NCBI RefSeq assembly: GCF_000980895.1
Contig: NZ_LAZX01000094.1
Span: 992,001 to 1,056,000, forward strand
Direction: 5' to 3'
Length of the DNA stretch: 64,000 nt
Origin: Sphingomonas sp. Ag1
GTDB taxonomy: Bacteria; Pseudomonadota; Alphaproteobacteria; Sphingomonadales; Sphingomonadaceae
In this document: one piece after another, positions 1 through 64,000 of the stretch
How the letters are laid out: each line of letters begins with the position of its first letter
How positions within the stretch are numbered: position 1 is the first letter of the stretch
Program-made: the position numbers and the translations under genes
The notes under the pieces: model-generated
Told to the model about the DNA's origin: nothing
Database searches by the model: none
The model's input: only the letters and a program-made list of their open reading frames with translations

Positions 1-1432
1 TGCCGAACAGCGCGGCCGAGGTGTTCTTGAAGCCGATCGTGTTGCGCGAGGTCAGCCCGTTCAGCACCGCCGGATTGCACGCGGCGGTCGTCGGCGTGGC
101 GCAGCCATTGGGGCCGAAGGGCGGATTGCCGGGATTGAGCAGGAAGCGGCTGGCCGCCGACCCTTGTGACTGAAGCCCCTGCGTGTCGATCGTCTGGTAG
201 AAGTAAAATGCGCCCACCGTATAATCGACCGGCCCCTTCGTATCCGAGGCGTAGCGGATCTCCTGCGTGAACTGGCTCTGCTGCGACGGGTTGGCCGAAA
301 CAGGGGTGATCGGCAGCCCGATGAAGTCGCGGTCGTTGGATGGGTTCCAGTGCCAGAAGCGCCACGCGGTGACCGAGGTCAGCGTGCCCGAGCCGAGCGT
401 CCAATTGGCCAGCGCCGATGCGCCGCCAAGCTCCTGCTCGGCGCGCAGATCGGTATCGACGTCGGTCAATCGGTCAAAGGCGTTGGTCGACGGCGGCGCA
501 TAGCCGAAGGCGGCGGAGAGGGCGGCGAACTGCCGGCTGACCGGGCGCTGCGTCGTCCCTACCCGCGCATAATATTGCACGCAGCAATTGGGGTTCTGGC
601 GGTTGTAGTCGGCGAACAAGGTGACATCGAGGTCAGGGCTGGCGCGAAACAGCATCTGGCCGCGCAGCCCGACATTGTCCTGGCTGTTCTGCCATTCGCG
701 CTGGAGCGTGTTGTACACCGTGCCGCGCCGCGTGGTGATCGAGCCGGAGATGCGGGCGGCGACCACATCGGCGACGATCGGCCCGGACACCGAGAACTTG
801 CCCTGGAAGAATTCGTAATTGCCGCCGCTCACCTCGACCCGGGCCTCGGGATCGAAGCTGGGCCGGCGGGTGGTGATGTTGATCGCGCCGGCGGTCGTGT
901 TCTTGCCGTACAGCGTCCCCTGCGGGCCGCGCAGGATCTCGATCCGTTCGGTGTCGGTGAAGTCGAACGTCGCAGAGGCGATGCGGCTGTAATAGACTTG
1001 GTCGACATAGATGCCGACGCCCTGCTCGATCCCGTCGTTGGTCAGGCCGAACGGCGCGCCGAGCCCGCGGATGTTGGCCGCCGAGTTGCGCGGATTGGTC
1101 GAATAGAATTGCAGCGTGGGCTGAAGCTGGGTCAGGCGATTGACGTTATAGGCGCCCGTTTCCGCCAACGCCTCACCCCCGATCACCGACATGGCGATTG
1201 GCACGCTTTGCACCGTTTCGGCGCGGCGCCGCGCGGTGACCACGATGTCGCCGCCGCCCTGCTGCGCGGGGCCGAGCCGCCCCGCCGCCCCCGTCTCCGT
1301 CTCCGGCACTGATGCAGGGTCCTGATCCGCGGCCGGCGCCGGTGACTGTCCCTGTGCCGTTTGCGTCACGCTTTCGGATGGAGAAGCGGCCGGAGCGGCC
1401 AACAGGATGGCAAGCGTAATCGACATCGACAT
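1..1432 (-). CDS. TonB-dependent receptor, N-terminal part (runs off the left edge)
   Basis: This is an outer-membrane active-transport receptor that uses TonB energy; the substrate is unknown. About 477 codons are visible, starting at ATG 1432 behind an AGGGGA ribosome site. A short hydrophobic leader (MSMSITLAILLAAPAAS) is followed by a low-complexity linker, then a TonB-box-like stretch (DIVVTARRRAET), then the plug domain with AANIRGLG, IEILRGPQGTLYGKN and TAGAINITTRRP. The first beta-barrel strands follow. The IEILRGPQGTLYGKNTTAGAI-type plug is typical of the large sphingomonad TonB receptor family, often used for plant or aromatic compounds, but nothing here fixes the ligand. The C-terminal barrel lies outside the window. 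An inverted repeat sits just upstream of the start. Confidence 0.93.
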   Translation of the reverse strand, partial: MSMSITLAILLAAPAASPSESVTQTAQGQSPAPAADQDPASVPETETGAAGRLGPAQQGGGDIVVTARRRAETVQSVPIAMSVIGGEALAETGAYNVNRLTQLQPTLQFYSTNPRNSAANIRGLGAPFGLTNDGIEQGVGIYVDQVYYSRIASATFDFTDTERIEILRGPQGTLYGKNTTAGAINITTRRPSFDPEARVEVSGGNYEFFQGKFSVSGPIVADVVAARISGSITTRRGTVYNTLQREWQNSQDNVGLRGQMLFRASPDLDVTLFADYNRQNPNCCVQYYARVGTTQRPVSRQFAALSAAFGYAPPSTNAFDRLTDVDTDLRAEQELGGASALANWTLGSGTLTSVTAWRFWHWNPSNDRDFIGLPITPVSANPSQQSQFTQEIRYASDTKGPVDYTVGAFYFYQTIDTQGLQSQGSAASRFLLNPGNPPFGPNGCATPTTAACNPAVLNGLTSRNTIGFKNTSAALFG

Positions 1433-1444
1433 CGTCCCCTGAAC

Positions 1445-1467
1445 TGTTGATGCAACGTCCATCAACA
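1445..1467. promoter_or_regulatory. Perfect inverted repeat upstream of the TonB receptor (possible operator)
   Basis: TGTTGATG and CATCAACA form two perfect 8-base arms around a 7-base spacer. The repeat ends 13 bases before the receptor start codon and just upstream of its ribosome site. It could be a repressor operator or a hairpin in the leader; no regulator gene for it is visible nearby. Confidence 0.4.
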
Positions 1468-1516
1468 AAGTGGGGATTGCAATACCCGATCAACTTAGAG
1501 GGATTTTGAGAGGCCT

Positions 1517-1541
1517 CTTGAAATATGTCTTGACCTTACCA
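1517..1541 (+). promoter_or_regulatory. Putative RpoH (heat shock sigma) promoter of hsp20
   Basis: CTTGAAA at 1517-1523 matches the heat-shock -35 element. CCTTACC at 1534-1540 is a plausible -10 of the alphaproteobacterial RpoH type after 10 bases. Transcription would start near 1548 and give a leader of about 90 nt, which fits the length of a ROSE leader. Confidence 0.45.
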
Positions 1542-1570
1542 GATTTCCTCCGTGCGGCGCCGATGCCGGG

Positions 1571-1639
1571 CCGTACAGACGGTGGCGCGACGCTGGTCGT
1601 GCGCCTCCGCTTTCAACTCGCTCATTGGAGGAATTGAAG
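1571..1639 (+). promoter_or_regulatory. ROSE-like RNA thermometer in the hsp20 leader
   Basis: Three consecutive hairpins can be drawn. CCGT/ACGG spans 1571-1582. GGCGC+GAC pairs with GTC+GCGCC across 1584-1605. The last hairpin spans 1614-1636 and traps the Shine-Dalgarno sequence: CAA 1614-1616 pairs with UUG 1634-1636, UC 1618-1619 with GA 1631-1632, G1620 is bulged, and CUC 1621-1623 pairs with GAG 1628-1630 around an AUUG loop. The motif UCGCU (1618-1622) facing AGGA is the signature U(U/C)GCU of ROSE elements, which melt at high temperature to allow translation of small heat-shock proteins. Confidence 0.7.
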
Positions 1640-2107
1640 ATGCGTCTTGACCTTACCCCCTACCGCCGTTCGACCATCGGCTTCGACCGGCTGTTTGACT
1701 TGATCGAAACCAACGCCCGCAATGCGAGCGACAATTATCCCCCCTTCAACCTCGAGCGCGTCGCTGATGATCGCTACCGGATCACGCTTGCCGTGGCCGG
1801 CTTCTCTCGCGACGAGATCGAGATCACGGCACAGCAGAACCTGCTGCTGGTGTCCGGCAAGAAGGACGACAAGGCCACTGGCCCGAACTTCCTCCATGTC
1901 GGCATTGCCACCCGCAGCTTCGAACGCCGGTTCGAACTGGCGGACTTCGTCTTTGTCGAGGACGCTCGGCTGAACGACGGTCTGCTGGTGATCGACCTGG
2001 TGCGCGAAGTGCCTGAGGCGATGAAGCCCAAGAGCATCGCCATCAAGACCGGCCAGAAGCCGACGGTCGTCGAGGACAAGTCCGGCGAGACCGCGCAGGC
2101 CGCGTAA
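1640..2107 (+). CDS. Small heat shock protein, Hsp20/IbpA family
   Basis: This 155-residue alpha-crystallin chaperone holds unfolding proteins in the cytoplasm. The first residues MRLDLTPYRRSTIGFDRLFD match the class A (IbpA/HspH) N-terminus with its FDRLFD motif. The alpha-crystallin domain covers about residues 35-125 and contains GLLVIDL. The C-terminal I-x-I anchor (SIAI) is near residue 137, and the tail is short and polar. ATG 1640 was chosen over the TTG at 1625 because GGAGGA at 1627-1632 sits 7 bases upstream of it. Control appears to be double: an RpoH-like promoter and a ROSE-type thermometer. Transcribed alone, it converges with the Nudix gene. Confidence 0.93.
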   Translation: MRLDLTPYRRSTIGFDRLFDLIETNARNASDNYPPFNLERVADDRYRITLAVAGFSRDEIEITAQQNLLLVSGKKDDKATGPNFLHVGIATRSFERRFELADFVFVEDARLNDGLLVIDLVREVPEAMKPKSIAIKTGQKPTVVEDKSGETAQAA

Positions 2108-2213
2108 CTGTTCGGCGCCTCTTTGCTCCCTTTCGAGGCGTCGTGGGGCGTCCGGGCCAATCGGCTCGGGCGCCTTCGCTTTGTCGGGATCACGTGGCGC
2201 GCGTCGCTTGCGC

Positions 2214-2792
2214 TCAATCCAGCGGCGCGGCCCAGTGTTGCGGCAGCGCCATGGCGAGCGCGGCAACGTGCATTGCGTGTACGATCGCGCCGCTGCGCGC
2301 CTGCGCGATTACCTCCGCCACCGGCCTGATCGACAGGCGTAGCCGCTCGGTCGGCTCGTCCACCGGTTCGGCCAGCCGGCGAACGCCCGTGGCGAGAACG
2401 GTGTGGCAGCGGTTCGCCTGAGTCGCGGGATTGGGCGCGAGCGTCGCGGCCAGCCGCCACGCGCCGCCGCCAAAGCCGGTTTCCTCCAGCAATTCGCGCT
2501 GGCCAGCGGCGATCGGGTCCGCGTCCTCGGGATCGATCGCGCCGGTCGGCAGCTCGCGCGAGGTGACGCCCCAGCCGTGGCGATATTGATCGACCAGCAG
2601 CAGGTCGCCCGCCTCGTCCAGCGCGACCACGATCACCCAATCGGGATATTCGGTGACGAAGAAGGGCGCGATCCGCACCCCCTCCGCCGTCACGCAATCA
2701 TCGGCGCGCACCCGCAGCCAGCGGTCATCGACCACCAGCCGCGATGCCTCGACCCGCCATGCCGGCAGGTCGCCCTCGCGCGTGTCAGACAA
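2214..2792 (-). CDS. Nudix hydrolase (ADP-sugar pyrophosphatase-like)
   Basis: A 192-residue Nudix protein that probably hydrolyses nucleoside diphosphate derivatives such as ADP-ribose. The Nudix box lies in the middle of the chain: G before IDPED, then [10 protein letters not shown], matching the GX5EX7REUXEEXGU pattern apart from a small insertion in the first loop. Upstream of it, [20 protein letters not shown] is the usual ADP-ribose pyrophosphatase strand pair. The gene follows pyrG on the same strand and its start overlaps the pyrG end by 8 bases, so the two are likely co-translated. The substrate cannot be assigned from sequence. Confidence 0.85.
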
Positions 2793-4419
2793 GCCGGCTC
2801 TGCTTCACCGCCGCGGCGATGAAGCTGGCGAACAGCGGATGCGGATCGAACGGCTTGGACTTCAGCTCCGGGTGGAACTGGACGCCGACGAACCAGGGGT
2901 GGTCGGGCCGCTCGACGATCTCGGGCAAGGTGCCGTCGGGCGACATGCCGGAGAACACCAGGCCGCCCTTTTCCAGCGGTTCCTTATAAGCCGTGTTCAC
3001 TTCGTAACGGTGGCGGTGACGCTCGTAGATCGTCGTGTCGCCATAGATGGAGGCGACGACGCTGTTGCCGGCGAGCTTCGCCTCATAGGCGCCAAGCCGC
3101 ATCGTGCCGCCCAGATCGCCCTCGGCCTCGCGCTTCTCCAGCCCGTCGCGGCCCATCCATTCGGTGATCAGGCCAACCACCGGCTCGGTCGTGGGGCCGA
3201 ATTCGGTCGAGGAGGCTTCCTTGATCCCGGCCAGATCGCGCGCGCCCTCGACGCACGCCATCTGCATGCCGAAGCAGATGCCGAGATAGGGAATCTCGCG
3301 CTCGCGAGCGAAGCGCACGCTGGCGATCTTGCCTTCCGCGCCGCGCTCACCGAAGGCGCCGGGCACCAGGATCGCGTCGCACGGCTCGAGCTGCGCGGCG
3401 ATTTCCGCGTCGTCATTCTCGAACAGCTCGGCGTCGATCCAGTTGATGTTGACCTTCACCCGGTTGGCGATGCCGCCATGGACCAGCGCCTCGTTAAGCG
3501 ACTTGTACGCATCCTGCAGGCCGACATATTTGCCGACCACGCCGATCGTGACCTCGCCTTCCGGATTGGTCAGGCGATCGACAATCTCGGTCCAGCGCGA
3601 CAGGTCCGGCGCGGAGGACGGGGTGATGCCGAAGGCGCGGAGCACCTCGGTATCCAGCCCCTCGCCATGATATTGCAGCGGCACGGCATAGATGCTCTTC
3701 GCATCGAGCGCCGGGATGACCGCGGTTTCGGGCACGTTGCAGAACAGCGCGATCTTGGCGCGATCCGACGGCGGCAGCGGCTTTTCACAGCGGCAGACCA
3801 GAACGTCGGGCTGCACGCCCAGCGCCGCGAGCTCGCGCACCGAATGCTGCGTCGGCTTCGTCTTCAGCTCTCCGGCGGCGGCGATGTATGGCACCAGCGT
3901 GACATGGACGCTGATCGCATTACCGCGGCCAACCTCGTTCTTCAGCTGGCGAATCGCCTCGATGAACGGCAGCGACTCGATGTCGCCGACCGTCCCGCCG
4001 ATTTCGCACAGCACGAAATCGAGGTCGTCGGTCTGGTCCTTGGCGAATGCCTTGATCGCATCGGTGACGTGCGGGATCACCTGCACCGTTGCACCCAGAT
4101 AATCGCCGCGCCGCTCGCGGGCGATGATCTGCTGATAGATGCGGCCGGACGTAACGTTGTCGCTCTGCCGCGCCGCGACGCCGGTAAAGCGTTCATAATG
4201 GCCAAGATCGAGGTCGGTCTCCGCCCCGTCGTCGGTGACGTACACCTCGCCATGCTGGTACGGGCTCATCGTGCCCGGATCGACGTTCAGATAGGGATCG
4301 AACTTGCGGATCCGCACGCGATAGCCGCGCGCCTGAAGCAATGCGGCGAGGCTCGCCGCCATGAGACCCTTGCCGAGCGAGGAGACCACGCCGCCGGTGA
4401 TGAAAATAAACCGCGCCAT
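2785..4419 (-). CDS. pyrG: CTP synthase
   Basis: Makes CTP from UTP, ATP and glutamine, the last step of de novo pyrimidine synthesis. The 544-residue length is normal. The N-terminal synthase domain begins [18 protein letters not shown] (UTP/ATP loop) and contains [20 protein letters not shown]. The C-terminal class I glutaminase domain has the nucleophile in YLGICFGMQ and the partner His/Glu in [11 protein letters not shown] near the end. secG lies 85 bases upstream on the same strand and the Nudix gene overlaps downstream, so a secG-pyrG-nudix transcription unit is likely. Confidence 0.97.
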
Positions 4420-4504
4420 GGGGATATCGACTTAGCCTCGAACAAACATGGGGGACAAGCGCCCGCTTTCACGGACGCGATGAAATTCCGGCGAACCGGG
4501 GGGA

Positions 4505-4891
4505 TCAGCGGGCGAGCGGAACGCCGTTGTCGGCCGGGGCCGTCTGGTTCGCCGCCGCTGCCGCCGCCGCGGCTTCTGCCGCCGACAGGCCGGCATCACC
4601 CTCGGGCTGCGGCGCCGTCTGGCTGACCGGGGCACGCCGCTCGAGCGAGGTGTCGACGCTGGTGCCGCCACGCGTTGCCGCCAGCACCGCCAGCGCGATC
4701 GACATCAGCACGAACAGCGCCGCGAGCACCGAAGTCGCCCGCGTCAGGAAATCCGCCGCGCCGCGCGCCGACATCAGGCCCGACGGGCTACCGCCAGTCG
4801 TCAGGCCGCCACCTTCCGATCGCTGCATCAGAATCACCGTCACGAGGGCGGCGGCAATGATCGCCTGAACGACGAGAAGGAAGGTGAACAT
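4505..4891 (-). CDS. secG: Preprotein translocase subunit SecG
   Basis: A small partner of SecYE in the inner membrane that helps SecA-driven export. The 128 residues begin MFTFLLVVQAIIAAALVTVILMQ, the first membrane segment. A glycine/serine-rich loop follows (GGGLTTGGSPSGLMSARGAADFLTR), the SecG hallmark, and then a second membrane segment. An Ala/Pro-rich tail of about 50 residues is typical of alphaproteobacterial SecG. ATG 4891 was preferred to the upstream in-frame start because the added residues are charged and unlike the family. tpiA, a frequent upstream neighbour in alphaproteobacteria, is absent; a divergent MarR gene lies upstream instead. Confidence 0.93.
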   Translation of the reverse strand: MFTFLLVVQAIIAAALVTVILMQRSEGGGLTTGGSPSGLMSARGAADFLTRATSVLAALFVLMSIALAVLAATRGGTSVDTSLERRAPVSQTAPQPEGDAGLSAAEAAAAAAAANQTAPADNGVPLAR

Positions 4892-5063
4892 GTCGAATCC
4901 GATGTTGTGCCGGCGCTGGCTGGCCGATGCGCGCACATAGGCGCGGCGAGCCGCGCGATCAACCATTGCCGGATTTCGTGACAGTACTGAAACCAGCCGC
5001 GCGGGTGGACGTTATCTGTTGCGAACGGCGCGCATCAGCCGCCTGGTATCCGGATGACGCATT

Positions 5064-5438
5064 GTGGCAGTTCTCGCGAATTCCGAATTGAGCTCCTGGA
5101 TGAACACCCTGGTGGACTATGTCCGCTCGGGGGAGCCCGACCTGACCAACCGCCAGATGGCGCTTCTGCTGGTCGTTTATCTGAAACCGGGCCCGCATAC
5201 GGTGCGCGGCCTGGCGCGGATCCTAAACGTGTCGAAGCCGGTCGTCACTCGCGCCTTGAACAGACTTGGCGCGCTCGGCTATCTGCGCCGCCAACGCGAC
5301 GACAGCGACAAGCGCAACATCTTTGTCGCACGCACATCCGAAGGGGCAAATTTTCTTGAGGAGTTCGGCCAGTTTCTCGGCGACGGCGATGAGCCAGTCC
5401 CCAGCCGCGCCAGCGCAACCGCAGGTGCCAGCGCGTAG
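5064..5438 (+). CDS. MarR-type winged-helix regulator
   Basis: A 124-residue DNA-binding protein. The wing-helix core is clear: LTNRQMALLLVVYL, HTVRGLARILNVSKPVVTRALNRL (recognition helix) and GYLRRQRDDSDKRNIFVARTSEG (wing). It resembles short sphingomonad MarR proteins that precede an SH3 or NlpC/P60 gene. The start used is GTG 5064; ATG 5100 is the alternative, and neither has a strong ribosome site. Its 3' end overlaps the next gene by 50 bases, so the two are translationally linked. No ligand or target can be inferred. Confidence 0.8.
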   Translation: MAVLANSELSSWMNTLVDYVRSGEPDLTNRQMALLLVVYLKPGPHTVRGLARILNVSKPVVTRALNRLGALGYLRRQRDDSDKRNIFVARTSEGANFLEEFGQFLGDGDEPVPSRASATAGASA

Positions 5439-5748
5439 ATCGTTCGCGCTGGTCGGCCGTTCGCGCACGCTTGATCCGACTCGTTTTGCCGTGCGCAGCG
5501 ACCTTGCCGACGTGCGGCTCGCCGATCAGGTATTCGCCCCGCATTATGCCGCGCACCAGCCGCGCCGTGCCGCCGTTGCCGCCGATCTGCGCACTGCGCG
5601 CGCGGCCGATTCGGGTGTGCTCGCGACCCTCGCGCCAGGCGATGCGTTTGAACTGCTCGACGTCACCGGCGACACGGCATGGGGCATTGCCCCCGCGTCC
5701 GGCTTTGTCGGCTATGTTCCGGCCGCGGCGCTCGAGGAGCAGCCATGA
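5389..5748 (+). CDS. Small SH3-domain protein (possibly the N-terminal half of a former NlpC/P60 protein)
   Basis: 119 residues without signal peptide or membrane segment. After a Pro/Ala-rich start, LDPTRFAVRSDLADVRLADQVFAPHYA is followed by an SH3-like core ending GIAPASGFVGYVPAAAL, which matches bacterial SH3_3 folds. In related sphingomonads, proteins with this beginning often continue into a C40 (NlpC/P60) peptidase domain. Here the reading frame stops exactly at argC, with a four-base ATGA overlap, so the catalytic half is missing or never existed. Start ATG 5389 lies inside the MarR gene. Function unknown. Confidence 0.65.
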   Translation: MSQSPAAPAQPQVPARRSFALVGRSRTLDPTRFAVRSDLADVRLADQVFAPHYAAHQPRRAAVAADLRTARAADSGVLATLAPGDAFELLDVTGDTAWGIAPASGFVGYVPAAALEEQP

Positions 5749-6659
5749 CTGCAACCGTTTACATCGATGGCGCGGTCGGCACGACGGGGCTTGAGATCCG
5801 GGAGCGGCTGGAAGGTCGCAGCGACATCAGGCTGGTCACGCTGGGCGAGGATCGGCGCAAGGACGTCGCCGCGCGGCGCGAAGCGATCAACGACGCCGAT
5901 GCCGTGATCCTTTGCCTGCCCGATGAGGCGGCGAAGGAAGCGGTTACCTTGGTGGAGAACCCGCGCGTTCGCGTGATCGATGCGTCCAGCGCGCACCGCG
6001 TCGCCGACGGCTGGACCTATGGCTTCCCAGAGCTTGGCTTCGACGTTGCCGACGTGCAGCGCGTGTCAAACCCGGGCTGCTACCCCACCGGCTTTCTCGC
6101 GCTCGTCACGCCGCTGGTGCGCGCCGGGCTGATCATGCCGGACGCTGGCCTCGTCGTGCACGGCACGTCGGGCTATTCGGGCGGCGGCAAGGCAATGATC
6201 GCCGAGTTCGAGGCGGGCAATGGCTCGGCCCACCGCGCCTATGCGCTGCACCTCGGGCACAAGCATGTGCCGGAAATGACGCGCCACGCCGCGCTTGCCT
6301 GTGCGCCGATCTTCCTGCCGTCGGTCGCGAACATCCATCGCGGCATGGTGATCGAGGTGCCGATCCACGCGGCGCAGCTCGCCCCCGGCACCACGGTCGC
6401 GGCGATCCGCGACGCGCTGGCCGCCACCTTCGACGATACGCCGCTGGTGCGCGTGTCGACCGACGACGTGACCCTGATCCGGATCGAGGATGACGCGGGC
6501 ACCGACCGCATGACGCTGCACGTGTTCGGCAGCCCGGCGGGGGATCAGTTCCGGCTCGTCGCCACGCTCGACAATCTCGGCAAGGGAGCGTCGGGCGCTG
6601 CGGTCCAGAACCTGAACCTGATGATCGGGGCCGACCCGCTGACCGGGCTGGTCTATTAA
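5745..6659 (+). CDS. argC: N-acetyl-gamma-glutamyl-phosphate reductase
   Basis: Reduces N-acetylglutamyl phosphate to the semialdehyde in arginine biosynthesis, using NADPH. The 304-residue length and the start TVYIDGAVGTTGLEIRERL match the short ArgC type (type 2). The NADP loop DGAVGTTG is at the N-terminus, the catalytic cysteine is in VSNPGCYPTGF, and GTSGYSGGGK and LGHKHVPEM are conserved active-site stretches. The start overlaps the stop of the SH3 gene and is preceded by GAGGAGC. No other arg gene is in the window. Confidence 0.95.
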   Translation: MTATVYIDGAVGTTGLEIRERLEGRSDIRLVTLGEDRRKDVAARREAINDADAVILCLPDEAAKEAVTLVENPRVRVIDASSAHRVADGWTYGFPELGFDVADVQRVSNPGCYPTGFLALVTPLVRAGLIMPDAGLVVHGTSGYSGGGKAMIAEFEAGNGSAHRAYALHLGHKHVPEMTRHAALACAPIFLPSVANIHRGMVIEVPIHAAQLAPGTTVAAIRDALAATFDDTPLVRVSTDDVTLIRIEDDAGTDRMTLHVFGSPAGDQFRLVATLDNLGKGASGAAVQNLNLMIGADPLTGLVY

Positions 6660-6728
6660 GCCGCGACCGGCATAAGTCGTCGCGCGTTCCCCAAGGGCGA
6701 ACGCCGACAGCCAACAGGAGAAGCAAAC

Positions 6729-8192
6729 ATGCAGCGCAACCCGGTCGGGAAGCTATTGTTGTTTGGCGCGACGGGCGACCTGGCGCAGCGCATGCTGCTG
6801 CCCTCGCTCTACGGCCTCCACGCCGACAAGCTGCTGCCCGATGGGTTGACGATCACCGGCACCGCGCGTTCGGAGCATGACGACGACAGCTTCCGCGAGT
6901 TCGCGCGCAAGGCGCTGGACGAATTCGTGCCCAAGGATCGCTGCGATGCGGACACGATCGACACCTTCGTCGCGCGGCTGCAATATCAGCCGCTCGATGC
7001 CACCGACACCGACCATTACGACGCGCTGGCCAAGAAGGTCGGCGACGTGTCGGGCGGGCTCGCCATTTTCCTGTCGACCGCGCCGTCCCTGTTCGAGCAG
7101 GTGATCCGCGGGCTCGAGGGCGCCGGCCTTGCCGGCGAGACGGTGCGCATCGGGCTGGAAAAGCCGCTGGGCTATGACCTCGCCTCCAGCCGCGAGATCA
7201 ACGACACCGTCGCCACCGCCTTCCCGGAGGAGCGGATTTTCCGCATCGACCATTATCTGGGCAAGGAAACCGTCCAGAACATCATGGCGCTGCGTTTCGG
7301 CAATTCGTTCTTCGAACCGGTGTGGAATGCGCGCGGGATCGACAACGTCCAGATCACCGTCAGCGAAACCGTCGGGCTGGAGGATCGCGCCAGCTATTAC
7401 GATGGCGCGGGTGCGCTGCGCGACATGGTGGCGAACCATATCCTGCAGCTCGTCGCGCTGATCGCGATGGAGCCGCCGGCGCGATATGATGTGGCCGAGA
7501 TCCGCGACGAAAAGGCCAAGGTGTTCCGCTCGCTGCGCCAGCTGAAGCCGGAGGAGGTCCCGCAGAACAGCGTGATCGGCCAGTATCTGGGCGGCGCGAT
7601 CAACGGCGAGATCGTCAAGGGATATGACGAGGAGCTGGGCAAGGATTCCAACACCGAGACGTTCGTCGCGCTGAAGGCGCATGTCGACAATTGGCGCTGG
7701 CAGGGTGTCCCCTTCTACCTGCGCACCGGCAAGCGCATGCCGACCCGGCGCAGCGAGATCGCGATCCAGTTCAAGCCGGTGCCGCATTCGATGTTCGCCG
7801 GCCGCGGCGGCCTGCTTCAGCCCAACATGCTGATCATCCGCCTGCAGCCGGAGGAATATATCCAGCTGCTGGTGATGGCGAAGGAGCCGGGGCTGGACCG
7901 CGAGGGCATCCGCCTGCGCGAAGTGCCGCTGAACCTCAGCCTCGATGCCGAATTCGCCGGCAAGCGCCGCCGCATCGCCTATGAACGCCTGCTGCTGGAC
8001 CTGATCGAGGGCGACCAGACGCTGTTCGTCCGCCGTGACGAGGTGGAGGCGCAATGGACCTGGATCGACGCCATCCGCGAAGGGTGGAAGGCGAACGACA
8101 TGAAGCCCAAACATTATGCCGCCGGCACCTGGGGGCCCGCCGCCTCGATCGCGCTGACCGAGCGTGACGGCGTGAGCTGGCAGGACGATTAA
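6729..8192 (+). CDS. zwf: Glucose-6-phosphate 1-dehydrogenase
   Basis: Oxidises glucose-6-phosphate to 6-phosphogluconolactone with reduction of NADP or NAD, the entry step of the Entner-Doudoroff pathway here. The protein has 487 residues. The nucleotide loop GATGDLA is at 13-19, EKPLGYDL is near 144, and the substrate/catalytic motif RIDHYLGK is at 172-179. An AGGAG ribosome site lies 8 bases upstream. It heads a head-to-tail run with pgl, edd, glk and eda, the usual sphingomonad order. A small hairpin with arms at 6684-6689 and 6699-6704 lies in the leader. Confidence 0.97.
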   Translation: MQRNPVGKLLLFGATGDLAQRMLLPSLYGLHADKLLPDGLTITGTARSEHDDDSFREFARKALDEFVPKDRCDADTIDTFVARLQYQPLDATDTDHYDALAKKVGDVSGGLAIFLSTAPSLFEQVIRGLEGAGLAGETVRIGLEKPLGYDLASSREINDTVATAFPEERIFRIDHYLGKETVQNIMALRFGNSFFEPVWNARGIDNVQITVSETVGLEDRASYYDGAGALRDMVANHILQLVALIAMEPPARYDVAEIRDEKAKVFRSLRQLKPEEVPQNSVIGQYLGGAINGEIVKGYDEELGKDSNTETFVALKAHVDNWRWQGVPFYLRTGKRMPTRRSEIAIQFKPVPHSMFAGRGGLLQPNMLIIRLQPEEYIQLLVMAKEPGLDREGIRLREVPLNLSLDAEFAGKRRRIAYERLLLDLIEGDQTLFVRRDEVEAQWTWIDAIREGWKANDMKPKHYAAGTWGPAASIALTERDGVSWQDD

Positions 8193-8294
8193 CAAGCGGG
8201 GACCTTGCACGGTCCCTCGGCCGTTCGTCCTCCATCATCGGGGGCACGGTTCCAGAACAGGGTCCGCCCCGTGCGGAACAACGAAAGTGACATC

Positions 8295-9002
8295 ATGAGC
8301 GACGAAATCGAATGGTGGGAATATGACGACGCGCAGGAGATGGCGGAGGCGGTAGCCGGCGACATCCAGTTCATCATCGAAAGCGCGATTGACGCGCGCG
8401 GCGCGGCCGTCGTCGCGCTGTCTGGCGGCAAGACCCCCATCCCGATCTACAAGAAGCTGGCGGAGGCGAAGCTCGACTGGAAGCGCGTGACGATCGTGCC
8501 GACCGACGAGCGCATCGTGCCGCTGGGCGATCCGCTCAGCAACGTGACGATGATCGGCAAGACCTTCATCCCGAAGGGCGCGCGCGTGATCCCGATCGTG
8601 CCGGGCGCGACGGACGACTACAAGGCCGCCGGCCGCTCGGCGGATGCGCTGATGCAGGACCTGCACTGGCCGCTCGACCTGTGCCTGCTGGGCGTGGGCG
8701 GTGACGGGCACACCGCGTCGATCTTCCCGGGCCCCGACTATGACGAGGCACTGAACGGCCCGCGCGAACGCCGCGCGCTAGGCGTCATGCCCGATCCGCT
8801 GCCGCCGGAGGCGCCGGTCGCCCGCGTCACGCTGTCGTGCGCGGGAATCATCTCGGCCAAGGCGCTGATGATCGCGGTCACCGGCGCCAGCAAGCGCAAG
8901 GTGTTGGAAGACGCAATCGCTCAGGGCGCCGGCTCGGCCTATCCGATCGGCCGCGTGCTGGCCGACGCGGAACTGCCGGTCGACATCCACTGGGCCGAAT
9001 AG
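8295..9002 (+). CDS. pgl: 6-phosphogluconolactonase
   Basis: Hydrolyses 6-phosphogluconolactone to 6-phosphogluconate, linking Zwf to Edd. 235 residues of the SugAR/DevB fold: VVALSGGKTPIPIYKKL (phosphate loop), TIVPTDERIVP and LLGVGGDGHTASIFPG, the last carrying the catalytic region. ATG 8295 was chosen because the family starts just before this first helix; the upstream extension to 8205 has no similarity and lies in a hairpin-rich spacer of about 100 bases after zwf. Confidence 0.95.
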   Translation: MSDEIEWWEYDDAQEMAEAVAGDIQFIIESAIDARGAAVVALSGGKTPIPIYKKLAEAKLDWKRVTIVPTDERIVPLGDPLSNVTMIGKTFIPKGARVIPIVPGATDDYKAAGRSADALMQDLHWPLDLCLLGVGGDGHTASIFPGPDYDEALNGPRERRALGVMPDPLPPEAPVARVTLSCAGIISAKALMIAVTGASKRKVLEDAIAQGAGSAYPIGRVLADAELPVDIHWAE

Positions 9003-9059
9003 CGCCTGGCGGGCGCTGGCGCGTCATCAGGCTCGTGTGAACGGAAGTAGAGTGCAACA

Positions 9060-10895
9060 ATGCCCCAGCTGAACGCCATCGTATCCGCCGTCACCGATCG
9101 CGTGATCGCGCGATCGCGTGACAGCCGCGCGCGCTATCTCGACCTTCTGCTGCGCGAGCGCGACCAGTGGATCGGCCGCCCGGCGCTTGGCTGCGCCAAC
9201 CTTGCCCATGCCTATGCCGGGACGGAGGAGGACCGCCCCGCCATGCGCACGGGCGAGGGCATGAACATCGGCATCGTCACCGCCTATAACGACATGCTCT
9301 CGGCGCACGCGGTCTATTACCGTTATCCCGAGCAGATGAAGGTGTGGGCGCGCGAGGTCGGTGCCACGGCGCAGGTTGCGGGCGGCGTGCCGGCGATGTG
9401 CGATGGCGTGACCCAGGGCTATGCCGGCATGGAGTTGTCGCTCTTCAGCCGCGACACGATCGCGCTGTCCACAGCGATCGCGCTCAGCCATGGCACATTC
9501 GAGGGCGCGCTGCTGCTCGGCATCTGTGACAAGATCGTGCCCGGCCTGCTGATGGGTGCGCTTCGCTTTGGTCACCTCCCGATGCTGATGGTGCCGGGCG
9601 GCCCGATGCCGAGCGGCATTTCCAACAAGAGCAAGGCCGAGGTGCGCGAGCGGTTCGCCGTCGGCGAGGCGGATCGCGAGGAGCTGCTCGACAGCGAGAT
9701 CGCCGCCTATCACACGCGCGGCACCTGCACCTTCTTCGGCACCGCCAATACCAACCAGATGATGATGGAGGTGATGGGCCTCCACATTCCCAACGCCGCC
9801 TTCGTCAATCCGGGCACCAAGCTGCGTCAGGAGCTGACCCGCGCCGCCGTGCATCGCGTAGCCGGGCTTGGCTGGCGCGGCGAGGATTACCGCCCGATCG
9901 GCCATTGCGTCGACGAACGCGCGATTGTGAACGCCGCCGTGGGCCTGCTCGCCACCGGCGGTTCGACCAACCACCTGCTCCACCTGCCCGCCATCGCGCG
10001 CGCGGCCGGCATCGTCATCGACTGGGAGGACATGGACCGGCTGTCGAGCGAGGTGCCGCTGATCGCGCGCGTCTATCCCAATGGCGCCGCCGACGTGAAC
10101 GGCTTCGAGGCGGCGGGCGGCATGGCGTTCGTGATCCGGGAGCTGCTCGCCAGCGGCCATCTGCATGGCGACATCCTGACCGCGGGCGGCACGTCGCTGG
10201 CCGATTATGCCGCCAAGCCCGTGCTGGAGGATGACCGGCTCGCCTGGCGCGATCCGGGGCCGAGCGGCGACGACACGATCCTGCGCACGCCGGACAAGCC
10301 CTTCTCCGCCGACGGCGGCATGCGCATCCTGGCGGGCAACATCGGCCGCGCCTGCATCAAGGTGTCGGCGGTCGACCCTGACCGCTTGATCGTCGAAGCG
10401 CCAGCCGCCGTCTTCTGCGACCAGGCAGCGGTGCTCGCCGCCTTCCAGCGTGGCGAACTGGACCGTGACGTGGTGGTGGTCGTCCGCTTCCAGGGGCCGC
10501 GCGCCAATGGCATGCCCGAATTGCACAAGCTGACCCCGCCGCTCGGCGTGCTGCAGAACAGGGGCTATCGCGTGGCGCTCGTCACTGACGGGCGCATGTC
10601 GGGCGCGTCGGGCAAGGTGCCCGCGGCGATCCATGTGTCGCCGGAGGCGCTGCCGGGGCTGAATGGTGTCAGCGGGCCGATCGCGCTGATCCGCGACGGC
10701 GACATCATCCGGGTCGACGCCGTGGCGGGAACGCTGGAGGCGCTGGTCGACCCCGCGGAGTGGGCCGCGCGCACCCCGGCCGAGGCGCCGCCCGCGGCCG
10801 ACGGGTTCGGGCGCGAGCTGTTCGGCATGTTCCGCGGGCTGGCGGACGAAGCGGAAAAGGGCGCGTCCGCCGTGCTGGCATGTGCCGGGCTGTAA
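9060..10895 (+). CDS. edd: Phosphogluconate dehydratase
   Basis: Dehydrates 6-phosphogluconate to KDPG, the committed Entner-Doudoroff step. The protein is 611 residues long, normal for Edd in the IlvD/Edd family. Conserved iron-sulfur and active-site stretches include [64 protein letters not shown] and [13 protein letters not shown]. It lies 57 bases after pgl and 80 bases before glk. Confidence 0.97.
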
Positions 10896-10899
10896 GCCG

Positions 10900-10965
10900 A
10901 AGCCGCGCGCAATGACCGCCGCGCGTCGATGACAGTGTTTTGCGTACGGCGGTGCCGCGCGGCTT
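10900..10965 (+). repeat. Inverted repeat between edd and glk, adjacent to the glk ribosome site
   Basis: AAGCCGCGCG (10900-10909) and CGCGCGGCTT (10956-10965) are perfect 10-base arms. The right arm touches the glk Shine-Dalgarno GGGAG at 10966-10970. It may be an mRNA-processing or translation-control structure separating glk-eda from edd, or a weak terminator; there is no U tract. Confidence 0.4.
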
Positions 10966-10975
10966 GGGAGTTTGA

Positions 10976-11947
10976 ATGATGGACATCGTTTCGGTCGATA
11001 TCGGCGGCACGCATTCCCGCTTCGCCATCGCGGAAGTGGAAAACGGCCGCGTCGTGTCGCTGGGCGAGCCGATCACGCTGAAGACCGCCGAATATGCCAG
11101 CCTTCAGACCGCGTGGCAGATGTTCGAGAAGAAGCTGGACCGTCCGGTGCCGCGCGCCGCGGCGATCGCGGTGGCATCGCCCGTCACCGGCGACATCATC
11201 CGGCTGACCAACAACCCCTGGGTGATCCGCCCCTCGCTGATCCCCGAGCGGCTGAACGTCGACAGCTATACGATCATCAACGATTTCGGCGCGATCGGCC
11301 ATGCCGTGGCGCAGCTTCCCGATGAGAATTTCGATCATCTGTGCGGCCCCGAAATCCCCCTCCCCTCCAGCGGCGTGACCACCGTCTGCGGCCCGGGCAC
11401 CGGGCTGGGCGTGGCGCAGGTATTCAAGACCGGCGGCAGCTATCACGTGCTGCCGACGGAAGGGGGCCACATCGATTACGCCCCGCTGGACGATATCGAG
11501 GACGCGCTGCTCAAGCGGCTGCGGCGCAGCTACACGCGCGTGTCGGCCGAGCGGATCTGCGCCGGCCCGGCAATCGTCGCCATCTATGAAATGCTGGCCG
11601 AGATGGAAGGCCGCCCGGTGCGCATGCGCGACGACAAGGCGATCTGGACCGAGGCGCTGGAGGGCACCGATCCGATCGCGCTGGCGGCGCTCGACCGTTT
11701 CTGCCTCGCCCTGGGCGCGACGGCGGGTGACCTCGCGCTGGCGCATGGCGCCAACGGCGTGGTGATCGGCGGCGGCCTTGGCCTCAGGATCAAGGATCGG
11801 CTGCTGCGTTCCGGCTTTGCTCACCGCTTCGTCGCCAAGGGACGTTTCCAATCCATGATGAGCGGCATTCCGGTGAAGCTCGTCACCCATCCGCAGCCGG
11901 GCCTGTTCGGTGCCGCCGCTGCCTTTGCACAGGAACATACGGCATGA
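10976..11947 (+). CDS. glk: Glucokinase
   Basis: Phosphorylates glucose with ATP to feed Zwf. The 323-residue bacterial Glk family protein has [11 protein letters not shown] (phosphate 1), [10 protein letters not shown] (catalytic Asp region), [11 protein letters not shown] (phosphate 2), [12 protein letters not shown] and [10 protein letters not shown] (adenosine loop). Two ATG codons are adjacent at 10976 and 10979; GGGAG at 10966-10970 suits the first. Its end overlaps the eda start (ATGA), so the two are translationally coupled. Confidence 0.95.
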
Positions 11948-12549
11948 GCGAGATCGGCACCATCATGCGGACGAGCGCGGTGATCCCGGTGCTCGTCATC
12001 GACGACGCCGCCGCCGCACGGCCGATGGCCGAAGCACTGGTCGCCGGCGGGCTGAAGGTGCTGGAGGTGACGATGCGCACCCCCGCCGCGCTCGACGCGA
12101 TCCGCGAGATGAAGCAGGTGCCCGGCGCGATCGTCGGCGCCGGCACGGTGGTGACGAACGAACAGTTCGTTCAGGTGATGGATGCCGGCGCCGAATTCAT
12201 CGTATCGCCCGGCCTGACCGAGCGGCTGGCCGATCCGATCATCGCCAGCGGCGTGCCGTTCCTCCCGGGTGTGGCCACTGCGGGCGACATCATGCGCGGG
12301 CTGGACCTCGGCCTGACTCATTTCAAGTTCTTCCCGGCCGAGACATCGGGCGGACTGAAGGCGCTGAAGGCGCTCGCCGCGCCCTTCTACCAATGCCATT
12401 TCTGCCCGACGGGCGGGATTACCGAGGAAAGCGCGCCGGCCTGGCTCGGCTTCGATCGCGTGCTGTGCGTCGGCGGCAGCTGGGTCGCCAGCGGCACCCC
12501 GGCGAAGATCGAGACCAAGGCGCGCGCCGCCGCCGCGCTGCGCGGCTGA
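11944..12549 (+). CDS. eda: KDPG aldolase (2-dehydro-3-deoxyphosphogluconate aldolase)
   Basis: Splits KDPG to pyruvate and glyceraldehyde-3-phosphate, finishing the Entner-Doudoroff pathway. 201 residues, class I aldolase barrel: [25 protein letters not shown] (catalytic Glu), GAGTVV, and [11 protein letters not shown] holding the Schiff-base lysine, then CPTGGI. It is the last gene of the sugar cluster and converges with rmuC, from which it is separated by a GC-rich hairpin. Confidence 0.96.
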
Positions 12550-12566
12550 CGCCTCTCCCCTCCGCG

Positions 12567-12591
12567 GGCCGCGCCATTGCGGTGCGCGGCC
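12567..12591. terminator. GC hairpin between convergent eda and rmuC
   Basis: GGCCGCGC (12567-12574) pairs perfectly with GCGCGGCC (12584-12591) around a 9-base loop in the short gap between the two convergent genes. It lacks a U tract, so termination by it alone is uncertain. Confidence 0.4.
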
Positions 12592-12601
12592 GGGGCGGCA
12601 T

Positions 12602-13984
12602 TCACTCGGCGGCGTCTGCCTCCGCGATCAGCTTGGTGAGCGGGCGCGCCGCCTGTTCCACCACTGGCGGCGCCTCGATCGCCTTGCCCGCGGTGTAGAT
12701 CTTCAGCGCCTCGAACCGGCGCGCCTGGGTCAGCACCTGCGATTCCAGGCTGCCGACGAACTGATTGTACGCCGTCATCGCGGTGTCGAGGTTCTTGCCC
12801 AGCTTCGCGACATGGCCGCCCATCACCGACAGCCGCGCGTACAGGTCCTTCCCCAGCTGCGCGATCTCACGCGCTTCCTTGGCCAGCATTTCCTGCCGCC
12901 ACACCGCCGCGACGGTGCGCGAAATGGCGATAAGGTTGGTCGGTGTGGCGAGCAGCACCTTGCGGTCGAAGGCATAGTCCCACAGCGACGGATCATGCTC
13001 CAGCGCGGCGGACAGGAAATGTTCGCCGGGCACGAACATCACGACATAATCGGGCGCGTCCTCGAACTGGTTCCAATAGGCCTTGGCACCCAGGCTGTTG
13101 ACGTGTGCGCGCATCGCGGCGGCATGGGCGGTGAGGCCGGCGGTCCGTTCCGCCTCATCCACCGCGCCGAACGCATCCTGATAGGCGTTGAGCGACACCT
13201 TGGCGTCGATGACCAGCGACTTGCCGCCGGGAATCCGCACGATCACATCGGGGCGGAAGCGCGCACCTTCCGCGTCGGTTACCGACACTTCGGTCTGGAA
13301 ATCGGCATGTTCGGACAGGCCGCAGCTTTCCAGCACGTTGCGTAGCTGCTGCTCGCCCCAGCGCCCGCGCGCCTTGGGTGCATTGCGCAAGGCGTTGACC
13401 AGCCGCGCCGCCTCGCTGCGCACCGTTTCCTGCCCAAGCCGCATCTGTTCGATCTGACCGCGAAGCTCGCCAAAGGCGTCGCGGCGCTCGGCCTCGACCT
13501 TCGCCACGCCTTCCTCATAGCGTTGCAGCCGGTCGCTTACCGGTTGCAGCATCGCCTTCAGGTTCTGCCCGGCGGTTTCCTCTGACTCGCGGAAGCGTTC
13601 GTTGGCGCGCTGAAGGAAGCGGTCCTGCGCCTCGGCGAGCAGCTTCTGCCCGACCTGGCCGAATTGCGCGGCGAGCGCGTCCTTTGCCTCGCGAAGCTCG
13701 GTCAGCCGCGCGTCGAAACCGCGCGCCTCCGCCTCCAGTCGCGCGATATGAGCGCGCGCGGCATCGCGATCGTCGCGGATCGCGGCGAGTTCCTGACGCA
13801 GCGCGTCAGCGGCCCGGGCGCGCTCCTCCGCGCCGGCCAGATCGACAATCGCCTTCTTGAATTCCGTGGCGCGGGCATCGCGCTCGGCCCGGAGCGTGGC
13901 AGCGGTGCGGCTGGCAAACCACCAGCCCGCGGCCAGCCCAAGCACCAGCGCCACGAAGATGAGCAGGACGGCGACAGGCTCCAC
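12602..13984 (-). CDS. rmuC: DNA recombination protein RmuC
   Basis: 460 residues of the RmuC family, a putative nuclease-fold protein limiting inverted-repeat rearrangements. An N-terminal membrane segment (VAVLLIFVALVLGLAAGWWF) anchors it. A long coiled-coil region rich in Ala, Glu and Arg covers about residues 30-190. The conserved core includes GRWGEQQLRNVLE, RFRPDVIVRIPGGKSLVIDAKVSL and DYVVMFVPGEHFLSAAL. It is the last gene of a recR-def-rmuC run on the minus strand. Confidence 0.94.
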   Translation of the reverse strand: MEPVAVLLIFVALVLGLAAGWWFASRTAATLRAERDARATEFKKAIVDLAGAEERARAADALRQELAAIRDDRDAARAHIARLEAEARGFDARLTELREAKDALAAQFGQVGQKLLAEAQDRFLQRANERFRESEETAGQNLKAMLQPVSDRLQRYEEGVAKVEAERRDAFGELRGQIEQMRLGQETVRSEAARLVNALRNAPKARGRWGEQQLRNVLESCGLSEHADFQTEVSVTDAEGARFRPDVIVRIPGGKSLVIDAKVSLNAYQDAFGAVDEAERTAGLTAHAAAMRAHVNSLGAKAYWNQFEDAPDYVVMFVPGEHFLSAALEHDPSLWDYAFDRKVLLATPTNLIAISRTVAAVWRQEMLAKEAREIAQLGKDLYARLSVMGGHVAKLGKNLDTAMTAYNQFVGSLESQVLTQARRFEALKIYTAGKAIEAPPVVEQAARPLTKLIAEADAAE

Positions 13985-14046
13985 GCTTCCTCCAATCTGG
14001 AACGAAGCGCGAACCTATCCGGCACATCCTGTTGTGGCAAGCCGCC

Positions 14047-14595
14047 TCAGGCGGCGTTCTTGCGTGCCTTCGCCAGCTTCTTCAGCAGCATGTCGCGCTT
14101 CAGGCGCGTGATGTGATCGATGAACAGCACGCCGTTCAGATGGTCGATCTCGTGCTGCATGCAGGTGGCGAGCAGCCCGTCCATTTCCTCTTCGTGGCGA
14201 TTGCCATCGACGTCGAGCCACGCGACGCGGCAGCGCGCGGGGCGCTCCACCTCGGCATATTGCTCGGGGATCGACAGGCAGCCTTCCTGATAGCGCGACA
14301 GCTCGTCCGACACCCACAGGATCTCGGGATTGATGTAGGCCTTGGGATCGCGGACGGTGGTGGGCGCCTCGCCCTCCTCCACCGGCTCGTCGCTCTGCCG
14401 GTCCTGCAGGTCGATGACGACCACGCGGCGCAGCACGCCGACCTGGATCGCGGCAAGGCCGATCCCGTGCGCGTCATACATCGTGTCGCTCATGTCGGAG
14501 ACGAGCTGACGCACCTCGTCATCGATCGTGGCAATGGGTTCGCACATCTGGCGAAGGCGGGGATCGGGAATCTCTACGATTGGAAGAACGGCCAT
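14047..14595 (-). CDS. def: Peptide deformylase
   Basis: Removes the formyl group from nascent proteins. 182 residues with the three family motifs: GIGLAAIQVG (motif 1), EGCLSIPEQYAEVERP (motif 2, metal Cys) and QHEIDHLNGVLF (motif 3, HExxH). It has a slightly extended loop between motifs 1 and 2, as is usual in alphaproteobacteria. Fmt, its partner in the formylation cycle, lies nearby on the opposite strand rather than immediately downstream. Confidence 0.97.
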   Translation of the reverse strand: MAVLPIVEIPDPRLRQMCEPIATIDDEVRQLVSDMSDTMYDAHGIGLAAIQVGVLRRVVVIDLQDRQSDEPVEEGEAPTTVRDPKAYINPEILWVSDELSRYQEGCLSIPEQYAEVERPARCRVAWLDVDGNRHEEEMDGLLATCMQHEIDHLNGVLFIDHITRLKRDMLLKKLAKARKNAA

Positions 14596-14655
14596 GGCGG
14601 GCAGATATTGGCAGCAGTCCGCCGAATCAAGCGAAGGGGGTGCGCCGCGCCCCGA

Positions 14656-15252
14656 TCACGCCACCGGACGGCGCGCGCGCAGCGCCTGCGCCAGCGTTCC
14701 TTCGTCGAGATAATCGAGCTCGCCGCCGACCGGCAGGCCGTGCGCCAGCTGAGTCAGCCGCACCGGATAGCGTTCCAGCCGCTCGGCAATGTAATGCGCC
14801 GTGGTCTGCCCCTCCAGCGTGGCGTTCATCGCCAGCACCACTTCGTCGATCCCGCCCGCCTCGATCCGGCGGACGAGCTGATCGATCGTCAGATCCTCCG
14901 GGCGGACACCCTCCAGCGCGGACAATCGCCCGCCCAGCACGTGGAAGCGCCCCGGAAACAAGCGCGATCGATCGAGCGCCCAGAGGTCCGCCACCTCCTC
15001 CACCACGCACAAGGAACGCGCATCACGGCGGGGATCGGCGCAGATCGCGCAGGGGTCGACGGTATCGACATTGCCGCAGATCGAGCAGGTCGCCAGCCGT
15101 TCCTCCACCGCCTGAAGCGCGGACAGCAAGGGGATCAGCGCGCCTTCGCGCTTCTTGACGAGGTGAAGCACCGCCCGCCGTGCCGATCGCGGCCCCAGCC
15201 CGGGCAGCCGCGCCAACGCGCCCGTCAGCGCCTCGATCTCCTGTGATGCCAT
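14656..15252 (-). CDS. recR: Recombination protein RecR
   Basis: Works with RecO/RecF in loading RecA at gaps. 198 residues: helix-hairpin-helix near the start ([19 protein letters not shown]), a four-cysteine zinc finger ([16 protein letters not shown]), and a Toprim domain beginning [14 protein letters not shown] with GRFHVLGG. It heads the minus-strand unit recR-def-rmuC and is divergent from fmt with a gap of 56 bases. dnaX and the YbaB gene, its common partners, are not here. Confidence 0.96.
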
Positions 15253-15308
15253 CGCGTGAACAGATAGGGGGTTGCGTCCGCGTCCGCCAGCGCGTTGAAG
15301 CGCGCCCC

Positions 15309-16220
15309 ATGCGGATCATCTTCATGGGCACGCCCGCGTTCGCCGTGCCGGCGCTGGAAGCGCTGGTTGCCGCCGGTCATCAGGTCGTCGCGGCCTATAG
15401 CCAGCCGCCACGGCCCGGCGGGCGGCGCGGACGCGCCCTGGTGCCCTCCCCCGTTCACGCGGCGGCCGAGGCGTGCGGCATTCCGGTGCATACGCCCGTG
15501 TCTTTGCGCAACGCCGAGGAACAGGCGGCGTTCGCCGCGCTGGAGGCGGACGTCGCGGTGGTGGCGGCCTATGGCCTGATCCTGCCGCAGGCGATCCTCG
15601 ATGCGCCGCGCTTCGGCTGTCTCAACATCCACGGATCGCTGCTGCCGCGCTGGCGCGGGGCGGCGCCGATCCAGCGGGCGATCCTGGCGGGTGACGCAGA
15701 GACCGGGGTCGGCATCATGCAGATGGAGGCCGGGCTCGATACCGGCCCGGTCAGGCTGGAAGGTCGCACGCCGATCGCCGGCAAGACCGCGGGAGAGCTG
15801 ACCGACGAACTGGCGCAGATGGGCGCGCGGCTGATGGTGGAGGTGCTGGCCGATCTCGATGCGCACCCCGCGGTCACGCAGCCGGCGGACGGCGTCACCT
15901 ATGCGGCCAAGATCGCCAAGGAGGAGATGCGGCTCGATTTCACGCCCGGTGCCGAGGTGGTCGAACGGCAGGTCCGCGCCTTCAACCCGCCCGGCGCGTG
16001 GTTCGAGGTGAATGGTGAGCGGGTTCGGCTGCTGGCGGCCGATGTGATCGCGGATGCCGGCGCCCCGGCGGCGCCCGGCGAGGTAGTCGACGATCGGCTG
16101 ACGATCGCCTGCGGCAGCGGCGCGCTGCGGCCGACCCGCGTCCAGCGCGCCGGGCGCGGCGTGATGAGCGTCGACGAACTGCTTCGCGGCTTTGCGATCC
16201 CCGCCGGCACCCGCCTGTGA
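15309..16220 (+). CDS. fmt: Methionyl-tRNA formyltransferase
   Basis: Formylates initiator Met-tRNA using 10-formyl-THF. 303 residues starting [19 protein letters not shown]. The catalytic region is [17 protein letters not shown] with the folate-site motif, followed by [16 protein letters not shown]. The C-terminal OB-like tRNA-binding domain follows from about residue 205. ATG 15309 is set by the family N-terminus; longer in-frame extensions upstream have no family similarity. The next gene, truA, starts within its stop codon. Confidence 0.97.
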
Positions 16221-16978
16221 CCCGCTTCGCGCTGACCGTCGAGTTCGACGGCCGGCCCTTCATGGGTTGGCAACGGCAGGATCACGGCCCCAGCGTTCAA
16301 CAGGCGATCGAGGACGCGGCCTTTGCCGTCACCGGCGAGCGCACCACGGTCCATGCCGCCGGGCGCACCGATGCCGGCGTCCACGCCACCGCGATGCGCG
16401 CGCATGTCGACATCGCAAAGCCGATCACCGCCTTCCGGCTGGGCGAGGCATTGAACGCCCGGCTTCGCCCCAACCCGGTCGCGATCCTCGCCTGCGAGAT
16501 CGTGCCCGACGGTTGGCACGCGCGCTTCTCCTGCCTTGGCCGCGCCTATGAATATCGCATCGTCAACCGCCGCGCGCCGCTGACATGGGAAAAGGGACTG
16601 GCGTGGCAGGTCGCCCAGCCGCTCAATGCCGCGGCGATGCACGATGCCGCGCAATTGCTGGTCGGGCGGCACGATTTCACCACCTTCCGCTCGGCGCATT
16701 GCCAGTCGGCCAGCCCGGTGAAGTCGATCGACCGGCTCGCCGTCCGGCGGGAGGGCGACCGCATCATGGTGGAGGCGGCGGCGCGATCTTTCCTCCACCA
16801 TCAGGTGCGCTCGATGGTCGGTTGCCTCGCGCTTGTCGGCCTGGGCCGCTGGTCCGCCGCTGACCTGCGCGACGCGCTGGAGGCGGCGGATCGTGCCCGG
16901 CTCGGCCTCAACGCCCCGCCCGACGGGCTGTTCTTCATGGGCGCGCGCTATCCCGCGCGCCCCGAAGCGGCGGCCTAA
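16217..16978 (+). CDS. truA: tRNA pseudouridine(38-40) synthase TruA
   Basis: Converts U38-40 of many tRNAs to pseudouridine. 253 residues, starting at GTG 16217, which overlaps the fmt stop (GTGA). Family marks are [12 protein letters not shown], the catalytic aspartate in [12 protein letters not shown], and [13 protein letters not shown]. It ends convergent with the gamma-glutamyltranspeptidase gene, with a four-base overlap. Confidence 0.96.
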
Positions 16979-18861
16979 TAGGCGAGCGCGCAGCCGTCGG
17001 CGCGCATTTCGCTCGCCGCGCCATAGACCCGCGTCGCACCGTCCATGCGATGCTCGACGCATTGATAGCGGCCGAAGCTGCCGTCGGGATCGCCGATCGA
17101 CCAGCCCATCTCGGCGAGCTTCTGCCGCGTCGCCAGCGGCACGCCGCTTTCCAGCCGCAACCGCCCCTTGGGCCCGAGCCCCGGATCATCCTCGCCCATC
17201 GACTGCGACGATCCTTCATGGTGCCAGCGCGGCGCATCGCCGGCGGATTGCGCCTCCAGGCCGTAATCGACGCGATTGACGATGATCTGCGTCTGACCCT
17301 GCGGCTGCATGTCGCCGCCCATCACGCCGAAGCTCATCCACGGGTCCGCGCCGCGCGTCGCAAAGCCGGGGATGATCGTCTGGAACGGCCGCTTGCCCGG
17401 CGCATAGATATTGGGGTGGCCGTCCTTCAGGCTGAACAATTGCCCGCGATCCTGGAACATGAAGCCGAGGCCATCGGCGACCAGCCCCGATCCCATGCCG
17501 CGGAAATTGGACTGGATCATCGACACCATCATGCCGTCCGCGTCGGCGCAGGAGAAATAGGTGGTGTCGCCGCGGCTGGGCGCCTGCCCCGGATAGACCG
17601 GCGTCAGGATTCGGTCGGGGCGGATCAGCTTGGCGCGCTGCGCGGCATATTCCTTCGACACCAGCCAATCGACCGGCACGTCGGCGAATTTGGGATCGGC
17701 ATAGAAGCGCGCGCGATCCTCATAGGCCAGCCGCTTCGCCTCCGCCTGCAGGTGGATCGACAAGGGCGACTGGAAGCCCGCATCCTTCAGGTCGAAATGC
17801 TCGAGGATGTTGAGCATCTGAAGCGTTGCGATGCCTTGGGTATTGGCCCCCAGTGCATGGACCGTCGTGCCGCGATAATCGGTGTGACTGGGCTCGATCC
17901 ATTCGGAGCGGTGCGCCGCCAGATCCTCATAGCGCAGCCAGCCGCCGATCCGCTTGAAATAGCGGTCCATCGTGCGCGCCAGATCGCCGGCGTAGAAGGC
18001 ATCGCGCCCGCCGGCAGCGATCGCGCGATAGGTGCGCGCCAGGTCGGGATTGCGGAACACCTGCCCCGCCGCCGGCCCCTTGCCGTCCGCCATGCCCCAT
18101 GTCTTGAGCGCATTGGCAGTCTCCTCCACCCCGTTCCCGGGGCGGGCGAAGTTCGCCATGCTGCGGCGGATATAATAAGCGATGATGTCGGGTACCGGCG
18201 TCCCCGCCTCCGCCATCGCGATCGCCGGTTCGAACAGAACCTTCCACGGCAGCTTGCCGTAGCGTTGGTGCATCGTCCACCAGCCGTCGACCGTTCCCGG
18301 CACCGAGACGGTGATCGCGCCCAGCGGCGGCAGCGAGCCGTTCTTCGCACGCCCGCGCACCGTTTCCAGCGACAGGCCGCGCGGGCTGGCGCCCGATCCG
18401 GCGAGGCCGACCACCTTCTTCTGCCGGGGATCCCAGATCATCGCATAGACGTCGCCGCCGATCCCGCTGGCGGTCGGCTCGAGCAGGCCGAGGCAGGCGT
18501 TCATCGCGATCGCCGCGTCGACCGCCGATCCGCCGCGCTTCAGCATGTCGATGCCGGCTTGCGTGGCGAGCGGATGCGCCGTCCCCGCCGCGCCGTTCAG
18601 GCCATAGACGGCGGTACGCGAGGCGAAGCTGGCGCCGACCGGCCGGTCGCCGGCATGGACATCGGGGCGGATGAAGCGATCCTCGCCCGGCTTCCAATAT
18701 TTCGGCTGATCGCCCGCCTTCGCGGTGGCGGGCTGCGGCGCGCCGCCCTGCCCCGGCCCCTCGGTCCCCTGCGACTGACTGGGCGTCCCCTGCTGCGCCC
18801 GCGCGAGCGATGGAGCAAGGGCAAGCGCCGGCAGCGTGGCAACAAAGGTTCTACGTCGCAT
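16975..18861 (-). CDS. ggt: Gamma-glutamyltransferase (Ntn hydrolase), exported
   Basis: Transfers or hydrolyses gamma-glutamyl groups such as those of glutathione, normally in the periplasm. 628 residues starting [23 protein letters not shown], an export signal with an arginine-rich start. The linker that follows is rich in Q, G, S and P. The catalytic threonine lies in [13 protein letters not shown], where autocleavage would separate the large and small subunits; [16 protein letters not shown] and [15 protein letters not shown] are family motifs. ATG 18861 has GGAGCC upstream. It is divergent from pncB. Confidence 0.92.
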
Positions 18862-18967
18862 GGAAGGCTCCCCGTTTTCAGCACCTTGTCGCGACAAACG
18901 CCGGGCGCCGCAAGCAGCGGCCCCGACATCAGGGAACGAAAGGGGCCGCTCGGGCACTCCATCGGCG

Positions 18968-20272
18968 ATGACCGTCACCGATCTGGCCACACGCACCTAC
19001 AATCACAGCTTCCGGCTGGATCCGATCGTCCGCAGCCTGCTCGACACCGATTTCTACAAGCTGCTGATGCTTCAGCTGATCTGGTCGCGTCACGCGAACA
19101 CGAACGTCACCTTCTCCTTGATCAACCGCACCCGCACCGTCCGGCTGGCGGAAGTAATCGATGAGGCGGAGCTTCGCGAACAGCTCGATCATGCGCGCAC
19201 GCTCCGCTTTACCAAGAAGGAGCTGATCTGGCTCGCCGGCAACACCTTCTATGGCGTGGAGCGCATGTTCCGGCCCGATTTCATCGCCTGGCTCGCGCGC
19301 TATCGCCTGCCCGACTATGAGCTACGCCGCGTCGACGGCCAATTCGAGCTGAGCTTCACCGGCCCGTGGATGGACGTGACGCTGTGGGAGATACCGGCGC
19401 TGGCGATCGTCAACGAGCTGCGATCGCGCGCCGCGCTTCGCCATCGCGGCCGCTTCGCGCTCGACGTGCTGTACGCGCGTGCGAAGGCGCGGCTGTGGAG
19501 CAAGGTGGAACGGCTGCGTGACCTTCCCGAGCTTGCGCTGTCGGATTTCGGCACCCGCCGCCGCCACGGCTTCCTGTGGCAGCGCTGGTGCGTCGAGGCG
19601 TTGAAAGAGGGGCTTGGCGAGCGGCTGATCGGCACGTCCAACGTCCTACTCGCGATGGACGCCGACCTGGAGGCGATCGGCACCAATGCGCATGAACTGC
19701 CGATGGTCGCCGCAGCCGAGGCGGCGGACGATGCCGCGCTCGCCCACGCCCCCTACCGCGTGCTGGAGGAATGGCAGCGGGATTATGCCGGCAACCTGCT
19801 GATCGTCCTCCCCGACACTTATGGCACTGCGGCGTTCCTGCGCGACGCGCCCGATTGGGTCGCCGACTGGACCGGCTTTCGCCCCGACAGCCTGCCACCG
19901 ATCGAGGCGGGAGAGCAGATCATCCGCTGGTGGCAGGACAAGGGCCGCGATCCGCGCGGCAAGCTGCTGATCTTCTCCGACGGGATGGATGTCGACAGTA
20001 TCGCGGCGACGTACCGGCATTTCGACGGCCGGGTGCGGATGAGCTTCGGCTGGGGCACCAACCTGACCAACGATTTCCGCGGCTGCGATCCGGAGGGCGA
20101 CGCGCCGCTCGCCCCCTTGTCGCTCGTTTGCAAGGTGACGCGCGTCAACGGCCGGTCGGCGGTCAAGCTGTCCGACAATCCGGCCAAGGCGACCGGCGAC
20201 CCCGCCGAAATCGCCCGCTATTTGCGCGTGTTCGGCGAGGCCGGGCGGGTCGACCAGACGGTCAGGGTCTAA
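18968..20272 (+). CDS. pncB: Nicotinate phosphoribosyltransferase
   Basis: Makes nicotinate mononucleotide from nicotinate and PRPP in NAD salvage. 434 residues: [17 protein letters not shown] and [11 protein letters not shown] at the start, [11 protein letters not shown] (active-site region around the phosphorylatable His), GTSNVLLA, and [15 protein letters not shown], the phosphoribosyl-binding stretch. ATG 18968 was chosen because the upstream extension lies in the ggt promoter region. Confidence 0.96.
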
Positions 20273-20296
20273 CCGCGTGACGGGCGCGCCCGTGCC

Positions 20297-21460
20297 TCAG
20301 AAGCTTCGCGGCATCCCCAGCACATGTTCGCCGACGAAGCTCAGGATCAGGTTCGAACTGATCGGCGCGACCTGATACAATCGCGTCTCGCGGAACTTGC
20401 GCTCGACGTCATAATCCGCCGCAAAGCCGAAGCCGCCATGCGTCTGAAGGCAGGCATTGGCCGCCTTCCACGATGATTCCGCCGCCAGATGCTTGGCCAT
20501 GTTCGCCTCCGCGCCGCACGGCTGATGCGCGTCGAACAACCGGCACGCCTCGTAGCGCATCAGGTCCGCCGCGCGGACCTCCATATAGGCCTGCGCGATC
20601 GGGAACTGAACGCCCTGGTTCTTGGCGATCGGCCGGTCGAACACGATCCGCTCCGACCCGTACTGCACCGCGCGTTCGACGAACCAATAGCCATCGCCGA
20701 TGCACTCCGCCGCGATCAGCGCGCGTTCGGCGTTGAGCCCGTCGAGGATGTAGCGGAAACCCTTGCCCTCCTCGCCGATCAAACTGTCGGCAGGCAGCTC
20801 CAGATCGTCGAAGAACACCTCGTTGGTCTCGTGGTTGACCATATTGCGGATCGGCCGGATCTCCATGCCATTGCCGATTGCCGCCTGCAGGTCGACGAGG
20901 AAGATCGACAGGCCGTCGGCCTTCTTCTTCACCTCGTCGAGCGGGGTGGTGCGCGCGAGCAGGATCATCAGGTCGGAATGCTGGATCCGGCTGATCCACA
21001 CCTTCTGCCCGTTGACGACATACTTGTCGCCGCGGCGCTCGGCGCGGGTCTTCAGCTCGGTGGTGTTGGTGCCGGTGGTCGGTTCGGTTACCGCCATGGA
21101 TTGCAGGCGCAGCGCGCCGCTCGCGATCTCGGGCAGGAAGCGCTGCTTCTGCGCCACCGATCCGTGCCGCAGCAGCGTGTTCATATTGTACATCTGGCCG
21201 TGGCAGGCGCCCGAATTGCCGCCCGCGCGGTTGATCTCCTCCATGATGATCGACGCTTCGGTCAGGCCAAGCCCCGCGCCGCCATAGCTTTCGGGGATCA
21301 GCGCCGCCATCCAGCCCGCCTTGGTCAGCGCGTCGACGAACGCCTCGGGATAGGCGCGCTGGTCATCCACCTCGCGGAAATAGCTGTCGCCGAACTCGCG
21401 GACGAGCGCGCGCACGGCATCGCGGATTTCGGGGAAATCGTTGCGGGCGGCGGGGATCAT
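20297..21460 (-). CDS. Acyl-CoA dehydrogenase with an IVD-like catalytic position
   Basis: A 387-residue FAD enzyme that oxidises an acyl-CoA at the alpha-beta carbons. PESYGGAGLGL, AVTEPTTGTNTTELKT, DKYVVNGQKVWIS and THGGFGFAADYDVERKFRE are family motifs. The usual catalytic glutamate near the C-terminus (YEGT) is replaced (LYQVAPISSN). An AER motif with Glu245 on the preceding helix (LNAERALIAAE) matches the position used in isovaleryl- and long-chain acyl-CoA dehydrogenases. It overlaps the IclR gene by 4 bases, so the two are cotranscribed. Substrate unknown. Confidence 0.88.
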   Translation of the reverse strand: MIPAARNDFPEIRDAVRALVREFGDSYFREVDDQRAYPEAFVDALTKAGWMAALIPESYGGAGLGLTEASIIMEEINRAGGNSGACHGQMYNMNTLLRHGSVAQKQRFLPEIASGALRLQSMAVTEPTTGTNTTELKTRAERRGDKYVVNGQKVWISRIQHSDLMILLARTTPLDEVKKKADGLSIFLVDLQAAIGNGMEIRPIRNMVNHETNEVFFDDLELPADSLIGEEGKGFRYILDGLNAERALIAAECIGDGYWFVERAVQYGSERIVFDRPIAKNQGVQFPIAQAYMEVRAADLMRYEACRLFDAHQPCGAEANMAKHLAAESSWKAANACLQTHGGFGFAADYDVERKFRETRLYQVAPISSNLILSFVGEHVLGMPRSF

Positions 21461-22227
21461 GCACGGGCCTTTCTGGACGGCGGTGACGGTTTGTGGTCGA
21501 GCGCCGCGATCTCGGCGGCAAGCGCGACCAGTGCGGCGGCAAGGTCGGCGAACTCCGCCTCGCTGCGTGATCCGGCAAAGACGGACGCGGAGACGCACAG
21601 CGACTGCGCCTCATCCGGCAGGCACACCGCGATCGACGATATGCCGGCGTAGCTCAGCCCGTCGTCGACGCCGTAGCCCTGCGATACCGCCGCCGCGACC
21701 TGGGCAGCATAATCCTCAAAGGCCACCGCTCGCTGCCAGCGCACCGCCGCGAAACGCCGGGCCAGTTCCTCGCGGCCGACGCGCTGCGCGGCGGCAAGCG
21801 CACGGCCCACCGCGCCGCTGCCGATCGGCTGGCGCTGTCCCTCTTCCATATGGATCCGTGTCGCGGCGACGCTCTGGCCCAGTGCGACCAGTTGCAGCCG
21901 GTCCCGCCCGGTGACGCGCCACAAGCCGATCGGCGCGTGCCAGCTACGCGCCGCCCGCTCCAGCAATGGCCGTGCCCGCGCCACAAGCCGGGTCGACCGA
22001 TCGAGGTCGCTCGCGGCGATTTCCGACCAGGGCGGCGACAGCGCGTACCGCTTGCCCTCGCCCAGCGACAGCACGCCCTCCCCCACCAGCGTGCGCAGCA
22101 GGCCAAGGCAGCTCGACGGGCTGATCCCGCAGCTTTGCGCCACTTCGGACAGCGTCAGCGCCCGGCCGTCCGCCAGCGCGCGCATGATGGCAAAGGCCTG
22201 AACGACCGAGGGGACTGGCGAACTCAT
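21457..22227 (-). CDS. IclR-family transcriptional regulator
   Basis: 256 residues. The N-terminal winged helix reads SVVQAFAIMRALADGRALTLSEVAQSCGISPSSCLGLLRTL. The C-terminal effector domain contains GYGVDDGLSYAGISSIAVCL, the usual IclR ligand region. ATG 22227 was preferred to ATG 22248 because a palindrome covers the latter, although the longer form cannot be excluded. It probably controls the overlapping acyl-CoA dehydrogenase and the divergent SDR-ACAD-CoA transferase genes in response to a pathway intermediate. Confidence 0.87.
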   Translation of the reverse strand: MSSPVPSVVQAFAIMRALADGRALTLSEVAQSCGISPSSCLGLLRTLVGEGVLSLGEGKRYALSPPWSEIAASDLDRSTRLVARARPLLERAARSWHAPIGLWRVTGRDRLQLVALGQSVAATRIHMEEGQRQPIGSGAVGRALAAAQRVGREELARRFAAVRWQRAVAFEDYAAQVAAAVSQGYGVDDGLSYAGISSIAVCLPDEAQSLCVSASVFAGSRSEAEFADLAAALVALAAEIAALDHKPSPPSRKARA

Positions 22228-22243
22228 CACCCGATGCATAAAC

Positions 22244-22257
22244 TTCATTGGAGTGAA
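22244..22257. promoter_or_regulatory. Palindrome between IclR and SDR genes (candidate IclR operator)
   Basis: TTCATTGGAGTGAA is a near-perfect palindrome (TTCA and TGAA outer arms) in the divergent gap, 17 bases before the putative -35 box of the SDR gene and just upstream of the IclR start. Its position suits a shared operator. Confidence 0.4.
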
Positions 22258-22273
22258 ACCGCAATGCGCCATC

Positions 22274-22302
22274 TTGAAATAGCGTCCCCCGCGCCGTAAC
22301 CC
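22274..22302 (+). promoter_or_regulatory. Putative sigma-70 promoter of the SDR-ACAD-CoA transferase operon
   Basis: TTGAAA (22274-22279) and TAACCC (22297-22302) are separated by 17 bases, which gives a leader of roughly 20 nt ending in AGGAGGTGGAGC before ATG 22331. Confidence 0.45.
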
Positions 22303-22330
22303 GTCGGCGATCAGTTTCAGGAGGTGGAGC

Positions 22331-23245
22331 ATGGGCATTCTCGACGGAAAGGTCGTGGCTGTGACGGGTGCAGGCCGCGGCATCGGGCGTGAGATCGCCC
22401 TGTTGTGCGCGCGTGAGGGCGCCGCGGTGGTGATCAACGATCCGGGCGTCGGCGGCAGCGGCGAAGGCGGCGAGGCTGGTCCGGCGGAGCAGACCGCATC
22501 GGACATCGTCGCCGCTGGCGGCAAGGCGATCGCCAACCTCGCCAGCGTCGCCGATCCCGCGGCCGCGGCGACGATCGTCGAGGATGCGGTGAAGCAGTTC
22601 GGCCGCATCGATGCGGTGGTGAACAACGCCGGCATCCTGCGCGATTCGATCTGGCACAAGATGAGCCATGAGGATTGGCGCGCGGTGATCGACGTTCACC
22701 TGAACGGCGCATTCAACGTGTCCAAGGCCGCCACGCCCTATTTCCGCGAGCAGCAATCGGGCAGCTTCGTCCACTTCACCTCGACCAGCGGCCTCATCGG
22801 CAACATCGGCCAGGCGAATTATTCCGCGGCGAAGCTCGGCATAGTCGGCCTGTCGCAATCGATCGCGCTCGACATGGCACGCGCCGGCGTCCGGTCGAAC
22901 TGCATCGCGCCGTTCGCGTGGAGCCGCATGACCGCCTCCATCCCGGCCGAAACGCCCGAGGCCAAGGAGCGCGTCGCCCGCCTCCAGACGATGAGCGCGG
23001 ACAAGATCGCGCCGCTCGTCGCCTTCCTCGCATCCGACCTGTCGAAGGACGTCAGCAACCAGATCTTCGCGGTGCGCAAGAACGAGATCGTGCTCTTCTC
23101 CAAGCCGCGCCCGATCCGCTCGATGACCAAGCTTGAGGGCTGGTCGGCGCAGGCGATCGCGGATGAGCTGATCCCCTCCTTCCGCCCCAGCTTCGCGCGG
23201 GCCGACGAAGTGTCGGCCAACGTCTTCCCCTACGATCCGATCTGA
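22331..23245 (+). CDS. SDR family oxidoreductase (3-hydroxyacyl-CoA dehydrogenase-like)
   Basis: 304 residues, longer than classical SDRs, with the extended C-terminus seen in the dehydrogenase part of peroxisomal multifunctional-type proteins. The cofactor loop is VTGAGRGIGREIAL, the NAG motif is VVNNAGILRD, and the catalytic set is Ser in STSG with Tyr/Lys in NYSAAKLG. It likely oxidises a 3-hydroxyacyl-CoA with NAD. It leads a three-gene unit with an acyl-CoA dehydrogenase (11-base gap) and a CaiB/BaiF transferase (1-base gap). The exact substrate is unknown. Confidence 0.85.
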   Translation: MGILDGKVVAVTGAGRGIGREIALLCAREGAAVVINDPGVGGSGEGGEAGPAEQTASDIVAAGGKAIANLASVADPAAAATIVEDAVKQFGRIDAVVNNAGILRDSIWHKMSHEDWRAVIDVHLNGAFNVSKAATPYFREQQSGSFVHFTSTSGLIGNIGQANYSAAKLGIVGLSQSIALDMARAGVRSNCIAPFAWSRMTASIPAETPEAKERVARLQTMSADKIAPLVAFLASDLSKDVSNQIFAVRKNEIVLFSKPRPIRSMTKLEGWSAQAIADELIPSFRPSFARADEVSANVFPYDPI

Positions 23246-23256
23246 GGACCATCATC

Positions 23257-24459
23257 ATGTCCACCCTCAACCCCGCCCCGAACAGCGGCCCGAATCCCGG
23301 CATGGACGCCGAGACGTTCGACCAGTTCATCGACCAGCTGCGCCGCTATGTGCGCGACCGGCTGATCCCGGCCGAGAAGGAAATCCTCGAGACCGACCGC
23401 ATCCCGGACGAGATCCTGAACGAGATGCGCGAGATGGGCCTGTTCGGCCTCACCATCCCCGAGGAATATGGCGGCGCGGGGATGAACACCTATCAATATA
23501 CCCAGACAATCCGCGAGCTGGCCTATGCCATGCCGTGCTTCCGCTCGATCATCTCGATCACCATCGGCATGGTCAATTCGGCGCTGCGCAACGGCGGCAC
23601 CGAGGAGCAGAAGGCCGAGTGGCTGCCCAAGATGGCGGCGGGCATGATCGTCTCCTTCGGCCTGACCGAGCCCGGTTCGGGCAGCGACAGCGCCGGCATG
23701 CAGACGATGGCGGTGCGTACCGGCAACGGCTGGGTGCTGAACGGTACGAAGCGCTACATCACCAATGCGCCCGACGCCGAGATGGCGGTCATCATGGCGC
23801 GCACGTCGAAAGAGGCGCTGCCCAAGAACGCGCACGTCTCCGCCTTCATCGTGCCGATGAACACGCCGGGCGTGACGGTCGGCAAGCCCGACAAGAAGAT
23901 GGGCCAGGCCGGCACGCATATCGCCGACATCATCCTGGAGGACGTTCACCTTCCCGCCGACGCGCTGCTCGGGCTTGAGGAAGGCAAGGGCTTCGTCACC
24001 GCGATGAAGAGCCTCGACAACGGCCGTTTGTCGGTCGCTGCGGCCTCGATGGGCTATGCCCGCCGCGCGGTGGATTCGGCGCTTCGCTACGCCACCGAGC
24101 GCAAGGCGTTCGGCGAACCGATCGCCAATTTCCAGCTGATCCAGCAGATGCTCGCCGACAGCGATATCGAGATCTACGCGTCCGAGACGATGCTGGCCGA
24201 TTGCGCCCGCCGCGTCGACGCTGGCGAGCCGGTGCTGCGCAAGGCAGCGGCGACCAAGGTCTTCGCCTCCGAAGCATGCGGCCGGATAGTCGATCGCGTG
24301 GTGCAGATCTATGGCGGCGCGGGCTATCTCGCCGAATATGACGCCGAGCGTTTCTTCCGCGATGCGCGCATCTACCGCATCTACGAGGGCACGACCCAGA
24401 TCCTGCAGCTGCAGATCGCCAAGCACATGCTGCGCGAGTTCAACGCCGGAGTGAATTGA
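23257..24459 (+). CDS. Acyl-CoA dehydrogenase
   Basis: 400 residues of the classical FAD-dependent family. TIPEEYGGAGMNTYQYT, SFGLTEPGSGSDSAGMQT, WVLNGTKRYITNA, FGEPIANFQLIQQMLAD and YGGAGYLAEYDAERFFRDAR are all present. The catalytic glutamate is in IYRIYEGTTQILQ near the C-terminus, so the enzyme should be active, unlike the relocated arrangement in the neighbouring divergent dehydrogenase. Middle gene of the SDR-ACAD-CoA transferase operon. Confidence 0.93.
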   Translation: MSTLNPAPNSGPNPGMDAETFDQFIDQLRRYVRDRLIPAEKEILETDRIPDEILNEMREMGLFGLTIPEEYGGAGMNTYQYTQTIRELAYAMPCFRSIISITIGMVNSALRNGGTEEQKAEWLPKMAAGMIVSFGLTEPGSGSDSAGMQTMAVRTGNGWVLNGTKRYITNAPDAEMAVIMARTSKEALPKNAHVSAFIVPMNTPGVTVGKPDKKMGQAGTHIADIILEDVHLPADALLGLEEGKGFVTAMKSLDNGRLSVAAASMGYARRAVDSALRYATERKAFGEPIANFQLIQQMLADSDIEIYASETMLADCARRVDAGEPVLRKAAATKVFASEACGRIVDRVVQIYGGAGYLAEYDAERFFRDARIYRIYEGTTQILQLQIAKHMLREFNAGVN

Positions 24460-24460
24460 G

Positions 24461-25660
24461 ATGTACAACCTCCTCCCCGGCCTGACCGTGATCGAGGCGT
24501 CGTCCTTCGTCGCCTCGCCCACCGCCGGGCTTTATCTGGCGCAGATGGGGGCGGAGGTTATCCGCGTGGACCAGATCGGCGGCGGGCCCGATTTCCGCCG
24601 CTGGCCGGTCACGGAAGGCGGCGATTCCCTCTATTGGGAAAATCTCAACCGCGCGAAGAAGAGCCTGGCGCTCGATCTCGGCCGGCCGGAGGGGCGCGAA
24701 TTGCTCCAGGCGCTGGTCCGCGCGACCGGGCAGTTCGTCACCAACTTCCCGGTGAAGGGCTTCCTCGCGCATGAAACACTGGCGCAGGGGCGTCCCGATC
24801 TCATCACCGTACGCGTGATGGGCTGGCCGGACGGCAGCCCGGCGCTCGACTATACCGTCAACAATGCGGTCGGCTATCCAATGCTGACCGGGGCGGGACC
24901 CGACCCGGTCAACCACGTCCTCCCCGCCTGGGATCTTCTGACCGGCGCCTATGCCGCCTTCGCGATGATGGCCGCGCTGCGCCGCCGCGACACGACGGGC
25001 GAAGGTGGCGAGATCCGCATACCGCTGTCCGACGTCGCGATCGGCACGGCCGCCAATCTCGGCGGCATTGCCGAGGTGATGCACACCGGCACCGATCGCC
25101 CACGCCTCGGCAACACGGTCTTCGGCCTGTTCGGGCGCGATTTCACGACGCGCGACGGCAAGCGGACGATGATTGTCGTCGTCACGCATCGCCAATGGGC
25201 CAACCTCATCGCCGCGCTGAACCTCGGCGATGCAATCGCGCGGGTAGAGGCGGACCGCGGGGCCAGCTTTGCGCACGACGATGGCCTCCGCTTCACGCAT
25301 CGCGACGCGCTGTTCCCGCTGTTCGAGGCCGCCATCGCCGCGCGCGACCATGATGATCTCGCCGCCGCTTTCGATGCGGGCGGCATCGTCCACTCTGCTT
25401 ACGGCACCATGGCGGATGCGGTGCGTGATCCCCGGTTGGTCACCAACAACCCGATCTTCGGCACTACCGATGACCCCAGCGGCACGCGCTACCCCGCGGT
25501 CGGCGCCTTCGCGACGCTCCCCGCCGAGGATCGCCGCCCGCCCGCGCCCGCCCCGCGTAACGGCCAGCACAGCGAACAGATACTTGCCGAAACGCTCGGC
25601 CTCTCGTCCGGCGAAATCGCGCGCCTGTTCGACACGGGCATCGCCGCCACGACCAAGTAG
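24461..25660 (+). CDS. CaiB/BaiF (family III) CoA transferase
   Basis: Moves CoA between carboxylic acids. 399 residues starting LPGLTVIEASSFVASPTAGLYLAQMGAEVIRV (compare the xGxRVxExxxxxAxP start of the family), with LNRAKKSLALDL and VMGWPDGSP. AWDLLTGAYAAFAMMAAL contains the aspartate expected to form the acyl intermediate. Last gene of the unit; it could activate the pathway acid using a pathway CoA ester. The substrate is not predictable. Confidence 0.88.
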   Translation: MYNLLPGLTVIEASSFVASPTAGLYLAQMGAEVIRVDQIGGGPDFRRWPVTEGGDSLYWENLNRAKKSLALDLGRPEGRELLQALVRATGQFVTNFPVKGFLAHETLAQGRPDLITVRVMGWPDGSPALDYTVNNAVGYPMLTGAGPDPVNHVLPAWDLLTGAYAAFAMMAALRRRDTTGEGGEIRIPLSDVAIGTAANLGGIAEVMHTGTDRPRLGNTVFGLFGRDFTTRDGKRTMIVVVTHRQWANLIAALNLGDAIARVEADRGASFAHDDGLRFTHRDALFPLFEAAIAARDHDDLAAAFDAGGIVHSAYGTMADAVRDPRLVTNNPIFGTTDDPSGTRYPAVGAFATLPAEDRRPPAPAPRNGQHSEQILAETLGLSSGEIARLFDTGIAATTK

Positions 25661-25780
25661 AGGCCGCGACGGGGGCCGCCGTATCTCTGCGGTCGACCGG
25701 TCTTACCGTGTCGTAGCGCGAAAGACCGAAGCAACGCTGCGGTCCATTACGGATCTCGCGTTGACGGGATCTGGCGCAGA

Positions 25781-25811
25781 AACCAGCGCCCGCGATCGGC
25801 GGGCGCTGGTT
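25781..25811. terminator. Strong bidirectional hairpin between CoA transferase and manganese catalase genes
   Basis: AACCAGCGCCCGC (25781-25793) and GCGGGCGCTGGTT (25799-25811) are perfect 13-base arms around GATCG, flanked by short A and T runs. It serves the two convergent genes. Confidence 0.75.
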
Positions 25812-25817
25812 CCTCCT

Positions 25818-26774
25818 TCACTTGCCGACGGTCGCCTCGGCCATCGCCGGCGCCGAATGAATGTCCGGCGCGCCGCCCATGTCGCCGCCCTTGGTGCGGC
25901 CAGCGCCCGGTCCGGCGCCAAGGTCCGCGCCCGTCGTCGGATCGGCCGTCGGATCGGACATGGTGCGCTCCGCCATCTTGGTGGCGACCTTCTTGTCCTT
26001 GGCGGGCAGCGTCACGCTGGCCGTGCCGTCGCCGCCATCGGCCGGCATCACCTGCTGCAGGTCGTCCACCCGCTCCCATTGATCACCGCTATTCCACGGC
26101 CCGGTGGTGTCGCCTTCCCCCTGCGAGGTGTTGACGTACATGTTGGCATATTTCTCCACGCCCGGCAGCTTGCCCGACGGGAAGTTGTTCTCGATCGCGT
26201 AGAGCGCCTTCTCGAACGATTTCTGGTGCGCCACTTCGCGCGTCATCAGGAAGCCTAGCGCATCCTTGATTCCGGGATCGTCGGTGATGTTGATCAGCCG
26301 CTCATAGACGATCTTCGCGCGCGCCTCGGCGGCAATGTTCGATCGCAGGTCGACGGTCGGCTCGCCGCGCGAATCCACATAGGCCGCAGTCCACGGTACG
26401 CCGGCGGAGTCGCACAGGGCGGGGCCGCCGCCGAACAGGATCGATTCCTTCGCGCTGGTCCCGGTCGAGCCGACCAGCTGGTACAGCTCGGCCTCCTTCA
26501 TCTGCCCTTCGGCCAGCTGCGCCTTCACGCCCTTGGTCAGCATGGCGATGATCGACCCGATGATCTCGAGGTGGCTGAGTTCCTCCGTAGCGATGTCGAG
26601 CAGCATGTCCTTGCGGCCGGGATCATCCTCCGCCAGCCCCTGCGTGAAATAGCGCATCGCCGCGGCCAGCTCGCCATCGGCGCCGCCGAACTGCTCCATC
26701 ATCAATGTTGCAAGTCGCGGGTTCGGCTCGGCGACGCGCACGGTGTATTGCAGGCGCTTGTTATGCATAAACAT
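25818..26774 (-). CDS. Manganese catalase family protein
   Basis: A ferritin-like di-manganese catalase that disproportionates hydrogen peroxide. 318 residues. Metal-binding helices are visible: GGADGELAAAMRYFTQGL, IATEELSHLEIIGSIIAML (Glu and His ligands), NIAAEARAKIVYERLIN and MTREVAHQKSFEKALYAI. A Gly/Thr/Ala-rich C-terminal tail carries no recognised domain. It is alone on its strand between the two acyl-CoA catabolic blocks. An EcfG-type promoter was looked for upstream but no correctly spaced match was found. Confidence 0.92.
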   Translation of the reverse strand: MFMHNKRLQYTVRVAEPNPRLATLMMEQFGGADGELAAAMRYFTQGLAEDDPGRKDMLLDIATEELSHLEIIGSIIAMLTKGVKAQLAEGQMKEAELYQLVGSTGTSAKESILFGGGPALCDSAGVPWTAAYVDSRGEPTVDLRSNIAAEARAKIVYERLINITDDPGIKDALGFLMTREVAHQKSFEKALYAIENNFPSGKLPGVEKYANMYVNTSQGEGDTTGPWNSGDQWERVDDLQQVMPADGGDGTASVTLPAKDKKVATKMAERTMSDPTADPTTGADLGAGPGAGRTKGGDMGGAPDIHSAPAMAEATVGK

Positions 26775-26969
26775 AGGTTAAACTCCGGCAAAGTAACGAC
26801 TTTTCGCCCTGCCAGAGCGAACCAGCGACATAAGCGTTCCGCCGCGCTCAAAACATTCCGCAGCATCTATTCCGATCCTTTGCCATCCCTTCCTCCAGGG
26901 CATGGCGGCCTTGCGTGCACCAGCGGATGGGTCAATGGAGGTGGCCTATCTCCACAAGAAGAGTTGTTC

Positions 26970-28619
26970 GTGACCAAGCACTTCCTTCTCGCGCTCATCG
27001 CCACGTCCGCCCTCTCTGCCGCCCCCCTCGCAGCTCAGGAAAAATCCGACGCCAAGCAGCCCCCCGCCCGCTCTTATGCCGAGACGGTGAAGGCGGAGGC
27101 GGAGGCCGGCTGGGCCAAGGCGCCGGTGGAGGAAACCGAGACCCGCACGCGCGACAGCGTCACGATCAACGGCAAGCGGTACAATTACATCGCCTCCGCC
27201 GGCACGCTGACCACCCGCGACAATGAGGGGAAGCCGACCGCCTCGATGTTCTACACCGCCTATACGCTGGACGGGACGAAGCCGGGCACGAAGCGGCCGA
27301 TCACCTTCCTGTTCAACGGCGGCCCCGGCTCGCCCTCCTTCTGGCTGCGCATGGGATCGTTCGCCCCGATCCGCATCCGCACCACCAATCCCGAATTCGT
27401 CCGCCCGGCGCCCTATGACGTCGGCCCCAACCCGGATTCGCTGCTCGACAAGACCGACCTCGTCTTCCTCGACGCGATCGGCTCGGGTTATTCGCGGCCG
27501 CTGGGGGATGCGAAGCCCGGCGATTTCTATGGGGTCGATGAGGACGTCGACGTCTTCGCGCGCGCGATCATGCGCTACGTCACCAAATACGGCCGCTGGA
27601 TGAGCCCCAAGTTCATCCTGGGCGAAAGCTACGGCACGCTGCGCGCCGGGGCGCTGGCGTATCAGCTGCAGGATCGCGGCATGGCGCTGAACGGCGTGAT
27701 GCTGCTCAGCTCGATCATGAACTACGGCTATCGCCAGCCGGGGCTGGACCAAGTCTATATCAACTACCTGCCCAGCTACGCCGCGACCGCCTGGTATCAC
27801 AATCGCGTGCAGAACCGCCCCGCCGATGTCGCCACGATCGTCGCCCAGGCGCGCGCCTTTGCCACCGGGCCGTACATGGCCGCGCTCGCCAAGGGGCAGT
27901 TGATCTCCCCGCAGGAGCGCGATCAGGTGGCCGAGCAGATGAGCCAGCTGACCGGCCTCAGCGCCGATTTCATCAAGCGGGCGAACCTGCGCGTCGACCT
28001 GCCGCGCTTCCAGAAGGAGCTGCTGCGTGGCTCCAACCGCACCGTCGGCCGCTTCGATTCGCGCTACATGGGGATCGATACCGATGCCGTGGGCGAACGT
28101 CCGGAAACCGATGCCTCGTCAGACGCGGTGTCGGGGGCATATATCGCCTCGTTCCAGGACTATGTGCACTCGACGCTCGGCTACAAGACCGACCTGCCGT
28201 ATCGCCTGTCGGCGCGCGACGGCGCCGGGTTCAAGTGGAACTGGGCGCACCGGGCACCGGGCGGCGGCTATGGCAGCCAGAACAATCCCAACACCGCGAT
28301 CGATCTCGCCGCCGCGATGCGCACCAATCCCTATCTGAAAGTGCTGTCGCTGAACGGCTATTACGACATGGCGACGCCGTTCTTCGGCACCGAGAACGAT
28401 CTCGGCCGGATGATGCTGGAACCCGCGCTTCAAGCCAACCTGAAGTACACTTATTATCCGGCGGGCCACATGACCTATCTGAACCCGGACGCGCTGCGCG
28501 ACATGAAGCGTGATCTGGCGAGCTGGTATGACGAGGCGGTGAGCGACGCGCGCTCCTCCACCCCGCCGGTGCCAGTGTCGGGTCAGGCCGGCACGATGAC
28601 CGGCAACACGCCGAACTGA
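26970..28619 (+). CDS. Secreted S10-family serine carboxypeptidase
   Basis: A 549-residue alpha/beta-hydrolase peptidase, probably periplasmic. GTG 26970 was chosen because it opens a proper signal peptide (TKHFLLALIATSALSAAPLAAQ) and has AAGAAGAG upstream. NGGPGSPSFWLRMG forms the oxyanion loop. The catalytic Ser is in GESYGTLRAG, Asp in NGYYDMATPFFGTE and His in YPAGHMTYL, in family order. It is a standalone gene that ends against a hairpin shared with the convergent ligase. It may act on peptides or acyl esters; several sphingomonad relatives are unassigned. Confidence 0.9.
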   Translation: MTKHFLLALIATSALSAAPLAAQEKSDAKQPPARSYAETVKAEAEAGWAKAPVEETETRTRDSVTINGKRYNYIASAGTLTTRDNEGKPTASMFYTAYTLDGTKPGTKRPITFLFNGGPGSPSFWLRMGSFAPIRIRTTNPEFVRPAPYDVGPNPDSLLDKTDLVFLDAIGSGYSRPLGDAKPGDFYGVDEDVDVFARAIMRYVTKYGRWMSPKFILGESYGTLRAGALAYQLQDRGMALNGVMLLSSIMNYGYRQPGLDQVYINYLPSYAATAWYHNRVQNRPADVATIVAQARAFATGPYMAALAKGQLISPQERDQVAEQMSQLTGLSADFIKRANLRVDLPRFQKELLRGSNRTVGRFDSRYMGIDTDAVGERPETDASSDAVSGAYIASFQDYVHSTLGYKTDLPYRLSARDGAGFKWNWAHRAPGGGYGSQNNPNTAIDLAAAMRTNPYLKVLSLNGYYDMATPFFGTENDLGRMMLEPALQANLKYTYYPAGHMTYLNPDALRDMKRDLASWYDEAVSDARSSTPPVPVSGQAGTMTGNTPN

Positions 28620-28626
28620 ACCTGCC

Positions 28627-28660
28627 GGATACCCGCTCGCCACATGGTGAGCGGGTATCC
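28627..28660. terminator. Bidirectional hairpin terminator
   Basis: GGATACCCGCTC (28627-28638) and GAGCGGGTATCC (28649-28660) are perfect arms, with further CCA/TGG pairing inside. It lies between the convergent carboxypeptidase and ligase genes. Confidence 0.7.
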
Positions 28661-28668
28661 CGGCGGCG

Positions 28669-30186
28669 TCAGGCGGCCAGTTTCAACGCACCGACATAGC
28701 GGTCGCGCAACTCACGCTTCAGCACCTTGCCGATCGGGCCGCGCGGCAATTCCTCGACGATGCTCACGTCCGCCACGCGCTGCATCTTGCCGACGCGCGC
28801 GTTGATCCACTCCTTGATCGCACCCGCGTCAGCACCCGGGGCGACCACGAAGGCGACCGGCGTCTCGCCCCAGGTCTCGCTCGGCACGCCGACCACGCTC
28901 GCCTCCTGCACCTCCGGATGCGCTGCGACGACCGCCTCGATATCCGAGGGGTAGATGTTGAACCCGCCGGAAATGATCATGTCCTTCTTGCGGTCGACAA
29001 TCGTCAGGAACCCGTCCTCGTCGATCCGCCCGATGTCGCCGGTGCGCTGCCATACGCTGCCGTCGGGCGCGATCCAGCGGCTGGCCGCGGTTTCCCCGGG
29101 CCGATTGTGATAGCCGATCATCATGCCGGCGGAGCGGGTGACGATCTCCCCCTGCTCGCCCGGCGCAACGTCGCGATCATCATCATCCAGCAGCCGCACC
29201 TCGCCCCCACCCGGCGCGATCCGGCCCACCGTGTGCAGCTTGTCGGGATGCTCATGCGCGAACAGAACGAAGCTCGCGCCCCCTTCGGTCATGCCATAAT
29301 ATTCGACCAGCCCGCCGGGCCAGCGATCCAGCATCTCGCGCTTCATCGCCGGCGCGAAGGGCGCCGAGGTGCAATATTTGACGCGAAACGCGCTAAGGTC
29401 GGTACGGTCGAAATCGGGATACGCCAGCAGCCGGGCGCACATCACCGGCACCAGCATGGCATGGGTTACGCGATGCCGTTCGGCCAGCGCCAGCCATCGG
29501 CCGGCGTCGAACTTGGTCATCAGCACGATCGTCCCGCCCGCGCCGATCGTCTGCACCAGCGCCGACAGCGTGGTGTTGGAATAAAGCGGCGTCGCCAGCA
29601 GCGTCACGGCATCGGGGCCGTACCCCCGTGCGCCGCCACTCTCCAGCATCCGCGCGCGATAGCGGAACGGCTGGACGATTCCCTTGGGTGTGCCGGTGGT
29701 GCCGGAGGAATAGATGATCGTCATCGGCGCATCGCCATCCACCGCGACCGGCGCCGCATCGTCCGCATCGGCCGCGCCGTCCTGCGCCAGCCACCGGTCG
29801 AACGGCTCGCCCAGCATCACGACCTCGGCTGAAACCTTGAACGGCAGCGCCTCGTCGGTGAACAGCAGCGTCGCGCCGGAATCGCGGATCATCGCCTGCT
29901 TGGCGCCATCCTCCGCCGACACGGGAATGGCCGCCAATACCATGCCGGCCCGCGCCGCCCCGACCATCAGCGCCAGATAGGCTGGCCCGTTCGCGGCCAG
30001 CACCGCAATCGTGTCCCCGGCGCTGGCGCCTGATCGACGAAGCGCGGCCGCAATCCGGGCACCCAGCCGGTTCATCTCGCCATAGGTCACCCGTGCGTCG
30101 TCGCTGATCAGCAGCACGTGATCGCGCGCGCCCGCCGCGCGCCGCGCAATCACGTTCGATAGGGTGGACAGATGTTCGTCGCTCAC
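28669..30186 (-). CDS. AMP-dependent acyl-CoA synthetase/ligase
   Basis: Activates a carboxylic acid to its CoA thioester through an acyl-AMP. 505 residues with the ANL core motifs in order: IIYSSGTTGTPKG (A3), YYGMTEGG (A5), RTGDIGRIDEDGF (A7), DRKKDMIISGGFNIYPSDIE (A8) and GPIGKVLKREL (A10 lysine). Start GTG 30186 has GAGAGGAAG upstream; the longer form from 30225 adds a short charged peptide unlike the family. It is divergent from an SDR gene and probably belongs with the neighbouring SDR, CoA transferase and TetR genes. Confidence 0.9.
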   Translation of the reverse strand: MSDEHLSTLSNVIARRAAGARDHVLLISDDARVTYGEMNRLGARIAAALRRSGASAGDTIAVLAANGPAYLALMVGAARAGMVLAAIPVSAEDGAKQAMIRDSGATLLFTDEALPFKVSAEVVMLGEPFDRWLAQDGAADADDAAPVAVDGDAPMTIIYSSGTTGTPKGIVQPFRYRARMLESGGARGYGPDAVTLLATPLYSNTTLSALVQTIGAGGTIVLMTKFDAGRWLALAERHRVTHAMLVPVMCARLLAYPDFDRTDLSAFRVKYCTSAPFAPAMKREMLDRWPGGLVEYYGMTEGGASFVLFAHEHPDKLHTVGRIAPGGGEVRLLDDDDRDVAPGEQGEIVTRSAGMMIGYHNRPGETAASRWIAPDGSVWQRTGDIGRIDEDGFLTIVDRKKDMIISGGFNIYPSDIEAVVAAHPEVQEASVVGVPSETWGETPVAFVVAPGADAGAIKEWINARVGKMQRVADVSIVEELPRGPIGKVLKRELRDRYVGALKLAA

Positions 30187-30239
30187 CGCAGCTTCCTCTC
30201 GCCTTTTTCCATCCGGTAAAACCACAGGCGCATTTCGGC

Positions 30240-30268
30240 TTGCGGCTCCCCTCCGCCTGTTTTAACGA
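30240..30268 (+). promoter_or_regulatory. Putative promoter of the second SDR gene
   Basis: TTGCGG (30240-30245) and TAACGA (30263-30268) have a 17-base spacer in the divergent gap between the ligase and SDR genes. An imperfect inverted repeat built on CAGGCG/CGCCTG overlaps it and could be a regulator site. Confidence 0.35.
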
Positions 30269-30338
30269 CCATAAAGACAAATTGGCAAGGGAGCGGATGC
30301 GCATGGCACGCTGCCCGCCCGATGTTGGGAGAGAGACG

Positions 30339-31238
30339 ATGAACCGCGACGATCTGATGTTCCGCGACAATCTGCTTGAGGGTCATCGCATCCTGGTCAC
30401 CGGCGGCGGCACTGGCCTTGGCAAAGTGATGGCGGAGGCGTTCCTGATCCTCGGCGCCGACGTATTCATTTGCGGGCGTCGTGGCAGCGTGCTCGATCAG
30501 ACGGCCGATGAATTGATGAACGCGCATGGCGGCAAGATGGTCGGCCTCGCCTGCGACATTCGCGACGAAGCCGCGATCGAGGATATGCTTGACCGTATCT
30601 GGAACAATGGCGGCGCGCTCACCGGCCTCGTCAACAATGCCGCGGGCAATTTCGTCAGCCGCACCGAAGATCTCTCAATGCGCGGTTTCGACGCTATTTC
30701 CTCCATCGTGTTCCGCGGGTCGTTCGCGATGACGCTGGCTTGCGGCAAGCGCTGGATCGACCAGGGCGTCTCCGCCTCCGTGCTGTCGATCCTTGCCACC
30801 TGGGTGTGGAACGGCTCGGCCTTCACCGTGCCCAGCGCCATGTCGAAGGCGGGCGTCAACGTAATGTCGCAGAGCCTAGCGGTCGAATGGGCCGATCGCG
30901 GCATCCGTCTCAACTGCATCGCACCGGGCACCTTCCCGACCGAGGGCATGTCCGCCCGGCTGCGCCCGACCGATGGCGAGCAGGCGTTCCGCGACACGAC
31001 TGATTACCCGATGGGTCGCGTCGGGCGGATGCCGGAACTGGCCAATCTCGCCGCCTTCCTCATGTCGCCGCAGGCGGAATATGTCAGCGGCCAGACGATC
31101 GCGATCGACGGCGCGCGTTATCTCGCGACCGGCGGCAACTTTTCCTCGATGCGGTCGTGGAGCGACGAACAATGGGCCGCGGCGCGCGATTCGATCCGCG
31201 CCACCACCGCGAAGGACAAGGCCGCACGAACCGCCTGA
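30339..31238 (+). CDS. SDR family oxidoreductase, 2,4-dienoyl-CoA reductase-like
   Basis: 299 residues. The cofactor loop is ILVTGGGTGLGKVMA, then FICGRRGSVLDQT (NADP-type arginines), LVNNAAGNFVSRTEDLS and a C-terminal VSGQTIAIDGARYL. The NNAAGNF signature and the lack of an ordinary YxxxK (it has VPSAMSKAGVN) resemble the peroxisomal/mitochondrial 2,4-dienoyl-CoA reductase group, which lacks the usual tyrosine. It likely reduces or oxidises an unsaturated acyl-CoA. It precedes a CaiB/BaiF gene that seems to have its own promoter. Confidence 0.8.
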   Translation: MNRDDLMFRDNLLEGHRILVTGGGTGLGKVMAEAFLILGADVFICGRRGSVLDQTADELMNAHGGKMVGLACDIRDEAAIEDMLDRIWNNGGALTGLVNNAAGNFVSRTEDLSMRGFDAISSIVFRGSFAMTLACGKRWIDQGVSASVLSILATWVWNGSAFTVPSAMSKAGVNVMSQSLAVEWADRGIRLNCIAPGTFPTEGMSARLRPTDGEQAFRDTTDYPMGRVGRMPELANLAAFLMSPQAEYVSGQTIAIDGARYLATGGNFSSMRSWSDEQWAAARDSIRATTAKDKAARTA

Positions 31239-31262
31239 CCATCGCGCCGCGCGCGATATTGC

Positions 31263-31288
31263 CGTGCCGCCGATTACTTTACGGCACG
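31263..31288 (+). terminator. Hairpin after the second SDR gene
   Basis: CGTGCCG (31263-31269) pairs with CGGCACG (31282-31288); a short AAACTTTT stretch follows. A modest intrinsic terminator between the SDR and CoA transferase genes. Confidence 0.4.
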
Positions 31289-31319
31289 CGAAACTTTTAC
31301 GCCAACGTTCAGGCTTTGC

Positions 31320-31348
31320 TTGAACAATCAGAAACCAGCACGTTAAAT
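31320..31348 (+). promoter_or_regulatory. Putative sigma-70 promoter of the second CaiB/BaiF gene
   Basis: TTGAAC (31320-31325) and TTAAAT (31343-31348) with a 17-base spacer lie in a locally AT-richer gap. Transcription would begin near 31355, after the upstream in-frame start at 31347, which supports ATG 31398 as the true start. Confidence 0.55.
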
Positions 31349-31397
31349 GGTGCACAAGCGATCGGCGACAGCCGGGCGCAGGACGGGAGTGGAAATC

Positions 31398-32561
31398 ATG
31401 TTGCAGGGCATCCGGGTGGTCGAACTGGCCAGCTACGTTGCAGCGCCAGGCGCATGCGGGATCCTGGCCGACTGGGGCGCAGAGGTCATCAAGGTGGAGC
31501 CGCCAGCGGGCGATCCCTTCCGCCAGTTCTTCGGCTCGATCGGTCTCGAAAACACCGAAAACCGCGTGTTCGACAATGACAATCGCGGCAAGCGCTCGAT
31601 CGCGCTCGACCTGACGAATGCGGAGGATGCCGAGGTGCTGCGCCGCCTCGTCGCGACCGCCGATGTCTTCGTCACCAACACCCGCCCCGCCAGCCTGGAA
31701 CGGCTCGGCATCGGCTGGGAGCAGCTGAAGGCGATCAAGCCGGACCTGATCTTCGCCAATTTCACCGGCTATGGCAGCGAGGGTGCTGAGGCGGACAAGC
31801 CGGGCTTCGACATCACCGCCTTCTGGGCGCGCTCCGGCCTCTGCTCGCTTACCACGGTGAAGAACGGCGATCCGGCGCAACTGCGCACTGGCATCGGCGA
31901 TCACATGGCCGCAATGGGCCTGGTCGCCGGGATCATGGGGGCGCTGTTCCACCGCGCGCGCACGGGCGAGGGGCAGAAACTGGAAACCTCGCTGCTGCGC
32001 ATGGGCATCTACGCCGCCTCCTGCGAACATGCGATCCAGCTTCAGATGAACAAGCTCGCCTCGACGAAGTCGCGGCCGGAGGCGGTCAATCCGCTCAACA
32101 ATTTCTTCAAGACCGCGGACGGCCAGTGGTTCGTCATGGTGCCACGCCAGGGGTCGGGCGACTGGCCGCGCATCGCCCGCGCGATCGGCCGCCCGGAATT
32201 GCTGGAGGACACGCGCTTCACCGGCGTGCGCGATCGCCGCAGCAATGGGCCCGCGCTGGTCGGCATTCTCGATGAGGCATTCGGCGCGATGACCTGGCCC
32301 GAGGTTCAGGTCGCGCTGGAAGCGGAGAAGGTGATCTTCGGGCCGGTGCAGAGCGTGGCGCAGGCCACCCGTGATCCGCAGGCGCTCGCCGCCGGCTGCT
32401 ATGTCGACGTCGCCGGGCCGCAGGGCGAGATCCGCCTCCCCGCCACGCCGATCGATTTCGAATCCCACCGCCCGTCCGCGCGGCTCGCGCCTGCACTGGA
32501 TGCCGATGGCAATGCAATCCGGGAAGAACTCGGTATCGAGACCGCCAAGACGGCGGCATAA
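31398..32561 (+). CDS. CaiB/BaiF (family III) CoA transferase
   Basis: 387 residues starting MLQGIRVVELASYVAAPG, with ILADWGAEVIKVEPPAGDP (CoA-binding start), NDNRGKRSIALDL and GYGSEG. GIGDHMAAMGLVAGIMGAL contains the probable catalytic aspartate. GGGAGTGG lies 7 bases upstream of ATG 31398. It differs clearly from the other CoA transferase at 24.5 kb, so the two are not a recent duplication. The TetR gene follows by 29 bases, consistent with one transcript. Confidence 0.88.
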   Translation: MLQGIRVVELASYVAAPGACGILADWGAEVIKVEPPAGDPFRQFFGSIGLENTENRVFDNDNRGKRSIALDLTNAEDAEVLRRLVATADVFVTNTRPASLERLGIGWEQLKAIKPDLIFANFTGYGSEGAEADKPGFDITAFWARSGLCSLTTVKNGDPAQLRTGIGDHMAAMGLVAGIMGALFHRARTGEGQKLETSLLRMGIYAASCEHAIQLQMNKLASTKSRPEAVNPLNNFFKTADGQWFVMVPRQGSGDWPRIARAIGRPELLEDTRFTGVRDRRSNGPALVGILDEAFGAMTWPEVQVALEAEKVIFGPVQSVAQATRDPQALAAGCYVDVAGPQGEIRLPATPIDFESHRPSARLAPALDADGNAIREELGIETAKTAA

Positions 32562-32590
32562 CGGTCGTAAAGGCCGAACAAGGGGACAGA

Positions 32591-33238
32591 ATGGCGAAAG
32601 CGGTCGAAAGTAGTAGCCCGGGGGCACATAATGGGCGGAGCGAAGGACCGGCGCGGGAGGTGTTGCTACAGGCCGCCAGCGACCTGATGATCGAACTAGG
32701 CACGCCGGAAGTATCGCTCCACGCCATTGCACGGCGCGCCGGCGTCACCGCCCCGCTCGTCAAATATTATTTCGGCAGCAAGGAGGGGCTGCTGGTGGCG
32801 CTGGTCGAACGCGACACGTCGCGCTCGCTGGCGCAGCTCGACGGGCTGAACGCGATGGCGATCGATCCGCTGGCGAAGCTGAAGATCCACATCGCCGGCA
32901 TCGTGCGCACCTACAGCCGCTACCCCTATCTCGTCGGGCTCCTGAACCACCTGCTGCGCGAATCCCGCACGGAGGGGTCGGACCAGATCAAGGCCAATTT
33001 CGTGATCCCGCTGATCGACGCGCAGCGGCGGATCATCGAGGAAGGCGTGGCGGCCGGGCAGTTCCGCCCGATCGACCCGGACAAGCTCTACTTCATCATC
33101 GTCGGCGCCTGCCAATATCTGTTCTCCTCACGCGTCGCCTTTACGGAGATCATGGACGGCAAGCTCAGCGACGAGGCGTTCGCGCATGATTTCCCGTCCG
33201 CGGTGCTCGACGTGATCCTGAACGGGCTTCGCGCCTGA
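32591..33238 (+). CDS. TetR-family transcriptional regulator
   Basis: 215 residues. A polar N-terminal tail of about 20 residues precedes the TetR helix-turn-helix (AREVLLQAASDLMIELG, SLHAIARRAGVTAPLVKYYF, SKEGLLVALV). The C-terminal ligand domain has no specific signature, though its form resembles regulators of fatty-acid-like degradation genes. It sits at the end of the ligase/SDR/CoA transferase block and is the natural candidate to repress it. Confidence 0.88.
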   Translation: MAKAVESSSPGAHNGRSEGPAREVLLQAASDLMIELGTPEVSLHAIARRAGVTAPLVKYYFGSKEGLLVALVERDTSRSLAQLDGLNAMAIDPLAKLKIHIAGIVRTYSRYPYLVGLLNHLLRESRTEGSDQIKANFVIPLIDAQRRIIEEGVAAGQFRPIDPDKLYFIIVGACQYLFSSRVAFTEIMDGKLSDEAFAHDFPSAVLDVILNGLRA

Positions 33239-33300
33239 TCCCTGGGGGTTGATCGCGGGGCGTTGATCGCGGGGCGCAGGTCACGGCCAGCTCTCCGCGA

Positions 33301-33329
33301 TTGACCCGTCGGCGCCGCGCCGCTAGACG
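33301..33329 (+). promoter_or_regulatory. Putative promoter of sugE
   Basis: TTGACC (33301-33306) and TAGACG (33324-33329) with 17 bases between. The leader to GTG 33410 would be about 74 nt and contains the ACGG-loop hairpin described separately. Confidence 0.45.
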
Positions 33330-33372
33330 CCGCACCGCGGCGACCACGTTCCCGCCCCGCCAAGGGTGTCAA

Positions 33373-33392
33373 GTCCGGGACGGCCCGGCAGT
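33373..33392 (+). promoter_or_regulatory. Hairpin with ACGG loop in the sugE leader (half guanidine-II-like element)
   Basis: CCGGG-ACGG-CCCGG forms a short GC stem capped by an ACGG tetraloop closed by G-C. That is the repeating unit of guanidine-II (mini-ykkC) riboswitches, which normally carry two such hairpins. A second ACGR hairpin was not found in the leader, so this is only a candidate. It lies a few bases before the GGAGG of sugE. Confidence 0.3.
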
Positions 33393-33409
33393 CCTGAATG
33401 GAGGCTGCT

Positions 33410-33730
33410 GTGGCGTGGATCTATCTTGTTGTTGCCGGTATTCTCGAAGTGGTCTGGAGCTTCTTCATGAAGCAGTCCGACGGCTTCACCAAATGGCAGC
33501 CGACGCTGATCACCTTCGCGACCATGTTCGTCAGCTTCGGCCTGTTGTCGCTGTCGATGCGCACCCTGCCGCTTGGCACCGCTTATTCGATCTGGACCGG
33601 GATCGGTGCGGTTGGCGCCTTTGTCGCGGGCGTGCTGCTGCTCGGCGAACAGGCCAGCCCGATGCGCATCCTGGCCGCCGCGATGATCGTCGGCGGCCTT
33701 GTCCTGATGAAATTGTCCTCCCCCGCCTGA
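33410..33730 (+). CDS. sugE: SMR-family exporter, SugE/Gdx type
   Basis: A four-helix inner-membrane exporter of 106 residues; SugE/Gdx members export guanidinium in exchange for protons. The start MAWIYLVVAGILEVVW carries the essential Glu13, followed by the SugE-type sequence MKQSDGFTKW. PLGTAYSIWTGIGAVGAF is the typical third segment. GTG 33410 has GGAGG five bases upstream; the earlier ATG 33398 overlaps that site. Upstream lies a tandem 14-base repeat and a short hairpin. Confidence 0.92.
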   Translation: MAWIYLVVAGILEVVWSFFMKQSDGFTKWQPTLITFATMFVSFGLLSLSMRTLPLGTAYSIWTGIGAVGAFVAGVLLLGEQASPMRILAAAMIVGGLVLMKLSSPA

Positions 33731-33811
33731 CACCTGCCTGGCTGCCGCTTGATCGCGGCGGCGCGGGACTTCATCCTCTCGCCCGTCGATCGCGAACGGT
33801 TGGAGGCCCCG

Positions 33812-34288
33812 ATGAAGGTTCATCGCTACGCGCTGGATGTCGAATGGACCGGCAATCGCGGGGAAGGCACCCGGACGATCGCTGGCTACAGCCGCGATCA
33901 TCGCATCACTGTGCCCGGCAAGCCGCCGATCCATGGCTCCTCCGACCCCGCCTTTCGCGGCGATCCGACACGCTGGAACCCGGAGGAGCTGCTGCTCGCC
34001 TCGATCTGCGCCTGTCACAAGCTCTGGTACCTTGGCCTGTGCGCGCAGGCGGGGGTCACCGTGCTCGCCTATCGCGATGGCGCGGAAGGGGTCATGGAAG
34101 AGGAGCCGGACGGCGCGGGGCAGTTCACCGCGGTAACGCTCTCCCCGACCGTGACGATCACCGCGAGTTCGGACCCGGCCCTGGCGGCCGCGCTGCACGA
34201 ACGCGCCCATGCCATGTGCTTCATCGCCCGGTCTGTCGCTTTCCCGATCCACCACACGCCCGTCATCGAAGTGGCGCCCGCGACCTAG
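33812..34288 (+). CDS. OsmC-family peroxiredoxin-like protein
   Basis: 158 residues; OsmC/Ohr proteins reduce organic peroxides in the cytoplasm through two cysteines. The first cysteine region is LLLASICACHKLWYLGLCA, the second is ERAHAMCFIARSVAFPIHH. The start follows TGGAGGCCCCG. The substrate side of the family (OsmC versus the YhfA-like subgroup) is not settled by sequence. It is followed at 82 bases by the histidine kinase gene, with no clear link. Confidence 0.88.
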   Translation: MKVHRYALDVEWTGNRGEGTRTIAGYSRDHRITVPGKPPIHGSSDPAFRGDPTRWNPEELLLASICACHKLWYLGLCAQAGVTVLAYRDGAEGVMEEEPDGAGQFTAVTLSPTVTITASSDPALAAALHERAHAMCFIARSVAFPIHHTPVIEVAPAT

Positions 34289-34369
34289 CCGCTGCCTGCG
34301 GGGCACCCCGATTGCTTTTTGCGGAACAAACCATGTATCTCTGCCCGTCCATCGATAGGCCTACGCCGA

Positions 34370-37285
34370 ATGTCGCGATCAGAAGAGCTTAGCCGCGAGC
34401 AATTGCTCGACCGACAGACATTCCAGCTTCGGCTGCTGGATCAGTTGCACGACCTGAGCGATCCCCAGCAGATCGTGGCGACGGCCTTCGCCGCGCTGGG
34501 CCAGAAGCTGGGCGTGGGCCGCTGCGGCTATGCGACGGTGTGCGATGACGGCGCGACGCTTCAGATCGAGGCCGACTGGTCCCCCGCCCTCCCGGAACTC
34601 ATGGGCCGGATACCGGGCGCGAAGCTGATCAGTGCGCCGTCGCTGGCGCTGCTGCGCGCTGGCGAGACGCTGATCATTCCCGAAGTCACCGCCGACCCGC
34701 AATCCGAGGGTGACGTCCCCGGTGGCGCCCAGGCGATGATCGTCTTCCCGCTGCTTCGCTACGGCAGGCTCGACGCGGTGGTGTATGTGCAGGAGCCTTC
34801 GCCCCGCGCCTGGACCGCGCAGGAGGTGACGCTGGTGCAGGATGTCGCGCTGCGCGTGCGTGACGCCTTCGACCGCGCGCGTGCGGAGGGGCAGCTGCGC
34901 GCCAGCGAGCAACGCTATCGCGAATTGTTCAACGCGATCGACATCGGCTTTTGCGTCATCAAGGTGCGCTTCGATCCCGATGGCCGGGCCAGCGATTATT
35001 GCATTCTCGAGGTGAACGATGCGTTCGCCGCGCAGACCGGCATTGCCGATGCACGTGGCCGCTGGATGCGCGACATCGCGCCCGATCACGAACAGCATTG
35101 GTTCGACCTATACGGCCGGATCGCCAAGACCGGCATTCCCGAGCAGGTGGAACTGCCCGCCACGACCCGCGACGGGCGCTGGCTGATGGTGAACGCCTAC
35201 CCGCTCGACGCGCCCGAGGAGCATCATGTCGCGGTGCTCTTTTCCGACCTCACCCTGCGCAAGCGCACCGAACGCGCGCTGGAACGCAGCCGGGAGGAAC
35301 TGGAGGCCGCCGCCGCCGCCGCTGATCTCGGCCGCTATGATTATCGGCCGCGCGAAGGACGCCTGACATGGGATGATCGCTGCCGCGCCTTGTTCGGCCT
35401 CTCGCCCGGCGTCCCGGTCAGCTACGACGGATCCTTCATGGCCGGCGTCCACCCGGATGATCTGGCGGGGGCGGTCGCCGCGGTGAACGCCGCGCTCGAC
35501 CCCGCCGGGCCGGGCCGGTTCGCGGCGGAATATCGCACGATCGGCATCGAGGATGGCGTGCTGCGCTACGTCAGCGCGCATGGCCTCGCCTTCTTCGAAA
35601 ATGGCGTTGCCACCCGCCTCATCGGCACGGTGCAGGACGTGACCCGCGACCGCGAGGCGACCGCCGCGCTGCGCGAGGTGAGCGAACGCCTGCGCCTCGC
35701 CAGCCGGGCGACCAACGACGCGATCTGGGACTGGGATCTGCGAACCGATCACGTGACCTGGAACGAGGCGCTGCACGCGGTCTACGGCCACCCGCCGTCA
35801 GAAACGGAGGAGACCAGCCAGTGGTGGCTGGACCACATTCATCCCGACGACCGCGCCCGGGTCTATGCCAGCATCCATCTGGTGATCGACAGCCAGGGCA
35901 CCGACTGGTCGGACGAATATCGCTTCCAGCGGCAGGATGGCAGCTACGCCGACGTGCTCGACCGCGGCTATCTGATCCGCGACGGCGATGGCGCGCCGAT
36001 CCGCATGGTCGGCGCGCTCCTCGACGTGACGGCGCGCAAGGCGACCGAGCGCCTGTTGGAGCAGGAACACCAGCGGCTCGTGCACGAGATCGAGGAGACC
36101 ACGGCGGAGCGTGACCGCGCAGAGGAGGCGCTGCGCCAGTCGCAGAAGATGGAGGCGGTCGGCCAACTCACCGGCGGCCTGGCGCATGATTTCAACAATC
36201 TGCTGACCGGCATTTCGGGCGCGCTGGAGATGATGCAGGTGCGCATCACGCAGGGCCGGGTTGCGGAGCTGGAGAAATATTCCGTCGCCGCGCAGGGTGC
36301 GGTGCGCCGCGCCGCGGCGCTCACCCACCGGCTGCTCGCCTTTTCGCGCCGGCAGACGCTCGATCCCCGCCCGACCGACGTCAACCGGCTGATCTTCGAT
36401 GTCGAGGAACTGATCCGCCGCACGGTCGGCCCGCATGTCGAGGTTGAAACCGCCGGCAAGACCGGCCTGTGGACGACCTTGGTCGATCCGAACCAGCTCG
36501 AAAACGCGATCATCAACCTGTGCATCAATGCGCGGGACGCCATGCCCGACGGCGGGCGTATCACGATCGAGACCGCCAATTGCCGCCTCGACGATCGTGA
36601 CGCACGGGAGCGTGATCTCGCGCCGGGCGAATATGTGTCCATTTCGGTCACGGATACCGGCACCGGCATGCCGCCCGATGTCGTGTCACGCGCTTTTGAC
36701 CCCTTCTTCACCACGAAGCCGATCGGCGAGGGAACGGGCCTTGGCCTGTCGATGATCTACGGTTTCGCGCGCCAGTCGGGCGGCCATGTCCGGATCGACA
36801 CCGAACTGGGCGCGGGCACAACGATGTGCATCTACCTGCCGCGCCATATGGAGGCGCCGGATGTGGAGGCGGCGCAGGCCGGAACCGGATCGTCGATGCT
36901 GGAACAGGATGCGCAGGCGGATGCCGGCTGCATCCTCGTCGTCGATGACGAACCCACCGTGCGCATGCTGGTCGTCGAGGTGGCCGAGGATCTCGGCTAT
37001 GACGTGCTGGAGGCGTTCGACGGCCAGAGCGCGATGCGCATCCTGCAGGCGCATCCGGGCATCGACCTGCTGATCACCGATGTCGGGCTGCCCGGCGGCA
37101 TGAACGGGCGCCAGATCGCCGACGCGGCGCTCAGCCTGCGGCCCACGCTGAGGGTGTTGTTCATCACCGGCTATGCCGAAAATGCCGTGATCGGCAGCGA
37201 TCAGCTCGCGCCCAACATGGCGCTGGTGACGAAGCCATTCGCGATGGATGCGCTCGCCGCGCGGATCCGCGAGATCATGGACTGA
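34370..37285 (+). CDS. Hybrid sensor histidine kinase (GAF-PAS-PAS-PAS-HisKA-HATPase-REC)
   Basis: 971 residues, cytoplasmic, no membrane segment. An N-terminal GAF-like domain (about 20-170) is followed by three PAS units (about 190-310, 320-440 and 450-570), a short coiled coil, the dimerisation/phosphoacceptor helix (GQLTGGLAHDFNNLLTG, His606), a kinase domain with NLCINARDAM (N box), DTGTGMP (G1) and EGTGLGLSMIYG (G2), and a C-terminal receiver with Asp904 in LLITDVGLPGG and Lys in VTKPF. No partner response regulator is adjacent, so the output must be elsewhere. Signal unknown. Confidence 0.92.
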   Translation: MSRSEELSREQLLDRQTFQLRLLDQLHDLSDPQQIVATAFAALGQKLGVGRCGYATVCDDGATLQIEADWSPALPELMGRIPGAKLISAPSLALLRAGETLIIPEVTADPQSEGDVPGGAQAMIVFPLLRYGRLDAVVYVQEPSPRAWTAQEVTLVQDVALRVRDAFDRARAEGQLRASEQRYRELFNAIDIGFCVIKVRFDPDGRASDYCILEVNDAFAAQTGIADARGRWMRDIAPDHEQHWFDLYGRIAKTGIPEQVELPATTRDGRWLMVNAYPLDAPEEHHVAVLFSDLTLRKRTERALERSREELEAAAAAADLGRYDYRPREGRLTWDDRCRALFGLSPGVPVSYDGSFMAGVHPDDLAGAVAAVNAALDPAGPGRFAAEYRTIGIEDGVLRYVSAHGLAFFENGVATRLIGTVQDVTRDREATAALREVSERLRLASRATNDAIWDWDLRTDHVTWNEALHAVYGHPPSETEETSQWWLDHIHPDDRARVYASIHLVIDSQGTDWSDEYRFQRQDGSYADVLDRGYLIRDGDGAPIRMVGALLDVTARKATERLLEQEHQRLVHEIEETTAERDRAEEALRQSQKMEAVGQLTGGLAHDFNNLLTGISGALEMMQVRITQGRVAELEKYSVAAQGAVRRAAALTHRLLAFSRRQTLDPRPTDVNRLIFDVEELIRRTVGPHVEVETAGKTGLWTTLVDPNQLENAIINLCINARDAMPDGGRITIETANCRLDDRDARERDLAPGEYVSISVTDTGTGMPPDVVSRAFDPFFTTKPIGEGTGLGLSMIYGFARQSGGHVRIDTELGAGTTMCIYLPRHMEAPDVEAAQAGTGSSMLEQDAQADAGCILVVDDEPTVRMLVVEVAEDLGYDVLEAFDGQSAMRILQAHPGIDLLITDVGLPGGMNGRQIADAALSLRPTLRVLFITGYAENAVIGSDQLAPNMALVTKPFAMDALAARIREIMD

Positions 37286-37339
37286 TCACCCGCCGACGCG
37301 CACGCGGGCAGCATCGCCGCGCGTCGGCCGGGATTGCCG

Positions 37340-37681
37340 TCAATCCTTCTTGGCGGTCAGATGCTTGCTGAGATGCTTGTTCATCTCGAACATGCTCGCC
37401 GATTTCTTGCCGAAGATCTTCTCCAGCTTGTCGTCGGCGTTGATCTGCCGCCGGTCCTTGGCGTCCTGCAGGTCATTCTTCTTGATATAGTCCCAGACCT
37501 TGCTGACCACTTCGCTGCGCGGCAGGTCGGTCTTGCCGACGATCTCGGCCAGTTCGGCGGACGGGGTCACGGGCGCGGTGATGCCGCCGCGCGCGCCGCC
37601 GGCCGACTTCCCGGTCGACTTGACCTTCTTCTCGGCCGCCTTGGTTTCGTCCTTGCCGCGTTTTTCCGCCGTACGGGCCAT
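37340..37681 (-). CDS. SWIB/MDM2 domain protein
   Basis: 113 residues. A basic lysine-rich N-terminal tail (about 35 residues) resembles histone-like tails. The SWIB fold follows: LAEIVGKTDLPRSEVVSKVWDYIKKNDLQD and ADDKLEKIFGKKSASMFEMNKHLSKHL. Such small SWIB proteins occur in chlamydiae and many alphaproteobacteria and are thought to bind DNA or chromatin-like complexes; their job is unproven. ATG 37681 was preferred because GGAGG lies 9 bases upstream. A GGAAC sequence upstream resembles a stress promoter, but its -10 partner is imperfect. Confidence 0.85.
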   Translation of the reverse strand: MARTAEKRGKDETKAAEKKVKSTGKSAGGARGGITAPVTPSAELAEIVGKTDLPRSEVVSKVWDYIKKNDLQDAKDRRQINADDKLEKIFGKKSASMFEMNKHLSKHLTAKKD

Positions 37682-37929
37682 GATATTCATCCTCCTCTGC
37701 CACCCACCGCGCACTGGGCGGCGGAGCCACCGTCCTTAAGCGCCATCGCCCTTCATGGTTCCCTGTCGCTGGCGAGCGGCAGCCCCGGCGTGGCTGGCGG
37801 GCGGCAGGACGATGCGCATCCTCGCTGCGGTCGCGGGAACGCCGCGCCGCGCCGCCCGTTCGGTGAACCTCACTACAGCGGATGCAACCACCCGGCATGC
37901 GCCCCCGATCCGAAGCGGAGATTGCCGTA

Positions 37930-40900
37930 ATGACTCCGCGCGCCGACGTGCCCGCCCCGACGCTCAGCATCGCGGAGGCGAGCGCGGCGGTGGCGGAGCT
38001 TCTGGCCGACGCGAACGTCATCGTCGCCGTCGCCGACGAGACTCGCGCGCTGGCGTTGACGCGGATGGTCGCGGCGCTCGTCCCGGATGCGACCACCATG
38101 TTCTGCCCCGGCAGTGACGCGCTCCCCGGCGACAATGCCCCTGCCTCCCCCGCCAATGTCGGGCAGCGCGTGTCCGCGCTCCGTGCCATACGCCGCGCGC
38201 TGGAGGCGGAGGCGCCCGGCCGGATCGCGCTGATCACGTCGGGCGAGGCGCTCGCCCGCGCCTATCCGGCGCCTGCCGCCTTCGACGCCGAGCCCCCTTC
38301 CGTCGCCGTGGGTCAGCCATGCGATCTGGCGCAGTTGCACGACGACCTGCTGTCGCTCGGCTATGTCGCCGACGAACGCGTCGACGAGCCTGGCGAAGTC
38401 GCGCTGCGCGGCCAGGTGCTCGATGTCTTTCCCGCCGACAGCGACCTGCCGCTCAGGATCGAGGTCGTCGACGGCGTGATCGCCGGCATCCGCGGCTACG
38501 ACCCGGCGGACCAGCGCAGCACCGACGAAATGGAACGCCACGAACTCGGCCGCGTGATGGAGCCGCCGCTCGACGGCGATCGCACGACGCTGCTCGATCA
38601 CCTTCCCGGCGCGCTGGTGGTCGTCACCGCCGCGGCCGACGAGCGTCGCCGCCGCCTGCTGCTGCTCAGCGCGGATACGGCCAAGCGCGGCAGCCGCCGT
38701 GCTCCCGCCGACATGATCGCCGATGCCGCCTGGCAGAAGGCGCTGGCCGCCCGCGACGCTGCATCGCTCGACCGCGCCGGCGAGCCCCCCGCCCGCTTCG
38801 TCGAACAGCGCGCGCCGCTCGCCGCCTTCGCCCGCGCCGCGCAGGCCGCCATTGCCGACGGCGAGCGCGTCGTCCTCATCGGTGGCGAGCGGGACGTTCG
38901 TTTCCTCACCCGCCGCATCGAACAGCGGCTGAAGCTGACGGCCGAGGCGGTGGCGGATTGGGCCGGGGTCGGCGCCGCCGCGCCGGGCACCCTGCTGACC
39001 CTCACCGGCCCCGCCGACCAGGGCTTCCGCCGCGACGGCGTGCTCGCCATCGCCGCCGCCGACCTGATCGGCAGCCGGGCGGAGCGCGAGGACGGCAGCG
39101 CGCACCGCGTCGACCTGTCGCTGGTCCACAGCGCCGAGATCCGCGTCGGCGACACCGTCATCCATGAGGATCACGGCATCGGCGTCGTCGACGGGATCGA
39201 GCCGCTGCCCGCCGGCGAGGGGGTCGGCGGCGACACGATCAAGCTCATCTACGCCAAGGACGCCGTCCGCCTCGTTCCCGTCGCGGAGGCTGACCGCCTG
39301 TGGCGCTACGGCGCGGAGGACGACGCCGTCACGCTCGACACGCTCGACGGAAAGAGCTGGCACGACCGCCGCGGAGAGATTGCGGCCGCCATCGCCGAAA
39401 CCGCGCGCGGGCTGACCGAACTCGCGGAGAAGCGCGCCACCCGCACCGCCCCCGTGCTTGATCCCCCCGTCGCCGCCTATGAGCGGTTCGCCGCGGGCTT
39501 CCCCTTTTCCGAAACACCCGATCAGCTCGCCGCGATCGAGGCGGTACGCAACGACCTTTCCTCCGGCCGCCCGATGGACCGGCTGGTCATCGGCGACGTC
39601 GGCTTCGGCAAGACGGAGGTCGCGTTGCGCGCCGCCGCGCTCGCCGCGCTCGCCGGCAAGCAGGTGGCGATCGCCGCCCCCACCACCGTTCTCGCGCGCC
39701 AGCACCTCGAAAGCTTCACGGCACGGTTCGAAGGCACCGACGTGGTCGTCGCCGGCCTGTCGCGCCTCACCAGCGCGGCCGACAAGCGCCGCGTGAAGGC
39801 GGGGCTCGCCGACGGCAGTATCCATATCGTCATCGGCACCGGCGCGGTCGCCGGCAAGGGCGTCGCCTACAAGGATCTCGCGCTCGTCATTATCGACGAG
39901 GAACAGCGTTTCGGCACCGCCGACAAGAACAAGCTACAGGCATTATCCGCCGGGCATGTGCTGACGCTGTCCGCCACCCCCATCCCGCGCACGCTTCAGG
40001 CGGCGCTCGTCGGCCTGCGGCAATTGTCCGTCATTGCGACGCCCCCCGCGCGGCGCCAGCCGATCCGCACCGCCGTCTCCGCCTTCGCGCCCGAGACATT
40101 GCGCGCCGCGCTGCTGCGTGAGCGCGCGCGCGGCGGCCAGAGCTTCGTCGTGGTCCCGCGCATCGCCGACATGGCCCCGCTCGCGGAGAAGCTCGCCACG
40201 CTCGTTCCCGAGCTCGAGATCCTGCACGCGCATGGCAAGATGCCGGCCGCCGACATCGACGACACGATGGTCCGCTTCGGCCATGGCGACGGCGACGTGC
40301 TGCTCGCCACCAACATCATCGAGGCCGGGCTGGACGTGCCGCGCGCCAACACCATGGCGATCATCCACGCCGACCGGTTCGGCCTGTCGCAGCTTCACCA
40401 GTTGCGCGGCCGCGTCGGGCGCGGGCACCGCCGCGGTCAGGTGCTGCTGTTCACCGAGGCTGACGATGCGATCGCCCCGCGCACGCTGAAGCGGCTGCGC
40501 ACGCTGGAGGCGTTCGACCGGCTTGGCGCTGGCTTCGCGATCAGCGCGCGCGATCTCGACATGCGCGGCGCTGGCGACCTGCTCGGCGACACGCAGGCCG
40601 GGCACATGCGGCTGATCGGCGTCGAACTCTACCAGCAGTTGCTCGAGGACGCGCTGCGCACCGCGCGCGGCGAGACGGTGGAGCGATGGACGCCGGACCT
40701 TCGCCTCGGCATCGACGGCCGCCTGCCTGCCGAGTGGATCCCTGACGAGGATCTGCGCATCTCGCTCTACGCGCGCCTCGGCCGGCTGCGCAGCGATGCC
40801 GATCTCGACGCCTTCGAGGCGGAGTTGGAGGACCGCTTCGGCGAATTGCCGGAGGAAGCGGCGCTGCTCCTGTCGATTGCCCGGGTGCGGGAGCGCGCTC

Positions 40901-41085
40901 GCGCACTGGGCATCGCCCGGATCGACGCTGGCCCAGCCGCCATCGCCCTCACCCCCCGACGCGACGCACCGCCCGCGCTGGGCGAGATCGACGGCCTTGT
41001 CGAAAAGGATGGCCGCCTCCTCCTCAAGGAGCCGCATGAGGATGCGGCCGAGCGGCTGGAGCGGCTGGCGGCCCTGCTCGCCTGA
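37930..41085 (+). CDS. Mfd-family DNA translocase (transcription-repair coupling factor-like, short form)
   Basis: 1051 residues, about 100 shorter than typical Mfd. The UvrB-like N-terminal part is divergent and shortened. A CarD-like RNA polymerase interaction module starts near residue 411 (IHEDHGIGVVDGIEPLP), and the RecG-type motor follows: GDVGFGKTEVALRAA (motif I, about 554), APTTVLARQH, IIDEEQRFG (motif II), LSATPIPRTLQ (III), TNIIEAGLDVPRANT (V) and QLRGRVGRGHRRGQ (VI), then RGAGDLLGDTQAGHM. The C-terminal regulatory domain is shortened. recG and sdhE, common neighbours of true mfd in this group, are absent, so it may be a paralogue. ATG 37930 has GGAG upstream. Confidence 0.82.
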   Translation: MTPRADVPAPTLSIAEASAAVAELLADANVIVAVADETRALALTRMVAALVPDATTMFCPGSDALPGDNAPASPANVGQRVSALRAIRRALEAEAPGRIALITSGEALARAYPAPAAFDAEPPSVAVGQPCDLAQLHDDLLSLGYVADERVDEPGEVALRGQVLDVFPADSDLPLRIEVVDGVIAGIRGYDPADQRSTDEMERHELGRVMEPPLDGDRTTLLDHLPGALVVVTAAADERRRRLLLLSADTAKRGSRRAPADMIADAAWQKALAARDAASLDRAGEPPARFVEQRAPLAAFARAAQAAIADGERVVLIGGERDVRFLTRRIEQRLKLTAEAVADWAGVGAAAPGTLLTLTGPADQGFRRDGVLAIAAADLIGSRAEREDGSAHRVDLSLVHSAEIRVGDTVIHEDHGIGVVDGIEPLPAGEGVGGDTIKLIYAKDAVRLVPVAEADRLWRYGAEDDAVTLDTLDGKSWHDRRGEIAAAIAETARGLTELAEKRATRTAPVLDPPVAAYERFAAGFPFSETPDQLAAIEAVRNDLSSGRPMDRLVIGDVGFGKTEVALRAAALAALAGKQVAIAAPTTVLARQHLESFTARFEGTDVVVAGLSRLTSAADKRRVKAGLADGSIHIVIGTGAVAGKGVAYKDLALVIIDEEQRFGTADKNKLQALSAGHVLTLSATPIPRTLQAALVGLRQLSVIATPPARRQPIRTAVSAFAPETLRAALLRERARGGQSFVVVPRIADMAPLAEKLATLVPELEILHAHGKMPAADIDDTMVRFGHGDGDVLLATNIIEAGLDVPRANTMAIIHADRFGLSQLHQLRGRVGRGHRRGQVLLFTEADDAIAPRTLKRLRTLEAFDRLGAGFAISARDLDMRGAGDLLGDTQAGHMRLIGVELYQQLLEDALRTARGETVERWTPDLRLGIDGRLPAEWIPDEDLRISLYARLGRLRSDADLDAFEAELEDRFGELPEEAALLLSIARVRERARALGIARIDAGPAAIALTPRRDAPPALGEIDGLVEKDGRLLLKEPHEDAAERLERLAALLA

Positions 41086-41112
41086 CCGCTGGCGAGGCGG
41101 CCGGTCCGGCGA

Positions 41113-42315
41113 TCAGGCGGCGGCGGCGCGCGTCGGCCGCCGCCGGTCGAGCAGCAGCGACACCGCCCAGATCGCCAGCCCGCCCAGCGCCAGCGCCATC
41201 CCGACCCACCCGGTCGAGGTCCAGCCAAGCCCCGCGCTGATCGCCATCCCGCCCAGCCACGGCCCCAGCGCATTGGCGACGTTGAACGCGCTGTGGTTGA
41301 GCGCGGCGGCCAGCATCTGCGCCTCGCCCGCCACGTCCATCAGCCGCGTCTGGAGCACGCTGCCCAGCCCGCCGCCCATGCCGATCAGCACCACCACCCC
41401 CAAGATTGACCAGCTCTGCTGCGCCGCCATCGGATAGAGCGACAGCGACAAGGCGCTGAACGCCAGCGTCAGCCCCGCGGTGGTCATCAGCGCGCGGTCC
41501 GCGCCCCAGGCGCACAGGATCGTGCCCAGCGTCATGCCGACGCCAAACAGCGCCAGCGCCACCGGGATCAGCCCCGGCGCCCCCGTGACCGCGGTCATGG
41601 TGGAGGCAAGGTAGGTATAGACGCAGAACAACCCGCCAAAGCCGATCGCCCCGGTGGCGAGCGTCAACCACACCCGCCCGTTGCGCAGCGCGCCCAGCTC
41701 CCGCATCGGATTGGCCGTACGATCGGCCGGGGTGCGCGGCGCAAAGGCGAACAGCATCACCGCGGTCGCCACCGCCAGCAGCGCGACGATGCCGAAGCCC
41801 CAGCGCCAGCCGAGCGCCTGACCGACTACATTGGCGAAGGGCACGCCAGCGACGGTCGCCAGCGTCAGCCCCAGCATCATGCGCGATATCGCCTGGCTGC
41901 GCCGCTCGTGCGGCACCATGCCGGCAGCGACCAGCGCGCCGACCCCGAAAAAGGCGCCATGCGGCAATCCGCTGAGGAAACGGAACACCAGCATCCAGCC
42001 AAGGTCGGGCGCCAGCGCCGACAGCCCGTTGGCCAGCGCGAAGAAGCTCATCAGCGCGATCAGCAAGGTACGCCGCGCCATGCGCGCGCCCAGCACCGCC
42101 AGCAGCGGCGCACCGACGACAACGCCCAGCGCATATGTGCTGATGACATGCCCCGCCGTCGGCTCGTCGATCCCCAGCCCGCCGGCGAGCTGCGGCAGCA
42201 GGCTCATCGAGGCGAATTCGGTGGTGCCGATTGCGAAGCCGCCCATCGCGAGCGCCAGCAACGCCATGGGAACGTTGACGTGATGCCCGGCGGCGGCATT
42301 GGCAGGATGCGACAT
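41113..42315 (-). CDS. MFS transporter, DHA1 (AraJ-like) family
   Basis: 400 residues with about 12 membrane segments. It starts at ATG 42315 after CCTGAGG, just before the first segment (MALLALAMGGFAIGTTEF). GFAIGTTEFASMSLLPQ and LGARMARRTLLI are typical of the drug-efflux/sugar-efflux DHA1 group that includes AraJ and YdhP. The exported compound is unknown. The gene is convergent with the Mfd-like gene and divergent from the YihY gene. Confidence 0.9.
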   Translation of the reverse strand: MSHPANAAAGHHVNVPMALLALAMGGFAIGTTEFASMSLLPQLAGGLGIDEPTAGHVISTYALGVVVGAPLLAVLGARMARRTLLIALMSFFALANGLSALAPDLGWMLVFRFLSGLPHGAFFGVGALVAAGMVPHERRSQAISRMMLGLTLATVAGVPFANVVGQALGWRWGFGIVALLAVATAVMLFAFAPRTPADRTANPMRELGALRNGRVWLTLATGAIGFGGLFCVYTYLASTMTAVTGAPGLIPVALALFGVGMTLGTILCAWGADRALMTTAGLTLAFSALSLSLYPMAAQQSWSILGVVVLIGMGGGLGSVLQTRLMDVAGEAQMLAAALNHSAFNVANALGPWLGGMAISAGLGWTSTGWVGMALALGGLAIWAVSLLLDRRRPTRAAAA

Positions 42316-42538
42316 CCTCAGGCCCCGCACGCGGCGCAATGGCAAATGGCAATGGACACGCGGGCCCGTGACGGCGGCTGCATGCTGTTCTCCGATGGGG
42401 ATGTTGGCCGGGCTTCGCCAGGCGTCGGGCACTTCACCGTGCGTCTGCCGCCCGATTATCGTCATGCTGCACTGCAAAATCAACGCCGCCTGCCGGATCG
42501 CCATGGCTCAAGCCGCCTCGGCAATTCCCCGCGCCTGT

Positions 42539-42563
42539 GGAACGCTCGCCTGTCCAACCGGTT
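42539..42563 (+). promoter_or_regulatory. Putative EcfG (general stress sigma) promoter of the YihY gene
   Basis: GGAAC (42539-42543), 17 bases, then GTT (42561-42563) matches the alphaproteobacterial general-stress-response promoter form. Transcription would start near 42571, leaving a short leader with AGGGA for ATG 42589. Confidence 0.5.
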
Positions 42564-42588
42564 CGTCTGACACACAGGGATGGGATTG

Positions 42589-43902
42589 ATGACGCAGGCG
42601 ACGATCGATGGGGATGGGCACCGGCAGCCGACCGGACAGGATCACGGACATGCAGCAACGCGTCCCTGGGCGATCCCCGCGGGCGGCTGGAAAGACGTTG
42701 CGCTGCGCAGCTGGAAGGAATCCGGGCAGGACAATATCAGCCTGATCGCGTCGGGCGTCGCCTTCTGCGCCATCCTCGCCATGGTGCCGATGCTGGGCGC
42801 GGTGGTGCTCAGTTACGGTCTGATCGCGACCCCCGACACTGTGCTCGCCAATGTCCGCTCGCTCACCTCGGTCATGCCGGCCGAGGCTGCCCGGCTGATC
42901 GGCGAGCAGCTTGCCAATATCGTCAGCACGTCGGACGGGAAAAAGGGCTTTGGCCTCCTCATCGCGCTGGCGATCGCGCTCTACGGCGCCATGAAGGGCG
43001 CGACCGCGATCATCACCGCGCTCAACGTCGCTTATGATGAGGAGGAGACGCGCGGCTTCATCCACCTCAACCTCGTGGCGCTCGGCATCACTGCCTGCGC
43101 CGTGCTGGTCGCGGTGCTCGCCATCTTCTCGATCACCGCCATGGCGGCTGTCGAGACGCTATTTCCCGAGCTTCCCGCCCCGCTCGCCTTCCTCGCACGG
43201 CTGATACCCTATCTGCTGATGGCGGTGGTCGGCTCGGCAGCCGCCGCCAGCCTGTATCGGTTCGCGCCCAACCGCAGCCACGCGCGCTGGGTCTGGCTCA
43301 CACCGGGCTCGGTCCTCGCCGCCTTGTGCTGGGTGCTGATGACCTTTGGCTTTGGCATCTATGTCGCGAATTTCGGCAGCTATGACGCAACCTATGGCTC
43401 GCTCGGCGCCGCGGTGGTGACGCTCACCTGGCTGTATCTGTCGGCCTATGTCCTGCTGCTCGGCGCGGAGTTCAATTGCGAGCTTGAACGCCAGACGGCG
43501 CGCGACACCACCACTGGCCCGGAACAGCCGCTCGGCAGCCGCGGCGCGTTCGCTGCCGATACGGTGGCCGAGGGGCCGGAGGCGCAATCCGCCCCCGGGC
43601 TCGCCGCCCACCAGCAGCCCGCGCCCCCTTCCGCCGCAGCGAAGCCGGCCCGCGCCGCCCCACCCGCGCCGGGGATGCGCCAGAGCCTCCTCGCGGCGGA
43701 GGGCACCAATCGCGCCTTGCGCATCGCGCGGGTTGGAAAGGCCGGTCTTCTCCCCACCGCGCTTGCCACTTGCGGCCTCGCGCTGATCGGGCGGCGTGAC
43801 AAGGCGGCACTGGGCGTCACGCTTCTCGCCACGTCGGGCGGGTTGCGCTGGATCACGCGACCCAAGGCAAAGCCGGCCGCGCGGGGCAGCGCACGACGCT
43901 GA
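42589..43902 (+). CDS. YihY/BrkB-family inner-membrane protein
   Basis: 437 residues. About six membrane segments lie between residues 50 and 300 (ISLIASGVAFCAILAMVPML, FGLLIALAIALYGAMKGATA, LTWLYLSAYVLLLGAEFNCE). A long Pro/Ala-rich cytoplasmic tail contains a further weakly hydrophobic patch. The family was once called ribonuclease BN; its role is unknown. ATG 42589 was chosen since AGGGA is spaced 8 bases away; ATG 42580 is also in frame. The EcfG-like promoter suggests stress induction. Confidence 0.87.
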   Translation: MTQATIDGDGHRQPTGQDHGHAATRPWAIPAGGWKDVALRSWKESGQDNISLIASGVAFCAILAMVPMLGAVVLSYGLIATPDTVLANVRSLTSVMPAEAARLIGEQLANIVSTSDGKKGFGLLIALAIALYGAMKGATAIITALNVAYDEEETRGFIHLNLVALGITACAVLVAVLAIFSITAMAAVETLFPELPAPLAFLARLIPYLLMAVVGSAAAASLYRFAPNRSHARWVWLTPGSVLAALCWVLMTFGFGIYVANFGSYDATYGSLGAAVVTLTWLYLSAYVLLLGAEFNCELERQTARDTTTGPEQPLGSRGAFAADTVAEGPEAQSAPGLAAHQQPAPPSAAAKPARAAPPAPGMRQSLLAAEGTNRALRIARVGKAGLLPTALATCGLALIGRRDKAALGVTLLATSGGLRWITRPKAKPAARGSARR

Positions 43903-43926
43903 CCCCGCCGGCTGATCCCGCCGGGC

Positions 43927-44139
43927 TCAGGCCTTGCGCAATTCCTCGGGCTTGTGGATCGCCTCCTTGCCCGACTTGTCGCTCTTCACGCGATATTGCG
44001 GGTCCTTTTTGGTCGCCTTGGCGACATGCCCACCGGCTTTGGCGGTCGATGTCTCCTTGCGCACGACCTTGCCGTGCGTCTCGCCCTGCGGCGTGTCCCA
44101 TTTCACGTGATCGCCGGACGTGAAGGTCTTGTCGGTCAT
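43927..44139 (-). CDS. Small Tudor-fold protein, DUF2945 (hypervirulence-associated) family
   Basis: 70 residues, hydrophilic and basic. MTDKTFTSGDHVKWDTPQGETHGKVV and DPQYRVKSDKSGKEAIHKPEEL match the DUF2945 pattern. Function unknown; members are common near stress genes in alphaproteobacteria. It converges with the YihY gene with a 24-base gap. Confidence 0.85.
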   Translation of the reverse strand: MTDKTFTSGDHVKWDTPQGETHGKVVRKETSTAKAGGHVAKATKKDPQYRVKSDKSGKEAIHKPEELRKA

Positions 44140-44310
44140 GCGCCGCTCCTTGGCAGTGATGAGCGGCAAACGCGCCGCCCGGCATCCGTCTCCCGCATGC
44201 GTGCGGGCGCTGCGCCGTTTTCAAAGGCCGTGAACCGAATGCCTGACCAAAGGTTCTCCCCTGCGACCGGGGCGCCCGCCCCCTTTGCCCGATCGAGGAG
44301 TGCGTCGACC

Positions 44311-44844
44311 ATGGATCAAACCGCGACATTGGACCGCACCATCGCCCGAAAGGTCGCCGCCCGGCCGATCGGCACCGTCTCGATCCACCTGACGATCAAC
44401 GGCACGCCGCATGATCTGGCGGTCGAACCCTGGACGACGCTGCTCGATCTGGTGCGCGAAACGCTCGCCCTGACCGGCTCCAAAAAGGGCTGCGACCACG
44501 GCCAGTGCGGCGCCTGCACCATGCTGGTCGACGGCAAACGGATCAATTCCTGCCTCAAGCTCGCCGTCACCCTCGACGGCAGCGAGATCACCACGATCGA
44601 GGGCATGGGCAGCGCCGACAGCCTCCACCCGCTGCAGGCCGCCTTTATCGAGCGGGACGCCTTCCAGTGCGGCTATTGCACCCCGGGCCAGATCTGTTCG
44701 GCGCAGGGCCTCATCAACGAAGGGCAGGCGCGCAGCCGCGACGATGTGCGCGAATTGATGAGCGGCAACATCTGCCGCTGCGGCGCCTACACCAACATCG
44801 CCGACGCGGTGCTCGACGTGCTCGGGCAGGAGAAGCAGGCATGA
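44311..44844 (+). CDS. Molybdenum hydroxylase, [2Fe-2S] subunit (PaoA/YagT-like)
   Basis: The electron-transfer subunit of a xanthine oxidase family enzyme. 177 residues. The plant-type ferredoxin cluster motif is GCDHGQCGACTML; the helical second cluster domain has QCGYCTPGQI and GNICRCGAYTNI. Unlike E. coli PaoA, the N-terminus shows no twin-arginine signal, so the complex should stay in the cytoplasm. GAGGAG lies 10 bases upstream. The next gene starts within its stop codon (ATGA). Confidence 0.93.
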   Translation: MDQTATLDRTIARKVAARPIGTVSIHLTINGTPHDLAVEPWTTLLDLVRETLALTGSKKGCDHGQCGACTMLVDGKRINSCLKLAVTLDGSEITTIEGMGSADSLHPLQAAFIERDAFQCGYCTPGQICSAQGLINEGQARSRDDVRELMSGNICRCGAYTNIADAVLDVLGQEKQA

Positions 44845-45857
44845 TCCGCTTCGACTATGCCCGGCCCACGGCGGTCGCGGAGGCGGTGCGCGCCGCGGGG
44901 GACCAGCACGCCGCGTTCCTCGCCGGCGGCACCAACCTCGTCGATCTGATGAAGGAGAATGTCGCCCGGCCGCTCCACGTCATCGACATCAATCGCCTGC
45001 CGCTGGATCAGATCGAGGAACGGGAGGACGGCGGCCTGCGCCTCGGCGCGCTCGTCACCAATGCCGACACCGCCTACGACCTGCGCGTGCGACAGCATTA
45101 TCCCCTGCTGTCCTCCGCGATCCTCGCCGGCGCCTCGCCGCAGTTGCGCAACGCCGCCACCAATGGCGGCAACCTCAACCAGCGCACCCGCTGCTATTAT
45201 TTCTACGACGTCGACACGCCCTGCAACAAACGCAACCCCGGCGAGGGCTGCGGCGCGATTGGCGGGGTGAACCGGATCCACGCGATCCTCGGCGCCAGCC
45301 CGCAGTGCATCGCCACCCACCCCTCCGACATGTGCGTCGCGCTCGCCGCGCTGGAGGCGCAGGTACAGGTGACCGGCCCCGACGGCAGCCGCACCATCCC
45401 CTTCGCCGACTACCACCGCCTGCCCGACGATGAGCCGTGGCGCGACAACACGCTACGCCCCGGCGAACTGGTGACTGCGATCGACCTTCCGGCCGAGCGC
45501 TTCACGCACAATTACACCTACCTCAAGCTGCGCGATCGCCTGTCCTACGCCTTTGCGCTCGTCTCGGTCGCGGTGGCGATGCGGCTGGAGGACAATGGCC
45601 GCATCGGCGACGTGCGCATCGCGCTCGGCGGCGTCGCGCACAAGCCCTGGCGCCGGCGCGAGGCGGAAGAGGCGATCCGCAATGAGCCGCCGGGCGAAAA
45701 GGCGTTCGACACCGCAGCCCGCGCATTGCTCGCCGGCGCCCGCGGCCAGGGCGACAATGACTTCAAGATCGATCTCGCCCGCCGTGCGATCATGCGCGCG
45801 CTCGCCCAGGCCGCGGCCGGCACGCCGCAGTCGCAGATCGACAAGCGCATCGCCTGA
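44841..45857 (+). CDS. Molybdenum hydroxylase, FAD subunit with extra [4Fe-4S] site (PaoB/YagS-like)
   Basis: 338 residues of the CO dehydrogenase flavoprotein type. FLAGGTNLVDLMKE and ASPQLRNAATNGGNLNQRT bind FAD. A cysteine-bearing insertion (RCYYFYDVDTPCNKRNPG, EGCGAIGG, SPQCIATHPSD) provides the four-cysteine set that in PaoB holds an additional [4Fe-4S] cluster. It is translationally coupled to the preceding subunit and lies 12 bases before the molybdopterin subunit. Confidence 0.93.
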   Translation: MIRFDYARPTAVAEAVRAAGDQHAAFLAGGTNLVDLMKENVARPLHVIDINRLPLDQIEEREDGGLRLGALVTNADTAYDLRVRQHYPLLSSAILAGASPQLRNAATNGGNLNQRTRCYYFYDVDTPCNKRNPGEGCGAIGGVNRIHAILGASPQCIATHPSDMCVALAALEAQVQVTGPDGSRTIPFADYHRLPDDEPWRDNTLRPGELVTAIDLPAERFTHNYTYLKLRDRLSYAFALVSVAVAMRLEDNGRIGDVRIALGGVAHKPWRRREAEEAIRNEPPGEKAFDTAARALLAGARGQGDNDFKIDLARRAIMRALAQAAAGTPQSQIDKRIA

Positions 45858-45869
45858 GGAGCCGATACG

Positions 45870-48149
45870 ATGACCAGCAACGCATCCCCCGCTCCCGCCG
45901 CCCCGGTCGGCATCGGCACCGCCCTGTCGCGCGTCGACGGCCTCGCCAAGGTGACCGGCACGGCCAAATATGCAGCCGAATATCACGTCCCCGGCCTGCT
46001 CTACGGCGTTGCCGTCTCGTCGCGCATCGCCAAGGGGCGGATCACCGCGATCGACGAGGAGGCGGCACGCGCCGTCCCCGGCGTGGTCGACATCATCACC
46101 CACAATAACCGCCCCAGACAGGCATGGCTCGACCGCAACTGGAAGGATGAACTCGCCATTCCGGGCGACCCGTTCAAGGCGCTGCACGATGCCGAAATCC
46201 TCTTCGCCGGCCAGCCGATCGCCGTGGTCGTCGCGGAAAGCTTCGAGGCGGCGCGATATGCCGCCAGCCTCGTCGACGTCTCCTACGAGGAACAGGCGCA
46301 CAACGTGGATTTCGAGGCCTCGCTGGCGGAGAAATTCCTCCCGCTCCCGCTGCGCCGGCGCAATTCCTTCCACCCGCCCAAGAACCATGGCGACGCGCAG
46401 GCCGCCTATGATGCCGCCCCGCTGAAGCACGCCGCGACCTATCATCTCGCGACCGAGCATCACAATCCGATGGAGATGCACGCCTCGACGGTCGAATGGC
46501 ACGGTGACGGCACGATCACCGTCTATGACAAGACGCAAGGCTCGCAGGGCGTCCAGGCCTATCTCGCCAGCGCCTTCGGCCTCGGCAAGAAGAACGTCCG
46601 CGTCGTCAACGCTTATGTCGGCGGCGGCTTCGGCTCCGGCCTGCGCCCGCAATGGCAGGTGCAGCTCGCCACCATGGCCGCGATCCACCTCGAACGATCG
46701 GTTCGCGTGGTCATGACGCGCGCGCAGATGTTCACCCACGCGCATCGCCCCGAATGCACCTATTCGATCCGGCTCGGCACCGATGCCGATGGCAAGCTCA
46801 GCGCCGTGCTCGGCGACGCCACCACCTCCACCTCGCGCTTTGAAAGCAACATGGAGGATATCGTGACCTGGGGCATGATGAATTACGCCAGCCCCAACAT
46901 CCACGGCGAATATACGATCGCCCCGCGCGACACCTATACCTCCGCCGACATGCGCGCGCCGGGCGCGGCGACCGGCATGACCCTGTTCGAGATCGCGGTG
47001 GACGAAATGGCCTATCGCGCGAAGGTTGATCCGCTCGAATTCCGCCTGCTCAACTATTCCGACATCGACAATATGAACCGCACGCCCTTCACGTCGAAGG
47101 CGCTGCGCGAGGCCTATCGCGAGGGCGCGGCACGGTTCGGCTGGGAACGCCGTTCGCCAGAGCCCCGCTCGATGCGCGACGGGCGCGAACTGATCGGCTG
47201 GGGCGTCGCGACCGGCATGTGGGACGCGCAATTCTCCAAGACCGCCGCCTCGGCAAAACTGAGCGCCAACGGCGATCTCGAGGTCGCAAGCGCCACGTCG
47301 GACATCGGCACCGGCACCTATACCGTCATGGCGCAGGTCGCCGCCGACACGCTGGGCCTGCCGCCGGAGCGGATCACCGCCCGGCTCGGCGACAGCGACC
47401 TGCCGACCGCCCCCGTCCAGGGCGGCTCGTGGGCCGCGGCCTCGACCGGTGCCGCCGTCCAGCTGGCGTGCGAGGCCGTGGCGAAGCAATTGTTCAAGGC
47501 GGCGCACAAGCTGAAGGACAGCCCCTTCGCCCACGCCTCCTTCGATGACGTGACCTGCGCCGACGGCGAGCTTCGCCTGCGCGACGGCAGCGCCGCCATG
47601 CCCTTTACGGAGATCATGCGCGCCGCTGGCCTCCCCTCCATCGAGGTCGAGGAAACCGCGACTCCGGGGGTCGGCGACATGATCTCGATGGCGCGCAAGT
47701 CACGCAACACGCACAGCGCGATCTTCTGCGAGGTGCGCGTGGACGAGGAACTCAACCAGGTCCGCGTCACCCGCGTCGTCAACGCCGTCGCCGCCGGACG
47801 CATCATCAATCCCAAGACCGCGCGCAGCCAGATCCTGGGCGGCGTCGTCATGGCGATCGGCATGGCGCTGCATGAGGAAACCTTCGCCGACCGCCAGCTC
47901 GGCCGGTGGATGAACCACAACCTCGCCGAATATCACGTGCCCGCCCATGCCGACGTCCATGACATTGACGTGATCTTCGTCGACGAACCCGATCCCGAGG
48001 TGACGCCGCTCGGCGTGAAGGGCCTCGGCGAAATCGGCATCGTCGGCACCGCCGCGGCGATCGCCAACGCCATCTACCACGCCACCGGCAAGCGCATCCG
48101 CTCGCTCCCGATCACGATCGACAAATTGCTCGCCGCTGACGCCGACTGA
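45870..48149 (+). CDS. Molybdenum hydroxylase, molybdopterin-binding subunit (PaoC/YagR-like)
   Basis: 759 residues, catalytic subunit that binds the molybdenum cofactor and the substrate aldehyde or heterocycle. Motifs include GLAKVTGTAKYAAEY, GGGFGSGLRPQWQVQLA, RAPGAATGMTLFEIAVDE and, near the C-terminus, GVKGLGEIGIVGTAAAIANA with the active-site glutamate. It closes the three-gene unit, and a hairpin follows. No XdhC-type maturation gene is adjacent. Aldehyde oxidation is the likeliest role by similarity to PaoABC, but the substrate is unproven. Confidence 0.93.
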   Translation: MTSNASPAPAAPVGIGTALSRVDGLAKVTGTAKYAAEYHVPGLLYGVAVSSRIAKGRITAIDEEAARAVPGVVDIITHNNRPRQAWLDRNWKDELAIPGDPFKALHDAEILFAGQPIAVVVAESFEAARYAASLVDVSYEEQAHNVDFEASLAEKFLPLPLRRRNSFHPPKNHGDAQAAYDAAPLKHAATYHLATEHHNPMEMHASTVEWHGDGTITVYDKTQGSQGVQAYLASAFGLGKKNVRVVNAYVGGGFGSGLRPQWQVQLATMAAIHLERSVRVVMTRAQMFTHAHRPECTYSIRLGTDADGKLSAVLGDATTSTSRFESNMEDIVTWGMMNYASPNIHGEYTIAPRDTYTSADMRAPGAATGMTLFEIAVDEMAYRAKVDPLEFRLLNYSDIDNMNRTPFTSKALREAYREGAARFGWERRSPEPRSMRDGRELIGWGVATGMWDAQFSKTAASAKLSANGDLEVASATSDIGTGTYTVMAQVAADTLGLPPERITARLGDSDLPTAPVQGGSWAAASTGAAVQLACEAVAKQLFKAAHKLKDSPFAHASFDDVTCADGELRLRDGSAAMPFTEIMRAAGLPSIEVEETATPGVGDMISMARKSRNTHSAIFCEVRVDEELNQVRVTRVVNAVAAGRIINPKTARSQILGGVVMAIGMALHEETFADRQLGRWMNHNLAEYHVPAHADVHDIDVIFVDEPDPEVTPLGVKGLGEIGIVGTAAAIANAIYHATGKRIRSLPITIDKLLAADAD

Positions 48150-48157
48150 CAACGGCA

Positions 48158-48187
48158 AGCGGGCCTGACCCATCCGTCGGGCCCGCT
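48158..48187 (+). terminator. Hairpin after the molybdenum hydroxylase operon
   Basis: AGCGGGCC pairs with GGCCCGCT, and inside it GAC pairs with GTC (with one T-G wobble), giving about 12 base pairs around a CCATCC loop. It directly follows the catalytic subunit gene. Confidence 0.6.
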
Positions 48188-48318
48188 CCTGCCCGCGCGT
48201 GACCACATCCCGCCCATCACCGTGAATGATCCTCGGCTGGACCGCAGCGCCCCGGGCGGCAGTCGCGCGTGTTCGCCTCATGCCGCAGGCGCTGCCGGGG
48301 GATATGCTCGCACTCCCG

Positions 48319-48462
48319 CTATGCGCGGCAGTCGCCGCGGCTTAGCCCCACCCTCTGGCCGATCATGACGGTAGCAGCCCTTTGGTAGCCGCCGCCGAGC
48401 GCCCCATGGGTCTCGCGCGTCGCAAAACGACCGTCGCGCGCATCGCTCTTATGGTCCGCCAT
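48319..48462 (-). pseudogene. Short coding-like fragment related to 49105-49266
   Basis: A 47-codon frame from ATG 48462. Its stretch THGALGGGYQRAAT resembles CHGVRALDGGYQGTAS in the fragment at 49105-49266. The likeness suggests two decayed pieces of the same kind of gene. No function or family could be assigned; it may be chance. Confidence 0.25.
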
Positions 48463-48871
48463 CAGGATTATCGAATGGGCGCAGCACAATTGTCGGACAG
48501 GGATGATCTACCGTCGCTGACTTAGATCTATGTGAAGGCGCGGCAGGCGCAGCAAAGGAAAGCCCCGAGGCCGGGTGACGGCTTTCGGGGCTTCGTTGTG
48601 GGTGGCGGCTGGAAGTGGCCGCTGACATTGTTTGGTCGGGGATGGTGTTTGCCTGTATATTTTCACGAGGCGCCACTATCCCGACCTCATACACCGGTTC
48701 ACCCGATCGCGTGAAACAGAGACGGTGAAGCTATTCACCTCGTCGGGGCATCCCTGGATGGGCCTCACGGCTCTGATAACCTACCGATTACCTGCCCTTA
48801 TTGTAGCCGCCGCTTTGGCCGTCAGATACGCACCTTCTAAGCGCGGCTGTGCTGCCGGTATGGTGCATATC

Positions 48872-49108
48872 CTACAGGACGCACGCTAAAGTCGACAAGG
48901 AGACTGTCGACAAGCGGCGGCGCAGATACGAAATCACTTCTTCGGACCCTCTTTCCACGCGAAGGCTATGCTTGTCACACCAGTCGGCGTATTTGGTCTT
49001 ACTACCCTTGTTGATCGACTTGTTGGGATAGCTTTCGGGGAAGGCGACGCGTTCCTTGCTCGCGTCAATGGCTTCCAGTCAACAATCGTTGAGGGTCATG
49101 CCGCTCAT
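48872..49108 (-). pseudogene. Possible remnant of a tyrosine recombinase (integrase) N-terminus
   Basis: From ATG 49108 the frame reads MSGMTLNDC, then a stop, then continues in the same frame as LEAIDASKERVAF and on to KTKYADWCDKH, GSEEVISYLRRRL and STVSLSTLACVL before the next stop at 48872. The KYADWC, EEVISYLRR and SLSTL spacing resembles the SAM-like core-binding domain at the start of tyrosine recombinases. The catalytic domain is absent. The internal stop and truncation mark it as dead. The assignment is by eye and needs a profile search. Confidence 0.35.
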
Positions 49109-49266
49109 GCGACACCTCCGAGCGCTATCACCAGCTTCCGCACGGCCTCAGCCTTCCTGCTCTCGAAGCTGCACGTGTAGATGCGATCATGGCAATCGAA
49201 GCTAATGCTAGCGGTTCCTTGATAGCCGCCGTCGAGGGCCCGTACGCCGTGGCATCGCTGATGGGA
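49105..49266 (-). pseudogene. 3' remnant of an unknown gene, overlapping the integrase-like remnant
   Basis: A 53-codon open frame without a start codon: ALDGGYQGTASISF, DCHDRIYTCSFESRKAEAVR, KLVIALGGVA, ending TGA at 49105. Its stop overlaps the ATG of the integrase-like remnant (ATGA), so the two look like the remains of a former two-gene operon. Family unknown. Confidence 0.3.
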
Positions 49267-49624
49267 TCAACGCAGGCGCACGCGCGCCGGCTTGACCCAA
49301 GGAAGCGCCCATGGAACATTATGCGAACATCACGAATCGGCAGGCGGCTTGGCGCGACGCGGCGCCCGGCGCGTCCGTGTCTAGATGTGGGGCTGCAAGG
49401 ATGCGCCAATTACCAGATATTGCATTTTAGCCGTGGCACTGCGGGGCGAAGAACGGTATCAAGTCCGTCCGATCCGGGGCTCGCTCACGGATCATGAGAG
49501 TCGCGGTACCGTTCGGCAAGAGGCGTGCGGCGGATGGATCAGATCATGGGCCGGAGGGCAGCTTTGCAACGCGTCGCAGCGCGGCCCTTCACGGGTCATC
49601 ATGATCGTACAACAAGCGATCGAA

Positions 49625-49656
49625 AGGGGCGCCTCCGGCCTCCCGGAACCGCCCCT
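49625..49656. terminator. Hairpin downstream of the DUF2171 gene
   Basis: AGGGGCG (49625-49631) and CGCCCCT (49650-49656) form a 7-base stem. On the minus strand it is followed by TTTC, which fits termination of the DUF2171 transcript. Confidence 0.5.
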
Positions 49657-49740
49657 CTTCATGCCGTCGCTCGCCCGTCTGGCGCTACGCCTCGCGGGGG
49701 CAGCGCCCGGTTCGCCCCGCGCCGTGGCGCGGGAACAGCG

Positions 49741-49992
49741 TCATTCCGCTTCTTCGAACATGTCCACGGCGTTCTGCGCGGTCGCCGACAGGCGAACCGT
49801 GTCGCCTTCGATCGCCGCCACCAGGCCCGCCGGCAGATAGTGGTGCTTGGCGCCGGTCCCGTCCTGCGTGGCCGGGCTGTCCTGCTTGGTCAGCTTGATC
49901 CGCTCACCGTCGACGTGATCCACCGTACCGACGTGAACGCCGTCCGCGCCGATGACCTTCATATGCTCCTTGATGTTGCTGTGATCGTGCAT
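49741..49992 (-). CDS. DUF2171 family protein
   Basis: 83 residues, hydrophilic, PRC-barrel-like. NIKEHMKVIGADGVHVGTVDHVDGERIKLTK and HHYLPAGLVAAI match DUF2171, whose function is unknown but which often goes with stress genes. An AGGAG site lies upstream of ATG 49992. The divergent lipoprotein gene starts 72 bases away. Confidence 0.88.
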   Translation of the reverse strand: MHDHSNIKEHMKVIGADGVHVGTVDHVDGERIKLTKQDSPATQDGTGAKHHYLPAGLVAAIEGDTVRLSATAQNAVDMFEEAE

Positions 49993-50063
49993 CGTGGATC
50001 TCCTCTTGGGGTCGGCAACACAACGACAGATCGCCGCTTTGGATGCATCGCGCGGGTGGCGGC

Positions 50064-50360
50064 ATGATCGCGCGCTGGTCCCTTGTCGCGCTTGCCCTGT
50101 TCCTGGCGGGCTGCGCCACGCAGGCGCCGTCCGCGGTGGCGCACACGCCCGATACGCCCGGCTTCCTGCTCGGCCTGTGGCACGGCTTCATCTTCCCGGC
50201 CGCCTGGGTGCTCAGCCTGTTCATGCCGGACGTCGCCATCTATGCCGTGCCCAACAATGGCGGCTGGTATGATTTCGGCTATTTCGTCGGCATCGTGTTC
50301 CTCGGCGTCGGCGCGCGCAGCACGCGTACCGTCCATGTCACGCGTCGGGTGCGGCGATGA
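50064..50360 (+). CDS. Small predicted lipoprotein with a membrane segment
   Basis: 98 residues. The leader MIARWSLVALALFLAGCATQ ends in a lipobox (LAGC), so the mature protein should be lipid-anchored at the cysteine. A second hydrophobic part (GFIFPAAWVLSLFMPDVAIY, then FGYFVGIVFLGVG) suggests further membrane association, and the end is basic. No known family was recognised. It overlaps the next small membrane gene by four bases (ATGA). Confidence 0.7.
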   Translation: MIARWSLVALALFLAGCATQAPSAVAHTPDTPGFLLGLWHGFIFPAAWVLSLFMPDVAIYAVPNNGGWYDFGYFVGIVFLGVGARSTRTVHVTRRVRR

Positions 50361-50557
50361 ATTGGCAGGTCCCCGTCATGTATGCGGTCGCGCTGGCGCT
50401 CGCGATCGTCGGCACGGCGCTGCTGGTCGCCCTCGCCCGTCCGCGCACCGCCGGTCAGGTCTATGCCTTCCGCATGGTCGGCATCATGGCCCTCGCCGGC
50501 GCCGCCGTCCTCGCGATGAGCGCCACCGCCATGTGGCAGTGGAGCATGGAGGCATGA
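50357..50557 (+). CDS. Small two-helix membrane protein
   Basis: 66 residues, almost entirely two membrane segments (VPVMYAVALALAIVGTALLV and MVGIMALAGAAVLAMSATAM) joined by a short basic loop. It is coupled to the lipoprotein gene by an ATGA overlap and lies 65 bases before nrdB. No family was recognised. Confidence 0.65.
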   Translation: MNWQVPVMYAVALALAIVGTALLVALARPRTAGQVYAFRMVGIMALAGAAVLAMSATAMWQWSMEA

Positions 50558-50622
50558 CCCCCCATCTATCCCTCACACGCGCAATCTTTATGAACTTTCA
50601 CAATTTCCGGTCGGAGTAACCC

Positions 50623-51678
50623 ATGCCCCTCCTCCAAGCCTCCAAGCAGTACAAGCCATTCGAATACCCCTGGGCGTTCGAGTACTGGAAGCGTCAGCAG
50701 CAGCTCCACTGGCTGCCTGAGGAAGTGCCGCTGGGGGAGGATTGTCGTGACTGGGCGCAGAAGCTGACCGATCACGAACGCAACCTGCTGACCCAGATCT
50801 TCCGCTTCTTCACCCAGGCGGACGTCGAGGTGCAGGATTGCTACCACGAAAAGTACGGCCGCGTGTTCAAGCCGACCGAGGTCAAGATGATGCTGACCGC
50901 GTTCAGCAACATGGAGACGGTGCATATCGCGGCGTACAGCCACCTGCTCGACACGATCGGCATGCCGGAAAGCGAATATGGCGCCTTCCTCGAATATGCC
51001 GAGTTGAAGGACAAGCACGACTATCTGCAGCAGTTCGGCGTCGACAATGACGAGGATATTGCGCGCACCCTCGCCATGTTCGGCGGCTTCACGGAGGGCG
51101 TTCAGCTCTTCGCCAGCTTCGCGATGCTGATGAACTTCCCGCGCTTCAACAAGATGAAGGGCATGGGGCAGATCGTCAGCTGGTCGGTGCGCGATGAAAG
51201 CCTCCACTGCGAAGGCATCATCAAGCTGTTCCACGCCTTCGTGAAGGAGCGCAACTGCCTGACCAAAGCGGTGAAGGACGATATCGCCGATCAGTGCCAG
51301 ACGACGATCCGGCTGGAGGATGCGTTCATCGATCTCGCCTTCGAGATGGGCCCGGTGAACGGCATGACCGCGAAGGACATCAAGAAGTACATTCGCTACA
51401 TTGCCGACTGGCGGCTGGGGCAGCTCGGGCTGAAGCCGATCTACATGATCGACGAACACCCGATCCCCTGGCTCACCCCGCTGCTGAACGGCGTCGAGCA
51501 TGCGAACTTCTTCGAAACCCGCGCGACCGAATATTCCAAGGCAGCGACCAAGGGCCAGTGGAGCGACGTCTGGGATTCGTTCGACAAGCGGCAGAAAGCG
51601 AAGTCCGTGCCGGCGGCGAACGAAGATCTGGCGCTGGAAGGCGACATGTTCTCCCGCGCCGGCGTCGCGGCGGAGTAA
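50623..51678 (+). CDS. nrdB: Ribonucleotide reductase beta subunit (class Ia)
   Basis: Holds the di-iron tyrosyl radical used by NrdA to make deoxynucleotides. 351 residues. Iron ligands are visible in NLLTQIFRFFTQADVEVQDCYHE, FSNMETVHIAAYSHLLD (Glu and His, with the radical Tyr next to the His) and VRDESLHCEGIIKLFHAF (Glu and His). The normal partner gene nrdA is not in the window; two small membrane genes lie upstream. No clear NrdR box was seen in the 65-base leader. A hairpin follows. Confidence 0.95.
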   Translation: MPLLQASKQYKPFEYPWAFEYWKRQQQLHWLPEEVPLGEDCRDWAQKLTDHERNLLTQIFRFFTQADVEVQDCYHEKYGRVFKPTEVKMMLTAFSNMETVHIAAYSHLLDTIGMPESEYGAFLEYAELKDKHDYLQQFGVDNDEDIARTLAMFGGFTEGVQLFASFAMLMNFPRFNKMKGMGQIVSWSVRDESLHCEGIIKLFHAFVKERNCLTKAVKDDIADQCQTTIRLEDAFIDLAFEMGPVNGMTAKDIKKYIRYIADWRLGQLGLKPIYMIDEHPIPWLTPLLNGVEHANFFETRATEYSKAATKGQWSDVWDSFDKRQKAKSVPAANEDLALEGDMFSRAGVAAE

Positions 51679-51709
51679 CACCGCCGCCCGGCAGCGGTGC
51701 GCAGGGAAA

Positions 51710-51746
51710 CGGTGGCAGTGGGACCGAAACGGCGCCACTGCCACCG
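51710..51746 (+). terminator. Hairpin after nrdB
   Basis: CGGTGGCAGTG (51710-51720) pairs perfectly with CACTGCCACCG (51736-51746), 11 base pairs, between nrdB and the phhA control region. There is no U tract. Confidence 0.5.
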
Positions 51747-51756
51747 AACCGGGCGG

Positions 51757-51774
51757 TGGTTACATATGCAACCA
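51757..51774. promoter_or_regulatory. Palindrome upstream of phhA (candidate operator)
   Basis: TGGTTACATATGCAACCA is an 18-base palindrome with a single mismatched pair, just upstream of the putative -35 box of phhA. Its form suits a MarR- or Lrp-type dimer. The binder is unknown. Confidence 0.5.
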
Positions 51775-51776
51775 TC

Positions 51777-51804
51777 TTGCAGGCTGACCGGCCTGTGCTA
51801 TGTC
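51777..51804 (+). promoter_or_regulatory. Putative phhA promoter giving a leaderless message
   Basis: TTGCAG (51777-51782), 16 bases, then TATGTC (51799-51804). The expected first base, six to seven bases on, falls on the ATG of phhA at 51811, and no ribosome site is present upstream of that ATG. Confidence 0.45.
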
Positions 51805-51810
51805 GATCCG

Positions 51811-52683
51811 ATGGCTGATCATTCCACCGTGCTCTCCCCACCGCCGGGCGCTGCTTCGGACTGGACCGTCCCGCAGAACTGGTCGCACTACACGCCGGAG
51901 GAACATGCCACCTGGGACACGCTCTTCGCGCGCCAGTCGAAGCTGCTGCCCGGCCGCGCGTCGGACGCATGGCTGCGCGGGCTGGATGTCCTGAAACTCT
52001 CGAAGCCCGGCATCCCCGATTTCGAGGAACTGTCCGAACGGCTGATGAAGCTCACCGGCTGGCAGGTCGTGGCCGTGCCCGGCCTGGTTCCGGACGAGAT
52101 TTTCTTCGATCACATGGCCAACCGCCGCTTCGTCGCCGGCAATTTCATCCGCCGCCCGGATCAGCTGGATTATCTGCAGGAACCCGACGTGTTCCACGAC
52201 GTGTTCGGCCACGTCCCGATGCTCGCGGACCCGGTATTCGCGGATTATCTCGCGGCCTATGGTCGCGGCGGTCAGCGGGCGATGCAGCACGACGCGCTGA
52301 AATATCTCGGGCGCCTGTACTGGTACACGGTCGAATTCGGCCTGATCGCGGAACCGGACGGGCTGCGGATCTACGGCTCGGGCATTGTCTCCAGCTATGC
52401 CGAAAGTCGCTTCGCGCTCGATGATCCGTCGCCGCATCGGCTGCGCTTCGATCTCGCACGCGTCATGCGCACCGACTATCGCATCGACGATTTCCAGCAG
52501 AATTACTTCGTCATTCCCAGCTTTGACGAACTGCTGCGCGTCACCGTCGAGACCGATTTCGCACCGCTCTACGACAGCCTGCGCGAACAGCCGGACATTC
52601 CCGTCGCGCAGATCATCAGCGACGACGAAGTGATCACCCGCGGCACGCAGGATTACGCCCGCTCTCGCGCATCCGGAAAATAG
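51811..52683 (+). CDS. phhA: Phenylalanine 4-monooxygenase
   Basis: Hydroxylates phenylalanine to tyrosine with tetrahydropterin and iron. 290 residues of the bacterial monomeric form. TPEEHATWDTLFARQ, RRFVAGNFIRRPDQLDYLQE and DVFHDVFGHVPML (two iron histidines) are present, with the iron glutamate in WYTVEFGL and then GSGIVSSYAE. ATG 51811 fits the family start. No phhB (pterin dehydratase) is adjacent. Its 3' end overlaps the convergent LysR gene by 31 bases. Confidence 0.96.
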   Translation: MADHSTVLSPPPGAASDWTVPQNWSHYTPEEHATWDTLFARQSKLLPGRASDAWLRGLDVLKLSKPGIPDFEELSERLMKLTGWQVVAVPGLVPDEIFFDHMANRRFVAGNFIRRPDQLDYLQEPDVFHDVFGHVPMLADPVFADYLAAYGRGGQRAMQHDALKYLGRLYWYTVEFGLIAEPDGLRIYGSGIVSSYAESRFALDDPSPHRLRFDLARVMRTDYRIDDFQQNYFVIPSFDELLRVTVETDFAPLYDSLREQPDIPVAQIISDDEVITRGTQDYARSRASGK

Positions 52684-53528
52684 TCAGCCAGGAAATCGGC
52701 GACCACCTTCACCCGGATCGGCAGGCGATCGGCCGGCGCCGCCGTCATGAGCGTGATCGGGATCGCCGGAATGACTGCTTGCGGCAACACGGGCACCAAC
52801 CGCCCTGCCGCAAGGTCCTCAGCCACCTGCAGGTGTGGCAGCAACGCGATGCCGAGGCCGCTTAGCGCCGCCCGATGCACCGCTTCGCTGCTGTTCGCGC
52901 GCAGCCAGGCGCGCGGCCGAACTGTCGCGCCGTCGATCGGCCACCCGCCCGGCCGCGCCGCATAGCCATAGGTGAGGCAATCGTGTGCGGCGAGATCGCC
53001 CGCCGCCTCTGGATTGCCGCGCGGCGCGAGATACGCCGGCGCCGCAACCAGCATGCGCGGCACGTCTCCCAGCCGCTTCCCGCCCGGCTCATCGCCGACG
53101 CGCAGCCAGAGATCGAGCGCTTCATTGCCCGCCATCTCCCGCCAGTCAGCCACCATCAATTCGATCGTCAGCCCCGGATGAGCTTCACGCAGCCGGACAA
53201 GCTTGCTCGCATAATGCAGGCCAAGCGCGGTCGTGACACCAAGACGTACCAAACCCTGTGCCGCGACGACACCGGCAAGATCCGCTTCCGCCGCGGCCAC
53301 ATCCTCAAGGATCCGCAACGCATGCTCGGCCAGCCGCTCGCCGTCATGCGTCAGGCGCAGCCGCCGGGTCGAACGGTGAAACAACCGCACGCCGAATCGC
53401 TCCTCCAGTTCGTCGATCGCGCGTGCCACCGTCGTGTGGCTCAATCGTTGTTGTCGGGCCACGACGGAAAAGCTGCCCTGGTCACGCAGGTTCAGGAATA
53501 GGCGAAGTGTGCGTACCAGGTCCGACAT
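52653..53528 (-). CDS. LysR-family transcriptional regulator
   Basis: 291 residues. The N-terminal helix-turn-helix reads LRLFLNLRDQGSFSVVARQQ, RLSHTTVARAIDELEERFGV and RLFHRSTRRLRLT; the C-terminal effector domain includes ANSSEAVHRAALSGLGIALL. It is divergent from the CoA hydrolase/transferase gene (109-base gap) and may control it; it is also convergent with phhA. A palindrome overlaps its -10 region and no ribosome site precedes ATG 53528, so it may be leaderless and self-repressed. Confidence 0.9.
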   Translation of the reverse strand: MSDLVRTLRLFLNLRDQGSFSVVARQQRLSHTTVARAIDELEERFGVRLFHRSTRRLRLTHDGERLAEHALRILEDVAAAEADLAGVVAAQGLVRLGVTTALGLHYASKLVRLREAHPGLTIELMVADWREMAGNEALDLWLRVGDEPGGKRLGDVPRMLVAAPAYLAPRGNPEAAGDLAAHDCLTYGYAARPGGWPIDGATVRPRAWLRANSSEAVHRAALSGLGIALLPHLQVAEDLAAGRLVPVLPQAVIPAIPITLMTAAPADRLPIRVKVVADFLADYFPDARERA

Positions 53529-53547
53529 TTGAACGAATATAGTTCAA
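53529..53547. promoter_or_regulatory. Palindrome overlapping the LysR gene -10 box
   Basis: TTGAAC (53529-53534) and GTTCAA (53542-53547) are perfect arms 7 bases apart, directly before the LysR start. On the minus strand TATATT (53541 to 53536) is a good -10 box lying between the arms, and its start point would be the ATG itself. The arrangement suits autorepression. Confidence 0.5.
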
Positions 53548-53616
53548 GCGCTGCACGGAAAGCACCTATTGTTTATCGCAAACGTTAAGATGATGAGGGC
53601 AGCACGGCCCGCGTGA

Positions 53617-55152
<1,536 letters not shown>

Positions 55153-55185
55153 CCCGTCCGCATCTTCACGCAAGACCGAGGACGG

Positions 55186-56130
55186 TCAGAGGTCCAGCGC
55201 CCAGCCGTCCCGCCCCTTGGGATCGGGCGGCGTTGCGGGGACGAAGCGCGTGGCGCCAGCGGCCAGCCGCAGGATCGTCCAGTCCCCCCGCCGGTCGACC
55301 GCCTCCAGCGTACAACCGCACGCGGCAAAGGCCTCGATGACCTGCCCGCGCTGAGTTTCCAGCAACCCGGCGAGGACGATGGCTGCTCCCGGTGCCGCAA
55401 TAGCCGCAAGTTCCGGCGCCATCGAAACCAGCGGCCCGGCCAGGATATTGGCGATCACAAGGTCATACGGCCCGCGTTCCGTGATCGCGTCGTGCAGCGC
55501 GCCGTCTGCTACCAGCAGTTCCAGATCCGCGATCCCGTTCGCGGCGGCGTTGGCACGCGTCACCTCGACCGCCGCCGGATCGATGTCCGTCGCGACGATC
55601 GTCGCGTCCGGCCACAGGAAAGCAGCGGCAAAGGCCAGCACGCCGGTACCCGTGCCCACGTCGATGATCCGTGCGAAGCTCCTCTCCGCCAGCCCGTCGA
55701 GCATCGCGAGGCAGCCGCTGGTCGTCGCATGGTGCCCCGTGCCGAAGGCGCGGCCAGCGTCGATCAGCAGCGCGCATCCTCCCTCCGGCGCCGCCGTGGG
55801 ATGCGCGCTGGTATGGACGACGAACCGTCCTTCGCGGATCGGCTCCAGCCCCTCCTGCGACAGCGCCACCCAATCCTGTTCGGCGAGGGCAGTGACGGTT
55901 GGCGCCGTGCCCGACGCGCTGGGCACGAGCGCGCAAATCGCCGCCAGCGCCGCCGCGTCCGGCTCGCGCTCCATATAAGCGTCCAGCCGCCACCGCTCGC
56001 GATCGTCCTCCACCTCCTCGGTGGTCATCAGGACGGCGTCGATCACGAGGTCATCCGCCGCGTCGATCGCCTCGGCTTCCGCGCGCGTGCATGGCAGCGA
56101 CACGCGCCAGCTGTCGACCGCGCCGCTCAT
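55186..56130 (-). CDS. prmA: Ribosomal protein L11 methyltransferase
   Basis: Trimethylates L11 in the ribosome using SAM. 314 residues. The SAM-binding core is IIDVGTGTGVLAFAAA with GRAFGTGHHATTSGCL before it, and DLVIANILAGPLV is the target motif of PrmA (NILA). ATG 56130 was preferred because GAGGAGG lies upstream; ATG 56157 is in frame but would overlap the preceding SDR gene. Confidence 0.93.
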   Translation of the reverse strand: MSGAVDSWRVSLPCTRAEAEAIDAADDLVIDAVLMTTEEVEDDRERWRLDAYMEREPDAAALAAICALVPSASGTAPTVTALAEQDWVALSQEGLEPIREGRFVVHTSAHPTAAPEGGCALLIDAGRAFGTGHHATTSGCLAMLDGLAERSFARIIDVGTGTGVLAFAAAFLWPDATIVATDIDPAAVEVTRANAAANGIADLELLVADGALHDAITERGPYDLVIANILAGPLVSMAPELAAIAAPGAAIVLAGLLETQRGQVIEAFAACGCTLEAVDRRGDWTILRLAAGATRFVPATPPDPKGRDGWALDL

Positions 56131-56146
56131 GGACGCATTTGCCTCC

Positions 56147-56848
56147 TCAGCGGACATAGCTGGCCCCGTTCACGTCCAGAACCGCGCCCGTCATCGACTC
56201 GGGCGCATCAAGCGCGAGCCAGCGGATCATCTCGCCCACTTCATCAGGCATGGCGACCCGGCCGAGCGGAATGTCCGCCAGCAATTTGTCGCCCCCGCGG
56301 CTGGCGAGATAATCATCCGCCATGCCCGTCATGGTAAAGCCGGGGCAGATGGCGAACGCCAGGATGCCGTCCTTTGCATAGGCGCGCGCGATCGTCTTCG
56401 TCATCGCCACCATGCCGGCCTTTGACGCGGCGTAATGCCAGTGCGCCGGGCTGTCGCCGCGATAGGCGGCGCGACTGGCGACATTGACGATCCGCCCGCC
56501 GACACCGCGCTCGTGCCAGTGACGCACCGCGAGGCGGCACAATTGCGCCGCGCCGGTCAGGTTGATGCGCATCGTGCGCTCCCACCCGGCAAGCCATTCG
56601 TCATCCGCGCTGTCGAGTGGATTGGCCTCGAACACGCCAGCATTGTTGATGAGCACATCGACATGCCCCAGACGCTCGATCGTTTCCGCCCACAAGGCTG
56701 CGGCAGCACCCGGCGTGTCCAGATCGGCGGCAATCAGGCCGTCCGCGTCGCGCGTCGCCTGCCCCAGAACCGTCGCGCTGCCGGACAATGCGCTGCGGGC
56801 AGCAGCCCCGATGCCGCGCGAAGCACCCGTAAGAAGAACATTGGTCAT
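56147..56848 (-). CDS. SDR family oxidoreductase
   Basis: 233 residues. The cofactor loop is LLTGASRGIGAAAR, then VLINNAGVFEANPL and catalytic SRAAYRG / YAASKAG (Tyr-Lys), ending MTGAVLDVNGASYVR as in 3-oxoacyl reductase-like SDRs. The substrate is unknown. It lies upstream of prmA on the same strand with a gap of 16 bases and is probably cotranscribed with it. Confidence 0.87.
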   Translation of the reverse strand: MTNVLLTGASRGIGAAARSALSGSATVLGQATRDADGLIAADLDTPGAAAALWAETIERLGHVDVLINNAGVFEANPLDSADDEWLAGWERTMRINLTGAAQLCRLAVRHWHERGVGGRIVNVASRAAYRGDSPAHWHYAASKAGMVAMTKTIARAYAKDGILAFAICPGFTMTGMADDYLASRGGDKLLADIPLGRVAMPDEVGEMIRWLALDAPESMTGAVLDVNGASYVR

Positions 56849-56914
56849 GCCGCGTCCATAGAAGCTGGCAAGCAGCCCGTCATCCCGGCACCGCCTCGTT
56901 GACAGAAACGACCG

Positions 56915-58261
56915 TCAGGCAACTTTCGCGCTGAATTCCTCCGCCGCGCTGCGCAGCGAGGCAAGCCGATCATCGATCGCCGCGAATTCGGTGCCCAGCG
57001 TATCGACGTCGCGTGCCAGGCCCGCCCCCTCGCGCATAATCGCGGTCATGTTGCCCGCGGTTGCGTCCGCCGCCAGCGCGGTCTCGTCGACGGCAGCGGT
57101 AATCGCGGTCACGGTCTGCGCCTGCGCCTCCATCGCCCGCCGGATCCTGGTGGCCGACGTTTTCACGTCATCGATGGTCGCGCGGACGCTGGCGCTCGAT
57201 TCTACCGTGACCTGAGTTGCGGCCTGGATCGCGCCGATCTGCGCCGCGATATCGTCGGTGGCCCGCGCGGTCTGGCTAGCCAGGCTCTTCACCTCCTGCG
57301 CCACCACGGCAAAGCCACGCCCGGCATCCCCCGCCCGCGCCGCCTCGCTCGTGGCATTCAGCGCCAGCAGGTTGGTCTGCCCCGCAATGGTGCGGATCAA
57401 CGCCAGGATGGACTCGATCGACTTGGCATGGGCGCTCAGCGCCTCACTGACCGTGACCGCCCGGTCCGCCTGCGCCGCCGCCTGCGACGCGATGTCGGCT
57501 GCCGCCTCCACTTCGCCGCGCGCATCCTCGATCGCCAGGATCAGCCCCGCTGCGGTCGACGCCGCATCGCGCATGGCAAGCGCCGACTCGCCGGCCGCGG
57601 CCGCCACTTCGGCGCCGCGCCCGACCATCGATCCGACCGACTGTGTGGCACTCGCCGCCTGCGCACGCACGCGTTCCCCCAGTACCGCCGCCCCCTCGAT
57701 CGCATCGGCGATATGCAGGCGAAAGGCCGCAGCATGGGCGGCGCGTTCCTCCGCCACCTGCGCCCGCTCGCTACGGCCAAGATGCGCCGCCATGACATCC
57801 GCCTCGATCAGCGCCAGTCGCTGAACAACATCGGACAAGCGCCGCATCCGCGCCACGTCCCCTTCAACGCGAGTCTCCAGGATCGCCAGCGTCCGGGCAT
57901 GGGCAAAGGCCAGCGCGGAAAGCAGCGCCGCCAGCGGCACGCCCGTTTCGCGCGTCATCTCCGCATGTTTGGTGGCCGACCGCCCCCATTGCTCATCGAA
58001 CGGCGCAGAATATTTCATCCGCATGTAGCGTGCGCTCCGCGCCAGCTGGCGCTGCAGCCAGACGTCCTCGATCCCCTCCAGCATCTTCTTCGTCGCCGGA
58101 AGGCTCCGGTACTGCTGCCAGAATGCGTGGGCGATATCCTCGCAATCGGCAGCGGTCAGCAGAGCGTCGATGTCCGCCGCCGCGGCACCAATGGTGCCAT
58201 CCCAGTCATATTCGCGAACCTGCGCCGCGATCGAACGGGCCACACTGTCCCAGATCGGCAT
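56915..58261 (-). CDS. Soluble methyl-accepting chemotaxis-like protein (copy 1)
   Basis: 448 residues with no membrane segment or signal peptide. An N-terminal helical sensor of about 180 residues precedes a complete signalling hairpin with the tip [20 protein letters not shown] and [17 protein letters not shown]. The sensor begins [19 protein letters not shown] and may be a protoglobin-like fold, as in globin-coupled receptors, yet the expected proximal histidine is not evident. It is closely similar to the next gene upstream (tandem duplication). No che genes are nearby. Confidence 0.87.
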
Positions 58262-58332
58262 CGTGGTTCCTCCCCTTGATTATCTCGCGTGCCCCGTGTC
58301 TCCGCCGGGGCATCGTCCATCCTGCCCTATCG

Positions 58333-59724
58333 TCAGGCCGCCACGCGCTCGGCAAAGTCACCGGCGCTTCGATTGAGCAGGACCAGGCGCCCCGCCAGTC
58401 GGTCGAACCCGGCGCCAAGCGAGTCGATCTCACCTGCGACCGCTTCGGTGTCCGAATGGATCGCTGCGATCGTGCTGGACATGGAATCCGCCGCGAGCGC
58501 CGTTTCGTCGACCGCCGCAGTGATTGCCGTCACAGTATGCGCCTGCGCCTCCATCGCGTCGCGAATGCGCGTCGCGGACACCTGCACCTCGTCGACGGTC
58601 GCGCGAATGCCGACATTGGCGTTCACGGTCACCTGAGTGGCGGTCTGGATCGCGGTGATCTTCGCGGCGATATCGTCCGTGGCGCGCGCCGTCTGGCTGG
58701 CCAGGCTCTTCACCTCCTGCGCCACCACGGCAAAGCCGCGTCCCGCGTCCCCCGCGCGTGCCGCCTCGATGGTTGCGTTCAACGCAAGCAGGTTGGTCTG
58801 CCCGGCAATGTCGCGGATCAGGCCAAGGATCGACTCGATCGACTTGGCATGGTCATTCAGCATCTCCGTCACGCCGACCGCCTCGTCGGCCTGGACCGCC
58901 GCCCGCGTCGCGATATCCGCCGCCGCCTCCACCTCGCTTCGTGCATCGCCGATCGCGCGGATCAGCCCCGCGGCCGTGGAGGCTGCATCGCGCATCGCCA
59001 GCGCGGATTGTTCGGCCGCCGCCGCCACCTCGCTCGCCTTCCCCAGAACGCCTCGCGCCGACCGGGAGGCGGTGGATGCCTGGTCGCGCAGCGTCGCCCC
59101 CTCGGCCGTCGCATCGCCGACCGTCGTCGCGATTCCCCCTCGGAAATCCGCCGCCAGGCGATCGCGTGCAGTCTGCGAGCTGTGCTTGCGATAGTCGCCG
59201 TACAGCGCGACGGTGATCTCCCCTTCCAGCGCCGACAGCCGCATCAGCGTGTCGATCATGACCGGCAGGCGCGGGTCCGCTGGTTCGCACCGCGCCATCA
59301 GGACGCGCAGCGCCGCGCGATCGCTTGCGCTGATCATCGACAGCAACGCCAGCGGTGAGACCTGCCTCTGATAGGCGGCAGCCACCGATCGCTCGATCGA
59401 TTCGACCCACGCACGTTGGTCGGTACGCAGGAAACGATCCTGCAAGAACGCACAGCCCAGATCGATCATCCTGGCGGCGTCCTGTTCGACCCAGGATTTC
59501 TCCTCGTGGAAGCACCGCCGGCCATGTTCCCAATACGCCTCGGCGATCTGGCGCACCTCGGGTTCCAGCACGTCCCACACCTCTCGCGACGCGGTCGAAA
59601 GAGTGCCGTCAAAGTCGAACGCCCGCAGGCGGGTGTCGAGATCGATCGAGCGGGCCAGTTGGCCCGGTGCTGGCAGATCGGCGGACAAGTTGTTGCGCTC
59701 CCGGTTCATTATCGGCCGGGTCAT
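58333..59724 (-). CDS. Soluble methyl-accepting chemotaxis-like protein (copy 2)
   Basis: 463 residues from the ATG chosen at 59724; starts at 59766 and 59709 are also possible, none with a strong ribosome site. The N-terminal sensor ([19 protein letters not shown]) is related to but more diverged from copy 1, while the signalling half is almost the same ([37 protein letters not shown]). No membrane segment. It is divergent from sdhC and lies 71 bases upstream of copy 1 on the same strand. Confidence 0.85.
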
Positions 59725-59870
59725 AGGGGATTGATCGTTAAGTGCTGGTTGAGGCGCGGCGCCCATCCGCCATGCGATTCATTCGCAGGAGGTCACTCCC
59801 GCTTGCAACATCGGCCCTCGGGTCTCATAGACCGCGCCAAACCGTCGGCTTACCGCAGGAAACCGTAGCC

Positions 59871-60296
59871 TTGGCCACAAAACCCGCCCGCCCCAAAAGT
59901 CCGCATCTCTTCAGCGGCCCGCTCGCCCTCCATTACCGCTGGAGCGCGGCGATGACGGTGTCGATCCTGCACCGCGCCACCGGTAGCGGGATGGCGACAC
60001 TGGGGGCATTGCTGCTCGTCTGGTTCCTCGCCGCGCTGGCGTCGGGGGCAGAGGCCTATGCCGCGTTCCGTGACGTCTTCACCCTGTCGGATGGCCGTCT
60101 GAACATCTTGGGCTGGGTCATCGGAGTCGGCCTGACGTTCAGCCTGTTTCAGCACATGATGAGCGGTATCCGCCACCTCGTGCTGGATACCGGCGCCGCG
60201 TTCGAGCTGAAGCTGAACCGCAATCTCGCGCGGCTCACCTTCGTCGGCTCGACGCTGCTCACCCTCGCCTTCTGGCTCTACGTGGGAACCAAGTAA
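59871..60296 (+). CDS. sdhC: Succinate dehydrogenase cytochrome b556 subunit
   Basis: Membrane anchor of complex II that helps bind haem b and ubiquinone. 141 residues: RPKSPHLFSGPL and SILHRATGSGMA at the start, then three membrane segments; SLFQHMMSGIRHLVLDTG holds the haem-ligand histidine. The start is taken as TTG 59871 (MATKPARPKSPHL) with AGGA ten bases upstream; longer in-frame starts have no family match. The stop overlaps the sdhD start (TAATG). Confidence 0.92.
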   Translation: MATKPARPKSPHLFSGPLALHYRWSAAMTVSILHRATGSGMATLGALLLVWFLAALASGAEAYAAFRDVFTLSDGRLNILGWVIGVGLTFSLFQHMMSGIRHLVLDTGAAFELKLNRNLARLTFVGSTLLTLAFWLYVGTK

Positions 60297-60676
60297 TGGG
60301 TACGGGAACCTCGATTGGCCGCGTCCGCGGCCTCGGCAGCGCGCACGAAGGTCCGCATCACTGGTGGCATCAGAAGATCACGGCGGGATCGAACATCCTG
60401 CTGATGAGCTGGCTGATGATCTCGCTCGCCCGTCGCCCCGGCTACGATTACGGCACGATGCGCGACTGGCTGTCCTCGGCTTGGGTCGCGATCCCGATGA
60501 TCCTGCTGGTCGTCTCGGTCTTCTACCACTTCCGCCTCGGGCTTCAGGTGGTGATCGAGGATTACCAGCGTGACGAACGCCGCGTCGTCGCCATGGTCCT
60601 CCTCAACCTGTTCACTGCTGCCGTCACCGGCACCGCCCTTTTCGCGATCCTGAAGATCGCCTTCGGAGCAAATTGA
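60296..60676 (+). CDS. sdhD: Succinate dehydrogenase hydrophobic anchor subunit
   Basis: 126 residues with three membrane segments ([53 protein letters not shown]). [19 protein letters not shown] at the start and [13 protein letters not shown] are typical of alphaproteobacterial SdhD. It is coupled to sdhC and sdhA by overlapping start and stop codons. Confidence 0.92.
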
Positions 60677-62478
60677 TGCCCGCCGCTTACCAGATCATCG
60701 ACCATACGTACGACGCGGTCGTCGTCGGCGCCGGCGGCTCTGGCCTCCGCGCCACGATGGGCATCGCGGAGGCGGGCCTCAAGACCGCCTGCATCACCAA
60801 GGTGTTCCCGACCCGCAGCCACACAGTGGCGGCGCAGGGCGGCATCGCGGCGAGCCTCGGCAACAACTCGCCGGACCACTGGTCCTGGCACATGTACGAC
60901 ACCGTCAAGGGTTCCGACTGGCTCGGTGACCAGGACGCGATCGAATATATGGTGCGTGAGGCCCCGGCCGCGGTGTACGAGCTGGAGCACGCCGGCGTAC
61001 CGTTCAGCCGCAACGAGGACGGGACGATCTACCAGCGTCCGTTCGGCGGCCACATGCAGAACATGGGCGAAGGCCCGCCGGTGCAGCGCACCTGCGCTGC
61101 GGCCGACCGTACCGGCCACGCCATGCTCCACGCGCTGTACCAGCAGTCGCTGAAGTATGACGCGGACTTCTACATCGAATTTTTCGCGCTCGATCTCATC
61201 ATGGAGAACGGTGCGTGCCGCGGCGTGATCGCGCTGAACATGGAAACGGGGCAGATCCATCGCTTCCGTGCCCATGCGGTCGTGCTGGCGACGGGCGGCG
61301 GTGGCCGCGTGTACCAGTCGGCGACCTCGGCGCATACCTGCACCGGCGACGGCAACGGCATGGCGCTGCGTGCCGGGCTCCCGCTGCAGGACATGGAATT
61401 CGTGCAGTTCCACCCGACCGGCATCTACGGCGCGGGCGTCCTCATCACCGAGGGTGCGCGTGGCGAAGGCGGCTACCTGACCAATTCCGAGGGCGAGCGC
61501 TTCATGGAGCGTTACGCGCCGAGCGCGAAGGACCTTGCCAGCCGCGACGTCGTGTCGCGATCGATGGCAGCCGAGATGCGCGAGGGCCGCGGCGTCGGCA
61601 AGGACAAGGATCACATCTTCCTTCACCTCGATCACATCGATCCGAAGGTGCTGGCGGAACGCCTGCCGGGCATCACCGAGACGGGCAAGATTTTCGCGGG
61701 CGTCGATCTCACCCGCCAGCCGCTCCCCGTCACGCCGACCGTCCACTACAATATGGGCGGTATCCCGACGAACTATCACGGCGAAGTCGTCCAGCTGAAG
61801 AACGGTGATCCGGATGCGGTCGTCCCGGGCCTGTTCGCGGTCGGCGAAGCGGCCTGCGTGTCGGTGCACGGCGCGAACCGCCTCGGCTCCAACTCGCTGA
61901 TCGACCTCGTCGTGTTCGGCCGCGCCACCGGCCTGCGCCTCAAGGAAACGCTGAAGCCGAACACGCCGCACAATCCGCTGCCCAAGGGTTCGGAAGAGAT
62001 GGCGCTCGGCCGGCTCGACCATTTCCGCAACGCAACGGGTGGCTCGCCGACGGCGAAGATCCGCGCCGAGATGCAGAAGACGATGCAGCGCCATGCCGCG
62101 GTGTTCCGCGACAGCGAGCTGCTTTCCGAGGGCGTTACCAAGATCGACGCGATCTACAAGTCGATGGAGGACGTCGGCATCAAGGATCGCTCGCTGATCT
62201 GGAACACCGACCTCGTCGAGACGCTGGAGCTGGACAACCTCATCAGCCAGGCGGTCGTGACGATGCGCGGTGCGGAGAACCGCAAGGAAAGCCGCGGCGC
62301 GCACATGCACGAGGATTATCCCGAGCGCGACGACGTGAACTGGATGAAGCACACCATCGCGACCTTCGATGGTTGGGGCGGCAAGGGCGGCAGCTGCTCG
62401 CTCGATTACCGTCCGGTGCACGATTACACGCTCACCGACGACGCCGAGTACATCAAGCCGAAGAAGCGGGTGTACTAA
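60676..62478 (+). CDS. sdhA: Succinate dehydrogenase flavoprotein subunit
   Basis: Oxidises succinate to fumarate in the TCA cycle. 600 residues. The FAD fold begins [15 protein letters not shown], the covalent FAD histidine is in [35 protein letters not shown] is the C-terminal FAD stretch, and active-site residues occur in [12 protein letters not shown] terminator follows directly, so the iron-sulfur subunit gene sdhB is not part of this transcript within the window. Confidence 0.97.
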
Positions 62479-62485
62479 GGCAAAT

Positions 62486-62515
62486 GGCGCGGCCTACCGG
62501 GCCGCGCCTCCTTTC
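62486..62515 (+). terminator. Intrinsic terminator after sdhA
   Basis: GGCGCGGCC (62486-62494) pairs with GGCCGCGCC (62500-62508), 9 base pairs with a 5-base loop, followed by TCCTTT. Confidence 0.7.
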
Positions 62516-62547
62516 CGGGACACGAACTCAAATATCTGCTGCCATGG

Positions 62548-62572
62548 CGCGCAACATTTCGAATGTTGCGCG
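62548..62572. promoter_or_regulatory. Perfect 25-base inverted repeat upstream of the C13 peptidase gene
   Basis: CGCGCAACATT and AATGTTGCGCG are perfect 11-base arms around TCG. It stands between the sdhA terminator and a possible -35 box (TTGACT, 62584-62589) for the peptidase gene. It may be an operator, or as RNA a stable hairpin with a UUCG-type loop. Confidence 0.5.
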
Positions 62573-62638
62573 GTGGTAAACTATTGACTCCGATCGCCGC
62601 CCACCGCGACACTCCTTCCATTGTGGAGGGGGCTCGCG

Positions 62639-63613
62639 ATGAAGAGGTTGCTGACCGTCTTTCTTGCCGCCTGCGCCGGTTCGGTGCCGGCGCAGACCTA
62701 TATTCCTCCCCAGCACAGCCGCCCCGCCCCGCTGATTGCCCGCGGTGGCGAGGCGGAACTTGTCCAGCTCGCCGATCAGGGCGGCGCGATCGAATATGAT
62801 CGCAAGGCCGGGTGGCAGCTGGCCGAGCATCGCCGCCTCGCCGCCATGCTCGCCACGGTGCAGCCGCACCGCAAGGGTACCACCGATGCCTTCGTCATCA
62901 GCGCCGCGCTGGACAGTGACCCGGTGTTCGGCCGCGAGGCGCGAGAGGCGGCGAAGGTCCTGGCGCGCCGCTATGGCGCCGAAGGACGCACGATCGTCCT
63001 CGCCGGTACCGACGGCAGGGCGGACAGCGCGTTGCCCATGGGCTCCCCTTCCAATCTCGACGTCGCGCTCGCCCGCGTGGCCGAGCTTATGGACGTGAAC
63101 GAGGATGTGCTGATCCTCTACACCACCAGCCACGGCGCACGCTTCGGCATCGTCTACAATGACGCCGACCAGGGCTTTGGCGCGATCTCGCCGGCGCGGC
63201 TGTGGCAGACCCTGTCCCAGCTCGGCATCCGCAATCGGCTGATCATGATTTCCGCCTGTTACGCCGGCGTCTTCGTACCGCTCCTCTCCAGTGATACCAC
63301 CGCGATCATCACCGCCGCCTCGTCGGATCGAAGCTCCTTCGGCTGTGTCGCCGACAATGACTGGACCTTCTTTGGTGACGCGCTCGTCAATCGCGCGCTC
63401 CGCCAGCCAAAGCCGCTGGCCGCCGCCGTCGAAGAAGCCACCAGCACCATCGCGACATGGGAACGCGACGGCCAGCTTGAGCCTTCGCAGCCGCAGGTCG
63501 CGATTGGTGCCGGTGCGGCGCGCTGGCTGGCGGTGCTCGACGCCCGCGCGCCGCGCAGTGCAACCGCGCCGGTCGGCCGCCCCGCCAACGCGGTGTTGAT
63601 GGCGCAGCATTAG
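62639..63613 (+). CDS. C13 (legumain-like) family peptidase, exported
   Basis: 324 residues. A signal peptide (MKRLLTVFLAACAGSVPAQT) predicts export. The caspase-fold catalytic pair is clear: His in LILYTTSHGARFG and Cys in RLIMISACYAGVF, followed by TAASSDRSSFGC, which resembles legumain and bacterial C13 proteins. It would cleave peptide bonds or act as a transamidase; the target is unknown. ATG 62639 has GGAGG upstream. A 25-base palindrome lies before it, and a ClpP-like gene follows at about 90 bases. Confidence 0.87.
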   Translation: MKRLLTVFLAACAGSVPAQTYIPPQHSRPAPLIARGGEAELVQLADQGGAIEYDRKAGWQLAEHRRLAAMLATVQPHRKGTTDAFVISAALDSDPVFGREAREAAKVLARRYGAEGRTIVLAGTDGRADSALPMGSPSNLDVALARVAELMDVNEDVLILYTTSHGARFGIVYNDADQGFGAISPARLWQTLSQLGIRNRLIMISACYAGVFVPLLSSDTTAIITAASSDRSSFGCVADNDWTFFGDALVNRALRQPKPLAAAVEEATSTIATWERDGQLEPSQPQVAIGAGAARWLAVLDARAPRSATAPVGRPANAVLMAQH

Positions 63614-63702
63614 CCCCCGCTGTGAAACCAAACCGCCACCGCAGCGCGCGATATTTTCCGCCACCTCGGAACCGGTGCGCCCCATTCGCGGTTCGCGTCG
63701 CC

Positions 63703-64000
63703 ATGAACTCCACCGGCAACGCCAGCAACTATCCGCTCCTCGCCAGCCCGCATGTCCAGCTTTACGGCACGGTCGACGAGGCCATGTACGCAAGCTTCAA
63801 GGATCAGGTCGCCGCGGCACCATCCGATGGCCCATTGATCTTCTCGATCACAACCTTGGGGGGCGATCCGGAAATGGCCCGCGCGATGGGCGATACGGTA
63901 CGCCTGCTGCGCGAATATACCGGCCGTGAGACGCTTTTTCTTGGCAAGGTCGCTGTTTACTCGGCCGGCGCCACCTTCATGTCCGCTTTCCCCGCCGACA
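63703..64000 (+). CDS. ClpP-fold serine protease-like protein (C-terminal part outside the window)
   Basis: 99 codons are visible. NYPLLASPHVQLYGTVDEAMY is a ClpP-like first strand; PLIFSITTLGGDPEMARAMG resembles the ClpP substrate-channel turn (usually NSPGG), and KVAVYSAGATFMSAFPAD occupies the place of the serine-containing segment. The catalytic His and Asp would lie beyond the edge. It belongs to the ClpP/crotonase-like clan, but whether it is an active protease cannot be decided here. The ribosome site is weak. Confidence 0.7.
   Translation, partial: MNSTGNASNYPLLASPHVQLYGTVDEAMYASFKDQVAAAPSDGPLIFSITTLGGDPEMARAMGDTVRLLREYTGRETLFLGKVAVYSAGATFMSAFPAD

Follow-up and report, generated by a model that had tools for sequence, protein, structure and literature searches.

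A probable ROSE-type RNA thermometer in the leader of the ibpA-like hsp20 gene of Sphingomonas sp. Ag1

The small heat-shock gene hsp20 of Sphingomonas sp. Ag1 probably carries a ROSE-type RNA thermometer in its ibpA-like leader, transcribed from an RpoH-type heat-shock promoter; we put the probability of this reading at roughly 0.87. Its folding very probably keeps the ribosome-binding site out of reach until heat. Our window is a stretch of 64,000 nucleotides of this genome (3.93 Mb in total), and all coordinates refer to it unless a locus is named. Within positions 1517 to 1642, a promoter-like pair of elements (1517–1544) is followed by three hairpins, and a reading frame of 155 residues opens at 1640. 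ROSE elements are thermometers of rhizobial small heat-shock genes, as in ROSE1 of Bradyrhizobium hspA, and form the Rfam family RF00435. The ROSE-type identity of the leader, proposed in a first-pass annotation made from the letters alone, is supported by a full-length match to RF00435, by covariation among related leaders, and by the promoter. It offers an explanation of how this Sphingomonas is likely to control the production of its small heat-shock protein.

The reading frame (1640–2107, forward strand) encodes an IbpA-like small heat-shock protein that matches the Pfam HSP20 family with 61.3 bits. Its best NCBIfam match is IbpA, at 155.4 bits against that model's cut-off of 212, and it is 51% identical to Escherichia coli IbpA over 133 aligned positions. 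As named relatives we used the best 80 of 462 relatives of the gene, the titles of which are nearly all Sphingomonas, with few other names; the closest among them are a Sphingomonas metagenome bin, with 99% protein identity, and S. jeddahensis, with 93%.

Upstream of the leader, a −35 element CTTGAA (1517–1522, forward strand) is followed after 16 bases by a −10 element CCAGAT (1539–1544, forward strand). The combination CTTGAA-N13..18-CCANAT occurs once in the window, counting both strands, where 0.06 occurrences are expected, and is present in 6 of 100 shuffles. Both elements recur in related genes: CTTGAA lies 90 to 145 bases 5' of the start codon in 75 of the best 80 of 462 relatives, and 69 of these 75 have CC[AG]NNT at a spacing of exactly 16. 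Spacings from 12 to 18 were searched for this −10 pattern; C, C and T are demanded by the pattern itself, and the third base is A in all 69. The other six CTTGAA-bearing relatives have near −10 forms by eye. The accessible part of PMC4843759 gives the RpoH1 consensus as CTTGAA-N15-16-CCTATAT. The window agrees with its −35 element and spacer, while CCAGAT has the CC start and AT in common with the −10 heptamer, not the whole of it. The genome encodes RpoH (364.8 bits, cut-off 323.1). The earlier proposal of an RpoH-like promoter is thus borne out by the sequence and its conservation, and RpoH presumably uses it. A transcript starting 6 to 9 bases past the −10 element would begin at hairpin I.

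Folding predicts three hairpins in the leader, as the annotation had read by eye: hairpin I at 1552–1576, with the likely transcript start nearby, hairpin II at 1581–1605, and hairpin III, the presumed heat-sensing stem, at 1611–1639 (with a predicted extension to 1608–1644). Hairpin III contains the Shine-Dalgarno sequence GGAGGA (1627–1632), which ends 7 bases 5' of the ATG at 1640, and opposite to it the motif UCGCU (1618–1622), which aligns with the UUGCU and unpaired G of the ROSE consensus. In the predicted fold, UCGCU faces AGGA (1629–1632) through the pairs U1622-A1629, C1621-G1630, C1619-G1631 and U1618-A1632, leaving G1620 bulged; both the burial of GGAGGA by a stem with a bulged G and the pairing of 1618–1622 with 1629–1632 had been claimed before, and the predicted stem reproduces them exactly. 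The loop has four bases and is closed by C1623-G1628, U1622-A1629 and C1621-G1630; in the predicted stem, the Shine-Dalgarno bases G1628 to A1632 all have a partner. Below the motif comes a C1617·A1633 mismatch, followed by pairs from A1616-U1634 down to U1611·G1639. The leader therefore shows the hallmark of ROSE elements, U(U/C)GCU facing the ribosome-binding site in the 3' hairpin, its G left unpaired, and the gene that follows at once encodes a small heat-shock protein.

Taken by itself, folding energy says little for structure here, being barely above chance. The whole leader has a z score of −1.79, with 10 of 200 shuffles equally stable, and hairpin III has a z score of −1.47, with 14 of 200. 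Nearest-neighbour melting with ViennaRNA showed no opening of hairpin III at 20 to 50 degrees. The leader of E. coli ibpA is a validated thermometer, and it stays closed in the same computation, so that such melting decides nothing about the window; across 85 leaders it was likewise uninformative.

Covariance models gave a clearer picture. The annotation had named the absence of any covariance-model score as evidence against a thermometer, and that case fails: in a 501-base search, RF00435 matched positions 1553–1646 of the forward strand with 41.3 bits (E = 6.9e-5), aligning model positions 1–94 of 94 and reaching past the hsp20 start. As this score lies below the gathering score of 45 bits, searching the window at default settings yields no hit. 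In the whole 3.93-Mb genome, the leader is the sole RF00435 match at E ≤ 10 (E = 1.3e-4; 150 of 266 first-look candidates scored). Matches at E ≤ 10 were found in 3 of 14 control genomes, none of them above the cut-off, and at E ≤ 0.1 in none of the 14. A search of 100 genomes with stricter filters, our own genome included, gave 42 matches at E ≤ 0.1, distributed over 38 genomes, and 40 of these lie directly before an hsp20 gene. A match in G041 (L186:1044–1149, reverse strand, 35 bits) lies before a 56-residue frame that is not hsp20, is missed by our own model described below, and is probably due to chance; a weak match in G035 away from hsp20, with no frame longer than 15 residues starting in the stretch inspected, was also taken as chance. 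Fifteen matches, from 14 genomes, exceed the cut-off, all before hsp20 genes of a second group whose products are 54 to 63% identical to the window protein. Among the leaders of the best 80 of 462 relatives, none reaches the cut-off (the top score is 44.7 bits), and 44 are listed at E ≤ 5. These leaders thus form a group of orthologous ROSE-type elements that is likely to go unannotated because it lies below the Rfam cut-off.

To compare leaders across the genus, we aligned by sequence only 48 leaders of orthologous hsp20 genes, the window included (alignment A1). The 100-genome search for this set gave no match in eight genomes, five of the genus (G012, G015, G029, G033, G047) and three of the order (G065, G088, G097). 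These eight contributed no leader to A1, and neither did G026, with a split match, or G007, G018, G024, G034 and G058, with second-group hsp20 genes only. Of the 50 leaders of the first group, two shortened ones, L032 and L062, were left out. The consensus fold of A1 comprises hairpins I and II and just three loop-side pairs of hairpin III, 20 pairs altogether, 16 of which show two-sided changes. When the outer part of hairpin III is taken over from the window's own fold, the resulting 27 pairs have 89.6% of their cells paired, and 21 of them show two-sided changes. In each of 500 shuffles, all five measures fall short of the observed values, and six slid controls, with partners moved by one to three columns, give at most 48.7% paired cells. 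The comparison of sphingomonad hsp20 leaders that the annotation had suggested thus reveals a common structure, with compensatory changes that are strongest in hairpins I and II. In the helix of hairpin I, 95.1% of cells are paired and 8 of 10 pairs change on both sides; in hairpin II, all seven pairs of the family consensus do so, the window's exact pairs differing slightly from that consensus. The two helices of hairpin III have 85.6% and 84.4% of cells paired, and the pair beside the motif (columns 115–135) is non-standard in 27 of the 48 leaders, that of the window among them. Hairpins I and II thus carry most of the covariation, and hairpin III is kept mainly by sequence, namely the Shine-Dalgarno sequence and the motif.

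We also built a covariance model, R1, from the 48 leaders of A1. Genome-wide, it gives the window leader, itself a seed member, 73.2 bits, the next place having 18.6 (150 of 8217 candidates scored). All leaders of the best 80 of 462 relatives match, with 34.9 to 89.9 bits, many of them coming from the same species as the seed or close ones. Outside the seed, R1 finds the leaders of the second hsp20 group at 15 of 15 loci (L033–L046 and L188). From 36 genomes of other genera of the order with a match, 21 leaders were taken; R1 recovers 20 of them at E ≤ 10 and 16 at E < 0.01. Over the 100 genomes, our own included, it yields, at E ≤ 0.1, 70 matches spread over 61 genomes. In 68 cases hsp20 follows directly; the other two, in G008 and G049 (E = 0.045 and 0.084), score weakly and were taken as chance. 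R1 places the E. coli ibpA and ibpB leaders correctly, with 21.4 and 20.0 bits, a control that is suggestive only because a stray match in L043 scores about the same, at 21.0 bits. The genome holds a second, distant Hsp20-like frame (L002), which is 26% identical over residues 42–135; R1 has no match there, and RF00435 gave nothing elsewhere in the genome among the 150 of 266 first-look candidates scored. Three leaders, L032 (1390–1500), L062 (190–300) and L179, are shortened: their CTTGAA lies 96, 93 and 94 bases before the start, and the R1 matches span 69 to 72 bases. By eye, L032 and L062 are without hairpin II and resemble the two-hairpin form of Pseudomonas.

Set beside known systems, the window leader is a somewhat diverged member of a known thermometer type. 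Like RF00435 elements, it has several hairpins over a 94-position alignment and lies before hsp20, and its last hairpin pairs the Shine-Dalgarno sequence with U(U/C)GCU and an unpaired G. It differs from them in its score, with none of the 80 leaders (best 80 of 462) passing the cut-off, and in the surroundings of the bulged G, which is flanked by two C-G pairs with no U·G wobble and with a C·A mismatch adjoining. The short ROSE-like thermometers of Pseudomonas ibpA have the same last hairpin before the same kind of gene and are shortened as L032 and L062 are; yet the accessible part of PMC3669281 gives them two hairpins, against three in the window. ROSE-G elements, as far as they are described in the available text of PMC12857270, likewise have two C-G pairs beside the bulged G. 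Unlike the window leader, they carry CUGCU, have another bulged G on the Shine-Dalgarno side and are reported to precede ABC transporter genes; the window leader has UCGCU, with U1618-A1632 and C1619-G1631 paired and G1620 alone bulged, and so falls outside ROSE-G.

By analogy with validated ROSE elements, translation of hsp20 would be temperature-gated. On heating, RpoH would raise hsp20 transcription, and the leader would fold into the three hairpins, the last pairing UCGCU with the Shine-Dalgarno sequence in a stem weakened by the bulged G and the C·A mismatch. At growth temperature, the Shine-Dalgarno sequence would stay paired and ribosomes would be kept off; at heat-shock temperature, the stem would open and translation start. 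The same analogy suggests that hairpin III melts in the physiological range, with an effect on translation.

Three other explanations of the leader deserve consideration. It may serve mainly as a binding site for the small heat-shock protein, which would thereby repress translation of its own mRNA, heat drawing the protein to aggregates, an arrangement that could act together with melting. E. coli IbpA does repress its own translation via its 5' leader, and Arg93 is essential for this; Tyr34 matters too, as do the basic residues at 97 and 98 (PMC10474464, in the text available). Y34, R93, R97 and K98 of E. coli IbpA correspond to Y33, R92, R96 and R97 of the window protein, and the same four letters (Y, R, R, R) stand in all of the best 80 of 462 relatives, while E. 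coli IbpB has F, Q, L and S. The same source notes R93 and Y34 in alphaproteobacteria and takes them to suggest conserved self-suppression. The residues by themselves do not prove function: most of them belong to the conserved alpha-crystallin domain, where something other than self-repression may preserve them. The window locus resembles the E. coli system in its ibpA-like gene and its IbpA-type residues, but self-repression was demonstrated for gammaproteobacterial proteins only (PMC10474464, same text). Moreover, self-repression leaves the bulged-G stem unexplained, whereas melting explains it. We therefore regard self-repression as the main role of the leader as possible though rather unlikely; going by its residues, the protein may add a second layer of control, compatible with a thermometer and no substitute for it.

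Control might also reside in RpoH transcription alone, with the leader merely a stable 5' structure that might, for instance, help to stabilise the mRNA. Transcription can carry a heat response, since after heat shock the mRNA of an Hsp20 family gene of S. melonis TY rises 1,857-fold and the protein 11-fold (PMC10434288, in the part available), figures that agree with a strong contribution of transcription. S. melonis AS2.3 has two such hsp20 genes, 50.7 and 52.2% identical to IbpA, and either may correspond to the TY Hsp17 (50.00% identical to IbpA in that part of PMC10434288). Yet control by transcription alone does not account for the conserved stem in which UNGCU, with its G unpaired, pairs with the ribosome site, and we consider it improbable. 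That the hairpins are chance structures of a GC-rich leader would fit the only slightly unusual folding energy, but the covariation and the gene-adjacent covariance-model matches leave this next to no probability. The most probable reading is thus still that of a ROSE-type thermometer behind an RpoH-type promoter.

The motif itself varies among these leaders. The annotation had treated U(U/C)GCU as the mark of ROSE elements; this holds for the UCGCU of the window, but UAGCU in 15 of the best 80 of 462 relatives stands outside the rule. In full, these 80 leaders have UCGCU in 59, UAGCU in 15, UUGCU in 5 and ACGCU in 1, where L109 and L116 were reset by eye from UCGCU to UAGCU (the loop contains a second copy) and L173, counted as UCGCU, is doubtful. 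On the gene tree of the 80, the UAGCU leaders sit in two adjacent clades, one with 6 of them and the other with 9; 8 of the 48 A1 leaders have this motif. For another ROSE-like element, the accessible part of PMC11342760 reports that removal of the bulged G makes heat induction notably lower, that changing UUGCU to UCGCU lowers it little, and that stronger pairs after the motif abolish it. UCGCU is thus expected to work, since the change to it does little in that element.

In A1, the base before the motif is A in 0 of 20 UCGCU leaders and in 8 of 8 UAGCU leaders. An energy compensation, in which a weak central pair is offset by flanking A-U, was considered and rejected: UCGCU does follow A in a few of the best 80 of 462 relatives, and the 80-gene tree offers three independent contrasts on well supported branches (four on all), with no consistent direction. 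The idea is unsupported because the tree gives too few independent cases. Folded alone, the short 3' stretches have −4.5 kcal/mol in the UAGCU leaders L122 and L125 and −6.9 in the window leader, and all three lie within the range of their shuffles (69, 50 and 36 of 200 fold equally well, respectively). A regulatory role of UAGCU is thus without support from energy, as UAGCU stems fold no better than shuffles. Nevertheless, we offer as a speculative proposal that sphingomonad hsp20 leaders belong to a divergent subclass of ROSE that can do without the pyrimidine; UAGCU, with an A opposite the Shine-Dalgarno guanine beside the bulged G, may then still regulate, and the small heat-shock protein might bind the same leader, one RNA sensing both temperature and chaperone level. 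Species with UAGCU bear on the strictness of the ROSE motif, and the conserved IbpA residues bear on self-repression by alphaproteobacterial IbpA. Our literature search, which covered mainly open-access papers, found nothing closer to a UAGCU-type ROSE thermometer than a paper on thiouridine thermodynamics, and no report of a sphingomonad RNA thermometer or ROSE element, although earlier predictions of the latter may well exist.

Some minor features of the locus complete the description. The sequence GTCTTGACCTTACC is present twice, at 1527–1540 in the promoter spacer and at 1644–1657 in the first hsp20 codons, and two copies occur in 0 of 100 shuffles. The promoter of the closest relative (L102) is without an exact copy, so that two conserved stretches probably agree here by coincidence. 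The hsp20 gene and a divergent frame at 2–1468 (reverse strand), which runs off the window and by eye encodes a TonB-dependent receptor, have their intergenic stretch in common. Downstream and convergent to hsp20 lie a gene for a NUDIX protein (2214–2792, reverse strand) and the CTP synthase gene pyrG (2785–4419, reverse strand).
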